Source: SAR86 cluster bacterium AG-422-O05 (GTDB lineage Bacteria > Pseudomonadota > Gammaproteobacteria > Magnimaribacterales > D2472). Taken from it: a stretch of DNA of 64,000 bases. Positions 1 through 64,000 of this stretch are shown here, in pieces (position 1 is the stretch's first letter; each line of letters opens with the position of its first letter). Location: NCBI GenBank assembly GCA_003213495.1, contig QCMW01000001.1, positions 372,001-436,000 on the forward strand, in the 5' to 3' direction. A model generated the notes under the pieces. The model worked only from the letters and a program-made list of their open reading frames with translations. It was not told the origin of the DNA and searched no databases. Made by a program: the position numbers and the translations under genes.

Positions 1-172
1 TATTGCCATCTGCGCCATGACACGCAGCACAGGATTCGACTAACTGCGATCCTTTAGTAGCATCACCGGAAATAAATGTTTCTGGCATTTTAATTTCTTT
101 AGATTTATCATCAGCAGCATCCAACCCGATTGTTAGGCCAAAATAAACAAACAATATTAAAGAATACTTCAT
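1..172 (-). CDS. Cytochrome c4/c5-like protein, N-terminal part (runs off the window)
   Basis: Not in the ORF track. Reading the minus strand from an ATG at 172 gives 57 residues: a hydrophobic leader (MKYSLILFVYFGLTIG), a short acidic linker, then the heme c motif CAACHGADGN. This is a periplasmic class I cytochrome c that covalently binds heme through CxxCH. Known context: in Pseudomonas and relatives a cytochrome c4 gene lies next to and divergent from engB, as here, so c4 is the most likely type. The axial Met and any second heme domain lie outside the window, so c4 versus c5 cannot be decided. Confidence 0.8.
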   Translation of the reverse strand, partial: MKYSLILFVYFGLTIGLDAADDKSKEIKMPETFISGDATKGSQLVESCAACHGADGN

Positions 173-240
173 TGAAAATATAAATGTGTGTCTTATTGGT
201 GTGTATTATAAACATAGGTTGATATGATATAAACGATTAA

Positions 241-822
241 ATGAAAAACCTTTTTAAAAAAACTGAGTTTGTTTTTGGTGTAACAAACTATAAAAATCTT
301 CCCGAGGATGCTGGTTATGAAATTTTGCTTGCAGGAAGATCTAATGCTGGAAAATCAAGCGCTCTAAATGCGCTTACAGATAATCCAAAATTAGCCAGAA
401 TAAGCAAGACGCCTGGGAGAACGACTGAGATTAATTTTTTTAAAGTTAATGATGATTTGATGCTTCTTGATTTACCGGGATATGGATTTGCAAAATCTAG
501 TAAAGCCAAAAAGAAAGATTGGGGACCGCTATTAGGCGAGTACTTTCAAAAAAGAAAAGCACTGACAGCAGTAATAATTTTTATGGATATCAGACATCCT
601 CTCAAAGAAAGTGATTGGGATATGATTCAACTTTGTAGAGATTTCAATGTTCCTTTTATCCCTGTACTCACTAAGAGCGATAAGTTATCAAATAATAAAA
701 TTACTAACACTGTTAAGCTTGTTAAAAACAAAGTTAATGAAGCAGATGCAATAGCTGTTTCATCAAAAGATATCACTGGTTTTGACAAGCTTTCGAAAGA
801 AATACTAAACTTTATAGATTAA
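241..822 (+). CDS. engB: Ribosome biogenesis GTP-binding protein EngB/YsxC
   Basis: A small cytoplasmic TRAFAC GTPase needed for assembly of the large ribosomal subunit. The 193 residues match the family length. Visible motifs are the P-loop GRSNAGKS (about 32-39), the G2 threonines after KTPGR (about 61-62), G3 DLPG (77-80) and G4 TKSD (144-147). It lies divergent from the cytochrome c gene with a 68-base gap and is followed by a Coq4-like gene whose ATG overlaps its stop (TAATG), so the two are probably co-translated. The engB/cytochrome c4/polA neighbourhood is typical of Pseudomonas-type gammaproteobacteria. Confidence 0.96.
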   Translation: MKNLFKKTEFVFGVTNYKNLPEDAGYEILLAGRSNAGKSSALNALTDNPKLARISKTPGRTTEINFFKVNDDLMLLDLPGYGFAKSSKAKKKDWGPLLGEYFQKRKALTAVIIFMDIRHPLKESDWDMIQLCRDFNVPFIPVLTKSDKLSNNKITNTVKLVKNKVNEADAIAVSSKDITGFDKLSKEILNFID

Positions 823-1325
823 TGCTTGAATATCAAAAACAAGATTGTGATTTAACGCTCCAAGAAGGTTTAGAGTGTTATTACAAATCTTTTCCTGAAT
901 CTACAGAAGTATTCATGGATACTCTGGAGTCTGGGACTTTGATGCGAGACCATGACTGTACACACGTAATTTTTGGTCTTGATATTTCTTTAGAACAAGA
1001 AGCTATTTTGGATACTTGGGTTCTATGGGGCAGCAAATGGAAGCTAAAGTATATACTTGGATACAATAAACTTCCTGAAATTAAACAACTAACTAAGGAT
1101 TTATTTAAAGAGCTAGGCATTTTGGGTTTTCTAAAACTGTATTGGCAAGTTTCAGGTATTAAAAGAAAGGTTATGTTTAGAGCTTTTAAGATGAAAAAGA
1201 AATGGCCATTTAAAGTTCCTGAAGAATATCTCTATATGAAAATCTCAGATCTTAGAAAAGAATATGGTATTCAAGTGTTACTTGGAGAGGAAATGAAATA
1301 TGTTCCAATAGAGAGAGTAAGTTAA
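822..1325 (+). CDS. Coq4-like protein (ubiquinone biosynthesis COQ4 family)
   Basis: 167 residues. It contains the COQ4 signature HDxxH-x11-E exactly: His44-Asp45, His48 and Glu60 in HDCTHVIFG...LEQE. In yeast and humans Coq4 organises the coenzyme Q synthesis complex and binds a metal through this motif; bacterial relatives are less well studied. There is no signal peptide or clear membrane span, consistent with a peripheral inner-membrane protein. The start overlaps the engB stop codon (TAATG), which fixes the start and suggests translational coupling. The next gene begins 2 bases after its stop. The motif assignment is firm; the exact function is inferred from the family. Confidence 0.72.
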   Translation: MLEYQKQDCDLTLQEGLECYYKSFPESTEVFMDTLESGTLMRDHDCTHVIFGLDISLEQEAILDTWVLWGSKWKLKYILGYNKLPEIKQLTKDLFKELGILGFLKLYWQVSGIKRKVMFRAFKMKKKWPFKVPEEYLYMKISDLRKEYGIQVLLGEEMKYVPIERVS

Positions 1326-1327
1326 CT

Positions 1328-1579
1328 ATGGGTTGGCTTAAAAATCTTTTACTGGGTGGTGCTGCAGCAAAAACATATCAAAATGTTTACAATAGACCAA
1401 TAATAACCCCACCATATGGCTATGTAATTAGAGGCCTTAAACAAAAAGGTTTGGGATCAACTTGGGTGGTAAAGTATTCAAAAAGAAAAAGTATGAATGT
1501 AACCGCTCAATTCACTGTGAACGGAAGCACTAGGTCGGTAAATATTGGTGGAGATCAATTTACAGTCGATTGGCCTTAG
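1328..1579 (+). CDS. Small hypothetical protein with glycine-rich N terminus
   Basis: 83 residues, not recognised. The N terminus (GWLKNLLLGGAAAKTY) could be a short amphipathic or membrane-touching segment. The rest is rich in beta-forming residues (GYVIRGLKQKGLGSTW, MNVTAQFTVNGSTRSVNI) and looks like a small folded domain. It starts 2 bases after the Coq4-like stop, so it belongs to the same engB-led transcription unit. No enzyme motif is visible. Confidence 0.6.
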   Translation: MGWLKNLLLGGAAAKTYQNVYNRPIITPPYGYVIRGLKQKGLGSTWVVKYSKRKSMNVTAQFTVNGSTRSVNIGGDQFTVDWP

Positions 1580-1618
1580 AGAGACTATTTAAACTAATCA
1601 ATAATTGGGGAGAAGATA

Positions 1619-2479
1619 ATGAAATTAAATGATGCAAGAAAAAAAGGAGCACAAAATTTAGCTGCACTTACAATTATTGCAGTTTGTGTATATCTTGGGT
1701 TTAAGCCTTTAACAGAATTTGTAGATGATCCTGTCTCCTCAGGCATTGTTGCAGCTTCTCTTGGTGCTGCTTTTGTAATAATCATAACTATGTATCTTTT
1801 AAATAAACAAACTGAAATTGAACAAGAAAGTAAGCAAGGAGAGAAATTATTCGAAGAAAAACTGAAAATTTATTGGCAAATCTTTGATGCTACTGAAGAG
1901 ATGCTAGAAGACGGTCGCATATCAAAAGAACAAGAAATGAAAAAATTACCATTTGTTATGGCAAGGCTCGTTACAATTGGCTCGGACGATGTCATATCAG
2001 CATATCAAGTTGTGTATGATGAAATTAATAAAGTATTTGATGAAAAGCCTGACGACGATGTTGAGTTAACTGACATTCAGAAGCAAATTTTAATAACAGA
2101 AATAGTTAAATTTTCAAATGCATGTAGAGTTGACTTAGGCGTATCATTAAAGGGGCTTGAAAGAGAAGTAGTAAAGAAAACAACCACTGCCATAGAAAAA
2201 TCAAATACTATCCTCGGAAGGAATGCTCCTGTTGAAAGTGATGTGGTTGATAAAGCAACAATAAAACTATCTGATGGTTCATATACATTAAAAAGGCATA
2301 AAACTGGACATGTAAGAGTTTACAAAGATAGTAATTCTGATGCTGAATCTGTAACAAAAAATGTGCTAAGAAAAATTAATGAAGAGCTGGATTGGGGTTA
2401 TGAAGAAACTTATTTTAAAACAAAAGAAACCAGAACAATTGGGAAACTTTTTATTGAAAAAATAAATGAACTATTATGA
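1619..2479 (+). CDS. Hypothetical inner-membrane protein with cytoplasmic domain
   Basis: 286 residues, not recognised. Two hydrophobic segments (about 14-28 and 42-61, the second GIVAASLGAAFVIIITMYLL) are followed by a long charged soluble region rich in Glu and Lys that probably faces the cytoplasm. A good ribosome binding site (GGGGAGAAG) lies just before the ATG. It follows the small unknown gene by 39 bases in the same direction. The C-terminal part is probably mixed helix and coil. No catalytic motif is seen. Confidence 0.6.
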   Translation: MKLNDARKKGAQNLAALTIIAVCVYLGFKPLTEFVDDPVSSGIVAASLGAAFVIIITMYLLNKQTEIEQESKQGEKLFEEKLKIYWQIFDATEEMLEDGRISKEQEMKKLPFVMARLVTIGSDDVISAYQVVYDEINKVFDEKPDDDVELTDIQKQILITEIVKFSNACRVDLGVSLKGLEREVVKKTTTAIEKSNTILGRNAPVESDVVDKATIKLSDGSYTLKRHKTGHVRVYKDSNSDAESVTKNVLRKINEELDWGYEETYFKTKETRTIGKLFIEKINELL

Positions 2480-2531
2480 TTCTTTCAATAAAGTTTAGTG
2501 AGCTTCATTCCAATTTAAAGAAAAAAATAAT

Positions 2532-3455
2532 TTGAATTTCTTATTTAATAAAAAAATTATTTATCTTCTTTTAATATTTGTATTTACTCCAGCTTGTTTA
2601 TATTTCGCTTTTGATAGAGAAAATATTGATATAAATGAATTTAGGATAGATTCTGGCTATCAAGAAGTTAGTTTGAGTGATGGCATTACTTCTTATAAAG
2701 ATATTGGAGATAAAAACAACGAAGTTATTGTTTTGGTTCATGGAGCTACTTTTGGATCACTTGCATATGAGGAATATGTAAATGTCTTTGTTGAAAATAA
2801 CTACAGAGTAATAACCTATGACCAATATGGCAGAGGTTATTCAGATAGAGTTCATAGCAATGTAAGTATTGAGCTTATGGAAAAGCAACTTAAAGAGCTT
2901 ATTAAACATTGTGAGGTTGAAGATGTAATATTGTATGGCGTCTCTTTTGGTGCTGCAGTTGTTGCAAAATATGCTGCAAATAATCCAGAAAATATTAGTT
3001 TTATTGGCTACCAAGTTCCGCTTATTAATTCTGCAAATATTCCTCTATTATCAGTGGCGAAAGTTCCTTTATATGGTGACTTATTAACAAGAGTTTTATT
3101 GGTTCCAGGTGTTTTAAAGAGAATAGAAGAATACGAAGGTTTAATGAGTAAAAAGCTCCTAGATCATTACAAAGGACAATTTGAGGTTAAGGGCACTGAG
3201 AAGTTTTTTAAAAAGTTCTTTTTAGGAAATGCTACTAGTAACAGACTTGACGATCACAATATTATTGGTAGTAATTCTATCCCAAGCTATTTTGCCTATG
3301 CGGAAGATGATGTTGAAATAGATTCACAACTTGTTGAAGAAGCTATTAAAAAATATGATAATCCAATAGTTAAGAAATATTCTGGTGGTCATTTCTTTTC
3401 CTCAGGTATAGAAAGAAAAGTGGCTCAGGAATTCATTGATAGCATTAAAAAATAA
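2532..3455 (+). CDS. Alpha/beta hydrolase, membrane-anchored
   Basis: 307 residues from a TTG start; no in-frame ATG precedes the fold. An N-terminal hydrophobic segment (about 9-26) should anchor it or export it. The alpha/beta hydrolase fold is clear: oxyanion HG at 70-71 (VLVHGATFGS), YDQYGRGYSD near 97-105, the nucleophile elbow GVSFG with Ser138, an acidic turn in YAEDDVE and the final catalytic His in SGGHFF. Substrate cannot be told from sequence; candidates are esters or lipids. A methyltransferase-like membrane gene follows 1 base downstream. Confidence 0.8.
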   Translation: MNFLFNKKIIYLLLIFVFTPACLYFAFDRENIDINEFRIDSGYQEVSLSDGITSYKDIGDKNNEVIVLVHGATFGSLAYEEYVNVFVENNYRVITYDQYGRGYSDRVHSNVSIELMEKQLKELIKHCEVEDVILYGVSFGAAVVAKYAANNPENISFIGYQVPLINSANIPLLSVAKVPLYGDLLTRVLLVPGVLKRIEEYEGLMSKKLLDHYKGQFEVKGTEKFFKKFFLGNATSNRLDDHNIIGSNSIPSYFAYAEDDVEIDSQLVEEAIKKYDNPIVKKYSGGHFFSSGIERKVAQEFIDSIKK

Positions 3456-3456
3456 T

Positions 3457-3903
3457 ATGAATAATAAAATCCCTCCTCCAATAGTAACTTTATTTTTTGG
3501 ACTATGTATTTACTTGTCGAGACCATTCTTTCCTGAATTTAGTAACTCATTACTAAACGCATTAAGTATTATTTCATTTGTGGTTGGGATATTTGTTTTT
3601 GCAGCAGCAGTAAGTTCATTTAAAAAACAAAAAACTACTGTCAATCCAATATCAATAGAAAAAGCATCTTCTCTAGTAGTGAATGGGATATTTAAATACT
3701 CCAGAAACCCAATGTATTTAGGAATGTCGCTTGTATTGCTTGGTTTGACTTTTAAATTTAATGTAATAGGTGGTCTTTTATTCACCAGTATATTTATATT
3801 ATTTATAACAACATTCCAAATTAAGCCAGAAGAAGTTGCTATGGAAAAACTTTTCGATCAAGAATGGAAAAATTACACAAAAAATGTAAGGAGGTGGCTA
3901 TAA
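3457..3903 (+). CDS. Isoprenylcysteine carboxyl methyltransferase-like (PEMT/ICMT) membrane protein
   Basis: The ORF track starts at 3436 (a TTG inside the hydrolase gene). I prefer the ATG at 3457, one base after the hydrolase stop, giving 148 residues starting MNNKIPPP. Several membrane spans surround the family signature SRNPMYLGMSLVLLG; the C terminus has acidic and aromatic residues typical of the SAM-binding face (EEVAMEKLFDQEWKNYTKNV). Bacterial members of this integral membrane methyltransferase family have mostly unknown substrates. Convergent with polA, 7 bases apart. Confidence 0.78.
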   Translation: MNNKIPPPIVTLFFGLCIYLSRPFFPEFSNSLLNALSIISFVVGIFVFAAAVSSFKKQKTTVNPISIEKASSLVVNGIFKYSRNPMYLGMSLVLLGLTFKFNVIGGLLFTSIFILFITTFQIKPEEVAMEKLFDQEWKNYTKNVRRWL

Positions 3904-3910
3904 AAGAGTT

Positions 3911-6580
3911 TTAATGAGCTTCATTCCAATTAGAGCCAATTGCTGCCTCAGCAATTAAAGGAATATTTAAATCTACGGTTTGTTCCATAGTATCTTTCAT
4001 CTTTTGCATTACAGTATCTGCATTATCTTTTGGACACTCAAATACTAATTCATCATGAACCTGCATAATCATTTTTACGTCTGGCATTTCGTTTAAGAGA
4101 AGCTCATCAATATCGAGCATAGCTTTTTTGATAATATCAGCTGCCGAACCTTGAAGTGGTGCATTAATAGCAGCTCTTTCGGCAGCTTGTCTTCTAAGAC
4201 CATTTGCTGCATTTATTTCATTTAGATAAAGTCTTCTGCCCATTATCGTTTCTACAAATTTATCCTCTTTAGCTTGGGCTTTAATGTTATTCATATAATC
4301 TCTTACCCCTGTATATCTTGCAAAATAAGTATCAAGATATTCTTGCGCCTCACCTCTTGGTATACCAAGCTGTCTTGTAAGCCCAAAAGCAGACATTCCA
4401 TACATTAATCCAAAATTAATAGCTTTCGCACTTCTTCTTTGATCTTGAGTTACATTCTCAATCGATACTCCAAAAACTTCAGCAGCAGTTGATGAGTGAA
4501 CATCAATATCATTGTTAAAAGCATATGTTAAATTATTGTCCTCCGATAAATGGGCCATTATACGAAGTTCTATTTGTGAATAATCTGCTGAAATTAAAAC
4601 ATTGCCTTTTTCTGGAACAAAAGCCTCTCTAATCCTTCTTCCCTCAGCAGTTTTTATAGGAATATTTTGTAAGTTTGGCTCTGTTGACGAAAGCCTGCCT
4701 GTAGAAGTAACTGCTTGTTGATATGAGGTATGAATTCTTTCGGTCTTAGGATTCTCTATATTAATAAGACTATCAGTATAAGTAGACTTTAGTTTTGCTA
4801 AAGTTCTATATTGCAAAATAATCTTTGGCATCTCGTATTCTTCTGCAAGTCTTTGTAGAGTATCTTCATTAGTTGATGGTTGTCCTTTTGGTGTTTTCTT
4901 TAGAACAGGTAGTCCTAATTTTTCGTACAGAATTTCAAGAAGTTGTTTTGGAGAATCAAGATTAAATTCTTCTCCTGAAATTTTGAATGCTTCAGAAGAA
5001 AGCTCAGAAATTTTTGCGCTTAACTCTTTTGAATGGCTAGCTAATTTTTCTTTATCAATTTTTGCGCCGTTTTGTTCAACTCTTGAAAGAACATGGACCA
5101 ATGGATATTCAAGATCATCTAGAAGTTTTTTTTGAATAGGCTTCTCCTTTAACATAGGTTGCAACACATTAAACAGCCTCAGGGTTATATCTGCATCTTC
5201 TGCAGCGTAATCTGTTGCAATATCAAGTTTAACTTCTGAAAAAGGTATTTGTTTTGACGCTGTTCCTGTTACGTCGGTATATTTTGTAGTGGTGTAATTT
5301 AAATAAAAGTCAGCTAGCCTATCCATTCCGTGTCGAGTTGCAGTACTGTTTAAAACATAAGACATCAACATTGTGTCTGCTAAAAATTTTGTTATAACAA
5401 TCCCATGTCTGGCTAAAATAGGTATATCAAATTTTAGATTCTGACCTATAGCCTTTTCTTGATTTTCTTCAATCACAGGGCCTAGTGTTTTTATTACATA
5501 ATCCATGCTTAGCTGTTTAGGACAATCGTCATAGCTATGGCCTATTGGAATATAACAACCCTCGCTTTCAGTTACAGAAAGAGATATGCCAATAAGATTG
5601 GCGGATACTATGTGCACGGAATCTGTTTCTGTATCAATAGCAAAAGCTGTGGACTTATTAATTTTTGAGATCCATTTTTTTAGATCACTCTCAGATAAAA
5701 CAGTTTCATACTTTGCATCTTTTTTTGAAGCTTCTTGCTTGTCTTTGTTTGCTGCTGAAAATTCAAGCTCTGCAAAAAGTTTATTAAGTTCCTCATCATT
5801 AGGATTAAATTTAAGCAAGTCATCAAAACTAAATCCTAAATCTACATCTTCTTTTAAAGAAACTAACTCGACATTCCTATCAAGATCATTAAGGCTGTTT
5901 CTTAAATTTTCTCCAACAACCCCTTTTATTGCATCGGCATTTTCTTTGATTGCTTCTAAATCACCATACTCAATTAACCATTTAGCTGCAGTTTTTTGAC
6001 CCACTTTAGGCACGCCTGGTATGTTGTCAGATGTATCTCCTACTAAAGCCAACATATCTCGAATTTGATTTGGCTTTACTCCAAACTTTTCAAAAACTTT
6101 TGCTTCATCAAAAATTTCATTCTTCATAGTATTCATTAAAGTGGTATCAGGGTCTTCAACTAGTTGCATTAAGTCTTTATCTAAGGAGGACACAACACAC
6201 TTAAATTGTGCATCTTTTGCCATCCTAGTAATAGTTGCTATTACGTCATCAGCCTCAACCCCTTCTATTTCAATTAAGGGAAAGCCTATAGCCTTACAAA
6301 TATCTTTTACTGGTTTCAATTGATCCCTAAGCTCATCAGGCATTGGAGGACGATTAGCTTTATACTCTGAATAAATTTCGTTTCTAAAAGTTTTTCCCTT
6401 GGCATCAAAAACAACAACAATAGGAGATTCATCACTCTCTTTCTTTAGATTCATAAGCATGTTTGTAACTCCTTTCACAGCACCAGTTGGCTGTCCAGAA
6501 GAAGTGCTGAGTGGTGGCATGGCGTGATAGGCTCGATATAAATACGAAGAGCCATCTATTACAAAAATTCTATTTTTCAT
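3911..6580 (-). CDS. polA: DNA polymerase I
   Basis: 889 residues with all three domains. The N-terminal 5' nuclease has VIDGSSYLYRAYHA and the acidic cluster EGVEADDVIAT. The 3'-5' proofreading domain is intact: FAIDTETD, GQNLKFD and AAEDADITLRL carry the metal-binding acids. Polymerase motifs A (ADYSQIELRIMAHLS), B (RRSAKAINFGLMYG) and C (MQVHDELVFE) are all present. It removes RNA primers and fills gaps in repair and lagging-strand synthesis. It is monocistronic and divergent from dsbB, with a 63-base gap that must carry both promoters. Confidence 0.98.
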   Translation of the reverse strand: MKNRIFVIDGSSYLYRAYHAMPPLSTSSGQPTGAVKGVTNMLMNLKKESDESPIVVVFDAKGKTFRNEIYSEYKANRPPMPDELRDQLKPVKDICKAIGFPLIEIEGVEADDVIATITRMAKDAQFKCVVSSLDKDLMQLVEDPDTTLMNTMKNEIFDEAKVFEKFGVKPNQIRDMLALVGDTSDNIPGVPKVGQKTAAKWLIEYGDLEAIKENADAIKGVVGENLRNSLNDLDRNVELVSLKEDVDLGFSFDDLLKFNPNDEELNKLFAELEFSAANKDKQEASKKDAKYETVLSESDLKKWISKINKSTAFAIDTETDSVHIVSANLIGISLSVTESEGCYIPIGHSYDDCPKQLSMDYVIKTLGPVIEENQEKAIGQNLKFDIPILARHGIVITKFLADTMLMSYVLNSTATRHGMDRLADFYLNYTTTKYTDVTGTASKQIPFSEVKLDIATDYAAEDADITLRLFNVLQPMLKEKPIQKKLLDDLEYPLVHVLSRVEQNGAKIDKEKLASHSKELSAKISELSSEAFKISGEEFNLDSPKQLLEILYEKLGLPVLKKTPKGQPSTNEDTLQRLAEEYEMPKIILQYRTLAKLKSTYTDSLINIENPKTERIHTSYQQAVTSTGRLSSTEPNLQNIPIKTAEGRRIREAFVPEKGNVLISADYSQIELRIMAHLSEDNNLTYAFNNDIDVHSSTAAEVFGVSIENVTQDQRRSAKAINFGLMYGMSAFGLTRQLGIPRGEAQEYLDTYFARYTGVRDYMNNIKAQAKEDKFVETIMGRRLYLNEINAANGLRRQAAERAAINAPLQGSAADIIKKAMLDIDELLLNEMPDVKMIMQVHDELVFECPKDNADTVMQKMKDTMEQTVDLNIPLIAEAAIGSNWNEAH

Positions 6581-6643
6581 GTTTGTCTTTTATATAATGT
6601 ATTATGACTCTTGTTTTTCTATAATGGAAAAAATTAAATAAAA

Positions 6644-7147
6644 ATGTTCAAAAAAGTTTTATCTCTAGTGAAAAATATTTTTCACAATCGATTCGAAGAG
6701 GCTGTAGCTATATCATCATCCTCAATAATTGTTATTGCCATAGCTATGGATAAAATTATGTTTCTTCAGGCTTGTCCTTTATGCATTCTAACAAGATATG
6801 TCTTTGCTCTTTTAGCAATAAGTGCACTTATTGGAATTCTAGTTAAACAAAAAATAATAGGGAGATTGCTTATAGCGATCTCCTCAATTCTTGGGATATT
6901 AGTGACTTCAAGACAAATATATATACAAAATATGACTGTGGATGAGCTGTCCCAGTTGAGTGGTTGTAGTATGCCTTTTCATACCCAAGTTGATTATTTT
7001 GGAATTATTAATGCAATTAGTAGAACTATTGCAGGAGGTCCAAGTTGTGCAGTTGATGGCTGGAGGTTTATTTTAAATTTTGCTGAGTGGGGTCTTTTGT
7101 TCTTTGTTATTTACCTAATAACCTGTTTACTAAGATTAACAAGATAA
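6644..7147 (+). CDS. dsbB: Disulfide bond formation protein B (DsbB family)
   Basis: 167 residues with four predicted membrane spans. The first cysteine pair sits in ACPLCILTRY, the quinone-side CxxC, and a second pair is formed by SGCSMPFH and GPSCAVDGWRF in the periplasmic loop. DsbB reoxidises DsbA and passes electrons to ubiquinone. The N terminus is a little longer and more charged than in E. coli DsbB. It is transcribed alone, divergent from polA. Confidence 0.9.
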   Translation: MFKKVLSLVKNIFHNRFEEAVAISSSSIIVIAIAMDKIMFLQACPLCILTRYVFALLAISALIGILVKQKIIGRLLIAISSILGILVTSRQIYIQNMTVDELSQLSGCSMPFHTQVDYFGIINAISRTIAGGPSCAVDGWRFILNFAEWGLLFFVIYLITCLLRLTR

Positions 7148-7149
7148 CG

Positions 7150-7192
7150 AAATAGTAAGTTTTTTGTAGTAAAACTACACAAAAATTTACCA
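7150..7192 (+). terminator. Possible weak terminator hairpin after dsbB
   Basis: Just after the dsbB stop the sequence TTTTTTGTAGT-AAA-ACTACACAAAAA can fold into a short hairpin (GTAGT/ACTAC, extended by T/A pairing with one bulge). There is no clean downstream T-run, so termination in the + direction is uncertain. Confidence 0.3.
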
Positions 7193-7277
7193 AAAAAGCC
7201 TATAAACAATAGCTTCCAACTGTTAATTGACTTTATTGTCATAATAAATTTTACTAGACTACATATTAATTCAGATA

Positions 7278-7368
7278 ATTACTAACGAATAGAATATTAT
7301 AGGTACATAATTATCTCCTCTACATATATAATTATTCCCCCCAAGTACCTATAATATTTGTTAGTAAT
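7278..7368. repeat. Long imperfect inverted repeat abutting the pckA start
   Basis: Left arm 7278-7306 and right arm 7345-7368. The inner 14 bases AATATTATAGGTAC pair perfectly with GTACCTATAATATT and the outer ATTACTAAC with GTTAGTAAT; six extra bases bulge on the left arm. The right arm ends one base before the pckA ATG at 7370. No Shine-Dalgarno is visible, so the hairpin would hold the translation start region. It may be an RNA regulatory structure or a protein operator. Confidence 0.75.
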
Positions 7369-7369
7369 C

Positions 7370-8920
7370 ATGGATAAAGAACTCCAAACAACTTCCGCGC
7401 TTGAGCTTCCAACAGAAGAACTCATAGCTTTAGCTGTTGAAAATAATGAAGGTATTATTGCTAACAATGGAGCCTTCTCAACAACAACAGGCGCTCGTAC
7501 CGGAAGAAGTCCTAATGACAGATTTATAGTAAAAGAGCCTAGTACTGATGCTCTCATAGAGTGGGGTGATGTTAATAAACCTTTTAATGAAGAAAAATTT
7601 GATGCTCTATGGAATAAAGTTGATTCATACCTTGCAGAAAAAAATCGATACGTATCGCATGTTCATGTTGGATCTCATGCTGAACATTACTTACCAGTTA
7701 AAGTTATAACTGAAACAGCTTGGCATTCTCTTTTTGCTAGGCTAATTTTTGTATGTACAAAAGATTACAATTCATCAAATAAACAGGAATGGCAGATTCT
7801 ATCTGCAGCAAATTTTAAATGTAATCCTGAGACTGATGGTACAAATTCAGATGGTTGCGTAATTATTAATTTCGCAAAAAGAAAAGTAATACTTGCAGGA
7901 ATGAAGTATGCGGGTGAAATGAAAAAATCTATGTTCTCTGTTCAAAACTTTTTATTACCAGAAAAAAATGTGTTGCCTATGCATTGCTCAGCAAATGTAA
8001 ACGCTAACGGTAACGTTGCATTGTTTTTTGGCTTGTCTGGAACAGGAAAAACAACTTTATCAGCTGACCCTAAATGTTCTTTGATTGGCGATGATGAACA
8101 TGGATGGAGCGAGGGATCCGTATTTAATTTTGAAGGTGGTTGTTATGCAAAAACTATTGATCTATCTGAAGAAAATGAACCAGTAATTTTTAAAGCAATT
8201 AAACATGGTAGTGTTATTGAAAATGTATATTTAGATGAAGAAGGCAATCCTGATTATTCAAATACCTCACTTTCTGAAAATGGTAGATGTTGTTACCCAA
8301 GATCACATATAGAAGCAGCTGTGCCAGAAAATGCAGCTGGTGAACCAAAAACAATCATTTTTCTTACCTGCGATCTTACAGGCCTCATACCACCAGTATC
8401 TATACTATCTAAAGAAGCAGCTGCTTATCATTTCTTAAGTGGATACACTGCAAAAGTAGGTTCTACTGAGGTTGGTTCAAGTGCTGATATTGAATCCACC
8501 TTCTCTACCTGCTTTGGAGCGCCTTTTTTCCCAAGACCTGCAAGTGAATACGCAGACCTCTTAATCAAAAGAATTGAATCTTTTGGCTCTAAGGTGTTTT
8601 TGGTTAATACAGGATGGACAGGTGGTCCGTATGGTATTGGTTCTAGATTTAAGATTCCTACAACAAGAAGAATAGTTAATGCCATCCAAGATGGTGAACT
8701 GGATGACATAGAGACTGAGTTAGTACCAGGATTAAACCTAAGCGTTCCCTTATCTATCGAAGGAGTTGACACAAAGCTTTTGAATCCAATTAATACTTGG
8801 AAAGACAAAGAAGAGTATAAAAAATATCTAAATGAATTAGTTAAAAAGTTTCAAGATAACTTTAAAAGATTTGATGCTAAACCAGAAATAATTGCAGCTG
8901 GTCCTGGATTTGATGGCTAA
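7370..8920 (+). CDS. pckA: Phosphoenolpyruvate carboxykinase (ATP)
   Basis: Converts oxaloacetate and ATP to phosphoenolpyruvate, the entry to gluconeogenesis. The 516-residue product has the ATP-type PEPCK features: [12 protein letters not shown], the kinase-1a loop [14 protein letters not shown], the metal-binding GDDEHGW and the C-terminal [14 protein letters not shown]. The track begins at a TTG (7358); I choose the ATG at 7370 (MDKELQTT) because homologs start near there and the TTG lies inside the inverted repeat. The gshA start overlaps its last codons by 8 bases. Confidence 0.96.
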
Positions 8921-10418
8921 TGAATCTTTCACAAGCATTCTCTTAAATCTAAAAGAAAGTGGGTTCTTTGAAAATTTAATTATCAGAAGAGGTATTGAAA
9001 AAGAGTTTTTTAGAGTTGATAGAAACGGAAATATTTCAAACTCTCCTCATCCAGTTTCATTAGGTTCTGCGCTCACAAATAAATTTATTACTACTGATTT
9101 TGCAGAAGCCCAAATAGAACTTGTCACACCAGTTTTTGAAAACATAAATGATCTAAGTAATTTTTTATACTCCTTGCATGTATTTGTTGCTCAAAATATT
9201 GATTCAAATGAAATGCTTTGGCCCTTCTCTATGCCTCCAAAAATTAAAAACGAAGATGATATAAATCTTGGTTTTTATCATCAAAGTAACACTGGGCTTC
9301 TTAAGCATGTCTACAGAAAGGGCCTAAAAGTTCGTTATGGTCCAACAATGCAATGTGTTTCAGGAATGCACTATAACTTTTCTGTTGAAAAAAACTCTTT
9401 ATCAAAATTCATTAGGTCTGACGATCAAAAAATGATTAACGAGGCGTATTTAAGCTTAATAAGAAACTTCAAAAGATTGTATTGGTTTGTTTTGCTTATG
9501 TATGGACAAACAAATATCGTTGATAATTCTTTTGTAAAGGGTAGAGAACATAATCTCAATAAATTAAGCTCTGATGATATGTATCTCAAAGATGCTACTT
9601 CGCTACGAATGAGTGAAATTGGCTACCAAAGTAAAGCACAAAAAAACTTAGATATTAAATACAACTCCTTGGATGATTTTCTTAAAGAAATAAAAAAGGC
9701 TATAACGATACCCTTCTCAGAATTCTCTAATAAAGGTTTAAAAGATCCTCAAGGAAACTATCAACAAATTTCAGATGGAATCATTCAGATTGAAAATGAA
9801 TATTATGATTCCATTAGACCTAAACGCTCTTCTTATAATAATTACAGGCCACTTGATCTGCTCAGCAATTTTGGTATCGAGTATTTGGAGATAAGAGGTA
9901 TAGATATTTCTCCAAATGAAATTACAGGAATGTCTGAGCATCACATTAGATTTATTGATTTATTTTTAATTTATTGTCTTGTTAATCCTAGCGACAAAAT
10001 TGATGCAAATGAAAAAAAGACTATGGATAGAAATGAATATAAGGCCATATATCAGGGAAGAAATGAAAATACTGTAATTTCTTATAAAGGATTAGATATG
10101 AATATTCATGAAGCAAAAAATCTCTTAATGGATGATCTCAAACTTTTAGCAGAAATGTTTGAAAATTCAAGTGAATATTTTGAATCAATCGAGTATATAT
10201 CTTCTGAGTCTAAAGGCAGTCTTTTGGAAAGTGGATTCCATGTCACAGGTTTAGCAAAAGCAAAAAGTAACACCGAAAGTCTCAGGGCAGATTATGATCA
10301 AAATATTAATAGTATAAAAATTGAAGCGGAGTTATCATTAGAAAAACTTAACAATATTCCAAAAAATTCAAAAGAAGAAATGGATACATATGTTGGGAAC
10401 TACAATTCGAATCTATAG
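8913..10418 (+). CDS. gshA: Glutamate-cysteine ligase (GshA)
   Basis: First step of glutathione synthesis, joining glutamate and cysteine with ATP. The 501 residues match the E. coli-type family: [12 protein letters not shown] near the N terminus, then [43 protein letters not shown] and [10 protein letters not shown]. The track start (TTG 8892) lies inside pckA; the ATG at 8913 (MANESFTS) overlaps pckA by only 8 bases and is the likely start. The pckA-gshA coupling is unusual and may just reflect genome compaction. No gshB is in the window. Confidence 0.95.
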
Positions 10419-10426
10419 GGGGAAAT

Positions 10427-11425
10427 ATGAAAGCTTTGCAGTGTGTTGAACTTGGCATGCCAGATAAATTGCAATTCAATGAGGTGCCTGAACCAGAATT
10501 ACTTGATGGTCATGTCATTATCGAAAATAAAGCATGTAGTATTAATTTCCCTGATGTCTTAATGATTCAAGGGTTGTATCAATTTCAACCAGAGCTTCCG
10601 TTTATTCCTGGTGGAGAGTCTGCTGGAATTGTTTCTGCTGTTGGCAAGGGAGTTGAAAGCATTAATGTTGGAGATCGTGTTTTTGCAATGACTGGACTGG
10701 GTGCATTTGCAGAAAAAATCCTTGCTCCACAACATGCTGTTGTAAAAATTCCTGAATCTATGGGCTTTGATACTGCTGCAGCACTTCCTATGACCTATGG
10801 AACATCATTATATGCACTTAAACAAAGGGCTGAATTGAAAGAAGGAGAAACTCTCCTAGTTCTTGGAGCAGCTGGGGGTGTAGGGCTTGCTACTGTTGAG
10901 CTTGGGAAAGCAATGGGGGCTAAAGTTATAGCTGCAGCTTCTTCTCAGGAAAAGATTGATTTATCTCTTGAGCATGGTGCCGATGAAGCTTTTATTTACC
11001 CAACAGGTAATCTTGATAAAGATCAGCAAAAAGAGCTCTCATCTAAGATTAAAGAATTAACAGGCGGTGCTGGAGCAAATGTTGTATATGACCCTGTAGG
11101 TGATGCTTATTCTGAACCATGTATTAGAGCTACTGCCTGGGACGGCAGGTATCTAGTGATAGGTTTTGCTGCAGGCCAAATTCCTAAAATTCCTATAAAT
11201 CTTGCCCTGCTAAAGGGTATGAAAATTGTTGGCGTTTTTTGGGGAGCTTGGGTTGGGATGTTTCCAGAAGAAAATAAGAAAAATTTTGAGGAATTGTTTA
11301 GGCTTCATGCTGATGGGAAAATAAATCCAGAGGTTTCTGACTCTTTTAGTTTAGAAGATGGAGCAAATGCAATAGCTCATTTAAAAGATAGAAAAGCTAA
11401 AGGAAAAGTAGTAATTAAAATATAA
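10427..11425 (+). CDS. Zinc-independent NADPH:quinone oxidoreductase family (MDR)
   Basis: 332 residues of the medium-chain dehydrogenase/reductase superfamily, quinone reductase branch. The GroES-like N-terminal domain has PGGESAGIVSAVGKGV; the Rossmann part has LVLGAAGGVGLATVELGKAMGAKVIAAASS, the NADPH-binding glycine pattern. The structural zinc cysteines of alcohol dehydrogenases are absent. A strong ribosome binding site (AGGGGGAAAT) sits before the ATG, 8 bases after gshA. Substrate cannot be assigned; acyl-CoA or quinone reduction are both possible in this branch. Confidence 0.85.
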   Translation: MKALQCVELGMPDKLQFNEVPEPELLDGHVIIENKACSINFPDVLMIQGLYQFQPELPFIPGGESAGIVSAVGKGVESINVGDRVFAMTGLGAFAEKILAPQHAVVKIPESMGFDTAAALPMTYGTSLYALKQRAELKEGETLLVLGAAGGVGLATVELGKAMGAKVIAAASSQEKIDLSLEHGADEAFIYPTGNLDKDQQKELSSKIKELTGGAGANVVYDPVGDAYSEPCIRATAWDGRYLVIGFAAGQIPKIPINLALLKGMKIVGVFWGAWVGMFPEENKKNFEELFRLHADGKINPEVSDSFSLEDGANAIAHLKDRKAKGKVVIKI

Positions 11426-11490
11426 AGATTAGTGCTTTTTATAGCTTAATTCTCGATTCAGTAAATTAGTAATTAATACAATATTTAGAT

Positions 11491-12126
11491 TTATTTAGTA
11501 GTTACTGATTGATAAGTTAAAGAAAGTCTTGAAATATTAAATGGTGGTCTAAATATGCCTGCGAATTCTCCTTTTGGATTTAGAAGGATAATATTATTAA
11601 CATGATTATCAAGATGTGAGTGATCCATTGCATTTCCACTTGGCATAACATTATTTACAGATAATTGTGTTGCTAAACTTAGCAACATAGGTCTTGAATT
11701 AACGACTCCTATGAAATCTTGATCAAAACCTTTAGCATATTTATCAATATCATTCGGTGAATCTCTTTCTGGATCTATTGAAACTAAGACCCACTGCTTA
11801 TCCTCTAAAGGAAATTCCTTTTCTCTTAAAACTTTTACTAGTTTTGACATTTGATACATTGTGGTTGGACACTCGTCAGGACATCGAGTAAATCCAAAAT
11901 ACATCAAAGTCCATTTTCCCTTTAAATTTGATTTTTTGAACTCAGCTCCATTTGCGGTAAAAAAAGTAAAATCTGAAATCTCTTTTGGCTTTTCATATAA
12001 AAAAAGTCCATTTATTAAAAGTTCATTTTTGCTGAGAACTCTCGGGGTAGTTAACTTATTTATAAACAGGGCTAAAACCATAACTATGAAGATTATTATT
12101 AAGAATACGTTATTTCTAACTGTCAT
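11491..12126 (-). CDS. SCO1/SenC family copper chaperone for cytochrome c oxidase
   Basis: 211 residues. One N-terminal membrane anchor (about 8-23) is followed by a thioredoxin-like domain with the copper-binding CPDEC (Cys82, Cys86) in FGFTRCPDECP and a distal His in the NAMDHSHLDNH region. SCO proteins deliver copper to, or reduce, the CuA site of subunit II. It is the last gene of the leftward oxidase operon, 2 bases after ctaB. Confidence 0.93.
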   Translation of the reverse strand: MTVRNNVFLIIIFIVMVLALFINKLTTPRVLSKNELLINGLFLYEKPKEISDFTFFTANGAEFKKSNLKGKWTLMYFGFTRCPDECPTTMYQMSKLVKVLREKEFPLEDKQWVLVSIDPERDSPNDIDKYAKGFDQDFIGVVNSRPMLLSLATQLSVNNVMPSGNAMDHSHLDNHVNNIILLNPKGEFAGIFRPPFNISRLSLTYQSVTTK

Positions 12127-12128
12127 AA

Positions 12129-13001
12129 CTAAGCAATTATGTAATGGTCTACTAATAATGCCAAGAAGATTAAAAAAATGTAATAGATAGAATATTGAAA
12201 AGTGTTCATGGCATCTTGGTCATCATTACTGTAGAAAAGATTTACGGAGTAATATAAAAATATTGTGCTAAGCACTAATGCAGAAACTAAATAAATTATT
12301 CCTGACATTAAAACCACATATGGTAAAACACTTACAATAAATAAAATTATGGTGTACAAAACAATCTGAAGCTTGGTGAAAGCAACTCCGTGAGTAACTG
12401 GCATCATTGGAATAGATTCTTTTGCATATTCTTCTTTTCGATAAATTGCTAAAGCCCAAAAGTGTGGAGGAGTCCAAACAAATATAATCAAAACCAATAA
12501 AAGTGCGAAGGGATCAATGGTGTTTGTTACAGATGACCATCCTAGTAAAGGTGGCGCAGCGCCCGCTAATCCACCAATGACAATGTTTTGGGGTGTAGCT
12601 CTTTTTAAATAAATTGTATAAATGAATGCATATCCGATCAAGGATCCTATTGTGAGAATCATTGTTAAGGTATTCACATAAAGATACAAAATCATAGAGC
12701 CAAGTAACCCAATAACAAAAGCGAATATAGAGGCATGCATTACTGATAAATCACCTTTTGGTAAAGGTCTTTGATCTGTTCTTGTCATTGAAGCATCTGC
12801 CTCTCTATCAACTACTTGATTTATGGCTGCAGCTGATGCTGCACACAAAGCAATTCCAGTAAGCGCTATAAAAAGATAAGAATATGATGAAACAGTTTGC
12901 TCGGCCAACAGCATTCCAACAAAAGCACATATCAACATCATATAAACTACATTGGGTTTACATAATTGATAATAGCTTTTGAGAAGTGTCATTTTTTCCA
13001 A
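12129..13001 (-). CDS. ctaB: Protoheme IX farnesyltransferase (heme O synthase)
   Basis: Adds a farnesyl group to heme B to make heme O, the precursor of heme A. 290 residues, polytopic UbiA-family prenyltransferase. The Asp-rich prenyl-diphosphate motif is NQVVDREADASMTRTDQRPLP, and a second conserved loop is TPPHFWALAIYRKEEY. Its start overlaps the 3' end of ctaA by 13 bases, indicating coupling within the oxidase operon. Confidence 0.95.
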   Translation of the reverse strand: MEKMTLLKSYYQLCKPNVVYMMLICAFVGMLLAEQTVSSYSYLFIALTGIALCAASAAAINQVVDREADASMTRTDQRPLPKGDLSVMHASIFAFVIGLLGSMILYLYVNTLTMILTIGSLIGYAFIYTIYLKRATPQNIVIGGLAGAAPPLLGWSSVTNTIDPFALLLVLIIFVWTPPHFWALAIYRKEEYAKESIPMMPVTHGVAFTKLQIVLYTIILFIVSVLPYVVLMSGIIYLVSALVLSTIFLYYSVNLFYSNDDQDAMNTFQYSIYYIFLIFLALLVDHYIIA

Positions 13002-13960
13002 GCTAAATAATTAACCGTGAAGGTTGCTAGAAGCAGGCATGCAGCTACCAAATTGTGAGCTATAGCAACATATAAAGGCAACACATATATAACATTTATG
13101 ATTCCAAGTGTTATTTGAGTAATCAGCAAAATACCAAGCGTTGATGCTAATGGTGCTGCATCAGAAAACCACAATCTTGACATTAGAATTAAAAATATAA
13201 AAGTAACGATTAATGCAGAAACTCTATGCGAATAATGTATTGCAACTCTGGCTGGATTATCTAGTAATCCATAAAGATAATTTGGTCCAACCTCTTGATT
13301 AAGATTAAATCCATTCTTGAAATCCATTTCTGGCAGGTAGCTTCCTTGACAAGTTGGAAAGTCAGCACATGCAAGAGATGCATAGTTGGTACTGGTCCAC
13401 ACACCTAAAAATATTTGAAAAATTAATACCGCCATTGCTACAGAAGCTATTGTCTTAAGGTGTGAAATATTTATCTGATTCAAAATCTGAAAATTTCTTG
13501 ATTTAAGATATATAAAATACAAAAGTGTTAAAGTGGCAAATCCCCCAAAAAGATGAATAGTTACTATTATTGGCAGAAGCTTTAAGCTTACAGTCAGGTA
13601 ACCAAATAAGCCCTGGCAACATATAAGCACTAATAGAAATATTGACCATCTCTGAATCGACTTACTTTGAGTGTTAGATGATAGGGCAACCAAAATTATT
13701 GCTATAACCCCCAGGGATGCTGCAAAAATCCTATGAACTTGTTCTGGAATTGCCTTATTAATATCATAGGGAAACATAGGAAATCTACTTTCAGCTAAAG
13801 CTATTTCGGCTTCATCGTTTGGCCAAAAAACAAAACCATAGCAACCTGGCCAGTCTGGACAGCCCAGTCCAGCATCTACAAGACGAGTCCAAGCACCTAG
13901 GGCTATGACCACAAATGCCATACAGATTCCAATAAAAGATAAATTTCTTACATTATTCAT
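12989..13960 (-). CDS. ctaA: Heme A synthase (CtaA/COX15)
   Basis: Oxidises heme O to heme A for aa3-type oxidases. 323 residues with about eight membrane spans. Conserved motifs are GAWTRLVDAGLGCPDWPGCYG with the loop cysteines, PEQVHRIFAA with a heme-ligand His, and a second-half HYSHRVSALIV and AIAHNLVAA. A further loop Cys pair (LACADFPTCQG) fits the family. Lies between ctaB and the small unknown cox-operon gene, sharing one base with the latter's stop. Confidence 0.94.
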   Translation of the reverse strand: MNNVRNLSFIGICMAFVVIALGAWTRLVDAGLGCPDWPGCYGFVFWPNDEAEIALAESRFPMFPYDINKAIPEQVHRIFAASLGVIAIILVALSSNTQSKSIQRWSIFLLVLICCQGLFGYLTVSLKLLPIIVTIHLFGGFATLTLLYFIYLKSRNFQILNQINISHLKTIASVAMAVLIFQIFLGVWTSTNYASLACADFPTCQGSYLPEMDFKNGFNLNQEVGPNYLYGLLDNPARVAIHYSHRVSALIVTFIFLILMSRLWFSDAAPLASTLGILLITQITLGIINVIYVLPLYVAIAHNLVAACLLLATFTVNYLAWKK

Positions 13961-14526
13961 TAAATTAACACCTTTAAGTCTTTTAAAATTAATTTTGGAT
14001 CCGTATTAGGATCAAAGTACATCACTGCCCTACCATACGGATCTATTACAAAGATTGGATTTTCATCGTTGAAATTTAATTTTGAATTTCTTTCAAGAAC
14101 ATTAAGCAAAACTCCATTCTTATCTTCTACGATCTCTACTCTGGGATAATCAGCTTTGATTTTATCTAGGTCACCTTCTAACATTTTATTTGAGTAAAAA
14201 ATAACTCTTTTCAATTTATTAATATCTCTATTAAGTGCAACATTTAACTGTCTCATCAAGTAAATTGAATCAGAGCTTTTGTCTGCATTAGTTACATAAA
14301 CTGACAATACCCATTTACCATCTTCAAACTCTAATATGTCCCCATTGCCCTGACTATTTTTAAATTGATTAAAATTAAAATAACTATTGAAGAAAACCCC
14401 ATTCTGTCTTGTTTTTCCGTCATAGCTACCATCAGGATCGAATATCTGAGTAAAGTAAAGCCATGACAAAAGTAAAACTATTGGTGGTGTAAGTAAAATA
14501 ATAGATAAATAAATTTTATTTCGCAT
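13960..14526 (-). CDS. Cytochrome oxidase operon membrane-anchored protein, unknown
   Basis: About 188 residues from the ATG at 14526 (MRNKIYLSIILLTPP). The track begins at 14550, which would overlap SURF1 by 35 bases; the inner ATG overlaps by only 11, so I prefer it. One N-terminal membrane span is followed by a periplasmic domain. The end (PIFVIDPYGRAVMYFDPN) resembles the edge of a thioredoxin-like fold but without the catalytic cysteines. Pseudomonas-type cox operons carry a similarly placed unknown gene between SURF1 and ctaA, so a role in oxidase assembly is inferred from position. Confidence 0.7.
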   Translation of the reverse strand: MRNKIYLSIILLTPPIVLLLSWLYFTQIFDPDGSYDGKTRQNGVFFNSYFNFNQFKNSQGNGDILEFEDGKWVLSVYVTNADKSSDSIYLMRQLNVALNRDINKLKRVIFYSNKMLEGDLDKIKADYPRVEIVEDKNGVLLNVLERNSKLNFNDENPIFVIDPYGRAVMYFDPNTDPKLILKDLKVLI

Positions 14527-15217
14527 TTCTTTTAAATCCATAAAAAACATACATTAAACACAATACTGTAAACATTAAAAACCATTGTGCTGAATATCCA
14601 TAATGCTTAACCGGAGTCATGTTTGTAGGAACTATTTTAATATATTCTAGACTGTTTTTAAGTACTGGGTCTGCCACCAGAATCATTGGATACACTGACT
14701 GTTTATACTCGTTAGCTAATACCTCTAAATTTTTAGTCTGAGATACCTTGGGCCAAGCATTAGTAACAATATCATCGGACAAAACTAATCCTAATTCAGG
14801 TAGCTCAAGTATGCCGGTAACAAAAACCTCTTCTTCAACTATCTTTATATTGGGGAGATTGTCCCTATATTCGTTCTGCTTTATCCAACCTCTGTCAACT
14901 AGTAATAATTCATTTGTTTCTTTTATCTGAAGAGGGGTTAAAACTTTATAGCCAGCCGCTCCTCCATAAATTACATTGTCAATGTATATTTGTTTTGAAT
15001 TTATCCAAGTTCCTTCAACAAATACTCTGTCCCATTTTTCTGAATTTGCATTTAAGTATGATGGATTTTTTGTAATATTTTTTTCAAATTCAATAAGGAT
15101 TTGATTTTTAAATTGGCCTCTTTCAATTTGCCACAACCCTAGGGAAAAAAATAGAATAGCAAAGAATACAAAAAATATTGTGATTCGTATTCCAGGATTA
15201 AATTTATTCTTTTTCAT
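14516..15217 (-). CDS. SURF1 family oxidase assembly protein
   Basis: 233 residues with the SURF1 layout: an N-terminal membrane span (about 10-27), a periplasmic domain carrying YGGAAGYKVLTPLQI and LLVDRGWIKQNEYRDNLP, and a C-terminal span (QWFLMFTVLCLMYVFYGF). The motif GYSAQWF before the last helix is typical. SURF1 helps insert or hold heme A in subunit I. It heads the second half of the cox operon and overlaps the next gene. Confidence 0.92.
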   Translation of the reverse strand: MKKNKFNPGIRITIFFVFFAILFFSLGLWQIERGQFKNQILIEFEKNITKNPSYLNANSEKWDRVFVEGTWINSKQIYIDNVIYGGAAGYKVLTPLQIKETNELLLVDRGWIKQNEYRDNLPNIKIVEEEVFVTGILELPELGLVLSDDIVTNAWPKVSQTKNLEVLANEYKQSVYPMILVADPVLKNSLEYIKIVPTNMTPVKHYGYSAQWFLMFTVLCLMYVFYGFKRNAK

Positions 15218-15255
15218 CTCTATTTATTAAAGTATATATGCTTTAAAATTTTATT

Positions 15256-15465
15256 ATGATAACCACACTTATATATATCGTTATACCTCTTTTACTTTTG
15301 TCTCTCGGTGGAGGACTTTTCTTTCTTCTGATTGATAAAGGTGAAACAGGAAGAAAGAGGACAGTTTATCTTTTAGGCTTGAGAGTTTTCTTTGCTGCTT
15401 TACTAATCATTTTGGTGACTATCGGTCTTTATACGGGTGAACTTGGTAATAGTGTATTACCTTAA
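15256..15465 (+). CDS. Twin-transmembrane protein (DUF2909-like)
   Basis: 69 residues: two membrane spans joined by a short basic loop (KGETGRKRTVYLLGLRV). The pattern matches the small DUF2909 'twin transmembrane' proteins found beside cox genes in Pseudomonas and related bacteria. It is transcribed opposite to the operon and its stop overlaps the coxC stop by 4 bases, dividing the operon into two parts. Function unknown; a role in the oxidase is only positional. Confidence 0.75.
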   Translation: MITTLIYIVIPLLLLSLGGGLFFLLIDKGETGRKRTVYLLGLRVFFAALLIILVTIGLYTGELGNSVLP

Positions 15466-16376
15466 AGAATGTAAACAAATAAAAATAACATCACCCAAAC
15501 TACATCTACAAAATGCCAATACCAGGATGCTGCTTCAAAACCAAAGTGATCATGTTCTTCAAAATGGCCAGCAAAAACAGAACGAGCAAGCATTACTGCT
15601 AACATAAAACCTCCCATCATTACATGAAAACCATGAAAGCCTGTAAGCATAAAAAATGTAGATCCATAAATGCCAGAATTTAAGGTTAATCCATAATGAG
15701 CATATGCTTCGTAATACTCTGCCGCCTGAAGACCCACAAAAATTAAAGCCAATCCAACAGTTACTCCAAGCATGGTATTAAATTTCTTTCTGTTGCCATT
15801 TTTCAATGCAAGGTGAGCTATGTGTACAGTCACACTAGAACTTAGTAAAACAATAGTATTCCATAAAGGTAGCCACTTTAAGGCATGATCCCATCCGGGC
15901 CATGCCATGCTTTTTTCAGCAAGCACATATTCGGATCCCTGATCAGGAGTTGTTATAACAGGCCAAGTTGATTCAAAACCCTGCCATAGCTCAATTGCTG
16001 TTATTGCGTCTCCTTTAGCGCCATCTCCAGCAAGCCATGGAACTGCAAAAGTTCTTACATAAAACAATGCACCAAAAAATGCTGCAAAAAACATGACTTC
16101 GGAAAATATAAACCATGCCATACCATAAACATATGATTGTTTTAATTGATTAGAATCTAATCCTGCAAGGTGTTCTTTAATGACCTGTCTAAACCAAAAA
16201 AACATTGTCAAAAATAAACAAGCAAAGCCTGAATATAATATATACACAGAGTTGCTCTCAGGATTATCTAGATTATTTATTGTACTTGAAGCGCCCATAA
16301 CAAGAACAAACAAAGAAAATGCCATAAATATTGGAAATCTGCTTTGATCTGGTACGTAATAACTTCCGCCGCTCAT
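15462..16376 (-). CDS. ctaE: Cytochrome c oxidase subunit III
   Basis: 304 residues, polytopic. Subunit III hallmarks are visible: FSEVMFFAAFFGALFYVR, NTIVLLSSSVTVHIAH, LTGFHGFHVMMGG and the C-terminal SWYWHFVDVVWVMLFLFVYI. The subunit stabilises the proton-pumping subunit I. A YVPDQSRFPIF start fits the Pseudomonas-type family. It follows ctaG by 9 bases in the leftward operon. Confidence 0.95.
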   Translation of the reverse strand: MSGGSYYVPDQSRFPIFMAFSLFVLVMGASSTINNLDNPESNSVYILYSGFACLFLTMFFWFRQVIKEHLAGLDSNQLKQSYVYGMAWFIFSEVMFFAAFFGALFYVRTFAVPWLAGDGAKGDAITAIELWQGFESTWPVITTPDQGSEYVLAEKSMAWPGWDHALKWLPLWNTIVLLSSSVTVHIAHLALKNGNRKKFNTMLGVTVGLALIFVGLQAAEYYEAYAHYGLTLNSGIYGSTFFMLTGFHGFHVMMGGFMLAVMLARSVFAGHFEEHDHFGFEAASWYWHFVDVVWVMLFLFVYIL

Positions 16377-16385
16377 GTTTTAATC

Positions 16386-16946
16386 TTACTCCATATCCAT
16401 TTGATGATGAGCTAATTTTTCATCATCATTATATTCAGTAATGTCAAAAATTGTATAAGACAATATTATATTTTTGATGTTTGAAGGTAATTCATTAGAC
16501 ACAAGAAGTTTTACTGGTAACAAAGCTTCCTCTCCTGGTTTTAACTCTTGTTGCTCAAAACAGAAGCATTCAAGCTTCTTAAGATGCTCAGCAGCATTTG
16601 AAGGTGCCACACTTGGAACCGCCTGAGCTGTCATTGTTTTATCAGTTGTATTCTTTACATAAAAAGTAGCCGTATGATATTTACCAGTTTGGATATCCAT
16701 TACTTGATCTGAAGGTTCAAAGGTCCATGGCATATTTTCATTATTTGTTGAAATGAACTGGAGGGATATCTGCCTTCCATCTTCTACAACAAGCTCATCT
16801 GAATGCTCGGATTGAAAAACCTTACCATTAAGACCGGTTACTTCACAAAAAACATCATATAAAGGAACTAGTGCGAATCCAAAAGCAAACATTAATGGAA
16901 CTGCAACTATCAGTTTTATCAATGTCTTTTTTGCGCCCTTGTTCAT
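16386..16946 (-). CDS. ctaG: Cytochrome c oxidase assembly protein CtaG/Cox11
   Basis: 186 residues. One N-terminal membrane span with FALVPLYDVFCEVTGLNGK, then a periplasmic immunoglobulin-like domain carrying the copper-binding motif CFCFEQQ in LECFCFEQQELKPGEE. Cox11 delivers copper to the CuB site of subunit I. It shares one base with the ctaD stop, consistent with tight co-translation. Confidence 0.95.
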   Translation of the reverse strand: MNKGAKKTLIKLIVAVPLMFAFGFALVPLYDVFCEVTGLNGKVFQSEHSDELVVEDGRQISLQFISTNNENMPWTFEPSDQVMDIQTGKYHTATFYVKNTTDKTMTAQAVPSVAPSNAAEHLKKLECFCFEQQELKPGEEALLPVKLLVSNELPSNIKNIILSYTIFDITEYNDDEKLAHHQMDME

Positions 16947-18529
16947 TAATCAACCTTAGGTGGTGTTGAGAATGTATGATAAGGAGCAGGTGATGCAACT
17001 GTCCATTCAAGACCTTTTGCACCTTCCCAAACTTTAGATGTAGCCTTCTTTCCGCCCATAACAGTTTTAATAACGATGAATAAGAATAAAAGCTGAGAGA
17101 ATCCAAATAAGAATGCTCCAACACTAGAAACCATATTCCAATCAGCAAATTGAAGCGCATAATCTGGATATCTTCTTGGCATTCCAGCCAAACCTATAAA
17201 ATGCTGTGGGAAAAAAGTTACATTTACGCCTATGAACGATAACCAAAAATGAAGCTTTCCAAGCCTTTCGTCATACATATTTCCGCACCATTTTGGTATC
17301 CAGTAATAAACGGCAGCCATGATAGAAAATATTGCACCTGGGACTAAAACATAGTGAAAATGCGCAACTACAAAATAGGTATCATGGTACTGAAAGTCAG
17401 CTGGAACAATTGCCAGCATTAATCCAGATAATCCACCAATTGTGAATAGTACAACAAATGAAACAGCAAATAACATAGGTGTTTCAAATGTTATTGATCC
17501 ACGGAACATAGTTGCCACCCAGTTAAAGACTTTAACTCCTGTTGGGACGGCAATTAACATGGTTGCCCACATAAAGAATATCTCAGCAGCCAGCGGCATC
17601 CCTACCGTAAACATATGGTGAGCCCAGACCACAAATGACAAAATTGCGATGGAAAGCATTGCCCATACCATAGAAGAATAGCCGAAAAGTTGTTTCCTTG
17701 AGAAGGTTTCAATTATGTGAGAGACAATCCCAAAAGCAGGGAGGATCATAATGTAAACTTCAGGGTGACCGAAAAACCAAAAAATATGTTGAAATAACAC
17801 TGGATCTCCTCCTCCAGCAGCATTAAAGAAGCTAGTTCCAAAGTGGATATCCATTAGCATCATCGTTACAGCACCAGCTAAAACAGGCATAACTGCTATC
17901 AATAAATATGCTGTTATCAACCAAGACCAAACAAACAATGGCATTTTCATTAAAGTTATACCGGGAGCTCTCATATTCATTATAGTAACCACAACATTTA
18001 TTGATCCCATGATGGATGAGGCTCCCATTATGTGAACAGAAAATATAAAGAAAGTTACACTTGGCGGTGCATATGTCGTTGATAAAGGAGCATAGAAAGT
18101 CCAACCAAAGTTAGGTGCTCCGCCTTCCATGAATAAAGAGGAAAGTAAAACAAAAAACGCGAAAGGCAAAATCCAAAAACTTAAATTATTCATCCTTGGT
18201 AAGGCCATATCAGGTGCACCAATCATCATTGGAACTAGCCAGTTGGCAAGACCAACGAATGCAGGCATTACTCCACCAAATATCATTATCAGTCCATGAA
18301 GAGTTATCATCTGGTTATAAAACTCTGGCTCAACTATTTGCATACCAGGTTGAAATAATTCAGCTCTAATAACCATAGCCATAGCGCCGCCTATTAAGAA
18401 CATGGCAAAGCTAAACCAAAGATATAGGGTTCCTATGTCTTTATGGTTTGTTGTATAAAGCCATCTTGTTATTCCTTTTGCAGGACCATGATGATGATCG
18501 TCGTGGTGATTTTCTATAACTGCGCTCAT
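16946..18529 (-). CDS. ctaD: Cytochrome c oxidase subunit I (aa3 type)
   Basis: 527 residues, the heme-copper catalytic subunit with about twelve membrane helices. It shows the low-spin heme region ([16 protein letters not shown]), the CuB and cross-linked His-Tyr site [10 protein letters not shown], the HH pair in [10 protein letters not shown], and [18 protein letters not shown] with the heme ligands. The N terminus is His-rich (HHDDHHHG), a possible metal-binding tail. Glu in GHPEVYI indicates the D-channel type A family. Promoter-proximal after ctaC, 15 bases apart. Confidence 0.98.
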
Positions 18530-18544
18530 AAAAATTTCCTTTTC

Positions 18545-19693
18545 TTAAATTTTTGGTTCTTTGTAATCTACTATATCTTTGGGTATGACTATCTCTCCGT
18601 CACCGTTTTCCGCATTACCCCAAGCCTGTCTGGTATAAGTTATAACTGCAGCAAGTTCAACTTCTGAAAGATAATCAAACGAATTCATGGCTGCGCCAGA
18701 AACTCCTTCCATAAGAATTTCTATATGCTTATCTTTTTCATACAAAGCTATGTCACTGCCAGCTAGAGCAGGAAATATTCCTGCAATACCTTGACCTTCT
18801 GTTTGATGGCAGACTACACAATTAATATCGTATACTGTCTCACCTCTTTCCATTAGCTCTGCCGTTGTCCATTCTTTCGTTGTCAGTTCGGCAAGCCTTA
18901 TTGCGGCTTGTTTTTTTTCATTAACCCACTGGTCATATTCTTCTTGCTCCACAACCTTAACCACAATAGGCATAAAGCCATGATTTTTACCACAAAGCTC
19001 AGTACATTTGCCTCTGTAGATACCTGGTTTATCAACAACAGTCCATGCTGTGTTAACGAAGCCTGGAATGGCGTCTTGTTTTATTGCAAAAGCAGGCATC
19101 CACCATGAATGAATAACATCATTTGCTGTGATCAAAAACCTGACTTTCTTACCTACAGGTATAACAACCATCTCATCAACTTCTTGAAGATAGTTCTCCC
19201 CTTTGGGAACTAAGTTATATATTTCATCTAAGTCAGTTGATAAATTTGAAAAAAAACTTACATCATCCTCCAAATATCTGTACTGCCATTTCCATTGATA
19301 ACCAGTAACCTGAATATTTATGTCGCCTGCTTCATCGTCGTATATCTTTACAAGAGTTTTAGATGCAGGAACTGCCATAGCTATCAAAATAAGAAAAGGA
19401 ATGATGGTCCATGCTATCTCTAATTTATGATTCTCATGAAATTTAGCTGGTTCTGGGTTTTTCTTTTTTGTGTGTGCCCACATTGAATAAAACATCACAC
19501 TAAAAACTACTACACCAATGGCAACACATATCCAGAAAATCAGCATGTGGAGTTCAAAGACTTCATTACTGACATCTGTAACTCCTCTTGTCATGTTTAA
19601 GGCAAACCAATCAGCTTTTATTGAAGGCGAAGTTAACACCAAGAAAGACAGAAATAGTCTCAGTTTTGTGCTTTTAAAAAATTTGTATAACAT
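18545..19693 (-). CDS. ctaC: Cytochrome c oxidase subunit II with C-terminal cytochrome c domain
   Basis: 382 residues. A signal peptide ending near SPSIKA is followed by two membrane helices and a cupredoxin domain with the CuA site CTELCGKNHGFM. After it comes a fused class I cytochrome c domain with CVVCHQTEG and a distal Met in GAAMNSF. This caa3-type layout gives subunit II its own heme c electron entry point. It is the first gene of the oxidase operon; the upstream 149 bases must hold its promoter. Confidence 0.97.
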   Translation of the reverse strand: MLYKFFKSTKLRLFLSFLVLTSPSIKADWFALNMTRGVTDVSNEVFELHMLIFWICVAIGVVVFSVMFYSMWAHTKKKNPEPAKFHENHKLEIAWTIIPFLILIAMAVPASKTLVKIYDDEAGDINIQVTGYQWKWQYRYLEDDVSFFSNLSTDLDEIYNLVPKGENYLQEVDEMVVIPVGKKVRFLITANDVIHSWWMPAFAIKQDAIPGFVNTAWTVVDKPGIYRGKCTELCGKNHGFMPIVVKVVEQEEYDQWVNEKKQAAIRLAELTTKEWTTAELMERGETVYDINCVVCHQTEGQGIAGIFPALAGSDIALYEKDKHIEILMEGVSGAAMNSFDYLSEVELAAVITYTRQAWGNAENGDGEIVIPKDIVDYKEPKI

Positions 19694-19842
19694 TATCCGC
19701 CCAAATAATTAAAGTGTGTCTCTAAATAATAAAAATCAGTTATAGTATATTATAAGCTATTTATATATATACAATAAAGCAAAAATATTAAATATTTTTA
19801 TGCTCAGTATGATATATCTTTGATGATTTAATTACTATTAAT
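19694..19842. other. AT-rich leader region of the oxidase operon
   Basis: About 150 bases between ctaC (leftward) and the end of the YheV-like gene. It is extremely AT-rich (TATAGTATATTATAAGC, TATTTATATATATAC) with several possible -10 elements for ctaC. No convincing -35, operator or hairpin could be chosen by eye. Confidence 0.4.
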
Positions 19843-20046
19843 TTAGTTCCTGTTTTTCTTAAACTCTTCAAGATTAATAACATTAATTCTTTCTTCGCTT
19901 TTAATGGTGGGATCTGTTGGTCTTTTTTCTTTAAATTCACATTTTACACAGTATATTTCATCGTCATTCGCATTAATTGCAATGGTATCAAGACTCTTAC
20001 ATTCTGGGCATACGGCACCTGCTATAAATTGAACAAATTTTTTCAT
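19843..20046 (-). CDS. YheV-like small zinc-ribbon protein
   Basis: 67 residues. Begins KKFVQFIAGAVCPECKSLDT and carries a second pair in YCVKCEFKEKR, giving a CxxC...CxxC zinc ribbon like E. coli YheV, which also starts with a FIAGAxCP pattern. The function of the family is unknown. Its start overlaps the end of aroE by 4 bases, so it is probably the last gene of the hemF-aroE unit. Confidence 0.75.
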   Translation of the reverse strand: MKKFVQFIAGAVCPECKSLDTIAINANDDEIYCVKCEFKEKRPTDPTIKSEERINVINLEEFKKNRN

Positions 20047-20858
20047 TCTCTCATTTCTTCAAGGTCATTAATTACTTTGTCTGTATTTGGGAAAATATTA
20101 AACCACTTTTCAAATGAATATGCTGCTTGATAAACAAGCATTCCCATACCATCGTGAACATTGTCTGCTTTTTCGTTTGCCCATTTACAAAAAGGTGTTT
20201 CAGTTAAAGAATAATTTAAGTCATAAAAATAAGTTTTAGATGTTAAAGGTATATTTTCTTCAGGAAAAAAATCTCCTGTCAGACCGGCTGAACTTCCATT
20301 AATTACTAAATCAAAAGGTTTATCTGTATCAACTCCTGATTTAATCTTAGTCAAATTTCCAAACTTTCTGATAAGTCTGTCAGCTTTTTCAATAGTTCTA
20401 TTAATAATAGTAATATCCATTGGTTTAGCTATCGCTACTCTATAGAGGATGCTCTCAATTGCAGCGCCAGCACCTATTATTAATATATTTTTATTTTTAA
20501 GACTGAATTTTTTATTTTCAATATCTTTAATGAAGCCAGCGCCATCGGTAGAAAATAGATGAAGATTATCGTTATCATTGAATATGGTATTGACAGCATT
20601 GATGTATTGAGCTTCTTGAGAAATCTTACCTTCAAGTGAAGCTGCTCTCTTCTTGTGTGGCAATGTAATATTAAGCCCTCTTGCTTCTTTATCTTGAAAA
20701 AATTCTTTAATAAAAATATCAAAATCGTCATTATTAACCTTGTAAGCAAGGTAGTTTATATTTACGTTTTCATTTCTTGAGAATCTTGAATGTATAAAAG
20801 GTGATAAAGAGTGCTCTATTGGATCGCCAACAACACCGAGTTTAAATTTTTTAGACAT
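20043..20858 (-). CDS. aroE: Shikimate dehydrogenase
   Basis: Reduces 3-dehydroshikimate with NADPH in aromatic amino acid synthesis. The substrate site is visible as EHSLSPFIHSRF, the catalytic Lys in NITLPHKKRA and the TDGAGF loop; the Rossmann part has ILIIGAGAAIESIL, a slightly degenerate GxGGA motif. The track starts at 20870; the second Met at 20858 (MSKKFKLGVVG) overlaps hemF by 8 rather than 20 bases and suits homologs better. The hemF-aroE order is as in Pseudomonas. Confidence 0.92.
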   Translation of the reverse strand: MSKKFKLGVVGDPIEHSLSPFIHSRFSRNENVNINYLAYKVNNDDFDIFIKEFFQDKEARGLNITLPHKKRAASLEGKISQEAQYINAVNTIFNDNDNLHLFSTDGAGFIKDIENKKFSLKNKNILIIGAGAAIESILYRVAIAKPMDITIINRTIEKADRLIRKFGNLTKIKSGVDTDKPFDLVINGSSAGLTGDFFPEENIPLTSKTYFYDLNYSLTETPFCKWANEKADNVHDGMGMLVYQAAYSFEKWFNIFPNTDKVINDLEEMRE

Positions 20859-21753
20859 TCCAATCTTCATTAATATATTTAAGCAGCTTTTTTTCTAAAG
20901 CTTTATACTCATCGTCTTTTTTATAAGACCATTTTACTTCTGCGGGTAGTGAGGCCAAAATGGATTCTATTCTTCCATTTGATTGAAGCCCAAAGGCTGT
21001 GCCCCTATCATATACAAGATTAAACTCAACATATCTTCCTCTGCGAATTAACTGAAACTCTTTTTCAACTTGTGAATATTTAGTGTCTTTTCTTTTGCTT
21101 GCTATCTCAACATAAGAATTTAAATACTGCTTTGCTACATTTTCTAAAAAGATTAAACTATTTTCTATTGATAGATCTTTAAGATTGTCAAAAAAAATTC
21201 CACCAACTCCTCTTCTTTCTTTTCTATGAGGAATATAGAAATAATCATTACATTCTTTAGAAAAGTTTTTGTAATATGTTTTATCAAAAGAATCTAGGAG
21301 GTGTTTAGCTTCTTTATGCCAAATTTTAATATCGTCCCGGTATGGGAGGTAGGGTGTTAAATCATAACCGCCTCCAATCCACCAATCTTTTATATTGCCA
21401 TTGCTATCAAATAAACAAAATAAACGAACATTCATATGGCTAGTAGGAACATGCGGATTTTTAGGATGAGAAATTACTGATACTCCCATGGCTGAAAATT
21501 TACCATTTGATATATTTTTCTTATTTTTTAAAGCAGCCTCAGGAAGGTTCTTCCCAACAATAGATGAAAAATTTACTGCACAATTATCGAAAAAATTTCC
21601 ATTAGCTATAACAGCCGTCTTTCCACCTCCGCCCTCTTTTCTTGTCCAAGAATCTAACGATTTATCACGAAATGGAGTCCCTTCAAATTCTTCAAATTTT
21701 ACAAGAATATTCTCTTGAATCTTTTGAAATATATTTTCTAGTTTTGTTATCAT
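20851..21753 (-). CDS. hemF: Coproporphyrinogen III oxidase, oxygen-dependent
   Basis: 300 residues. Converts coproporphyrinogen III to protoporphyrinogen IX using oxygen. Family motifs include DSWTRKEGGGGKTAV, HPKNPHVPTSHMNVR, WWIGGGYDLTPY, RGVGGIFFDNL and EFNLVYDRGTAFGLQSNGRIESILASLPA. It implies heme synthesis under oxic conditions, consistent with the heme A oxidase upstream. It abuts tsaC with no gap. Confidence 0.97.
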   Translation of the reverse strand: MITKLENIFQKIQENILVKFEEFEGTPFRDKSLDSWTRKEGGGGKTAVIANGNFFDNCAVNFSSIVGKNLPEAALKNKKNISNGKFSAMGVSVISHPKNPHVPTSHMNVRLFCLFDSNGNIKDWWIGGGYDLTPYLPYRDDIKIWHKEAKHLLDSFDKTYYKNFSKECNDYFYIPHRKERRGVGGIFFDNLKDLSIENSLIFLENVAKQYLNSYVEIASKRKDTKYSQVEKEFQLIRRGRYVEFNLVYDRGTAFGLQSNGRIESILASLPAEVKWSYKKDDEYKALEKKLLKYINEDWNV

Positions 21754-22314
21754 TTATTCTCTAATAATTATGCCCGTTTCCAAATCAATTATTTGCGATG
21801 GCTTTGATTGATCGCCAAGCGACTCATCATAATATGCTATGTCATCATCTGCGAAAGTATCTAAAATTTTGTTTGGGCAATTAATATTTGATTGTCCTGA
21901 AAAATTTGCCGATGTAGAAACCATAAAACCTTTATACATTTCTAGTAAAGTCTTTATAGGTAAGTGATTACTTACTCTTATTGCTATTTTTCCTGTATCA
22001 TTCATTAGGTGTTTAGGTAATTTTTTATTATATGTAAATAAAAAAGTATATGGACCTGGCCATTTCTCATTTAGTAGTTTTTCCTGATCAGGATTTAAAT
22101 TTATTACAAAATCTTTAATCGAAAAATATGACTCAACAAGCACAATTAAATTTTTATTCAAAGGTCTTTGCTTGAGTTTAAAAATTAAATCTATAGCACT
22201 TTCGTTTAAAGCATCACAACCTATACCCCAGATTGATTCTGTTGGGTGTACTAAAAGTTTGCCAGCTTTAAGCCAGTTAATTGAGTGATTTAAATCTAGT
22301 GCCTTGCTTTTCAA
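21754..22314 (-). CDS. tsaC: Threonylcarbamoyl-AMP synthase (TsaC/YrdC/Sua5 family)
   Basis: 186 residues, YrdC-like fold. The N-terminal PTESIWGIGCDA and FKLKQRPLNKNLIVLVES carry the basic substrate-binding residues; STSANFSGQ is the conserved STSAN loop. The enzyme makes threonylcarbamoyl-AMP for the tRNA t6A37 modification. Length fits TsaC rather than the longer Sua5. It sits between purE and hemF; dprA and the LysM gene that often flank it are absent. Confidence 0.92.
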   Translation of the reverse strand: MKSKALDLNHSINWLKAGKLLVHPTESIWGIGCDALNESAIDLIFKLKQRPLNKNLIVLVESYFSIKDFVINLNPDQEKLLNEKWPGPYTFLFTYNKKLPKHLMNDTGKIAIRVSNHLPIKTLLEMYKGFMVSTSANFSGQSNINCPNKILDTFADDDIAYYDESLGDQSKPSQIIDLETGIIIRE

Positions 22315-22315
22315 A

Positions 22316-22816
22316 TTATGAGTTAAGCTTTTTGTCTTTTTCTAAAACTTCAGTCCTCATATTTTCTTTATACTCTTTTAGCTTGCTTGCTAAATCATCA
22401 TCACTTGTGGCAAGTATTTGTACAGCTAATATAGCACTATTTTTTGCTCCACTTTTTCCAACGGCCACAGTTGCAACTGGAACGCCTGGTGGCATCATTG
22501 CTGTTGATAGCAATGAATCAATCCCCCCCATACCACCAGATTCTATTGGTATGCCTATAACAGGTTTAGTTGAATGTGCTGCTACAGCCCCAGCCAAGTG
22601 TGCTGCCATACCTGCAGCTGCAATGAATACTTTACATCCATTTTGTTCTGAATTTTTAATTAATTCCATAACATCATGAGGGGTTCTATGGGCCGACATA
22701 ACATTTTTGGTAAATTTAACTCCAAAACTATCTAGAATAGAAAAAGCGGCCTCTACAATTGGTAAATCGGAGTCTGAGCCCATAATAATTGCTACTTGTG
22801 TTGTTTCATTTGTCAT
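22316..22816 (-). CDS. purE: N5-carboxyaminoimidazole ribonucleotide mutase
   Basis: 166 residues, class I PurE. Motifs MGSDSDLPIVE, SAHRTPHDV, AAAGMAAHLAGAVAAHSTKPVIGIP and GGIDSLLSTAMMPPGVPVATV are all present. It rearranges N5-CAIR to CAIR in purine synthesis; its partner purK is not directly adjacent. It leads the leftward tsaC-hemF-aroE unit and is divergent from def with a 73-base gap. Confidence 0.95.
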   Translation of the reverse strand: MTNETTQVAIIMGSDSDLPIVEAAFSILDSFGVKFTKNVMSAHRTPHDVMELIKNSEQNGCKVFIAAAGMAAHLAGAVAAHSTKPVIGIPIESGGMGGIDSLLSTAMMPPGVPVATVAVGKSGAKNSAILAVQILATSDDDLASKLKEYKENMRTEVLEKDKKLNS

Positions 22817-22889
22817 TTTTCTACTCTTAGTTTGTTTAGTGGATTATAATCAGGCAATTATAAATAAAAATCTATGATAATGGCTAAAA

Positions 22890-23399
22890 ATGGCTAAAAA
22901 ATTAAAAATTTTAATATTTCCAGATCCAAGGTTAAGAAAAGTCGCTAAAAAAGTAATAAAATTCGACAAAAGTCTAGAAATTTTAGCCAATGATATGCTT
23001 AAAACTATGTATGAAGCAAATGGAATAGGTTTGGCTGCCACGCAGGTTGATTTTCATGTTCGTCTTGTAGTCATGGATATTTCAGAGGACAGGAATGATC
23101 CTAAAATATTTGTAAATCCAATGTATCAGGTTCTTGATAACTATAAATTGTATGAATTTGAAGAGGGTTGCCTTTCAATACCAGGTTTTAACGAAATTAT
23201 TTCAAGACCTGACAAAATTGAGTTAACTTGGCAAGATTTAACCGGAAAGGAGCATAAAGATTATCCTGAGGGCCTTTTAACAGTATGTATACAGCATGAA
23301 ATAGATCACCTAGACGGTAAGTTGATGGTTGATTATGTAAGTGCATTGAAAAGAGATAGAGTAAGAAAAAGACTTTTAAAAGAATTAAACAGAAAATAA
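22890..23399 (+). CDS. def: Peptide deformylase
   Basis: Removes the formyl group from the N terminus of new proteins. 169 residues with motif 1 GIGLAATQV, motif 2 EGCLSIPG (metal Cys) and motif 3 QHEIDHLDG (two metal His and catalytic Glu). Paired with fmt 17 bases downstream, the common arrangement. The start ATG is preceded by another ATGGCTAAAAA copy 10 bases earlier that is out of frame. Confidence 0.96.
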   Translation: MAKKLKILIFPDPRLRKVAKKVIKFDKSLEILANDMLKTMYEANGIGLAATQVDFHVRLVVMDISEDRNDPKIFVNPMYQVLDNYKLYEFEEGCLSIPGFNEIISRPDKIELTWQDLTGKEHKDYPEGLLTVCIQHEIDHLDGKLMVDYVSALKRDRVRKRLLKELNRK

Positions 23400-23416
23400 A
23401 AGATTTTAAGATCAAA

Positions 23417-24334
23417 ATGGATATATATTTTGCTGGAACACCAGATAGTGCCGCTGAAATACTAAAATCTTTAGCATCAAATGATTTATTCAATATTAAG
23501 GGGGTAATTACACAACCAGACAAAAAAGGAAAAAGAGGAAATCTACAAATAGAGTCTCCCGTATCCTTGATGGCAAATTCTCTTAATCTGCAAACTTACA
23601 AACCACATAATTTACAGAAGGAACAAATGCAAAATGATATTGATATAACTAATGCTGACATTCTGCTTGTTGTTGCATATGGAAATTTAATTCCTACCTG
23701 GATTCTTGAAAGTAACATCAAGGCGATCAATATTCACTATTCTTTACTACCAAGCTACAGAGGTGCATCACCTATACAATCATCGCTTCTGAATAATGAT
23801 AAAAAAACTGGCGTAACATTTATGCAAATGTCTGAAGATTTGGATGCTGGGAAAGTTATAAAACGCTATGAAGTTCCAATTAAAAGCAATGATAATAAAT
23901 CAAGTCTTGAGAAGAAGCTTACTACATTGAGTATTTTAAATTTAGAAAAAGTTATTACAGACTTCTACTCAAACAGAATTATACCTGTTGATCAAGATCA
24001 TGAAAAAGCTTCCTATTGTAAAAAAATATTAAAAGAGGATTCTATAATTAATTTTAAAGAAAGTGCTGAAAAAATATTTGCAAAATTTAGGGCTTACAAT
24101 GAGTGGCCTGGAATATGTTTTATCCATAAGAACAAAGTCATAAAAATTCATGGTTTAAAAATATCTTCAATTGCAAGTCCAGGCAATCCTGGAGATATTT
24201 TAAGCTTTACAAGCTCTGAGTTAACAATCAAAACAATTGATTATGACATAGTGATTACTCACTTACAATTTCCAAATAAAAATATTATTACCGCAAAAGA
24301 TGCATTTAATTCATATAGACATTTTTTTGTATAA
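23417..24334 (+). CDS. fmt: Methionyl-tRNA formyltransferase
   Basis: 305 residues. Formylates initiator Met-tRNA. The formyl transferase fold has AINIHYSLLPSYRGASPIQ with the catalytic Asn and His, and MSEDLDAGKV with the catalytic Asp; the C-terminal OB-like domain follows KFRAYNEWPG. In most gammaproteobacteria rsmB follows fmt; here trkA follows instead, 57 bases later. Confidence 0.95.
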   Translation: MDIYFAGTPDSAAEILKSLASNDLFNIKGVITQPDKKGKRGNLQIESPVSLMANSLNLQTYKPHNLQKEQMQNDIDITNADILLVVAYGNLIPTWILESNIKAINIHYSLLPSYRGASPIQSSLLNNDKKTGVTFMQMSEDLDAGKVIKRYEVPIKSNDNKSSLEKKLTTLSILNLEKVITDFYSNRIIPVDQDHEKASYCKKILKEDSIINFKESAEKIFAKFRAYNEWPGICFIHKNKVIKIHGLKISSIASPGNPGDILSFTSSELTIKTIDYDIVITHLQFPNKNIITAKDAFNSYRHFFV

Positions 24335-24391
24335 AAATAAAATTTACATTAGGTCTTTCTTTTAAACAAAAAGAGGTTTAATTTACACACT

Positions 24392-25750
24392 ATGAAAGTA
24401 CTTATTTTGGGTGCTGGTAAAGTAGGCGGCAGTTTGGCAACAGCATTGGTTAATAATAACTACGATGTTTCTATTGTTGATCAAAACATAAATCTATTAT
24501 CTGAGTTAGAGGAAAAACTAGATATCATGACTGTAAATGGTCATGCTGCACATAAAGTTTCAATCAAAAAAGCTGGCGCTGATGAAGATACAATTGTTAT
24601 TGCAGTAACATCAAGTGATGAGGTAAATTTGATAGCATGTCAGCTTGCAAAAAAAGAATTTAATGTAAAGAAAACAATATGCCGGCTTACAGAAAAATCA
24701 TATACAGATAATCTTAATGTGTTTGGTGAAGATGCAATTGATGTTGCTATTAATCCTGAGAATGAGGTGAAGGAACATCTTAAGGAATTAATCATGCACC
24801 CAGGTACAATGCAAATTGAAAAATTTGCTGATGGTAAAGTCAGTTTAGTCAGTGTGAAAGCCTCAAAAAAAGGGAAGCTTGTTGATAGAGAACTCAGATA
24901 TATTAAAGATGATATGCCAAATATTGATGCATTTGTCGCTGCAATATACAGAAAAGGTAATCCTTTTATACCAGCAGGCGATACAATTATTGAAAAAAAC
25001 GATGAACTTTACTTTATCTCTACCGAAAAAGATATAGACAAAATTGTTGACGAATTTAGAGATCCTGCAGAGTCTTATTCAAGAATAATGATTGTTGGCG
25101 GTGGAAAGATTGGATTTTCTCTTGCAAAAGAATTAGAGAACGAATTAAAAATAAAAATAATTGACAGTAATAAGGACAAATGTTCACAATTGTCAAAAGA
25201 TTTAGATAAAACAATTGTTCTTCATGGCTCTGCGATAGATGAAACATTGTTAAAAAATGAGAATATTTCAAACATAGATGTTTTTTGTGCAGTTACTGAT
25301 GATGATGAAACAAACATGATGTCATGTATGTTGGCAAAGAAAATAGGTGGCTCAGTCAAAACCTTAGCAATACTAAACAACCCGTCGTACATTGGATTAG
25401 TTCCTGGTTTTGTTGATAACTATATTGCACCTTTTAGGCTTACTGTTTCATCTGTACTTCAAGATCTTAGAGAAAGTGATGTTAAGCAAGATGTTATTTT
25501 AAAAATGGACAGCGGTGCTGAAGCCATAGAGGGTGTCGTCCACAACAATGAATTCACTGAAAAGCTTTTTGGTAAATCCTTAGATGAAGTTCCACTACCA
25601 GAAGGCGCGTCTATTGGTGCGGTTGTTCGTCATGGTGAACTTTTAATACCTAAATCTGATGAAAGCTTAAACATAAATGATCATCTAATTATTTTTCTTC
25701 AAAATAAAGAAGTCATGCCAGAAGTTGTTAAGCTATTTAAATCAAAATAA
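24392..25750 (+). CDS. trkA: Trk potassium uptake regulatory subunit TrkA
   Basis: 452 residues with two RCK (RCK-N plus RCK-C) units. Nucleotide-binding motifs are LILGAGKVGGSLA at the N terminus and IMIVGGGKIGFSLA in the middle, each closing a Rossmann fold with a conserved acid (SIVDQN, KIIDSN). It binds NAD(H) or ATP and gates TrkH. The trkH ATG overlaps its stop by one base, so the channel and its gate are co-translated. Confidence 0.96.
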   Translation: MKVLILGAGKVGGSLATALVNNNYDVSIVDQNINLLSELEEKLDIMTVNGHAAHKVSIKKAGADEDTIVIAVTSSDEVNLIACQLAKKEFNVKKTICRLTEKSYTDNLNVFGEDAIDVAINPENEVKEHLKELIMHPGTMQIEKFADGKVSLVSVKASKKGKLVDRELRYIKDDMPNIDAFVAAIYRKGNPFIPAGDTIIEKNDELYFISTEKDIDKIVDEFRDPAESYSRIMIVGGGKIGFSLAKELENELKIKIIDSNKDKCSQLSKDLDKTIVLHGSAIDETLLKNENISNIDVFCAVTDDDETNMMSCMLAKKIGGSVKTLAILNNPSYIGLVPGFVDNYIAPFRLTVSSVLQDLRESDVKQDVILKMDSGAEAIEGVVHNNEFTEKLFGKSLDEVPLPEGASIGAVVRHGELLIPKSDESLNINDHLIIFLQNKEVMPEVVKLFKSK

Positions 25751-27183
25751 TGAACTTAAAAGCAATAATAAATCTGTTCAGTATTCTAGTATTATTATTT
25801 AGTTTATCCTATGTATTTCCAATTGTTGTTTCATTAGTTTTTAATGATAATTCTTTGTACCTATTTCTACCTACTTTTATTTTTGTTGGAGCTCTTGGTT
25901 TAATCGGATTTTTCTTCACAAAAGGAGTGCAAAGAGATCTTTCTGCAAAAGATGGTTTTGTAATAATTGTAATGTTTTGGCTTGTACTTTCTTTGGCAGG
26001 ATCGATTCCATTTTATCTTTCAGGCATGAATCCTATTGATTCTTTCTTTGAATCTATGTCCGGGATTACAACTACCGGCGCAACTGTTATCTCTAATATA
26101 GAAACTCTGCCTGAGTCACTAAAATTTTACCGCCAGCTTTTGCAATGGATGGGTGGGATGGGTTTAATAGTGCTCGCTATAGCAGTTATGCCTTTGCTTG
26201 GAATTGGTGGAGGACAACTATTTAAAACAGATATACCTGGAGCGATGGGAGAGCAACGCCTTACACCTAGAATACAAGAAACTGCCAAAGCTCTATGGTC
26301 TATCTATTTTGGATTAACTATTTTATGTGCAATTTTCTATGCTATTGCAGGAATGAGTTTTTTTGATGCTGTCTCTCACGCGATGTCTACAGTTTCAATC
26401 GGAGGTTTTTCTACTTACAACAATAGCATTGGCCACTTTAATAACCTAACTATTGAAATAATATGTATGGTGTTTATGCTTCTATCAGCAATGAGTTTTG
26501 CACTTCATTATTTTTCTATATACAAAAGCAAGTCGCTTAAGTATTTCTATGATCCAGAGCTTAAATTTTTTGTATCAATATTATTAATTATTTTTATACT
26601 CGCCTTTTCAATTAATATCCTGTCAGGTCAATCTAATTTATCGCTTAGGGAACTTGCATTCCACACCGTCTCAACAGTAACGACCACTGGCTTCGGGGTA
26701 TCTGATACATCTACATGGTCATTCTCAATTTCATTTTTATTATTAATTGGAGCTTTTGTAGGGGCATGCTCTGGATCAGTTGGAGGTGGAGTAAAGTCAT
26801 GGAGAGTCATGATTATGCTTAATCATGCATACTCTAATATTGTAAAGATGATTCACCCAAACTCTGTTGTAACTTTAAAGGTTGGAACTAAAAGCGTTGA
26901 TGATAATGTTGCAACCTCTGTTTGGGGATTCTTTTCTATATATGTTATATCGTTTGTTATTTTGCTTTTAGCTGTATTAATATCTGGCCTTGATCTTGAA
27001 ACTGCTTTTTCTTCTGTAGGTGCCTGTTTAAATAACTTGGGTCCAGGGCTTGGTACGGTTTCAGATAATTACTCTGAAATTAATTCTTTTGCTAAGGGCG
27101 TTCTTGCTTTTTCAATGCTTCTCGGAAGACTAGAGATTTTTACATTATTAATAATCTTAACGCCAATGTTCTGGGCTAAATAG
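25750..27183 (+). CDS. trkH: Trk potassium transporter membrane subunit TrkH
   Basis: 477 residues with four M-P-M channel repeats. Selectivity-filter-like segments can be seen at GITTTGATVI, SHAMSTVSIGGFS, HTVSTVTTTGFGV and CLNNLGPGLG. It forms the K+-conducting pore controlled by TrkA. It ends exactly where the convergent acyltransferase gene ends, leaving no intergenic base for a terminator. Confidence 0.96.
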   Translation: MNLKAIINLFSILVLLFSLSYVFPIVVSLVFNDNSLYLFLPTFIFVGALGLIGFFFTKGVQRDLSAKDGFVIIVMFWLVLSLAGSIPFYLSGMNPIDSFFESMSGITTTGATVISNIETLPESLKFYRQLLQWMGGMGLIVLAIAVMPLLGIGGGQLFKTDIPGAMGEQRLTPRIQETAKALWSIYFGLTILCAIFYAIAGMSFFDAVSHAMSTVSIGGFSTYNNSIGHFNNLTIEIICMVFMLLSAMSFALHYFSIYKSKSLKYFYDPELKFFVSILLIIFILAFSINILSGQSNLSLRELAFHTVSTVTTTGFGVSDTSTWSFSISFLLLIGAFVGACSGSVGGGVKSWRVMIMLNHAYSNIVKMIHPNSVVTLKVGTKSVDDNVATSVWGFFSIYVISFVILLLAVLISGLDLETAFSSVGACLNNLGPGLGTVSDNYSEINSFAKGVLAFSMLLGRLEIFTLLIILTPMFWAK

Positions 27184-28047
27184 TCAAATATTTTTGTAAG
27201 GATCTAAACTTGGGTCTGGGCTTCTTCTAAATCTTTTATATTCCCACGCGTAATCAATAGGTCTTTTGTTAATAATTCTTTCAATATCATTGTTTAGTAA
27301 TAGTTTGTGCTTACTATCGTTGTAAATGTTGCTATTGCAACGTTCTATTGATATTGATAAAAAGTTAGTTTGCGTTGAATTAATATATATATACATGACA
27401 ATCGCTTTAGTTTTTGCAGCCAAAGACTGAACAAGCGTTGTAGAATAAGCGTCTCTTCCGTAAAAATTTAAATACTCTCCCATTCCTCTTTTAGGAACCT
27501 GATCAGCTGCAAAACAAACCGCTTTTTTATTATTCAGGGCTTTCAGCACATTTCTTACACCAAGCATCGAAGTCTCATAACACAATGCTCCGTTATGTTC
27601 TCTGTTTCTTTTTACAAAGTTATCTAGGTGTTTATTCTTGACTCTTTTGTATAAGCTAACTGTTGTTATTTGCGAATTGATCCACTTCAACAACATATCT
27701 ACACTTCTATTATGGATAGATACTGCGATAAGTCCTTTACCCTCATCGTACTCATTTTTTAAAAGAAAATTGTTTTTTACTTTAAAGATCTTGCTGCAAG
27801 TCATGACGTGAGATCTGCCCCAAGTATAAAAAGTTTCATATACTGAAATCAAAGATTCGCGAATGCTCAGTTTTGATAATTGTTCAATGTTATCAATACT
27901 TAACTCTGGATAAGCTATCTTTATGTTTACCTTGGTTACTTTATAAGAGTTAAAAAATTTATAAATTTTTGTATAAATATAAACATCTACAATTACTACA
28001 ACGAAACTTTTAGGAATTAAGGAAATTAGATAAAAAAATGTCTTCAT
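27184..28047 (-). CDS. Lipid A biosynthesis acyltransferase family protein (LpxL/HtrB-like)
   Basis: 287 residues, a membrane-anchored LABLAT-family acyltransferase. The catalytic HX4D motif is IHNRSVD and a later FAADQVPKRGMGEYLNFYGRDAYS block is typical of lauroyl/myristoyl transferases. It should add a secondary acyl chain to Kdo2-lipid A at the inner membrane. The C-terminal INKRPIDYAWEYKRFRRSP is the usual final motif. It lies alone between trkH and the GlyRS gene. Confidence 0.88.
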   Translation of the reverse strand: MKTFFYLISLIPKSFVVVIVDVYIYTKIYKFFNSYKVTKVNIKIAYPELSIDNIEQLSKLSIRESLISVYETFYTWGRSHVMTCSKIFKVKNNFLLKNEYDEGKGLIAVSIHNRSVDMLLKWINSQITTVSLYKRVKNKHLDNFVKRNREHNGALCYETSMLGVRNVLKALNNKKAVCFAADQVPKRGMGEYLNFYGRDAYSTTLVQSLAAKTKAIVMYIYINSTQTNFLSISIERCNSNIYNDSKHKLLLNNDIERIINKRPIDYAWEYKRFRRSPDPSLDPYKNI

Positions 28048-28142
28048 TGTGAGCTTATTTTATAAGCATGATATATAATCTCAAGTATATTTGAGTTATT
28101 AAAACATTGTAATCATTTCGTAATAAATATGATTTATATTAA

Positions 28143-28156
28143 TAGACATATGTCTA
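28143..28156. promoter_or_regulatory. Perfect 14-bp palindrome upstream of glyS
   Basis: TAGACATATGTCTA is a perfect palindrome lying just before the ribosome binding site AGGGAG (28161-28166) of the glycyl-tRNA synthetase gene. Its place suggests a repressor operator or a short hairpin in the leader. No known regulator motif was recognised. Confidence 0.4.
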
Positions 28157-28173
28157 CTTTAGGGAGAACTTAA

Positions 28174-29517
28174 TTGCCTGCTAGCAAAATGGATGAATTG
28201 GTTGCATTATGTAAACGTAGAGGTTTTATTTATCAATCTGCTGAAATTTATGGTGGCTTACAGGGTGTTTATGACTATGGGCCTCTTGGTGTTGAACTAA
28301 AAAATAACCTTAAATCTGCTTGGTGGCAGTCAATGGTCTATGAAAATGATGATATAGAAGGATTAGACGCTTCAATTCTCACAAAATCTATGGTTCTTGA
28401 TTATTCTGGCCATACAGAAACTTTTTCGGATCCTATGGTTGATTGTAAATCATGTGGACAAAGATTTAGAGAGGATCAGGTTCCAGAATATTGTAAAAAA
28501 GAAGATCTAACAGAACCAAGACAATTTAACTTAATGTTTAAAACTAATGTTGGTCCAGTAGATGATGAAAGCAGTTATGCATATTTAAGACCAGAAACAG
28601 CTCAACAAATATTTACTAATTTTAAAAATATTGTTGATTCTACATCTAGAAACTTACCTTTTGGCATTGCACAAATTGGTAAAGCTTTTAGGAATGAAAT
28701 TACTCCAAGAAACTTTATATTTAGAGTGAGAGAATTTGAACAAATGGAACTTGAATACTTTGTAGCGCCAGGCGATGATGAGGCAGCTCATAGCTCATGG
28801 GTACAAAAAAGATTAAAATGGTGGGAAAAACAAGGTGTACCCATAGAAACAATAGAATTATACGAAGTACCCACAGATGAGCTCGCTCATTATTCAAAAA
28901 AGACTGTTGATTTAATGTATAAGTTTCCACATGGTCTTGAAGAGTTGGAAGGGATCGCAAACAGAACAGATTTTGACCTTGGATCGCACTCAAAAAAACA
29001 AAATGAATTAAATATTAATGCTAAAGTTAAATTAAATAAAGACTCAAATAGCAAGCTTACAATAAAAAATAATGACGACGTCATGGTTGTTCCTTTTGTA
29101 ATAGAGCCAAGTGCAGGTGTTGAAAGAGGCATGCTTGCTGTACTTAATGAAGCATTTACAATTGAGAGTCTACCTGATAATAAAAGTAGGATAGTTCTTA
29201 AATTAAAGCCTCATCTTGCTCCAATAAAAGCAGCAATAATACCACTAAAAAAGAATGATAAAAATTTAGTGAATCTGGCAAAAAAAATCAGATCTTCGCT
29301 TCAGGAATTAGGATTAGGTAGGATTATTCTTGAAAATACTGGAAATATTGGTAAAAATTATAGAAAACAGGATGAAATTGGAACCCCCTTATGCATTACA
29401 GTCGATTTTGAAACACTAGAAAATAATAGTGTTACTCTACGCGATAGAGATTCTATGAAACAAATAAGAATAAATATTAAAGATTTAGAAAAAACTTTCA
29501 TGGAGAAGATAAAATAA
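28174..29517 (+). CDS. glyS: Glycyl-tRNA synthetase, single-chain dimeric type
   Basis: 447 residues of the class II alpha2-type GlyRS found in archaea, eukaryotes, actinobacteria and Thermus, not the alpha2-beta2 GlyQS of most gammaproteobacteria. Features: [26 protein letters not shown], an insert with CKSCGQRF, motif 2 [20 protein letters not shown], motif 3 near [14 protein letters not shown], and a C-terminal anticodon-binding domain ([12 protein letters not shown]). The TTG start is supported by AGGGAG seven bases upstream. It stands alone, before plsC. Confidence 0.93.
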
Positions 29518-29663
29518 TTGTAATAACAACAATTAGAAGTCTAATATTTAACTTATTCTTTTATTTTTTTACTATTTTTTGTTGCTTACTAATAATACTT
29601 CTCTATCCATTCTTTAAAACCAATTTATTACAAATCTTCACTAAATACTGCATATTTACTATT

Positions 29664-33222
<3,559 letters not shown>

Positions 33223-33223
33223 T

Positions 33224-34327
33224 TTAAACCAATAGAGGCATTACTACATATTTTAAACTTTCATTGTTTGGCTCTGTAATAAGACAGCTTCTTTCTGAAC
33301 CAAAGAAATTAATCTCAATCTCTTCAGAGTTGAGGGAAGATAAAATTTCTTGAAAGTAATTTACGTTGAAAGCAATGTCGATATCCTCTCCATCATATGA
33401 ACAGGCTATGCTTTCTTCGCCTCGTTCTTTTTCAGGGTTGTTGGCTGAAATATTGATGGTGTTTTTTTTTGTAATAAATCTAACCCCTCTATGATCTCCG
33501 CCAGACAAAACACTGACTCTGCTTAAGCTGTCTGAAAAATCTTTTCTGTTAATTATCATTGTTGAGCTTTCACCAAACGGGATAACTTGTTCATGGTCTG
33601 GAAATTTTCCTTCAATTAACTTACTAACAAATTTTGTTCCACCGGCGTCAACTGAAATTGATGTTGAACCAAGTTTAATAATGATGTTCTCAGATGTTTC
33701 AGACACCAGCTTTCCAATTTCGTTAACTGATTTCTTTGGAACTATACCGTTTATGCTATCGGGCAAAGCTTCATTGAGCACAGCGTTTGCAACTGCCAGC
33801 CTGCTTCCATCGGTTGCAACAGCTGTAATAGTTTTGTCGTCTACAATTAAATTAAGTCCGGATAAATAATCTCGCCAACTATCATTTCCCATTGCAAAAG
33901 AAGTGCTTCCAATTAATGATTTAATATTTGATGATGAAATGTTTATCTCTGAAAGTGAGTCTTCAGCTTCAAATTTTGGGAAATCTTCGCTTGGGAGTGT
34001 AGTTAAATTATATTTACCAGAGCCTGCTTCAATTTTAAGATCTGTGCCGTCTAAATAAAAATGTATTTCAGATGCGTCTGGTAATAGTCGACAAAGATCA
34101 CTTAATTTGCGCGCTGGTGCTGTTGTTAGCCCGCCGCTTTTGAAATTAGTTATAATACAGGTTGTAGAAACTTCTGATTCTAAGTCTGTGGCTGTGAGTT
34201 TTAATGAAGACTCGTCTACATTAATTAATACATTTGAAAGTATAGGCAGGGTTTGCCTTTTTTCAACAACGCCCAGTGTAAAATTAAGAGCTTTGACTAT
34301 GTCTTCTTTGGATATAGTAAAATCCAT
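33224..34327 (-). CDS. dnaN: DNA polymerase III beta sliding clamp
   Basis: 367 residues, the usual clamp length, with three repeated clamp folds. Recognisable segments are MDFTISKEDIVKALNFTLGVVEKRQTLPILSNV split over domain I, VATDGSRLAVA in domain II and the C-terminal VVMPLLV in which the MPxxL peptide-binding end is conserved (MPLLV here). Its start overlaps the dnaA stop by one base. Confidence 0.97.
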   Translation of the reverse strand: MDFTISKEDIVKALNFTLGVVEKRQTLPILSNVLINVDESSLKLTATDLESEVSTTCIITNFKSGGLTTAPARKLSDLCRLLPDASEIHFYLDGTDLKIEAGSGKYNLTTLPSEDFPKFEAEDSLSEINISSSNIKSLIGSTSFAMGNDSWRDYLSGLNLIVDDKTITAVATDGSRLAVANAVLNEALPDSINGIVPKKSVNEIGKLVSETSENIIIKLGSTSISVDAGGTKFVSKLIEGKFPDHEQVIPFGESSTMIINRKDFSDSLSRVSVLSGGDHRGVRFITKKNTINISANNPEKERGEESIACSYDGEDIDIAFNVNYFQEILSSLNSEEIEINFFGSERSCLITEPNNESLKYVVMPLLV

Positions 34328-35628
34328 CAGTTGGTTAAAGCTCTGTTTAGATTTCGATAGTCTTCCTCGTGTGAGGGGCTTTCTTTTCTAAGTTCTAATA
34401 TTTTTTTGCATGCATGAAGAACGGTTGTGTGATCTCTTCCATTAAAAGCTTCGCCTATTTCAGGCAAGCTGTGGTTTGTTAGTTCCTTTGTGAGAGCCAT
34501 AGCCATCTGTCTTGGTCTTGTAATTGACCTGCTTCTTCTTTTGGAAAGAAGGTCTGAAAGTTTTATATTGTAATATTCAGCAACTGTTTTTTGGATGTTT
34601 TCAATACTTACCATTTTCGCTGAAATAACAAACAAGTCTTTCAAAGCGTCTTTCACCAAAGCAAGGTCGACCTCCTGGTTGGTAAATCTTGCATTGGCAA
34701 CAACTCTTTTTAGAGCTCCTTCAAGCTCCCTAATGTTTGATCTAATTCTTTGTGCAATATAAATTGCGCAATCTTCAGGCATTGATATCCCCATAGAAAC
34801 AGATTTGCTTAAAAGAACGGCCGCTCTGGTTTCAAGCTCAGGAGGATCAATAACAACCGGTAGCCCCCAACCCAATCTGGATTTTAGTCTTTCCTCGAGA
34901 CCCTCTATTTCTTTTGGGTATTTATCACAAGTCAATATCATTTGGTTGTTTCTATCAAGCAAGGCGTTAAAGGTGTGAAAGAACTCCTCTTGTGATTGCT
35001 CTTTTCCGGCGAAAAACTGTATGTCGTCAATCAATAAAGCGTCTGCGTTTCTGTAGAAAGACTTAAACTCATTCATTGCTCCAAGCTGAAGAGCTTTTAC
35101 CATATCAGATACAAACTTTTCAGAGTGTACATAAACTATTCTCTTTTTTGGTTCGTTTTTTAAAATCTCATTTCCAACCGCATGCATTAAGTGAGTTTTT
35201 CCTAGACCAACTCCACCATAGATAAATAGTGGGTTGTAGTCGCCCTTTGGGTTTGCGGCAACTTGTTTTGCTGCTGCTAGAGCTAAATGGTTTGACTTTC
35301 CTTCGACAAAGGAATCAAAAGTGTAGCTATCAACAAGCCTAATCTCGGAACCTTTGTTATTTTTATATTTATCAACAAAGCTTTCTTTTGTATGTGTTTT
35401 GAATATTAGGTTTATTTTTTGTTTTGAGTATTTTTTTACGAGGTCCTGAATACTGTTTGCAAAGTTTTTTTCTATGTAGTCGAGTATAAAATCATTTGGG
35501 GCTACTAGCTCAAGTGTGTTTTTCTTTTTGCTTGCCTTTAGCGGCCTGATCCAAGTGTTATATTCGTCTTGAGAAAGAGAGCTCTCAAGATTTTTAGAAC
35601 ACTTGCTCCATAACTCTAACTGTTCCAA
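34327..35628 (-). CDS. dnaA: Chromosomal replication initiator protein DnaA
   Basis: 433 residues. Domain I begins EQLELWSKCSKNLESSLSQDEYNTWIRPL; the AAA+ core has Walker A YGGVGLGKTHLMHAVG and Walker B LLIDDIQFFAGK; domain IV carries the DnaA box-binding signature GRDHTTVLHACKKI. The linker domain II is very short, so the protein is compact. It faces rpmH across a 174-base gap that contains DnaA boxes. It starts the leftward dnaA-dnaN-recF-gyrB operon. Confidence 0.98.
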   Translation of the reverse strand: MEQLELWSKCSKNLESSLSQDEYNTWIRPLKASKKKNTLELVAPNDFILDYIEKNFANSIQDLVKKYSKQKINLIFKTHTKESFVDKYKNNKGSEIRLVDSYTFDSFVEGKSNHLALAAAKQVAANPKGDYNPLFIYGGVGLGKTHLMHAVGNEILKNEPKKRIVYVHSEKFVSDMVKALQLGAMNEFKSFYRNADALLIDDIQFFAGKEQSQEEFFHTFNALLDRNNQMILTCDKYPKEIEGLEERLKSRLGWGLPVVIDPPELETRAAVLLSKSVSMGISMPEDCAIYIAQRIRSNIRELEGALKRVVANARFTNQEVDLALVKDALKDLFVISAKMVSIENIQKTVAEYYNIKLSDLLSKRRSRSITRPRQMAMALTKELTNHSLPEIGEAFNGRDHTTVLHACKKILELRKESPSHEEDYRNLNRALTN

Positions 35629-35673
35629 TTAATGTCTCCTAATGTTTTGATAGTCTATTAAAAATTTAACAAG

Positions 35674-35711
35674 ATATCTACAGAATAAATGCAAGAATAT
35701 TCTGTGGATAA
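35674..35711. promoter_or_regulatory. Inverted pair of DnaA boxes in the dnaA-rpmH gap (candidate oriC or dnaA autoregulation)
   Basis: A perfect DnaA box is at 35703-35711 (TGTGGATAA, the complement of TTATCCACA). A degenerate box ATATCTACA lies at 35674-35682 in opposite orientation. Together TATCTACAGAATA and TATTCTGTGGATA form a 12-of-13 inverted repeat with a 10-base centre. In Pseudomonas oriC lies in this gap, but there it has several boxes and is longer. Confidence 0.6.
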
Positions 35712-35771
35712 CTTGTACATAAAAAAATATTATAAATTTTCTTTTTTTATGGCTTTAAACAGATATTGAGC

Positions 35772-35777
35772 TATAAT
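35772..35777 (+). promoter_or_regulatory. Possible -10 element of the rpmH promoter
   Basis: TATAAT stands 25 bases before the rpmH ATG in a suitable position. I could not find a good TTGACA-like -35 at the right distance, so the call rests on the -10 alone. Confidence 0.4.
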
Positions 35778-35802
35778 TCGCAACACTTTTAGTGAGTGTA
35801 TT

Positions 35803-35937
35803 ATGAAAAGAACATTTCAACCAAGCAATATCAAAAGGAAAAGAACACACGGCTTTAGGGCGAGAATGTCCACTAAGGCTGGTAGAGCAATTCTTTCTAA
35901 CAGAAGAAAGAAGGGCAGAAAGGTTCTTAGCGCTTAA
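35803..35937 (+). CDS. rpmH: Ribosomal protein bL34
   Basis: Too short for the ORF track. 44 residues starting [20 protein letters not shown] and ending [12 protein letters not shown], an unmistakable bL34. It faces dnaA and leads the rpmH-rnpA-yidC-mnmE operon. All conserved basic residues are present. Confidence 0.98.
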
Positions 35938-35954
35938 CTTGATCATCTTTCAAA

Positions 35955-36239
35955 TTGAATTCAGTTAAAACTTGTTTTTATTCAAGTAAAAATTTTAGGT
36001 TGTTTTACAGGCAATCAAACTCTGTAGGTTTAGAGATTTCTGTTTCAAAAAAATTTTTTAAGCTTGCTGTAGAAAGAAATAAGATTAAACGAAGAATTAG
36101 GGAGGTTTTTAGGAGGGGCCAGCTTTGCACTTCTAACTGTATTATTATTTTTTCTGTATTTAAGCCTTTTGCAGAGTTATCATATAACGAAGCGCAAGAT
36201 GAAATTCTTCAAGCTGTTAGATCTTTAGAGGAAATTTGA
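35955..36239 (+). CDS. rnpA: Ribonuclease P protein component, short
   Basis: 94 residues from a TTG start; a stop codon (TGA at 35940) lies five codons upstream, so the protein cannot extend further. The RNA-binding signature is intact: ISVSKKFFKLAVERNKIKRRIREVFR. The usual N-terminal segment is mostly missing, as the family is commonly about 110-130 residues. It helps RNase P RNA mature tRNA 5' ends. yidD, which often follows, is absent; yidC starts one base after the stop. Confidence 0.9.
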   Translation: MNSVKTCFYSSKNFRLFYRQSNSVGLEISVSKKFFKLAVERNKIKRRIREVFRRGQLCTSNCIIIFSVFKPFAELSYNEAQDEILQAVRSLEEI

Positions 36240-36240
36240 A

Positions 36241-37764
36241 ATGAATATTAGAGGTGTTTACTGGGTTTTACTGATTAGCCTGTCGCTTACACTTTTGTTT
36301 CAGTGGACTTCAGAAAAAAGAGAAGAGTCTGTCAATGAGCACCTCTTAAGCGCCCAAACCTCCTCTCTCTCAGTTAATGAGGGTCTTGTTTCTATTGAAA
36401 ACAACGAGCTATATGTTGTTGTCTCTGTAGCAACCGGCAATATTGTTGAGACAAGGTTGAAGAAATATCCGGTTGAAAATGTTGAGGGTTCTTTGGGTTA
36501 CAGGGTGTTTGGTGAGTCAAGTGATACGGCGTTTAACTATTATTTTAAGAGCGGTTTTACAAACACGTTCCCTCTTTATGCTGTTAAAGATCTGGGCAGT
36601 GATTATGTGTTATTAGCTGATGAGAAGCTTGGTTTAATTAAAAAGATATCTTTCAACGATTCTCCCTATGAGTTATCTGTTGTTGATGAGTCTTTGACTG
36701 GGGTTGGGGGCAAGGTTTTTGCTAGCCTTTATAGAACCGATGGTAAGGCTTTAGATTTGAAGAGGGGCGCTCTTGATGGGGGCATGATGAATAACAGTTC
36801 GTATGAAGGGGTTGCAATAAGCTCTGAAAGAGACCCTTATGACACTTATAGGTTATCAAGATTAGATGAGAAAAAAGAGATTCTAACAAGGTCTGGCTGG
36901 ATTGCTTTTGTTCAAAAATATTTCTTTGCTGTTTTAATAGGGTCTGACGAATATATCTATAATTATCAGGTTTTTCCAGAAGACTCTGGCATATATAGGA
37001 TGGGTTATACGGTTGAAGGCTCTTCTGGCGCTGTCTCAAAAAAACATGAGCACCGCTTGTTTGTCGGACCCAAGGTTAGAAAGGATCTTATGGAAAGGGC
37101 TGACAACTTAGAGCTGTCTATAGATATGGGTTGGTTTTGGTTTCTTGCACAGCCTATGGTTCTGGTTATGGATTGGATTAATGGTTATTTAAATAATTGG
37201 GGCTTAACGATTATTGTTTTTACAATAATGATTAAGCTTCTTTTTTGGCCTGTGACTGCTAAGAGTTTTAGATCGATGGCGGCTATGAGAAAGATAACGC
37301 CAGAGCTAAATGAAGTAAAAGAAATATATAAAGACGATAGACAAAAACAAGCCAACGAAACAATGAAGCTAATGAAAAAACACGGAGCCAACCCTCTTGG
37401 CGGTTGTTTACCGCTTTTAATTCAAATGCCTTTTTTTATAGGTTTCTTTTTTGCCCTAAGAGAAATGGTTGAGCTTCGCCATAGTGAGCTAGGTTTTTGG
37501 ACCGATCTTTCTGCTCCAGATCCATATTTTGTTTTGCCGGCTTTGTTTTGCATTGTTATGGTTCTAACCCAGCGCCTCAACCCACAACCTGCAGGCATGG
37601 ATCCAACTCAAGCTCAGGTTATGAAGTATATGCCGGTTATGTTTTCAGTTTTATTTATATTTTTCCCTGCGGCTCTTTGTTTGTACACGGTGGTGAATTC
37701 TGCAGTTCAGCTGGCCCAACAAACATATCTCTATAAGCAACAAGGCGCCCTAAATACGGATTAA
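36241..37764 (+). CDS. yidC: Membrane protein insertase YidC
   Basis: 507 residues. An N-terminal signal anchor is followed by a large periplasmic domain and the conserved core of five helices (from FLAQPMVLVMDWINGYLNNWG, KLLFWPVTAKSFRSMAAMRKITPEL, GGCLPLLIQMPFFIGFFFALRE, to LCLYTVVNSAVQLAQQTYLYK). It inserts membrane proteins such as ATP synthase subunit c. The gene is markedly G- and T-rich on its coding strand, like mnmE and unlike mnmG downstream. Confidence 0.97.
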   Translation: MNIRGVYWVLLISLSLTLLFQWTSEKREESVNEHLLSAQTSSLSVNEGLVSIENNELYVVVSVATGNIVETRLKKYPVENVEGSLGYRVFGESSDTAFNYYFKSGFTNTFPLYAVKDLGSDYVLLADEKLGLIKKISFNDSPYELSVVDESLTGVGGKVFASLYRTDGKALDLKRGALDGGMMNNSSYEGVAISSERDPYDTYRLSRLDEKKEILTRSGWIAFVQKYFFAVLIGSDEYIYNYQVFPEDSGIYRMGYTVEGSSGAVSKKHEHRLFVGPKVRKDLMERADNLELSIDMGWFWFLAQPMVLVMDWINGYLNNWGLTIIVFTIMIKLLFWPVTAKSFRSMAAMRKITPELNEVKEIYKDDRQKQANETMKLMKKHGANPLGGCLPLLIQMPFFIGFFFALREMVELRHSELGFWTDLSAPDPYFVLPALFCIVMVLTQRLNPQPAGMDPTQAQVMKYMPVMFSVLFIFFPAALCLYTVVNSAVQLAQQTYLYKQQGALNTD

Positions 37765-37765
37765 A

Positions 37766-39079
37766 ATGTCTGTTGTTTTTGCTTTAGCGACACCTCCTGC
37801 TAAGTCAGCAATTTGTGTTTTTCGTGTAAGTGGTGCTGGTTGTCTTGGGGGTCTTTCAAGGCTTATCAAGGGGTCTGAGTATGCTATTGGTTCTTTTCAT
37901 GTGAAATCTTTTTTTGGGGCTACAGGTTTAATCGATAAGGCGGGGTTGGTTGTTTTTAGAGGTCCTAACAGCTACACGGGTGAAGACTCTTTTGAGGTTT
38001 ATGCGCATGGCGGTCTTGGTGTTATGTCTTCATTTGTTAGGGCTTTTAGAGAGGTTGGTTTTGAAGAGGCTGCTGGTGGTGAATTTACAAAAAGGGCCTT
38101 TTTAAATAATAAAATTTCTCTTCATGAGGCAGAGGCTGTTGTTGATTTAATTGATGCTGTTGATGAAAAAGAGGTTATGTTGGCGGGGAGGTCTTTATTT
38201 GGTGATCTTTCTAGAGACATAGTTGAGCTTGCTGAGGAGGTTGATTTGTTGCGTGTTAGGGTTGAGGCTGAAATTGACTTTTCTGATGAGGGTAATGAGT
38301 ATTTTGATGAGAGCCTTATAAATGATCTTTTGGTTGTTAAAAACAATGTTATGTCTTTTATCAACGGTTGTGTTACCAAGAAAAATAGTTTTCAGAAAAA
38401 TAATATTTTGCTTGTTGGCCCTGTTAATTCAGGTAAGTCGTCTGTGTTTAACAGGTTGTTGGGTTTTGAAAGGGCTATTGTATCCGACATACCAGGAACA
38501 ACACGAGATATTATTAGTAGTGAGCTTTTTTATGAATCTAATGTTTTTTCTGTTTTTGATTCTGCAGGTTTGAGAGAGACAAAAGATGTTGTAGAAGAGA
38601 CTGGCATTAAAAATACTTTAAACGAAATCAAAAACACTGATTTGGTCGTTGGTGTTTTTGAGTGTTATAGCAAAAGTGTTATTGATGAGTTTAAAAGCCT
38701 TGCGGGAGATAATAAGTTTGTTTGTATTCAAAACAAAGTAGATATAAATATTAAAAAGGACGATTGTTTTGATTGCTGTGTCTCTGCTAAAACAGGAGAA
38801 GGTTTTGAGGTTTTAAAGGAAATAATTGTTAATTGTTTTAATTCGAAGGTTGATAAGAAAAAATATAACTATCTTGTAAGAGAGAGGCATGAGAATATTT
38901 TCAATGAGGTTGTGTATAGTCTCGGTTCGGCTTGTAAGGGTTTAGAGCAAGGCACTTCGCTTGAGCTTGTTGCGGAGGATTTAAAAAATGCTAGATCTGG
39001 TTTTGATGAACTTGTCGGAAAAAAATTCTCTGATTCGTTGTTGGGCGATATTTTTAATAGTTATTGTATTGGTAAGTAG
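37766..39079 (+). CDS. mnmE: tRNA uridine-5-carboxymethylaminomethyl modification GTPase MnmE
   Basis: 437 residues. The G domain inserts into the helical domain and has G1 GPVNSGKSSVFNRL, PGTTRD, G3 DSAGLRE and G4 NKVD; the C terminus is the essential CIGK. With MnmG it makes (c)mnm5U34 in tRNAs. The coding strand is strongly enriched in G and T; by hand count bases 38161-38220 hold 19 G and 5 C. The gap after it holds a strand-composition switch. Confidence 0.97.
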   Translation: MSVVFALATPPAKSAICVFRVSGAGCLGGLSRLIKGSEYAIGSFHVKSFFGATGLIDKAGLVVFRGPNSYTGEDSFEVYAHGGLGVMSSFVRAFREVGFEEAAGGEFTKRAFLNNKISLHEAEAVVDLIDAVDEKEVMLAGRSLFGDLSRDIVELAEEVDLLRVRVEAEIDFSDEGNEYFDESLINDLLVVKNNVMSFINGCVTKKNSFQKNNILLVGPVNSGKSSVFNRLLGFERAIVSDIPGTTRDIISSELFYESNVFSVFDSAGLRETKDVVEETGIKNTLNEIKNTDLVVGVFECYSKSVIDEFKSLAGDNKFVCIQNKVDINIKKDDCFDCCVSAKTGEGFEVLKEIIVNCFNSKVDKKKYNYLVRERHENIFNEVVYSLGSACKGLEQGTSLELVAEDLKNARSGFDELVGKKFSDSLLGDIFNSYCIGK

Positions 39080-39291
39080 TTGTTAAAACACTGTTGATAA
39101 TAAACCAGAATATTTTTTATTAACAATTTATTAAATGGTTCTTTGTTTGTGTTTTAACAAAATAATACCGTAGTTATAAATCCTTTGAGAGGCTTATTTA
39201 TTAGGCATAAACTACTTTATTAACAGAATTTGAACTTACTAATAGAAATAACAAAAAGTATATAATATAGATATTAAATTATATAAATATA
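39080..39291. other. AT-rich mnmE-mnmG gap with DnaA-box-like repeats (second oriC candidate)
   Basis: 212 bases with no ORF. It holds two copies of TTATTAACA (39117-39125 and 39217-39225) and one TGTTGATAA (39092-39100, complement TTATCAACA), each one or two bases from the DnaA box consensus. The 3' part is nearly all A and T (TATATAATATAGATATTAAA). In E. coli and Vibrio oriC lies upstream of mnmG. There is no consensus box, so this is a candidate only. It also contains the mnmG promoter. Confidence 0.4.
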
Positions 39292-41139
39292 ATGAATGAA
39301 TACGACGTAATTGTTGTTGGAGGCGGGCATGCTGGTCTTGAGGCAGCTTATGCTGTTGAAAGAATTGGATTGTCTTGTGCTTTAGTAACGCTTAGAAAAA
39401 AATCAATCGGTCAAATGTCATGTAATCCAGCAATTGGCGGTTTAGGAAAATCTCATATTGTAAGAGAGATTGATGCTATGGGGGGTTTAATGCCTAAGGC
39501 AACTGATATGTCCGGTATTCAGTATAGAACTCTTAACACAAGAAAAGGTGATGCAGTTCAAGCGCTAAGGGTTCAGTGCGATAGAAAGCTTTACAAACAA
39601 GCAGCGCAAAAAATAATAAAAAATACAAATATAGAAATCATAGAGGGAGAGGTTAAAGACCTTGTTATGGAAGGAAAGAAGGTTAAAGGCGTAGTTACTG
39701 ACAAGAACATATTAAAAGGAAAGAAAACAATCTTAACAACCGGAACCTTCTTAAACGGTAGGATGTATACAGGAGAAGAAATTGAAATCGGAGGTAGGTT
39801 GGGAGACCAATCCTCAATACCACTTTCAAAAAAACTCTACCAACTTAATATCCCAATGGGGAGGCTGAAAACAGGAACACCACCAAGAATTAAACTTTCC
39901 TCTATAAATATTGATCAAATGGAAGAGCAGCCAGGAGAGAGACCAACACCATGGATGTCTTTATACGACAGACCTAAAAAACATCAAAAACAACTTTCTT
40001 GTTTTATCACCAGGACGAACAAAACCACTCATAAAATAATAGAAAAAAACACACACCTTTCTGCAATGTATTCGGGAAATATAGTGGGTATTGGCCCAAG
40101 GTATTGCCCCTCAATTGAAGACAAGGTCAATAGGTTTAAAAACAAAGAAGGACACCAGATATTTATCGAGCCCGAAGGAATTAACAAAGACCTTGTGTAC
40201 CCAAACGGCGTATCAACAAGCCTACCAAAAAACATTCAGTTAGAGTTCATACAATCAATTAGAGGCCTGAGTAACGCTATAATTACAGAATATGGTTATG
40301 CGGTTGAGTATGATTTTATTGACCCAAGAGTTATTAAAGCAACGCTTGAAACAAAATTTCTTCAAAACTTTTACTTAGCGGGACAAATTAATGGAACAAC
40401 CGGCTACGAAGAGGCAGCCGCTCAAGGATTAATAGCTGGGATAAACGCTTCTAACTCCATTAAGAAAAAAGATGAATTTATTCTTGAGAGAAATGAGTCT
40501 TATATTGGGGTACTAATAAACGATCTCACAAACCATGGAATTACAGAGCCGTATAGAATGTTCACAAGTAGAGCAGAGCACAGACTTCTTCTTTCTCAAA
40601 ACAACGCAGAACAAAGACTTCTTTTGAAAGCACACAACCTTGGTTTAATTGGAAACGAAAGAAAAGAAGACTACTTACTAAGAGAAAAAAAATATAAAAA
40701 ATTTTTCAACTCGAATCTAAAAAAAATAAAAACCAAAACATTTATCGACAACGAAAACAAAACAAAACACCTTAAAGAAAGCAAAAGCCTTTATCAGCTT
40801 CTTTCGAGACCGGACGTAAAACCCAGCAGACTTTATAAGCCAAAAGAATGCGAAAAAAGCTTTTACGAAAGGTCGGTAATAGAAATTAAATATAAAGGCT
40901 ATATAGAAAAACAACTGAGAGAAATAAAAAAAACAAAAAAACAAAATAACAAAATAATACCAACAAGCTTTGATTATAGCTCTATAGAAGGCCTTTCAAA
41001 CGAAGTAAAAGAAAAACTCAATCAAAACAAGCCAAGAACGATAGGAGACGCCAGCATCATAGAAGGGGTAACACCAGCAGCCGTCAACTTAATCCTTATT
41101 TATTTAAAAAAAGCAGAACTTTTGGAACAAAATGCATGA
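39292..41139 (+). CDS. mnmG: tRNA uridine-5-carboxymethylaminomethyl modification enzyme MnmG
   Basis: 615 residues, FAD-dependent partner of MnmE. The FAD site is [14 protein letters not shown]; other blocks are [56 protein letters not shown] and [19 protein letters not shown]. From about 39840 on the coding strand is A- and C-rich, so the protein has many Lys, Asn and Thr in its C-terminal half. It overlaps rsmG by 8 bases. Confidence 0.97.
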
Positions 41140-41722
41140 CAGTCTGTCCAAAACACAAAAAGAAAAAATTGAAAAGTTTATTGCTGCTGCATTAGAGTTC
41201 AACAAAACACACAACATTTTTTCAAGAAAAACAAAAGAAGAAGTTTACAGAAAAGATGTATTAGATTGTGTGCCCTTAATCAATAACATAGAAGACCACA
41301 AAAGCATTTTAGACTTAGGGTCGGGAGGAGGCTTTCCGGGAATTATTTTATCTATTACAAAACCAAAAAATATGGTTAGTTTGGTAGAAAGCAATAGTAA
41401 AAAATGTTATTTTTTGAGAAAAATTAAAGACGATCTCGCGCTAGAAAACACAAACATAATTAATCAAACGATTGAAAAAAACAACACACTTGGGTTGTTT
41501 GATGTCATCACAACGCGAGCGTTCGCGAGCACAAAAAAAACATTAAAACTAACTCAAAACAACGCTCACAGCAAAACAAGATACCTTCTTTTAAAAGGAA
41601 AAGAAAAAACCATAAACAAAGAATTAGAAGATATTGACAAGAAAAGACATAAATATGAAATAATCAATTTAGATATGAGTTTTTATGAAAGAAACATTGT
41701 TTTAATAGAGCTAAATGAATAG
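41132..41722 (+). CDS. rsmG: 16S rRNA (guanine527-N7)-methyltransferase RsmG
   Basis: 196 residues. SAM-binding motif [15 protein letters not shown], then [14 protein letters not shown] and [14 protein letters not shown], as in RsmG/GidB. It methylates G527 of 16S rRNA, the site related to low-level streptomycin resistance. It overlaps mnmG and parA by 8 bases on each side, showing tight operon packing. Confidence 0.95.
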
Positions 41723-42476
41723 GATAATAGCCATTGCCAACCAAAAAGGAGGTGTTGGAAAAACAACAACAGCAGTTAATTTGGCAGCAAGCTTGGTTGC
41801 AACAAAACGAAAGGTGTTGCTGGTTGATCTAGACCCCCAAGGTAATGCCACATCAGCAGCTAGCATTACATCACCAAGACCAAAAACCTTATGTGATTAT
41901 TATTTTGAAGGAGCACAAATCAAAGATTGTGTTTACAGCAGCAAAGACGGCTTCGATATTTTGCCTGGCGACGAAGGATTAATAGCGCTAGAAATTGCAA
42001 TAAGAAACGACAACAAACAAGGGTTTCTTGCTAAAGCCCTTAAATCGTTTTCAGAAACTCATAACTACACCATAATAGACACCCCTCCTACACTTAATCA
42101 GCTAACAATTGAGGCACTTTTTTGTGCATCTGGAACATTAATACCTCTACAATGTGAATATTATTCGCTTGAGGGCGTTGCGGGCTTAATGAAAACAATA
42201 CAAACAATATCAGATAAAAACATGTCGACTAATAGGGTTTTGGGTATAGTAAGAACCATGGTTGATATGAGAAACAATCTAGCCAAAGAAGTTTCAGACG
42301 AGCTTGAAAAACATTTCAAAGATTTGGTTTTTAACACCCTTATACCAAGAAACGTAAAACTAGCCGAGGCGCCCAGTCATGGACTTTCTGGTATAAAATA
42401 TATGCCTAATTCGTATGGCGCTAAAGCCTATTTAGCTTTGGCTGGCGAGCTGATTAGAAGAGTTGAGTATGTCTGA
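41715..42476 (+). CDS. parA: Chromosome partitioning ATPase ParA (Soj)
   Basis: 253 residues. Deviant Walker A KGGVGKTTTAVNLA with both lysines, Walker A' VDLDPQGNATSA and Walker B TIIDTPPTLNQL. It forms dynamic gradients on the nucleoid that move ParB-parS complexes. Chromosomal type, lacking the N-terminal HTH of plasmid ParA. Next to parB, which overlaps its end by 8 bases. Confidence 0.96.
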   Translation: MNRIIAIANQKGGVGKTTTAVNLAASLVATKRKVLLVDLDPQGNATSAASITSPRPKTLCDYYFEGAQIKDCVYSSKDGFDILPGDEGLIALEIAIRNDNKQGFLAKALKSFSETHNYTIIDTPPTLNQLTIEALFCASGTLIPLQCEYYSLEGVAGLMKTIQTISDKNMSTNRVLGIVRTMVDMRNNLAKEVSDELEKHFKDLVFNTLIPRNVKLAEAPSHGLSGIKYMPNSYGAKAYLALAGELIRRVEYV

Positions 42477-43308
42477 AGAAAACAAAACCCTAAACAGGGG
42501 CCTTGATGCTCTTTTGGGGCAAAACAACGCAAAACAACGATCTGTTAAAGAGGTTGATTTACTAAAAATTAAACCAGGCAGGTTTCAGCCTAGGTCTAAT
42601 TTTGACAAAGAAAAGTTAGAAGAGCTTACTGCATCAATAAAGAATCAAGGCGTGCTATCACCAATATTGGTAAGAGAGCTTGGGCTCAATGAGTTTGAAG
42701 TCATAGCTGGAGAAAGAAGACTCAGGGCTGCAAAAATGGCCGGACTTAAAACAATTCCCTGCCTAATAGATCAAAAAGAAGATCAGGATGCGTTGGTTTC
42801 AGCGCTTATCGAAAACCTGCAGCGGGAAGATCTTAATCCGGTTGAAGAGGCAAGAGGTCTTGATAGGCTTAAGCGAGAGTTTGGTTTAACCCAAGATGAG
42901 GTTGCCTCCTCTACAGGAAAAGCGAGAAGCACGGTTGCAAATTCATTGAGAATCTTATCACTACCAGCATCAGTGCTGGAGCTTCTTGCTCTCGGAAAGA
43001 TTGAAAAAGGACATGCAAAACTTCTTGCATCTATATCCCCAGAAGAAGCAGAAAAATTAGCTCAAAAAATTGTTAGTCAAAAAATTTCCGTAAAAGACTT
43101 AAGCAATATTTCAACCCCCAACAAATCAAAATTAAAAACAAAAGTAAAAGATACAGATTTACTGAATATTGAAAAAGAGATGAGCGAGCTTTTTGGTCAT
43201 AAAATAGAAATTGAAACAAAGAATAAAAAAGCGGGAAAGGTATCAATTAGTTATAAAACATTAGATGAGCTGGACAACATAATTAACAAGTTAAAAAATA
43301 AACAATAA
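42469..43308 (+). CDS. parB: Chromosome partitioning protein ParB (Spo0J)
   Basis: 279 residues from the ATG at 42469 (MSEENKTLNRGLDALL); the track starts two codons earlier at a TTG. The CTPase domain has VIAGERRLRAAKMAGLKTIPC and ENLQREDLNPVEEA; a helix-turn-helix for parS follows (LTQDEVASSTGKARSTVANSLRIL), and a C-terminal dimer domain. The cognate parS is within recF, about 10 kb away. Confidence 0.96.
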   Translation: MSEENKTLNRGLDALLGQNNAKQRSVKEVDLLKIKPGRFQPRSNFDKEKLEELTASIKNQGVLSPILVRELGLNEFEVIAGERRLRAAKMAGLKTIPCLIDQKEDQDALVSALIENLQREDLNPVEEARGLDRLKREFGLTQDEVASSTGKARSTVANSLRILSLPASVLELLALGKIEKGHAKLLASISPEEAEKLAQKIVSQKISVKDLSNISTPNKSKLKTKVKDTDLLNIEKEMSELFGHKIEIETKNKKAGKVSISYKTLDELDNIINKLKNKQ

Positions 43309-43386
43309 ACATCTTGTTAATGAATAGATATATTTTTATAATTCTCGCCTGAAGAGCAATTTATTTTAAACAAAATCAACCTAAGC

Positions 43387-44840
<1,454 letters not shown>

Positions 44841-44852
44841 GAAATCTAAACT

Positions 44853-45323
44853 ATGGACATTAACGCGACCCTTATAGCTCAAGCAATTGTGTTTACTGCA
44901 TTTGTGGCAATTTGTTGGAAATTCATATATCCACCAATGCTCTCGATGATGCATGAAAGAGAGCAAAGGATAGCTGAGGGCCTAGAGGCGGCAAAAAAAG
45001 CAGACGACTCTTTAGAAGAAGCAAAGCTTATGTACAACAAAGAGCTTAGTAAGGCAAAAAAAGAGGCGGCCGAAATAATTGAAAAAGCAAACTCAAGGGC
45101 GTCACAAATAGTATCAAATGCAAAAACGAAGGCAGAAGAAGAAGCAGAAAAAATTATGACCTCTGCAAATACAACCATTGAAAGTGAAACAAACAGAGCA
45201 AAAGAAGAGCTAAGGCAGCAGATGTCAGACATAATTATTGATACCACCAAAAAAATATTGGATGAAGAAATTTCTGCTGAAAAACATGACGACTTGCTTA
45301 AAAAAGCAGCGCAGGACCTCTAA
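44853..45323 (+). CDS. atpF: ATP synthase Fo subunit b
   Basis: 156 residues: one N-terminal membrane helix (AQAIVFTAFVAICWKFIYPPM) and a long charged coiled coil (EAAKKADDSLEEAKLMYNKE...). It is the peripheral stalk linking Fo to the delta subunit. Its stop overlaps the atpH ATG by one base. Confidence 0.95.
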   Translation: MDINATLIAQAIVFTAFVAICWKFIYPPMLSMMHEREQRIAEGLEAAKKADDSLEEAKLMYNKELSKAKKEAAEIIEKANSRASQIVSNAKTKAEEEAEKIMTSANTTIESETNRAKEELRQQMSDIIIDTTKKILDEEISAEKHDDLLKKAAQDL

Positions 45324-45859
45324 TGATTGAATTAACACCGCTAGCCAGACCATACGCCAAGGCTGTTTTTGCTTCCGCTCTAGATACTGAGAGCGTTGAT
45401 GAAATAAAAGAAGAGCTTAAAACTATGGCATTGGTCTCATCAACAACAGAAGTTAAAAATTTGATTGAGGATCCAACTCTGTCAAATAATGAAATTCTTA
45501 ATTCATTAAAATCTTTGCTTGATGGTTCAATATCTAAAACCTCTCAATCACTGCTAAATGTTTTGGCTGAGAACAATAGATTTAATCTTCTTGAAGCCAT
45601 ATTTGAAATATATAAAGAAATTGTTGCCAAGCATAAAGAACAAAAATCTGTTGAGGTTTTTGTCGCAACCGAGCCTTCTAGCGATACAGAAGAAACAATC
45701 AAAACAAGACTTGTATCCACATATGGTGAAGGCACAAATGTAGAATTTAAAATAGACCCAAATATCATGGGCGGCCTATCAATTAAAGTAGGCGACGAAA
45801 CTTTAGATCTTTCTGTTAAAGGAAAGGTTAAAAAATTAATTAATCAATTAAACTTTTAG
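45323..45859 (+). CDS. atpH: ATP synthase F1 subunit delta
   Basis: 178 residues. The N-terminal [12 protein letters not shown] motif and helical bundle, then the C-terminal [11 protein letters not shown] and [28 protein letters not shown] block are typical of delta (OSCP). It caps the alpha3-beta3 hexamer and holds the b stalk. Confidence 0.95.
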
Positions 45860-45867
45860 GTGAAAAT

Positions 45868-47412
45868 ATGAGCCAATTAAATCCATCAGAAATATCCAGC
45901 GTTTTAAAAGAAAAAATTGCAGGGCTAGATTTATCTGCTGAGAGAAAAAATGAAGGAATAATCGTAAGTGTTTCAGACGGTATTGTCAGAATCCACGGCA
46001 TGGGTGATGTCATGTATGGAGAGCTTATTGAGTTTGAAAATGGAGTTCTTGGACTAGCATTAAATCTTGAACAAGATTCAGTAGGCGCGGTTGTGCTGGG
46101 CGATTACCTTGATTTAGTTGAAGGTCAAAAAGTAGTTTGCACAGGAAAAATTCTTGAAGTGCCTGTTGGAGAGTCTATGCTTGGGCGGGTTGTAGATGCA
46201 ATAGGAGTTCCGATTGATGGCAAAGGAGAAATAAAGGCAGAGTCGTCATCACCTGTAGAAGTTGTTGCTCCAGGAGTTATAGCAAGACAGGGAGTTGATC
46301 AGCCGGTTCAAATTGGTCTTAAAGCGGTTGATTCAATGGTTCCCATTGGCAGGGGGCAGCGGGAGCTAATAATTGGTGACAGGCAAACAGGAAAAACTGC
46401 CGTTGCCATTGACGCAATCATCAATCAAAAAGGAACAGGCATTAAATGTATTTATGTAGCCATTGGTCAAAAACAATCAACTGTCGCCAATGTTGTTCGC
46501 AAACTAGAGGAGTATGGTGCAATGGAACATACAATAGTTGTTTCGGCAACAGCATCTGATCCAGCGCCAATGCAATATATTTCTGCGTATGCCGGATGTG
46601 CAATGGGAGAATATTTTAGGGATAAAGGAGAAGATGCCTTAATAGTATACGATGATCTTTCAAAGCAAGCTGTAGCTTATCGTCAAGTTTCTTTACTACT
46701 TAAGAGGCCACCAGGCAGGGAAGCATATCCAGGAGATGTTTTTTATCTTCATTCAAGATTGCTTGAGAGAGCAGCAAGGGTTAATGCCGACTATGTAGAA
46801 AAAGTTACAAATGGAAAAGTAAAAGGTAAAACAGGATCATTGACCGCACTGCCTATTATTGAGACGCAGGCTGGGGATGTTTCTGCTTTCGTTCCAACAA
46901 ACGTAATATCAATAACCGATGGTCAAATTTTCCTCGAAACAGACTTATTCAACTCAGGAATTAGACCTGCTATAAATCCCGGTATATCGGTTTCAAGAGT
47001 TGGCGGAGCTGCACAAACAAAAATAATGAAAAAGCTTAGCGGAGGAGTGAGAACTGCTTTAGCGCAATACAGAGAGCTCGCATCTTTTTCTCAATTCGCA
47101 TCTGATTTAGATGATGCAACAAAAGCTCAATTGGCAAGCGGACAAAGAATTACTGAACTTTTAAAACAGAAACAATATGCACCAATGAGTGTTGCACAAC
47201 AATCTATAAGCCTATTTGCTGCTGATAGAGGCTTTATGGATGACGTAGAAATTGAAAAAATTGGCTCTTTTGAATCTGCACTTCACGCCTATCTAACAGC
47301 TGAGTATTCAGATTTAGAAAATAGTATTAATGAAACAGGTGATTGGAATGATGAAATCGAAAAACAATTCACCAAAATTTTAGAATCATTCAAAAAAACT
47401 CAAACTTATTAA
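45868..47412 (+). CDS. atpA: ATP synthase F1 subunit alpha
   Basis: 514 residues. Walker A is [13 protein letters not shown], Walker B is [12 protein letters not shown], and the arginine-finger region is [12 protein letters not shown]. The N-terminal ISSVLKEKI and beta-barrel [11 protein letters not shown] are typical. It forms the non-catalytic nucleotide sites. Confidence 0.98.
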
Positions 47413-47423
47413 AGTAGAAATTT

Positions 47424-49675
<2,252 letters not shown>

Positions 49676-49677
49676 AA

Positions 49678-50091
49678 ATGAAATCTATTAAAGTCAGTAT
49701 TGTTTCTTCAAGTGAGGAAATTTATTCCGGAGAAGCAACAATGGTCTTTGCAACGGGCACATTGGGTGAACTAGGAATTGCTCCCGGACACACTCCGTTG
49801 CTTACTGGTCTGGCTCCTGGACCTGTAAGAGTTCAAGATGGCAATGATGAAAAAACCTTTTTTTGCTCAGGCGGATTTATTGAAGTCCAACCTGATATCG
49901 TTACTTTTTTGTCCGATACAGCTGAAAGAGCTGATTCGCTAGATGAAGCAGAAGCGATAAAGGCAAAAGAACAGGCTGAAAAGGATTTGTCTGATAAAAA
50001 CGATAAAATTGATTATGCTAAAGCAGCCGCACAATTAGCAGAGGCCGCTGCAAGACTAAAAACTATTCAAAAACTTCGCAAAAACCAGTAA
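49678..50091 (+). CDS. atpC: ATP synthase F1 subunit epsilon
   Basis: 137 residues: the N-terminal beta sandwich (VSSSEEIYSGEATMVFATGTLGELGIAPGHTPLLT) and a C-terminal helical hairpin (AAQLAEAAARLKTIQKLRK) able to inhibit ATP hydrolysis. It starts 2 bases after atpD. Confidence 0.96.
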   Translation: MKSIKVSIVSSSEEIYSGEATMVFATGTLGELGIAPGHTPLLTGLAPGPVRVQDGNDEKTFFCSGGFIEVQPDIVTFLSDTAERADSLDEAEAIKAKEQAEKDLSDKNDKIDYAKAAAQLAEAAARLKTIQKLRKNQ

Positions 50092-50113
50092 GGTATCTAT
50101 TTAACCTTATATT

Positions 50114-51469
50114 GTGAAAATACATACTATTATTCTAGCTGCTGGGGAGGGCTCTAGAATGATTTCAAACAAAGCTAAATCTCTCCAACATATTGGTGGG
50201 CAATCTATGCTCACAAGGATTTATGAGACAGTTTCAAGCATTACAAATGAAACCTCGTTTGTTGTTGGCTATGAGAAAGAAGCAATAATTAAAGAAACAA
50301 AAAAATTTGTAGGAGAAATAAATATTTGTGTTCAAGAAAAACCTATTGGAACAGCAGACGCGGTTAAAGCTGCGCTTAACAATATATCACCAGATTCACA
50401 AACACTAATCTTGTACGGAGATGTACCATTAATTAAATTACAAACATTAAAAAAAATGCTATCTGCTAATGAAGATAGCTTAACAATCTTAACCACCGAG
50501 TTGACTGACCCTACAGGATATGGAAGAGTAAAAAAAGATGATGCAGGACGCGCCTTATCTATTGTTGAAGAGAAAGATGCGACCTCCGAAGAAAAGAAAA
50601 TAAAAGAGATTTTTACAGGGGTTTTGTGTTGTAAAAAAACTTTATTAGAAGAAGCAATTAGTCAGGTTGATAATCATAATGCTGCTGGAGAATATTACTT
50701 AACAGATATAGTTTCTATAATTAGCGCAAAAGGGTATAAAATTAATACATGTGTAGCTTCTAACGATGAAGTCAAGGGAGCTAATACAAAAAGGGAGTTA
50801 TCAGAACTGGAGTGCATTTACAGAAAAATGAAAGCAGATGAATTATTAGATATGGGCGTTGCTGTCTCGGACCCAGCAAGACTTGATGTTAGAGGTAATA
50901 TTTCTGTAGGCAAGGATTGTTCTGTCGATGTTAATGTAATTTTAGAGGGCGAGGTTGTATTAGGAAATAACGTATCAATTGGCCCCAATAGTATATTAAA
51001 GGATGTAGAAATTGGAGATAACACAGTTATAGAGGCTTTTTCACATCTTGTATCTTCTAAAGTTGGAAGTAATTGTTCTATAGGCCCCTATGCGAGATTG
51101 CGCGAGGGAAGTTATGTAGATGATGAGGCGAAGATTGGTAACTTTGTTGAAACCAAAAAGACAAAAGTAGGCAAGTCTTCCAAAGCTAATCATTTTGCTT
51201 ACTTAGGAGATGCTGAAATTGGAGACGAATCCAACATAGGAGCCGGAACCATAACATGCAACTATGATGGAAAAAATAAACACAAAACAAAAATTGGTGA
51301 TAAGAGTTTCGTTGGAACCAATTCATCTTTAGTTGCGCCAATTACAATTGGATCTAATGCTTATGTTGCTGCTGGATCAGTTATTACAAAAGATGTCCCA
51401 GATAATGCGCTTGGTGTTGGAAGATCAAAACAAAAAAATAAAGAGAATTGGTCTAAGAAAAAGGATTAA
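50114..51469 (+). CDS. glmU: Bifunctional N-acetylglucosamine-1-phosphate uridyltransferase / glucosamine-1-phosphate acetyltransferase
   Basis: 451 residues from a GTG. The uridyltransferase half starts IILAAGEGSRMISNKAKSLQ, where the usual Pro-Lys of the signature reads Ala-Lys but the Lys is kept; the GDVPL motif follows. The acetyltransferase half is a left-handed beta helix of hexapeptide repeats ending GAGTITCNYDGKNKHKTKIGDKSFVGTNS. It makes UDP-GlcNAc for peptidoglycan and lipid A. It directly precedes glmS. Confidence 0.96.
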   Translation: MKIHTIILAAGEGSRMISNKAKSLQHIGGQSMLTRIYETVSSITNETSFVVGYEKEAIIKETKKFVGEINICVQEKPIGTADAVKAALNNISPDSQTLILYGDVPLIKLQTLKKMLSANEDSLTILTTELTDPTGYGRVKKDDAGRALSIVEEKDATSEEKKIKEIFTGVLCCKKTLLEEAISQVDNHNAAGEYYLTDIVSIISAKGYKINTCVASNDEVKGANTKRELSELECIYRKMKADELLDMGVAVSDPARLDVRGNISVGKDCSVDVNVILEGEVVLGNNVSIGPNSILKDVEIGDNTVIEAFSHLVSSKVGSNCSIGPYARLREGSYVDDEAKIGNFVETKKTKVGKSSKANHFAYLGDAEIGDESNIGAGTITCNYDGKNKHKTKIGDKSFVGTNSSLVAPITIGSNAYVAAGSVITKDVPDNALGVGRSKQKNKENWSKKKD

Positions 51470-51471
51470 CT

Positions 51472-53298
51472 GTGTGCGGAATCATAGCAGCTGCTTCAAA
51501 TAGAAATGTCGGTAAACTTTTAGTTCAAGGACTCCATAAAATGGAATACAGAGGATATGATTCTGCAGGAATTGCTTTGCATCAAGACGATGGCATAGCT
51601 CACCTGCGAACACTTGGAAAAGTTCAGCTTCTTGAAGAAAAAATGATTTCTGAAAAGCCTAAGAGCAAATTGGGTATTGCTCATACAAGATGGGCGACGC
51701 ATGGAGAGCCATCAGAAACTAATGCTCATCCTCACAAATCACAAGATTCGATTTATATTGTTCATAACGGCATTATTGAAAATTACGTTCAGCTTAAAGA
51801 AGATTTAAAGCAAAGTGGCTACGAATTTTCATCACAAACTGACTCAGAACTAATTGCACACCTTCTTGATCATCATATTAATCAAGGCCAATCAATGGTT
51901 GATGCAATGTATGCTGCAAAAGAAAAACTTGAGGGAGCATATGCAATAGCTGCAATTGATATAAAAGATAGTACAAATTTAGTTATTGCGAGGAACAAGT
52001 CACCCTTATTGATTGGCATTGGAACTGATGAGATGTTTGCGGCTTCAGATCCACTTGCTATAGCACAGCAAACCAATGATTTTATATTTTTAGAAGATGG
52101 TGATGTTGCAGAAATCTCTGCAAATACTTATAAAATTTTTGATGAATCTAAAAAAGAGGTTGTTCGAAAAATTACCCGTATAGACATATCAGCTGAAGCT
52201 ACATCAAAAGGTGGATACAGGCACTATATGGAAAAAGAAATATACGAACAGCCTGAAGCTGTTTCAAATACTATTGATGGAAGAATTGGTGGCGAAGATG
52301 TTTTAGATAATATTTTTGGTCTTGGTTCGAGCGACCTATTTTCAAAAGTGAAGCGCATCCAAATAGTTGCATGCGGAACCAGTCTTCACGCAGGAAGAGT
52401 TGCTGCAAATTGGTTTTCATCTATTGCAGAGTTACCTTGTCAAATAGATTATGCAAGCGAGTATAGATATAGAAACCCACACGTAGATGAGAAATCGTTA
52501 TTAGTAACTATTTCTCAATCAGGCGAAACGGCAGATACATTGGCTGCACTGAATTACGCAAAAGAAAAAGATTATCTTTCTACACTTACAATTTGTAATG
52601 TTCCAACAAGCTCTTTAGCAAGGGAGTCAGAGTTTTCGTTTTTTACAAATGCTGGACCTGAGATTGGTGTTGCCTCAACAAAAGCTTTTACAACTCAATT
52701 GGCAGCATTGATGCTATTAGCATTATCGCTTGCAAAAAGCAGGAATTTAAATCCAAAGCTTAGAGGAAGAGTAGTTCAAGCTTTAAGATTGTTGCCAGAA
52801 ACCATAGCTGAAGCTTTAAAATCAAAAGATCAGATGATTGAGATAGCCCCAGATATAGCCAATAAAGATAATGCACTATTTTTAGGAAGAGGTATTTTTT
52901 ATCCAATTGCTAAAGAGGGAGCACTTAAATTAAAAGAGATTTCTTACATTCATGCTGAGGCATATCCAGCTGGAGAGCTTAAGCATGGCCCACTTGCACT
53001 AATTGATGAAAACATGCCAGTTATAGCTTTGGCGCCAGAGAGTGAAATCGCAGAAAAATTAATTTCTAACCTTGAAGAGGTTAAAGCAAGAGGTGGAACT
53101 CTTTATGTTTGTGCTGATCCATCAGTTACAATGGTGGTTAAGTCGGGCAAATTAATCCCTATGCCCGAATGCGACTTTTTTATGTCACCTATTGTATATA
53201 ATATTCCATTACAAATTCTTTCATACGAAGTTGCTCTCCTAAGAGGAACAGACATTGATCAGCCAAGGAATCTTGCTAAATCAGTGACGGTGGAGTAG
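51472..53298 (+). CDS. glmS: Glutamine-fructose-6-phosphate aminotransferase (isomerizing)
   Basis: 608 residues from a GTG start directly followed by the catalytic Cys (MCGIIAAAS). The glutaminase domain has HTRWATHGEPSETNAHPH; two SIS domains contain ACGTSLHAGR, SQSGETADTLAAL and a C-terminal DQPRNLAKSVTVE. It supplies glucosamine-6-phosphate. No glmS ribozyme-like leader fits in the 2-base gap before it. Its last five codons are the repeated attachment-like sequence of the accessory region. Confidence 0.98.
   Translation: MCGIIAAASNRNVGKLLVQGLHKMEYRGYDSAGIALHQDDGIAHLRTLGKVQLLEEKMISEKPKSKLGIAHTRWATHGEPSETNAHPHKSQDSIYIVHNGIIENYVQLKEDLKQSGYEFSSQTDSELIAHLLDHHINQGQSMVDAMYAAKEKLEGAYAIAAIDIKDSTNLVIARNKSPLLIGIGTDEMFAASDPLAIAQQTNDFIFLEDGDVAEISANTYKIFDESKKEVVRKITRIDISAEATSKGGYRHYMEKEIYEQPEAVSNTIDGRIGGEDVLDNIFGLGSSDLFSKVKRIQIVACGTSLHAGRVAANWFSSIAELPCQIDYASEYRYRNPHVDEKSLLVTISQSGETADTLAALNYAKEKDYLSTLTICNVPTSSLARESEFSFFTNAGPEIGVASTKAFTTQLAALMLLALSLAKSRNLNPKLRGRVVQALRLLPETIAEALKSKDQMIEIAPDIANKDNALFLGRGIFYPIAKEGALKLKEISYIHAEAYPAGELKHGPLALIDENMPVIALAPESEIAEKLISNLEEVKARGGTLYVCADPSVTMVVKSGKLIPMPECDFFMSPIVYNIPLQILSYEVALLRGTDIDQPRNLAKSVTVE
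53284..53298 (+). repeat. Attachment-like core, copy A (3' end of glmS)
   Basis: GTGACGGTGGAGTAG, the codons for VTVE and stop of the real glmS. Matches copy C at 14 of 15 bases and copy B at 12 of 15. The same peptide end is encoded at each copy, so the copies look like remnants of glmS 3' ends. Confidence 0.75.
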
Positions 53299-53300
53299 AT

Positions 53301-53320
53301 TTGGTTGTACCAGTTTTTTA
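53301..53320. repeat. Left terminal inverted repeat of the nuclease unit
   Basis: TTGGTTGTACCAGTTTTTTA, ending directly before the nuclease ATG at 53321. It matches the complement of 53856-53875 at 18 of 20 positions. It starts two bases after the glmS stop codon. Confidence 0.8.
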
Positions 53321-53857
53321 ATGAAACCTACTTTAAAAATTTTTGTTCAGAAAAACTTTTTACAATCGAATGAATGGAAAGAAGTAAAAAAATTATCCAA
53401 TAAGTTGTTTAAACTTCTTTCTGACCCGAATGTAATAAAAAAAATTAAAAAAGTTAATCAACCGGGAGTTTCTAGTCACAAAATCCAAGAAGTAATAACT
53501 AAAGAGTCTGAAAAGATAGGATTTAAAAGTGAGATGAATGGATTATTTTCTAACTATAAAAATTCAAAACTTAGACCTGATTTTTATAAAAAGGTATTAA
53601 AAACAGGTGTGATAATTGAAGTTGAGAAAGGACAAACAGTTCAAAACAATAATGATTTAAAAGATTTTTGGAAATGTCATATTTGTGATGAAGTTAATTA
53701 TTTATTTCTATTTGTTCCTCAGATTCTTATTCAGAATGAAGAAGACAAAAGAAAGAAAAGTAAAAAACCTTTTAAAGATGTGTGTAATCATATGACTTCA
53801 TTTTTTGAACCACAGAATTACACTAACGTAAGGGGAGTTGTTGTCTTTGGATATTAA
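53321..53857 (+). CDS. PD-(D/E)xK-like endonuclease, restriction-enzyme-like
   Basis: 178 residues, soluble and very basic. A nuclease-type core is visible: LRPDFYKK (Asp87) followed by GVIIEVEKGQT (Glu100, Glu102, Lys103), NNNDLKDFWKCHIC and a hydrophobic strand YLFLFVPQ. This ExE-K arrangement resembles type II restriction enzymes of the BamHI/BglII kind, which is a comparison from memory. There is no methyltransferase in the window. The ORF fills the space between two 20-bp inverted repeats. It could be a solitary restriction or homing-type nuclease. Confidence 0.6.
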   Translation: MKPTLKIFVQKNFLQSNEWKEVKKLSNKLFKLLSDPNVIKKIKKVNQPGVSSHKIQEVITKESEKIGFKSEMNGLFSNYKNSKLRPDFYKKVLKTGVIIEVEKGQTVQNNNDLKDFWKCHICDEVNYLFLFVPQILIQNEEDKRKKSKKPFKDVCNHMTSFFEPQNYTNVRGVVVFGY

Positions 53858-53875
53858 AAAAACTAGTACAACCAA
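53856..53875. repeat. Right terminal inverted repeat of the nuclease unit
   Basis: AAAAAAACTAGTACAACCAA, overlapping the TAA stop of the nuclease gene. Its complement is TTGGTTGTACTAGTTTTTTT, nearly identical to the left repeat. As RNA the right arm reads in the A-rich sense, so it is not a terminator for the nuclease gene by itself. Confidence 0.8.
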
Positions 53876-53884
53876 TTCAACTTC

Positions 53885-53899
53885 GTTACAGTGGAGTAA
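53885..53899 (+). repeat. Attachment-like core, copy B
   Basis: GTTACAGTGGAGTAA, again encoding VTVE and stop in frame but preceded by an unrelated sequence. It lies 601 bases after copy A and ends the first unit. Confidence 0.7.
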
Positions 53900-54020
53900 G
53901 TTCAACCCAACTTTCGTTTTAACCTCGCATTCTGCGGGAGTTTCAAAAATCACTAAAATTTAACTCCGGTAAAAACTACCCTAAATTTTTTGCCTATTTT
54001 TTCGTATTAGCGGAACTCAT

Positions 54021-54044
54021 AAGGGGTTGATATGACTTGTTGCG
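54021..54044 (+). repeat. 24-base direct repeat, copy 1
   Basis: AAGG followed by two G, then TTGATATGACTTGTTGCG. Identical to 54641-54664 except for the two central bases (GG against TT). It lies 36 bases before the MORN gene. Confidence 0.7.
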
Positions 54045-54080
54045 AAACATGATGGCGAATTAAAGTGGCATAATTAATCT

Positions 54081-54623
54081 ATGACAAAGAAACCCGAAAT
54101 CCCCAAAGAAGAAGACGTTATTTTAAGAAAGGACGGTCTTTATTATGTTAAAGATGCAAAGGTCTCATTTACAGGGATCTCAGAAGATTTTTTTGAAAAC
54201 AGCCAATTAAAATCAAGAGGAAACTATAAAGATGGAAAATTGCACGGACTTTATGTGTTGTTCTATGAAAACGGCCAATTAAAATTTAAAGGAAATTATA
54301 AATACGGAAAAGAGTATGGACTTTATGAGTGGTATCACAAAAACGGTCAACTACATAGCAAGCAAAAATACGAAAAAGGTCAAATTATAGATGGACAGCA
54401 TGAGTGGTTCTATGACAACGGTAAATTAGAGTATAGGGAAACATTTAAAAACGGAAAACTCCATGGTCCTAATGAGTCATTCTACAAAAACGGCCAATTA
54501 CAAAATAGGACTAACTATAAAAACGGAAAACAACATGGACTTAGTGAGTGGTTCGATGAAAACGGTAAGTTTATACAAACCATGACCCTTAGAAATGGTC
54601 AAACCATCGATATTAAGTACTAA
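54081..54623 (+). CDS. MORN-repeat protein, YwqK-type (putative antitoxin family)
   Basis: 180 residues built of about five repeats of the pattern YENGQLKxxGNYKxGKxxGLxEW (for example LFYENGQLKFKGNYKYGKEYG). This matches the MORN-2/YwqK 'toxin-antitoxin system' family, in which a toxin partner is often suggested but rarely shown. There is no signal peptide, so it is probably cytoplasmic. No nearby toxin gene is obvious: flanks are non-coding with direct repeats. Confidence 0.8.
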   Translation: MTKKPEIPKEEDVILRKDGLYYVKDAKVSFTGISEDFFENSQLKSRGNYKDGKLHGLYVLFYENGQLKFKGNYKYGKEYGLYEWYHKNGQLHSKQKYEKGQIIDGQHEWFYDNGKLEYRETFKNGKLHGPNESFYKNGQLQNRTNYKNGKQHGLSEWFDENGKFIQTMTLRNGQTIDIKY

Positions 54624-54640
54624 TCAATTGTTTTAGTTGT

Positions 54641-54664
54641 AAGGTTTTGATATGACTTGTTGCG
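54641..54664 (+). repeat. 24-base direct repeat, copy 2
   Basis: AAGG then TT then TTGATATGACTTGTTGCG, 620 bases after copy 1 and 18 bases after the MORN stop codon. Together the copies bracket the MORN gene. Confidence 0.7.
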
Positions 54665-54848
54665 GTCTGTTGTGTATGTTCAAAGGACATTCATAAGTAC
54701 ATAAAGAATTAGAGAATACAAAAGCAATCTTCATAGAAGCGGAAGAAAAGAATAAAAGTAACCCATGAGTAGTTCATACAACCAAACTTTAAACTTTTCA
54801 AAAACTGCTAAAATAGTGGTTATGAGAAAGATCGGTTCACCTTACTCC

Positions 54849-54863
54849 GTTACGGTGGAGTAG
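54849..54863 (+). repeat. Attachment-like core, copy C
   Basis: GTTACGGTGGAGTAG, encoding VTVE and stop, 14 of 15 bases like the real glmS end. It lies 964 bases after copy B. No further copy was seen to 64 kb. Confidence 0.75.
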
Positions 54864-54882
54864 TTTCGTTTGCAGAATTAAA

Positions 54883-55380
54883 ATGAAGAAAAGTTTATTT
54901 TTAATAGTCATATCATTTATTACCCTTCAAATATTTGCTATAGATATTGACGAATTTATAGAACTTTCAAATCAAACATCTGTTAATAAATTTGAAGACA
55001 ACATAACATCGAGATTAGTTGAATGTAGAAAGGCTGAGAAACTTTCAGAAAATTTACCAGGCGATCCGAGGTTATATATTGGCAAAATTGTACTATATAC
55101 GGAATTTTTTGATTTTGATAATATGAAAACATATTATCTTAAACGGAAATATGATGAAAGAGACACTTCTGTTTTTAATTATAAAATTAGAAAATCTGAC
55201 GTCATTAGACAGTACTTCAATCCAAACCAAGAAATATTTTATATAACAGATGAGAATAGTATTTTTATAAATTTTAGAACCGTATTCGACTATACATTTG
55301 ATAAAAGAACGCTAACACTTCACGGTAGGGGTTACCAAGACCGTGACCCACCCCAATGCAGATACCTTGTAAAGCAATAA
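54883..55380 (+). CDS. Hypothetical exported protein
   Basis: 165 residues, not recognised. The N terminus MKKSLFLIVISFITLQIFA is a clear signal peptide with likely cleavage after FAID or IFA. The mature part has many Arg, Lys and aromatic residues and two Cys (VECRKAEK and PPQCRYLVKQ) that could form a disulfide. It is the first gene after att-like copy C. Confidence 0.65.
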   Translation: MKKSLFLIVISFITLQIFAIDIDEFIELSNQTSVNKFEDNITSRLVECRKAEKLSENLPGDPRLYIGKIVLYTEFFDFDNMKTYYLKRKYDERDTSVFNYKIRKSDVIRQYFNPNQEIFYITDENSIFINFRTVFDYTFDKRTLTLHGRGYQDRDPPQCRYLVKQ

Positions 55381-55385
55381 AGAAT

Positions 55386-55673
55386 ATGGAAGTAAACTGG
55401 ATAGTAGTAGGTTGGATTATAGATATGATTCTTAATGGCTTAGTGTGGCTTATCATTGCAGTATTTTCTCTGTTATTAATTGACATGACTGACACATGGA
55501 CAAGAAAAGCTATTCAATTTATGGACAAGACTGATAAATGGATAAGAAAATTAATAGATAACTTATTTGAATGGATTCAAATGAAGAATCTTGAAATAAT
55601 TTCGGGTATTATTTTGTTGATAGTCTTAGGTATTCTTGCTCAACTAGAAATAATTCCTAAGCTTATTAATTAG
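55386..55673 (+). CDS. Hypothetical protein with two membrane spans
   Basis: About 95 residues from the ATG at 55386 (MEVNWIVVGWII); the track start at 55356 lies inside the previous gene. Spans are near residues 5-32 and 70-87, separated by a basic amphipathic stretch (TRKAIQFMDKTDKWIRKLIDN). Not recognised. Its last codons (IIPKLIN) are copied in the 100-base duplication just downstream. Confidence 0.6.
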   Translation: MEVNWIVVGWIIDMILNGLVWLIIAVFSLLLIDMTDTWTRKAIQFMDKTDKWIRKLIDNLFEWIQMKNLEIISGIILLIVLGILAQLEIIPKLIN

Positions 55674-55820
55674 CATTAAACTAAATAAATAATCAAAAAA
55701 ACTTATCAGTTTTTTATGTATTTAATGTAAATAATTTATGTATTTTTAAATAATTCCTAAGCTTATAAATTAGCATTAAACTAAATAAATAATCAAAAAG
55801 ACTTATCAGTTTTTTATGTA
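55648..55820 (+). repeat. Tandem duplication, 73-base copies 100 bases apart
   Basis: Copies at 55648-55720 and 55748-55820 agree at 71 of 73 positions. Each begins in the sequence for the last codons of the upstream gene (ATAATTCCTAAGCTTAT) and ends with a hairpin. The second copy lacks a gene and is a non-coding copy of the tail. Confidence 0.85.
55696..55715 (+). terminator. Hairpin terminator in the first duplication copy
   Basis: AAAAAACT-TATC-AGTTTTTT gives an 8-bp stem with a four-base loop ending in a T-run, placed 23 bases after the stop of the two-span membrane gene. The stem is A/T-rich, so strength is uncertain. A near copy with one G-T wobble pair lies at 55796-55815. Confidence 0.55.
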
Positions 55821-55837
55821 CTTTTAAAAGTTAGTTC

Positions 55838-56635
55838 ATGAATTTTTTTGAAAGACACACTAAGAAAATATTAATAACATTGATTTTAATAATGATGTTA
55901 ATAATTTTAATGTTTCCTAGATTATTCAAATACCTTTCTGAATTGCCAACTTTCTCACTATACGTCATATTTTTGTTCCCCGTTGCTTTCTTTTTTATTT
56001 ATAAGTTATATGCGAATAAGAAAAGAGTAATTGCTCTTGAAGAATATGCTGAAAAATACAATTATGAATTTTATGAAAAGCCTGACGAAGCTCAAACTTC
56101 TTTATTTAAAGAGTTCAGTTCGACAAAAATAATAAATAATGAAGATAAATTTTTTAATTTGCTAGTTCCTAAAGATGATAATGATACTAAACCATTAATA
56201 GTTACTGGCAAGAGTGAAATTGGAGGTGGAGAAAGTTCTCATACATATTACACTCAGATTTTTTTGTATAAACATAATACTGACTTACCAAAATTTTATA
56301 TTCAAAGAAAAACTAAACTTGATATCATTTTTGGAAAAATAAAAGAGCGCACCTCATCAAACGAAACTGGAATAAAGCTATATAAATTTAAGAAAAAAAA
56401 ATTTCCTCATAATAAATATTTTTTCTTTAGTGAAGACCCAAATATTGAAAATTTTATTACAAATGAATTTATTGAGCTTTTAAAGATAGGGATTATTAAA
56501 AAAAAGGCACTAATAAATATAGAATCAAATGGTAAAAATTTAATTTTTTATAAACAATGGTCAAGACACTCTTTAGAATTAATGGATTACTATTCAAACT
56601 TATTTAAAGTTATAAAAGAATCTTTGATAAAATAG
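55838..56635 (+). CDS. Hypothetical protein with two N-terminal membrane spans and a cytoplasmic domain
   Basis: 265 residues, not firmly recognised. Spans at about 10-27 and 37-58 are followed by a domain starting EYAEKYNYEFYEKPDEAQTSLFKEF and containing SEIGGGESSHTYYTQIFLYKH. That layout (short spans, then a 'cell-like' beta domain after a YAxxxgwef segment) recalls widely distributed uncharacterised membrane proteins of bacteria; this is a loose comparison. A leader of duplicated AT-rich DNA precedes it. Confidence 0.6.
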   Translation: MNFFERHTKKILITLILIMMLIILMFPRLFKYLSELPTFSLYVIFLFPVAFFFIYKLYANKKRVIALEEYAEKYNYEFYEKPDEAQTSLFKEFSSTKIINNEDKFFNLLVPKDDNDTKPLIVTGKSEIGGGESSHTYYTQIFLYKHNTDLPKFYIQRKTKLDIIFGKIKERTSSNETGIKLYKFKKKKFPHNKYFFFSEDPNIENFITNEFIELLKIGIIKKKALINIESNGKNLIFYKQWSRHSLELMDYYSNLFKVIKESLIK

Positions 56636-56664
56636 TTTTAATACCTTATCTAAGATGTAATAAA

Positions 56665-56898
56665 ATGAATAAAACATATAAATTAATTATAGTTTTGCTT
56701 CTGATAACCATAACAATAATGGGTTGGAAAATTTATGATCTCAAGCAATCATCAGAAGAGCTGAAACAGTTTTCAGTAAAAACCGGTGTTGAATGTATTA
56801 AGAACTCAAAAACAATGACACAGGAAGAGATCGATTATTGTTTACCTGTTATGGAAATGTTGGGATTTAAGTATAAGGATGAGACCGAGGAGGATTAG
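56665..56898 (+). CDS. Small membrane-anchored hypothetical protein
   Basis: 77 residues. One N-terminal span (KLIIVLLLITITIMGWKIYD) and a short acidic tail with two Cys (VECIKNS, YCLPVMEM). Likely a single-pass protein with the tail in the periplasm. Not recognised. The next gene starts 2 bases after its stop. Confidence 0.55.
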   Translation: MNKTYKLIIVLLLITITIMGWKIYDLKQSSEELKQFSVKTGVECIKNSKTMTQEEIDYCLPVMEMLGFKYKDETEED

Positions 56899-56900
56899 AT

Positions 56901-57167
56901 ATGGAAGACTATGAAATACTTTATTTGAGCATGGTTATATTTACATGCTACGGTTTTAATTTAGCGCAAGGCCTAAGGGCAGCAATTAATAGAGGTGATA
57001 CGGTCAGAATCACACCAAAGATTTTATGCTCTATTTATTGTATATCTGTATCAATAATTGCCTCAACAATCGCTTCCAATACTGCCTTTTCTGACCTTTT
57101 TACTTATTTACACATATTCATAATACTTTTTCAATCGGCAATGATCTGGTATCCAAAACCAGATTAA
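56901..57167 (+). CDS. Small hypothetical multi-span membrane protein
   Basis: 88 residues with two to three spans (EILYLSMVIFTCYGFNLAQG, ILCSIYCISVSIIASTIAS, FTYLHIFIILFQSAMIW). A GGAGGA ribosome binding site lies 10 bases before the ATG, at the end of the preceding gene, suggesting co-transcription. Function unknown. Confidence 0.55.
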   Translation: MEDYEILYLSMVIFTCYGFNLAQGLRAAINRGDTVRITPKILCSIYCISVSIIASTIASNTAFSDLFTYLHIFIILFQSAMIWYPKPD

Positions 57168-57170
57168 ATA

Positions 57171-57269
57171 ATGTATTTAATGATTGAGATTTTATTTTGG
57201 AGTATAGTAATAGTTACTTGGATAAGTGTCGGCATGCATGTTCTTAAAGAATTTATAAGATTTAAATAA
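57171..57269 (+). CDS. 32-residue single-span membrane peptide
   Basis: Missing from the track. ATG at 57171 gives MYLMIEILFWSIVIVTWISV followed by GMHVLKEFIRFK and stop. It is one hydrophobic helix with a basic tail. It starts 3 bases after the preceding stop and ends 5 bases before the next ATG, which argues for a real small gene, but codon evidence is thin. Confidence 0.4.
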   Translation: MYLMIEILFWSIVIVTWISVGMHVLKEFIRFK

Positions 57270-57274
57270 AAAAA

Positions 57275-57685
57275 ATGATTGAACCAAATATGAAAAAACC
57301 AAGCTTATTTAGAAGAAGTGTAATGGGTTTAGTTAGTGGTTGGAGAAGGGTAATGGACGTGAGATATAACCCACTTAAGTACATTCCTGATCCAAGTTTA
57401 CAAACCTATTTTATGCTTGTGCTTTTTACAGTATGGAGCACATTCTTTGGGTTTTTGGCTGCAAACTATCTTGGATGGTTTGGATATAACACCGTAGTTA
57501 GTATCGTTATACATATTGCTGTATTGTTGCCACTCGCATTTACTAACGCAATCTTTGTTGATGCAGAAAGAGATGGCGCGAATTGGTTAAAAGAATGGAA
57601 AGAAGAACAATCAAGATACAAGCTAGTAGTCAACAGACTAAAAACTAAGAACTTGGTTATATGGAATCCAAATAAGGAATCATAA
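57275..57685 (+). CDS. Hypothetical membrane protein with two central spans
   Basis: 136 residues. A basic N terminus (KKPSLFRRSVMGLVSGWRRVMD) precedes two spans (YFMLVLFTVWSTFFGFLAANYL and VVSIVIHIAVLLPLAFTNAIF) and a charged cytoplasmic tail. Not recognised. Part of the rightward run of small membrane genes. Confidence 0.55.
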   Translation: MIEPNMKKPSLFRRSVMGLVSGWRRVMDVRYNPLKYIPDPSLQTYFMLVLFTVWSTFFGFLAANYLGWFGYNTVVSIVIHIAVLLPLAFTNAIFVDAERDGANWLKEWKEEQSRYKLVVNRLKTKNLVIWNPNKES

Positions 57686-57690
57686 TTCCA

Positions 57691-58131
57691 TTGATACCTG
57701 AAGAATATTTCTGGATTAAGCCCCTTCTTTTTCTATTCTCTATTTCATTAGCCTCAATCCTTTATTTTTCTTGTCATTTGCTTAAAAAGTTCATAAAAGA
57801 AACACGGCAAACCTCTATAAATTTTAAAAACTTTATAAAAAAAGAATATTTTCCGAAAAAACTTGGGATACACATAATGAATGGATCTTGGGAAGGTCAA
57901 TTTGATGATCCTTTTGAGGGATTTGCTGTAATAAGTAATTGTGTCGAAATAGGAGAGGTGTTGACTTATAACTCAGGTTCATGGAAATACATATATTGGC
58001 AAAAATATTGCGAAAATGACTATATTAGCAGTGAAGATTTTCATGTTAGTGTTGGAGGCGACTTGAAAAGATTTAAACAGTGGTCAAAAGAAAACGAACA
58101 CTTACTTTTGAAGAATAAATTAAATGACTAA
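57691..58131 (+). CDS. Hypothetical protein with one membrane span
   Basis: 146 residues from a TTG start. A single span (PLLFLFSISLASILYFSCHLL) leads a soluble domain with many aromatic and acidic residues (GSWEGQFDDPFEGFAVIS, VGGDLKRFKQWSKENEHLL). Not recognised. The next gene overlaps its stop by 8 bases. Confidence 0.5.
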   Translation: MIPEEYFWIKPLLFLFSISLASILYFSCHLLKKFIKETRQTSINFKNFIKKEYFPKKLGIHIMNGSWEGQFDDPFEGFAVISNCVEIGEVLTYNSGSWKYIYWQKYCENDYISSEDFHVSVGGDLKRFKQWSKENEHLLLKNKLND

Positions 58132-58654
58132 ATTTAAAAATTTAATAATATTAAGCCCACTTGCATACGTCCTCCATCATTTTGAAGAACATATAATTTT
58201 TAACTTTAGAGATTGGAGGCTTACATATTTTCAGGACAACAATTCTCTCTCAACAGAGGAGGTTCTGGTAAGGCTATTGGTTGTGTTATTAATCTTTATA
58301 TTTGTTCACTCAGTAAGAAAAAATAAAGGTAGTGCTCATGTTTTGTTATATTTTTTAATGACAACACAAGTGGTCAATGTCTTTTTTCATATTTTCTTTA
58401 GCTTATATTTTTTAGATTTTAGTCCAGGAGTTATTACAGGTATTTTGTTTTACTTGCCTATAAATTATTTAATTTTTAAGGCTGCAATTAATGAAGGATT
58501 GCTCAATAATACTAAAGAAATAGCTTTTATATTTGTTTTAGGAGTCAGCACATTTGCTTTATTTGAGTATATTGGCCCGGTTGTAATGCAGATATCATTT
58601 TTATTATCCATAACTTATTATTTCTTTAGCACCAAATATATTCACTCGAACTAG
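58124..58654 (+). CDS. HXXEE-domain membrane protein
   Basis: 176 residues with five to six membrane spans. The N terminus YVLHHFEEHI has the HxxEE signature of the HXXEE family, whose members are proposed membrane enzymes with a metal-type motif but no known reaction. Later helices contain VFFHIFFSLYF with further His. It is the last gene of the first run of small membrane genes. Confidence 0.7.
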   Translation: MTKFKNLIILSPLAYVLHHFEEHIIFNFRDWRLTYFQDNNSLSTEEVLVRLLVVLLIFIFVHSVRKNKGSAHVLLYFLMTTQVVNVFFHIFFSLYFLDFSPGVITGILFYLPINYLIFKAAINEGLLNNTKEIAFIFVLGVSTFALFEYIGPVVMQISFLLSITYYFFSTKYIHSN

Positions 58655-58673
58655 TTATAAAACTGGTTTAGTT

Positions 58674-58679
58674 TATAAT
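58674..58679 (+). promoter_or_regulatory. Candidate -10 element for a leaderless transcript
   Basis: TATAAT lies 6 bases before the micro-ORF ATG at 58686. Transcription would start at about that ATG, so the message may be leaderless, and no Shine-Dalgarno is visible. No good -35 was found. Confidence 0.4.
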
Positions 58680-58685
58680 TAGTGT

Positions 58686-58733
58686 ATGTGTGATTGTTGT
58701 GATTGTTGCGAGTGCTCTTGCTGCGCTAAATGA
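58686..58733 (+). CDS. 15-residue cysteine-rich micro-ORF
   Basis: Not in the ORF track. MCDCCDCCECSCCAK has 8 cysteines in 15 residues, in CC and CxC patterns like small metallothioneins. Its stop TGA overlaps the ATG of the lipoprotein gene by the classic ATGA, so it may couple translation like a leader peptide. Either a metal-binding peptide or a cysteine-sensing leader is plausible. Expression is unproven. Confidence 0.45.
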   Translation: MCDCCDCCECSCCAK

Positions 58734-59143
58734 AACAGAAGCTATTAACTTTATTATTAGCAGCATTTTTAATTTCTAGTTGTGATCTAGAAAATCCTGG
58801 AGGCGTGCTTACCTATAATGAGCTCCCAAACTCCGTTATAGAATTTTTTGATAAAACCGATATATTAGAAAATGAACAAATCATTGCCTATTATGATGTT
58901 ACAGTTGTATTAGATAACTCAGAATCGGCAATATTAACTAATAAAAATCTCATATATTATAAATATGGACGTATTGAAAGATTCCCTTTAAATAGTATTG
59001 TGAGTATTGAAGAGGAAGATTGTTTCGGCCTTTGTATTGTTGCCTCAACAAGAGACGATCGAGTTATGAAAATTGAAATTGCTCCATTGAACGGTGGCGA
59101 CCTGTTTCTTAACCTCTTAAGAAATCAAGTTAGCAAAGTCTAG
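58730..59143 (+). CDS. Hypothetical lipoprotein
   Basis: 137 residues. The signal peptide KLLTLLLAAFLISSC ends in a lipobox (ISSC), so the mature protein should be lipid-anchored with Cys17 or Cys18 first. The rest is a small beta-rich domain (YDVTVVLDNSESAILTNKNLIYYKYGRIERF) reminiscent of PH-like folds. Not recognised. Translation probably begins coupled to the Cys-rich micro-ORF. Confidence 0.65.
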   Translation: MKQKLLTLLLAAFLISSCDLENPGGVLTYNELPNSVIEFFDKTDILENEQIIAYYDVTVVLDNSESAILTNKNLIYYKYGRIERFPLNSIVSIEEEDCFGLCIVASTRDDRVMKIEIAPLNGGDLFLNLLRNQVSKV

Positions 59144-59151
59144 ATCTTTGG

Positions 59152-59598
59152 ATGGATTTTTTAGATTTTCTTGCAAAAGAGGGTAGTGACTTTAAGGGTC
59201 GAACATTAAAACTAATATGGTCTTTTTCAGATGACGATATTCAAGAAACCCATGATTTTATTCAAATTATTTTTCCATTAAACAAGGCGAGTGAGTCAGT
59301 TTTTCATGGATACTATCTGAATTCAGATGATTTAGTTGAGCAAATTAGAAACAGTCCAATAGCAAAAGAGAATATATTACAGTCTTCTAAATGGTATCTA
59401 TCTTTCTTAAAAAGAAACATATGGTTGTGGAATAGAAACTATGATCATAATCAAAAACGCATAACAAGAGTCATAGAGTGTTTAAGATTGTTGGTATCAG
59501 AGGAGGAATCAGATAAGTTTTATGATAATGTAATGGAAATCTTAAAAGATAATAATAAGGTTAATCATAAGACATTAAATTTTTGGGAAAATGCTTAG
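59152..59598 (+). CDS. OGFr-domain (opioid growth factor receptor-like conserved region) protein
   Basis: 148 residues. The segment FKGRTLKLIWSFSDDDIQETHDFIQIIFPL fits the OGFr conserved region, in which GRT, the aromatic-Asp block and HDfIQ are shared between animals and some bacteria. Bacterial members are uncharacterised; there is no basis here for an opioid role. No signal peptide, so cytoplasmic. It lies between a lipoprotein and membrane genes. Confidence 0.75.
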   Translation: MDFLDFLAKEGSDFKGRTLKLIWSFSDDDIQETHDFIQIIFPLNKASESVFHGYYLNSDDLVEQIRNSPIAKENILQSSKWYLSFLKRNIWLWNRNYDHNQKRITRVIECLRLLVSEEESDKFYDNVMEILKDNNKVNHKTLNFWENA

Positions 59599-59631
59599 CA
59601 ATTCATATATCAATCGTAAAAGAAGAAAGTA

Positions 59632-59802
59632 ATGACCTATCAAGCACATTTATTTATAGCATTAACAATTGGATTCATAGGAATACTATTTTGTATTTTC
59701 ATGTATCAATCTAATAAAATTAAAGAAGCACAAATATTTTTCTTTTTAACAATAGCTATGATGGCTTTTTGGATGTATGTTGCTACGGGATATATTTTAT
59801 AA
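59632..59802 (+). CDS. Small two-span membrane protein
   Basis: Missing from the track. 56 residues from an ATG: two spans (LFIALTIGFIGILFCIFMYQ and IFFFLTIAMMAFWMYVATGYIL) joined by SNKIKEAQ. AGAAG 4 bases upstream could serve as a weak ribosome binding site. It ends 5 bases before the SMR gene's GTG. Function unknown. Confidence 0.5.
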   Translation: MTYQAHLFIALTIGFIGILFCIFMYQSNKIKEAQIFFFLTIAMMAFWMYVATGYIL

Positions 59803-59807
59803 AAATC

Positions 59808-60128
59808 GTGAATATATATCTAATACTTTTTGGAGCTATTGCATTTGAAATTCTTGGCACGATGTTGTTGCCTGCAACCCAAAATTTTTCTAAACCAATG
59901 CCAACTTCGGTATTATTAATATCTTACGGAATTTCTTTTTATTTACTGGCTATCGTTACTCAAAAACTACCCTTATCAGTTGTATATGCGTCATGGTCGG
60001 GTTTAGGAGTATTTTCTGTTGCGATATTAAGCTATATTTTTTACAAGCAAGAATTAAATTGGCAAATAATTTTAGGATTATTTTTGATTGTGGCTGGAGT
60101 CACAATTGTAAATATGAATAAAATATAG
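59808..60128 (+). CDS. Small multidrug resistance (SMR) family transporter
   Basis: The track starts at an upstream TTG; I choose the GTG at 59808, giving 106 residues, the usual SMR length. Four helices begin ILFGAIAFEILGTMLLP with the essential Glu of EmrE-type pumps, followed by VYASWSGLGVFSVAILSYIFYKQ and a final LFLIVAGVTIVN. It exchanges protons for cationic drugs or guanidinium-like compounds; the substrate cannot be told. Confidence 0.85.
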   Translation: MNIYLILFGAIAFEILGTMLLPATQNFSKPMPTSVLLISYGISFYLLAIVTQKLPLSVVYASWSGLGVFSVAILSYIFYKQELNWQIILGLFLIVAGVTIVNMNKI

Positions 60129-60131
60129 ATT

Positions 60132-60503
60132 ATGAAAAGTCTTTTAATTGTTTTGTTCTTCAGTTCTATTCTAGATGCCAATCTAAAATACAATCATTAT
60201 TCTAAAGAATATGAAGTTGCGCATCCAAATTCTGTTTTAAAATATAACCATTACAATAAGAAATATACCTATGAAATGCCGGGATCAAAGCTAAAATATA
60301 ATCATTATACGAAGAAGTATACTTATGAGCTGCCTAGATCTGAGCTGAAATATAACCACCATTCAAGGTCTTATTCCTATGAACTGCCAGAGTCAGCCCT
60401 TAAATATAATCACCATACTAAAAAGTATACTTTTGAGCATCCCAGCGCGAAGTTAAAATATAACCCGTATTCAAAACAATATTATTTCCCAAACTACAAT
60501 TAA
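60132..60503 (+). CDS. Exported protein of 18-residue tandem repeats
   Basis: 123 residues. A short signal (KSLLIVLFFSSILDAN) leads five full repeats of 18 residues (18-35, 36-53, 54-71, 72-89, 90-107) and a 16-residue final unit. The unit is like LKYNHYTKKYTYELPRSE; LKYN, Tyr-Lys and Pro positions are conserved. The high Tyr, Lys and His content suggests a surface or periplasmic binding structure, perhaps for metals or polyanions. Not recognised. Confidence 0.65.
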   Translation: MKSLLIVLFFSSILDANLKYNHYSKEYEVAHPNSVLKYNHYNKKYTYEMPGSKLKYNHYTKKYTYELPRSELKYNHHSRSYSYELPESALKYNHHTKKYTFEHPSAKLKYNPYSKQYYFPNYN

Positions 60504-60548
60504 GAAAGTTAGCCTAGTTCTATTTCATAAGGTAGAATTAATTTTAAC

Positions 60549-60776
60549 TTGAGGAGATTAATTAAATTATTTACTCACCATCCCAAATCCAATGGTGAAA
60601 CTTATTTCCAACATTTTCGTTGCGCCTCATCTTATGGGTTAAGAATGATTTTATCTGGAGTGGCTGCCATTGTTCATTCAATATTTCCTTTTTTGTTTGA
60701 GACAGCTGCAAGTGATTGTGCAAAAAAGATTAATGAAGAAATTGATCGCAGAACACAGAATACTTTTACTCAGTGA
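60549..60776 (+). CDS. DUF6356-like small protein
   Basis: 75 residues from a TTG. The motif LFTHHPKSNGETYFQHFRCASSYGLRM followed by a hydrophobic helix GVAAIVHSIFPFLFETAAS and an acidic-basic tail matches the DUF6356 pattern (HPxsxgEtYxxH, then a membrane-like PFLF segment). The GAGGAG before ATT may mean the true start is a few codons inside. Its stop overlaps the SDR gene's GTG. Confidence 0.65.
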   Translation: MRRLIKLFTHHPKSNGETYFQHFRCASSYGLRMILSGVAAIVHSIFPFLFETAASDCAKKINEEIDRRTQNTFTQ

Positions 60777-61648
60777 AAAATTTTAAGAATAAAGTTGCAC
60801 TAATTACTGGCGCAGGTTCAGGTATAGGAAGGGCATTAGCTATTCAATTGGCAGACAGCGGATGCAATCTTGCGCTCGTTGACTGGAATGAAAAAACTCT
60901 TAAAGAAACAGAGCAGATGATTAGAAAAAAAAATGTAGCAGTCTCCCTACATTTCTTTGACTTAAGGGAAAAAGAGAAGATAGAATCTTTGCCAGAAGAG
61001 ATTATTGAAATTCATAAACAGATAGATATTGTCATAAATAACGCAGGCCTATCTATCATTGGCAAAGTCGATGAAGTTAATGAAGATGATTGGCAATTCG
61101 GTGTAGATATATTGTTAAATGCTGTTATTCAGATGAGCACCGTATTTCTTCCTTATCTACAAAAAAGACCAGAGGCAGCAATAGTAAATGTCTCGTCTAT
61201 ATTTGGACTTTTTAGTGTACCAAAACAGTCAATTTATAACGTTGGTAAATTTGGTGTAAAAGCTTTCACTGAATCGTTATCTTTAGAGATGGAAATGTCC
61301 GAATCTCCTGTAGAGGTTTATTGTGTTTTTCCAGGCCACATAGGGACCAATATATATTCTTCTTCTCGTTTTAAAAGCTTTGAAGCAGACGATGCCGGTG
61401 CAGCAATTTTTGGGGCAAATGCATCAACAATAGAAGAAGCTGGTGCTCAATTTAAACAGAATGCACCATCAAGTCCAGAATTCGCTGCTAAAACTATTTT
61501 AAAGAATATAAAAAATAAAAATAAAAGAATCTTAATAGGTTTTGATGCAAAATTTTATGACTTAATGAGTAGACTTTTCCCAAAAAACTTTTTAAAAATA
61601 ATTTGGATACTACCCTTTTTTAGGGGAATATTTAAACCAAAAAAATAG
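60773..61648 (+). CDS. Short-chain dehydrogenase/reductase
   Basis: 291 residues from a GTG overlapping the previous stop (GTGA). Classical SDR motifs: TGAGSGIGRALA cofactor loop, NNAG, catalytic Ser in NVSSIFG and YNVGK with the catalytic Tyr and Lys. Acidic Asp after the second strand (LALVDWNEK) favours NAD over NADP. The C-terminal extension with a hydrophobic stretch (NFLKIIWILPFFRGIF) may contact membrane. Substrate unknown. Confidence 0.88.
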   Translation: MKNFKNKVALITGAGSGIGRALAIQLADSGCNLALVDWNEKTLKETEQMIRKKNVAVSLHFFDLREKEKIESLPEEIIEIHKQIDIVINNAGLSIIGKVDEVNEDDWQFGVDILLNAVIQMSTVFLPYLQKRPEAAIVNVSSIFGLFSVPKQSIYNVGKFGVKAFTESLSLEMEMSESPVEVYCVFPGHIGTNIYSSSRFKSFEADDAGAAIFGANASTIEEAGAQFKQNAPSSPEFAAKTILKNIKNKNKRILIGFDAKFYDLMSRLFPKNFLKIIWILPFFRGIFKPKK

Positions 61649-61735
61649 TACAACCTCTCGCAGAATATAAAATGGCCTTGTTAAAGTTTATAAACTTATA
61701 TAAGGTAAATAATTAATTAAACATAGGGGTTGTAT

Positions 61736-63796
61736 TTGAAAACGATAAATTTTTTACTATGGTATGCATCTTCAAAGCTTGGAGATTCAGCTACAAAAGT
61801 AATTGATTTTGAAAAAAAGGTAGTCTCTTTTATTAAGCGTGATATTAACTCAAAAGGCGGTATTGGAGGTATCCCAGTTGAAATTGATTTTGTTGACATT
61901 CCTCATGAGCTCGCAGGTCACGACAAAAATGCCTGGCTTTTTTACAAAGAATTACTAGACTCAAAAAATTATTCTTTCATTAGGGCTCCGGGTGCTTTTG
62001 GAGGTTTAAGCAAATACAAAATAGGATATCTAGAATCTATAAAGTCAGATAAGACAATAATATTTAGCGACACACTTCTTCCTCCCGAAATTGACCTGAT
62101 AAAATCAAATATTATTGATATGAGATCTAATGCCTTTACAGATTCAGATAAATCATTTGTAGATAAAGTTAAAACTAATCTTAATTTATTGAATAAGAAT
62201 AAGTGCTTTTACATAGCAAATTTTGGGGAATCTAGTCCAGTGTTAGCACAAGAACAAGAGCTTAGAGATCAAGAAATATATTTATTTAATATAGATAAAA
62301 ATTTACACAAGAGCCAAAAAAAACTTCAAGATGATTTAACAAATTATTTTAAATTATATGAAGCAGATGCTGAGGATTTAATCAATATTGGATTAGTACC
62401 TGTAGATCTGAAACAAAATATCATAAATAGTATTCACAATATCAATGAAAATATAAAGATGATGACAGGATCCGGCGGCTCCGCATTTCTTGATTATAAA
62501 GAAATTAAATACCCAATTTTATTAAGAGATGATTCAAATTTTGATATTTATCTTTCCATGGAATCACTAATAGAGCAGTTAGATGTTAATTTGTCACTTA
62601 AAGATAAACAGATTTGCAATCAACGTTTTACACAGTTTGAAATCCCGCTGCTAGTTAAAAAATTGTCTGATAGAGACAGTTTAAGCTTTTCATCATATGA
62701 GGATCTGGTTGAAAAAGTTAGCTTCTCTCTCAATAAAACAGATGGAAAAAACGATGTTTATATGGGAATTTCGAAAGATTTATCTTTTAAAGATAATAAA
62801 AATAATATTAAAACTGCAGCGCTTGTAGAGCTAGCTCTTCCATCAACGAAAAAGTCTAGTGCAGTGAAAACTTTATACAAAGACCAGTTATGCATTGTTG
62901 ATGGTGTTGAAAAAATAAATTCTGTAATTTCATTCAATATTGATGTTGAAAGAATTACAAATGTTTCAATAGAGGATGGCATTTTTGGGGCTGAATTTTA
63001 CTTAGACATAACCTCACAAAACGAAGATCCTATTAATTCTATTAAATTTAATAATCTCAGCTCATTAAATCCTAAACATGAAGTCAGAAGAATAGAACAT
63101 AAACAAGTTGATAATTTATATTCTGGAAGATACACCGTTACATCGAATTTTGACTTTAATCCCATTGCTGATAACTATCCTTTTGATGAACAGTTTATAT
63201 ATATTGCAGTTACAGGTACTGATGAAAATTCTCAAGTTCAACCAGTGCCAGAGCAATATCTTGATGTTGAATTCAAGATAGATGGCTGGTCGCTTATTTA
63301 TGCAAAATGTGGAATTAATAGGAAGAAAAATTGGATTGCATTAAATAGCAACTTACAAACGATTTCAAAAATTAATGAAGAAATTAGACTAGGGTGGGAG
63401 CTTAAAAGGGAAAACTCGATGACACTATTAAAGATAGGCATACCTCTATTTTTTTTATATATTCTCCTTTATTACACTTTATTTGTCCCTGTTGATCAGG
63501 TAGAAAGTGCTTTCAACAATATTAACCTTGCTTTCCTATCAAGCATCGCACTTTATTTTTCAACAGAAAGACCTCAGCCCTTGAAGATGACAACAATAGA
63601 TGTGGTATTTGCCTTTTTCTATATTATGGCTGGTATTTCCTTAATATCGATTGTCTTTGTTCAGTTTTATCCAGAGTATTATGATCTGCTTACAAAGCCA
63701 TTAAGATTCTTATTACCAGTATCGATAATTGCGTTAGGGGTTTTTATCAAAAGAAGACTGTCTTCAAAAAAATATAAACCTTCAATTACTAAATAA
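61736..63796 (+). CDS. Fusion of a periplasmic-binding-protein-like domain and a pentameric ligand-gated ion channel
   Basis: 686 residues from TTG at 61736, seven bases after AGGGG; the track's TTG at 61730 is too close to it, and TAG at 61724 closes the frame upstream. Residues 1-330 resemble the Leu/Ile/Val-type substrate-binding fold (RDINSKGGIGGIPVEIDFVD). About residues 395-560 look like a Cys-loop receptor extracellular beta domain with the Pro-loop YPFDEQ (Pro482). Four helices follow: M1 (563-585, with Pro570), M2 (592-609), a PQPLKMTTID loop, M3 (621-643) and M4 (about 656-676), as in GLIC or ELIC. No signal peptide is seen. Confidence 0.75.
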   Translation: MKTINFLLWYASSKLGDSATKVIDFEKKVVSFIKRDINSKGGIGGIPVEIDFVDIPHELAGHDKNAWLFYKELLDSKNYSFIRAPGAFGGLSKYKIGYLESIKSDKTIIFSDTLLPPEIDLIKSNIIDMRSNAFTDSDKSFVDKVKTNLNLLNKNKCFYIANFGESSPVLAQEQELRDQEIYLFNIDKNLHKSQKKLQDDLTNYFKLYEADAEDLINIGLVPVDLKQNIINSIHNINENIKMMTGSGGSAFLDYKEIKYPILLRDDSNFDIYLSMESLIEQLDVNLSLKDKQICNQRFTQFEIPLLVKKLSDRDSLSFSSYEDLVEKVSFSLNKTDGKNDVYMGISKDLSFKDNKNNIKTAALVELALPSTKKSSAVKTLYKDQLCIVDGVEKINSVISFNIDVERITNVSIEDGIFGAEFYLDITSQNEDPINSIKFNNLSSLNPKHEVRRIEHKQVDNLYSGRYTVTSNFDFNPIADNYPFDEQFIYIAVTGTDENSQVQPVPEQYLDVEFKIDGWSLIYAKCGINRKKNWIALNSNLQTISKINEEIRLGWELKRENSMTLLKIGIPLFFLYILLYYTLFVPVDQVESAFNNINLAFLSSIALYFSTERPQPLKMTTIDVVFAFFYIMAGISLISIVFVQFYPEYYDLLTKPLRFLLPVSIIALGVFIKRRLSSKKYKPSITK

Positions 63797-63802
63797 ATTT
63801 TA

Positions 63803-64000
63803 ATGATTAACACTGTAGATCATTTAATTATTGCTGTACAAGACTTAAATGAAGCAGAGCAAGATTATAAAAAATTATTTGGAATTGAACCCGTCTGGCG
63901 AGGAGAGCATAAGGAGCTTGGAACAGAAAATGTAATTTTTAATTTTAAAAATACATATCTTGAGCTTCTATCTGCAAAGGGAGAGGGGCTTGGAGCCATG
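63803..64000 (+). CDS. VOC (glyoxalase/dioxygenase fold) family protein, N-terminal part
   Basis: 66 residues read to the window end from the ATG at 63803: MINTVDHLIIAVQDLNEAEQ, LFGIEPVWRGEH and NTYLELLSAKGEGLGAM. The start DHLIIAVxDL and the edge ELLSA are typical of the glyoxalase-like (vicinal oxygen chelate) fold. It begins 6 bases after the channel gene and could be co-transcribed. The metal ligands of the second half are outside the window. Confidence 0.8.
   Translation, partial: MINTVDHLIIAVQDLNEAEQDYKKLFGIEPVWRGEHKELGTENVIFNFKNTYLELLSAKGEGLGAM

Follow-up and report, generated by a model that had tools for sequence, protein, structure and literature searches.

The glmS locus and its repeat-framed unit

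The DNA behind glmS contains a single gene that is tightly enclosed by inverted repeats, which raises the question of what kind of unit these repeats delimit and which activity moves it. We analyzed this locus in a stretch of 64,000 nucleotides (referred to as the window), in the 1.28-Mb genome to which it belongs and in other genomes of the same order. The unit is not defined by the nuclease that it carries but represents one of several cassettes in tandem at the 3' end of glmS. As detailed below, such gene-sized cassettes are very probably joined to glmS by a large serine integrase that recombines attP with attB at a central AC dinucleotide.

The repeat search of the window identified an inverted pair of 26 nt (53294-53319 and 53857-53882) with 23 complementary positions (88%) and a distance of 537 nt between the arms. 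At up to 3 mismatches, the 19-nt arm occurred in the window only at these two places, compared to an expectation of 0.05. The ATG of the enclosed ORF, which encodes 178 aa, immediately follows the left arm, and the right arm begins within its stop codon. The tight framing of this ORF described in the earlier note is real, as is the repeat of the glmS end near 53885, which belongs to the repeat-bounded unit. The features of the locus are the following:

51472..53298, + strand, glmS (ORF ending in ...NLAKSVTVE); its last codons, SVTVE-stop, are the proposed attachment site (attB/attL)
53281..53297, + strand, core 1 (TCAGTGACGGTGGAGTA) in the glmS end, central AC at 53287-53288
53288..53888, + strand, cassette 1, 601 bp from central dinucleotide to central dinucleotide
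53294..53319, + strand, left arm of the inverted pair, symmetric about AC, putative P' half-site of cassette 1
53321..53857, + strand, cargo of cassette 1, 178-aa putative BamHI-like nuclease of the PD-(D/E)xK type
53857..53882, + strand, right arm of the inverted pair, putative P half-site of cassette 1
53882..53898, + strand, core 2 (TTCGTTACAGTGGAGTA), copy of the glmS end, central AC at 53888-53889
53889..54852, + strand, cassette 2, 964 bp, imperfect arms
54081..54623, + strand, cargo of cassette 2, 180-aa MORN-repeat protein (Pfam MORN_2, E 1.5e-26)
54846..54862, + strand, core 3 (TCCGTTACGGTGGAGTA)
54853..55385, + strand, third unit with 5' arm GTTTCGTTTGCAGAATT and a 165-aa ORF (54883-55380)
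55386..55673, + strand, conserved boundary gene (MEVNWIVVGWIIDM...), right edge of the array

The gene order at this locus is atpD-atpC-glmU-glmS, which together with the small genome points to a SAR86-like gammaproteobacterium. A 17-bp core at the 3' end of glmS (TCNGTNACNGTNGARTA) encodes Ser-Val-Thr-Val-Glu and most of the stop codon. Three copies of this core were present in the window (53284, 53885 and 54849; 0.16 expected), and the same three were the only ones in the whole genome, all on the glmS strand and all at glmS. Since the boundary gene starts at 55386, the window array consists of two complete cassettes and one additional unit. The 5' leader of cassette 2 includes a hairpin (CCTCGCATTCTGCGGGAG) that is common to cassettes of other genomes, and the 5' arm of the third unit was also found at three other loci (L072, L081 and L084). 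A far arm and core of this third unit were looked for in the window and not found; its matching 3' arm is absent and its far end is decayed or lost.

Several minor repeats were observed in the same region. A 25-bp direct repeat (TAAGGGGTTGATATGACTTGTTGCG, 92% identical) lies on either side of the MORN gene (54020-54044 and 54640-54664), and a 100-bp tandem duplication (55648-55847, 87% identical) overlaps the end of the boundary gene. Further downstream, ORF 60132-60503 encodes a 123-aa protein with five or six repeats of the type LKYNHYSKKYTYELP.

Cassette arrays across the order

Of 203 genomes of the order, 155 contained the core motif, in up to 10 copies and mostly on one strand per genome; controls gave few hits. 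The copies were often arranged in tandem and on the same strand between glmS and the conserved boundary gene. Cutting 60 arrays (59 glmS-proximal regions and the window) at their cores resulted in 208 units of 120-6047 bp with a median of 771 bp. The units tended to be bounded by complementary arms of their own, and the genes inside them differed from unit to unit and were almost always in the orientation of glmS. The right edge is formed by a conserved membrane-protein gene (MEINWVVVGWIIDM...), which was located 3' of the last core in about 19 arrays, often at a distance of 24-60 nt. Cassette ends of the type gatttgaatcgtgatttgtattaag were internal in two arrays (L069 and L078) and adjoined glmS in two others (L080 and L083). 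In the latter array, one core was flipped with the arms on either side in normal orientation (L083:396-412, approximate locus coordinates).

Arms of the class seen in the window (GATTTGGTTGTACC...) bound cassettes with other genes in several other genomes. This bears directly on the proposal that the unit is selfish or self-mobile and is moved by its nuclease. The mobility of the repeat-bounded stretch and its tie to the glmS end stood up to the comparison, while the nuclease had to be given up as the mover, given these other genes between the same arms and the lack of any nuclease relative in 99 sampled genomes of the order. A homing nuclease that carries its own repeat-bounded gene into empty glmS sites would account for the tight fit of the repeats around the ORF and for a protein that looks like an endonuclease, but is scarcely credible: unrelated genes are found in this layout and between these arms, the nuclease homologs lack the repeats, and a recognised nuclease is absent from most cassettes.

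Neither Rfam families nor a tRNA were found at the site, and two core-plus-arm patterns had no match in viral contigs. An empty glmS site adjoining the boundary gene was not found among the loci examined, which counts against the cassette model. Outside the order the core motif mostly occurred as one copy per genome, which was glmS itself. One 1.0-Mb genome outside the order contained two same-strand cores 980 bp apart (G504:C15:143430 and 144410), and the cassette system may thus be present in another streamlined lineage.

Arm symmetry and exchange point

For the 86 units analyzed first, arm scores averaged 10.9 within a cassette's own pair and 6.7 (s.d. 0.23) when the arms were permuted. With a threshold of 12 of 18 own-arm matches at the AC-centred register, 115 of the 208 cassettes qualified, compared to 21 (maximum 34) in 1000 permutations. 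Among the 122 well-matched cassettes, 114 exhibited exactly this register, in which the A and the C of the core lie on either side of the dyad centre. Two observations count against the model: about 45% of the cassettes, including cassette 2 of the window, were without well-matched arms at the chosen threshold, and the arms differ so strongly from cassette to cassette that their tolerance by one enzyme is not obvious.

The exchange point was mapped independently of the dyad by means of the wobble positions of the core. Core pairs that shared only the upstream arm or cassette agreed at positions 3 and 6 and differed at positions 9, 12 and 15 (agreement of 0.83 at position 6 and 0.30 at position 9), while pairs that shared only the downstream arm or cassette followed the reverse pattern (0.24 at position 6 and 0.61 at position 9). 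Similarly, positions 9, 12 and 15 traveled with the cassette (0.67, 0.86 and 1.00) when the same cassette was compared between a location directly after glmS in one genome and one inside an array in another. The opposite agreement upstream and downstream places the breakpoint between core positions 6 and 9, with only the invariant AC between them, and the separately mapped exchange point thus coincides with the AC at the centre of the arm dyad. Exchange across two bases at the midpoint of a dyad is characteristic of serine recombinases, and the core and arm sequences would fit an enzyme of this kind.

The same junctions are informative about a Tn7-like origin, according to which the arms would be the terminal inverted repeats of a transposon guided to glmS by a TnsD-like protein. 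In its favour, attTn7 is classically located at glmS and the variation of the core falls on glmS wobble positions. This reading is nevertheless very improbable: Tn7 would insert about 25 bp downstream, but the junctions are inside the last glmS codons; it would create a short target-site duplication, but here core halves are swapped; and the arms differ between cassettes. Transposon and homing readings were both dropped because other genes carry the same arms.

A candidate integrase and the recombinase census

One element combines the layout of the cassettes with a candidate enzyme. In genome G031 (L076), the first unit after glmS is 6 kb in size, has the same core and is bounded by the arms AGTTTAGTCGGTCTTTC and GAAAGACCGATTAAACT. 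Its products include a rolling-circle-type Rep protein and a protein of 551 aa in which Resolvase (6e-24), Recombinase (1e-11) and zinc-ribbon domains were recognised, and arms of its class (AGTTTARTCGGTC) were present on small cassettes in three other arrays (L069, L070 and L071). The link between enzyme and array is provided by this one element. Its array was the only one found among the 203 genomes with a serine integrase inside, which speaks against the model, and few genomes of the order (6 of 203) encode serine recombinases. No serine recombinase was found in the window or its genome, so the cassettes of this host are presumably mobilised in trans. Viral contigs contained no relatives of the G031 integrase.

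Small stand-alone proteins related to the Recombinase domain PF07508, the DNA-binding domain of serine integrases, recurred in ten arrays (L069, L084, L121, L123, L124, L126, L132, L144, L148 and L152) and could be directionality or target factors.

A search with PF00589 retrieved two strong tyrosine recombinases each in the genome of the window and in most of nine genomes tested, with extra matches only in G035 and G063; the two per genome were taken as XerC and XerD. This census is relevant to an integron-like alternative in which cassette ends, folded as single strands, are recombined with the end of glmS by a tyrosine recombinase (IntI, XerCD or an unknown enzyme). Such a process would explain arrays of mostly single-gene, same-strand and apparently promoterless cassettes, whose joined ends would form hairpins and whose arms, as in attC, vary in sequence while complementarity is kept. 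It is nevertheless unlikely, considering that XerC and XerD are the only strong candidates in the window's genome and most of those tested, that exchange occurs at GTN-AC and not at G^TTRRRY, that the core is conserved and near-palindromic rather than free, and that the sole recombinase found inside an array is a serine integrase. The integron reading was dropped as the search retrieved no IntI and exchange occurs at an unsuitable point.

Proposed mechanism

Returning to a serine integrase, the dyad and the exchange at the same AC, together with an integrase-bearing element of the same layout, suggest that the repeats are the attP halves (P and P') and the glmS end is attB. In an excised circle, the core TCNGTN-AC-NGTNGARTA would lie between the 3' arm and the 5' arm, and the three together would form a dyad-symmetric attP, which a large serine integrase would join at the central AC to attB, the last codons of glmS. 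As the wobble-position comparison with glmS itself shows that an inserted cassette replaces these codons, its left end must encode the glmS tail. Each cassette would accordingly bring a new glmS end (ACNGTNGARTA), preserving the GlmS protein, and leave a core copy on its far side. Integration would split attP, and the halves at the cassette ends would then be the inverted repeats that hug the gene. Most cassettes lack an integrase and would be moved in trans by autonomous elements such as the 6-kb element of G031.

In its broader form, this proposal describes a general serine-integrase platform for gene capture, in which any gene between matched half-sites would become a cassette that is mobilised in trans, docks at the glmS end and restores its coding sequence. 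Such cassettes would have built up into arrays throughout an order of streamlined bacteria, analogous to the integron but independent of it. We consider this extension somewhat more likely than not.

Relation to known systems and significance

Tandem composite islands are also known among SCC and ECC elements. As proposed for the arrays described here, SCCmec and ECC (CcrAB at rlmH) combine large serine recombinases, islands in the 3' region of a conserved gene, flanking direct repeats, and inverted-repeat dyad symmetry in the circular and attR sites (PMC6222049). In contrast, the target here is glmS rather than rlmH, a single integrase in one autonomous element (G031) replaces the CcrAB pair, and the units mostly comprise 0.2-2 kb and one gene instead of tens of kb; the majority of the sampled genomes of the order contain such units, in most cases with no accompanying integrase.

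Integron cassettes share the one-strand arrays of mostly single genes, the lack of obvious promoters, the cassette-specific complementary ends and the mixed accessory cargo. They differ from the glmS arrays, in which no IntI was found and which exhibit a conserved glmS-like core, core-symmetric arms, no attI platform, and GTN-AC exchange instead of attC R''/R' sites with G^TT exchange.

Additive flexible genomic islands of Ca. Methylopumilus resemble the arrays in that copies of a gene 3' end mark serial insertions in streamlined aquatic bacteria; their target is the 3' end of tRNA-Lys, and the passages on them describe neither cassette-specific inverted arms nor an exchange point (PMC10872708). 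Tycheposons are likewise cargo-carrying mobile elements of streamlined marine bacteria, but measure 4-200 kb, are tRNA-associated and use tyrosine recombinases (PMC10872708). The glmS array would combine an SCC/ECC-like site logic, an integron-like form and serial repeats like those of additive islands, and is a member of none of these by the tests applied. No description of a glmS cassette system was found in the open-licence literature searched, a scope that does not amount to proof of novelty.

The system would explain how small accessory genes, including restriction and defence genes, are exchanged at one housekeeping locus in streamlined, recombinase-poor bacteria, and would represent a second route, beside the integron, to arrays of mostly single-gene cassettes. 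Arms and core together provide a boundary signal for the precise cutting-out of hundreds of mobile genes, most of them of unknown function, from genomes and metagenomes, and the arrays could be a source of new serine integrases with a natural, conserved chromosomal target.

Cargo and its expression

Of 129 units, 123 had the cargo gene on the glmS strand and 6 on the opposite strand. In 59% the cargo started no more than 40 nt from the core, so that there is hardly space for a promoter and transcription by read-through from glmU-glmS is likely. A scan for promoters and terminators revealed no more than in shuffled sequences. The cargo spanned a variety of functions including type I and III restriction-modification, a C5 methylase, an MvaI/BcnI-type nuclease, HNH and MORN proteins as well as many unknowns.

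The 178-aa protein as cassette cargo

The label of PD-(D/E)xK nuclease given to the 178-aa protein in the earlier note is plausible on the basis of conserved residues and weak structural matches, though no significant family match was obtained in Pfam, NCBIfam, PHROGs or PADLOC. E71, D87 (RPD87) and E100-x-E102 (E100-V-E102) are invariant in four sequences (the protein and its relatives), with a BamHI-like spacing. BamHI and OkrAI were the first Foldseek matches (E 0.09-0.2, weak) of a low-confidence structure model (pLDDT 58.5). The protein thus looks like an orphan endonuclease of the BamHI type, and it would presumably be active as a nuclease; its role in the unit is that of cargo.

Relatives were not detected in phage and plasmid collections or in viral contigs, and the nearest homologs were found in Bacteroidota with 39-44% identity. 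Of the two findings that the earlier note had set against a selfish unit, one was made, as the three nearest homologs are without the repeats of the window; the other, a normal restriction system with a methyltransferase, was not, as none was recognised beside them in the ORF lists of L001-L003. Likewise, no methyltransferase was recognised beside the gene in the window, where its neighbors are the MORN gene and an unknown. Two of these three homologs lie between integron attC-like hairpins (GTTATGTGC and GCACATAAC; L001:4858-5650 and L002:4834-5665), so this gene family seems to ride two unrelated cassette systems.
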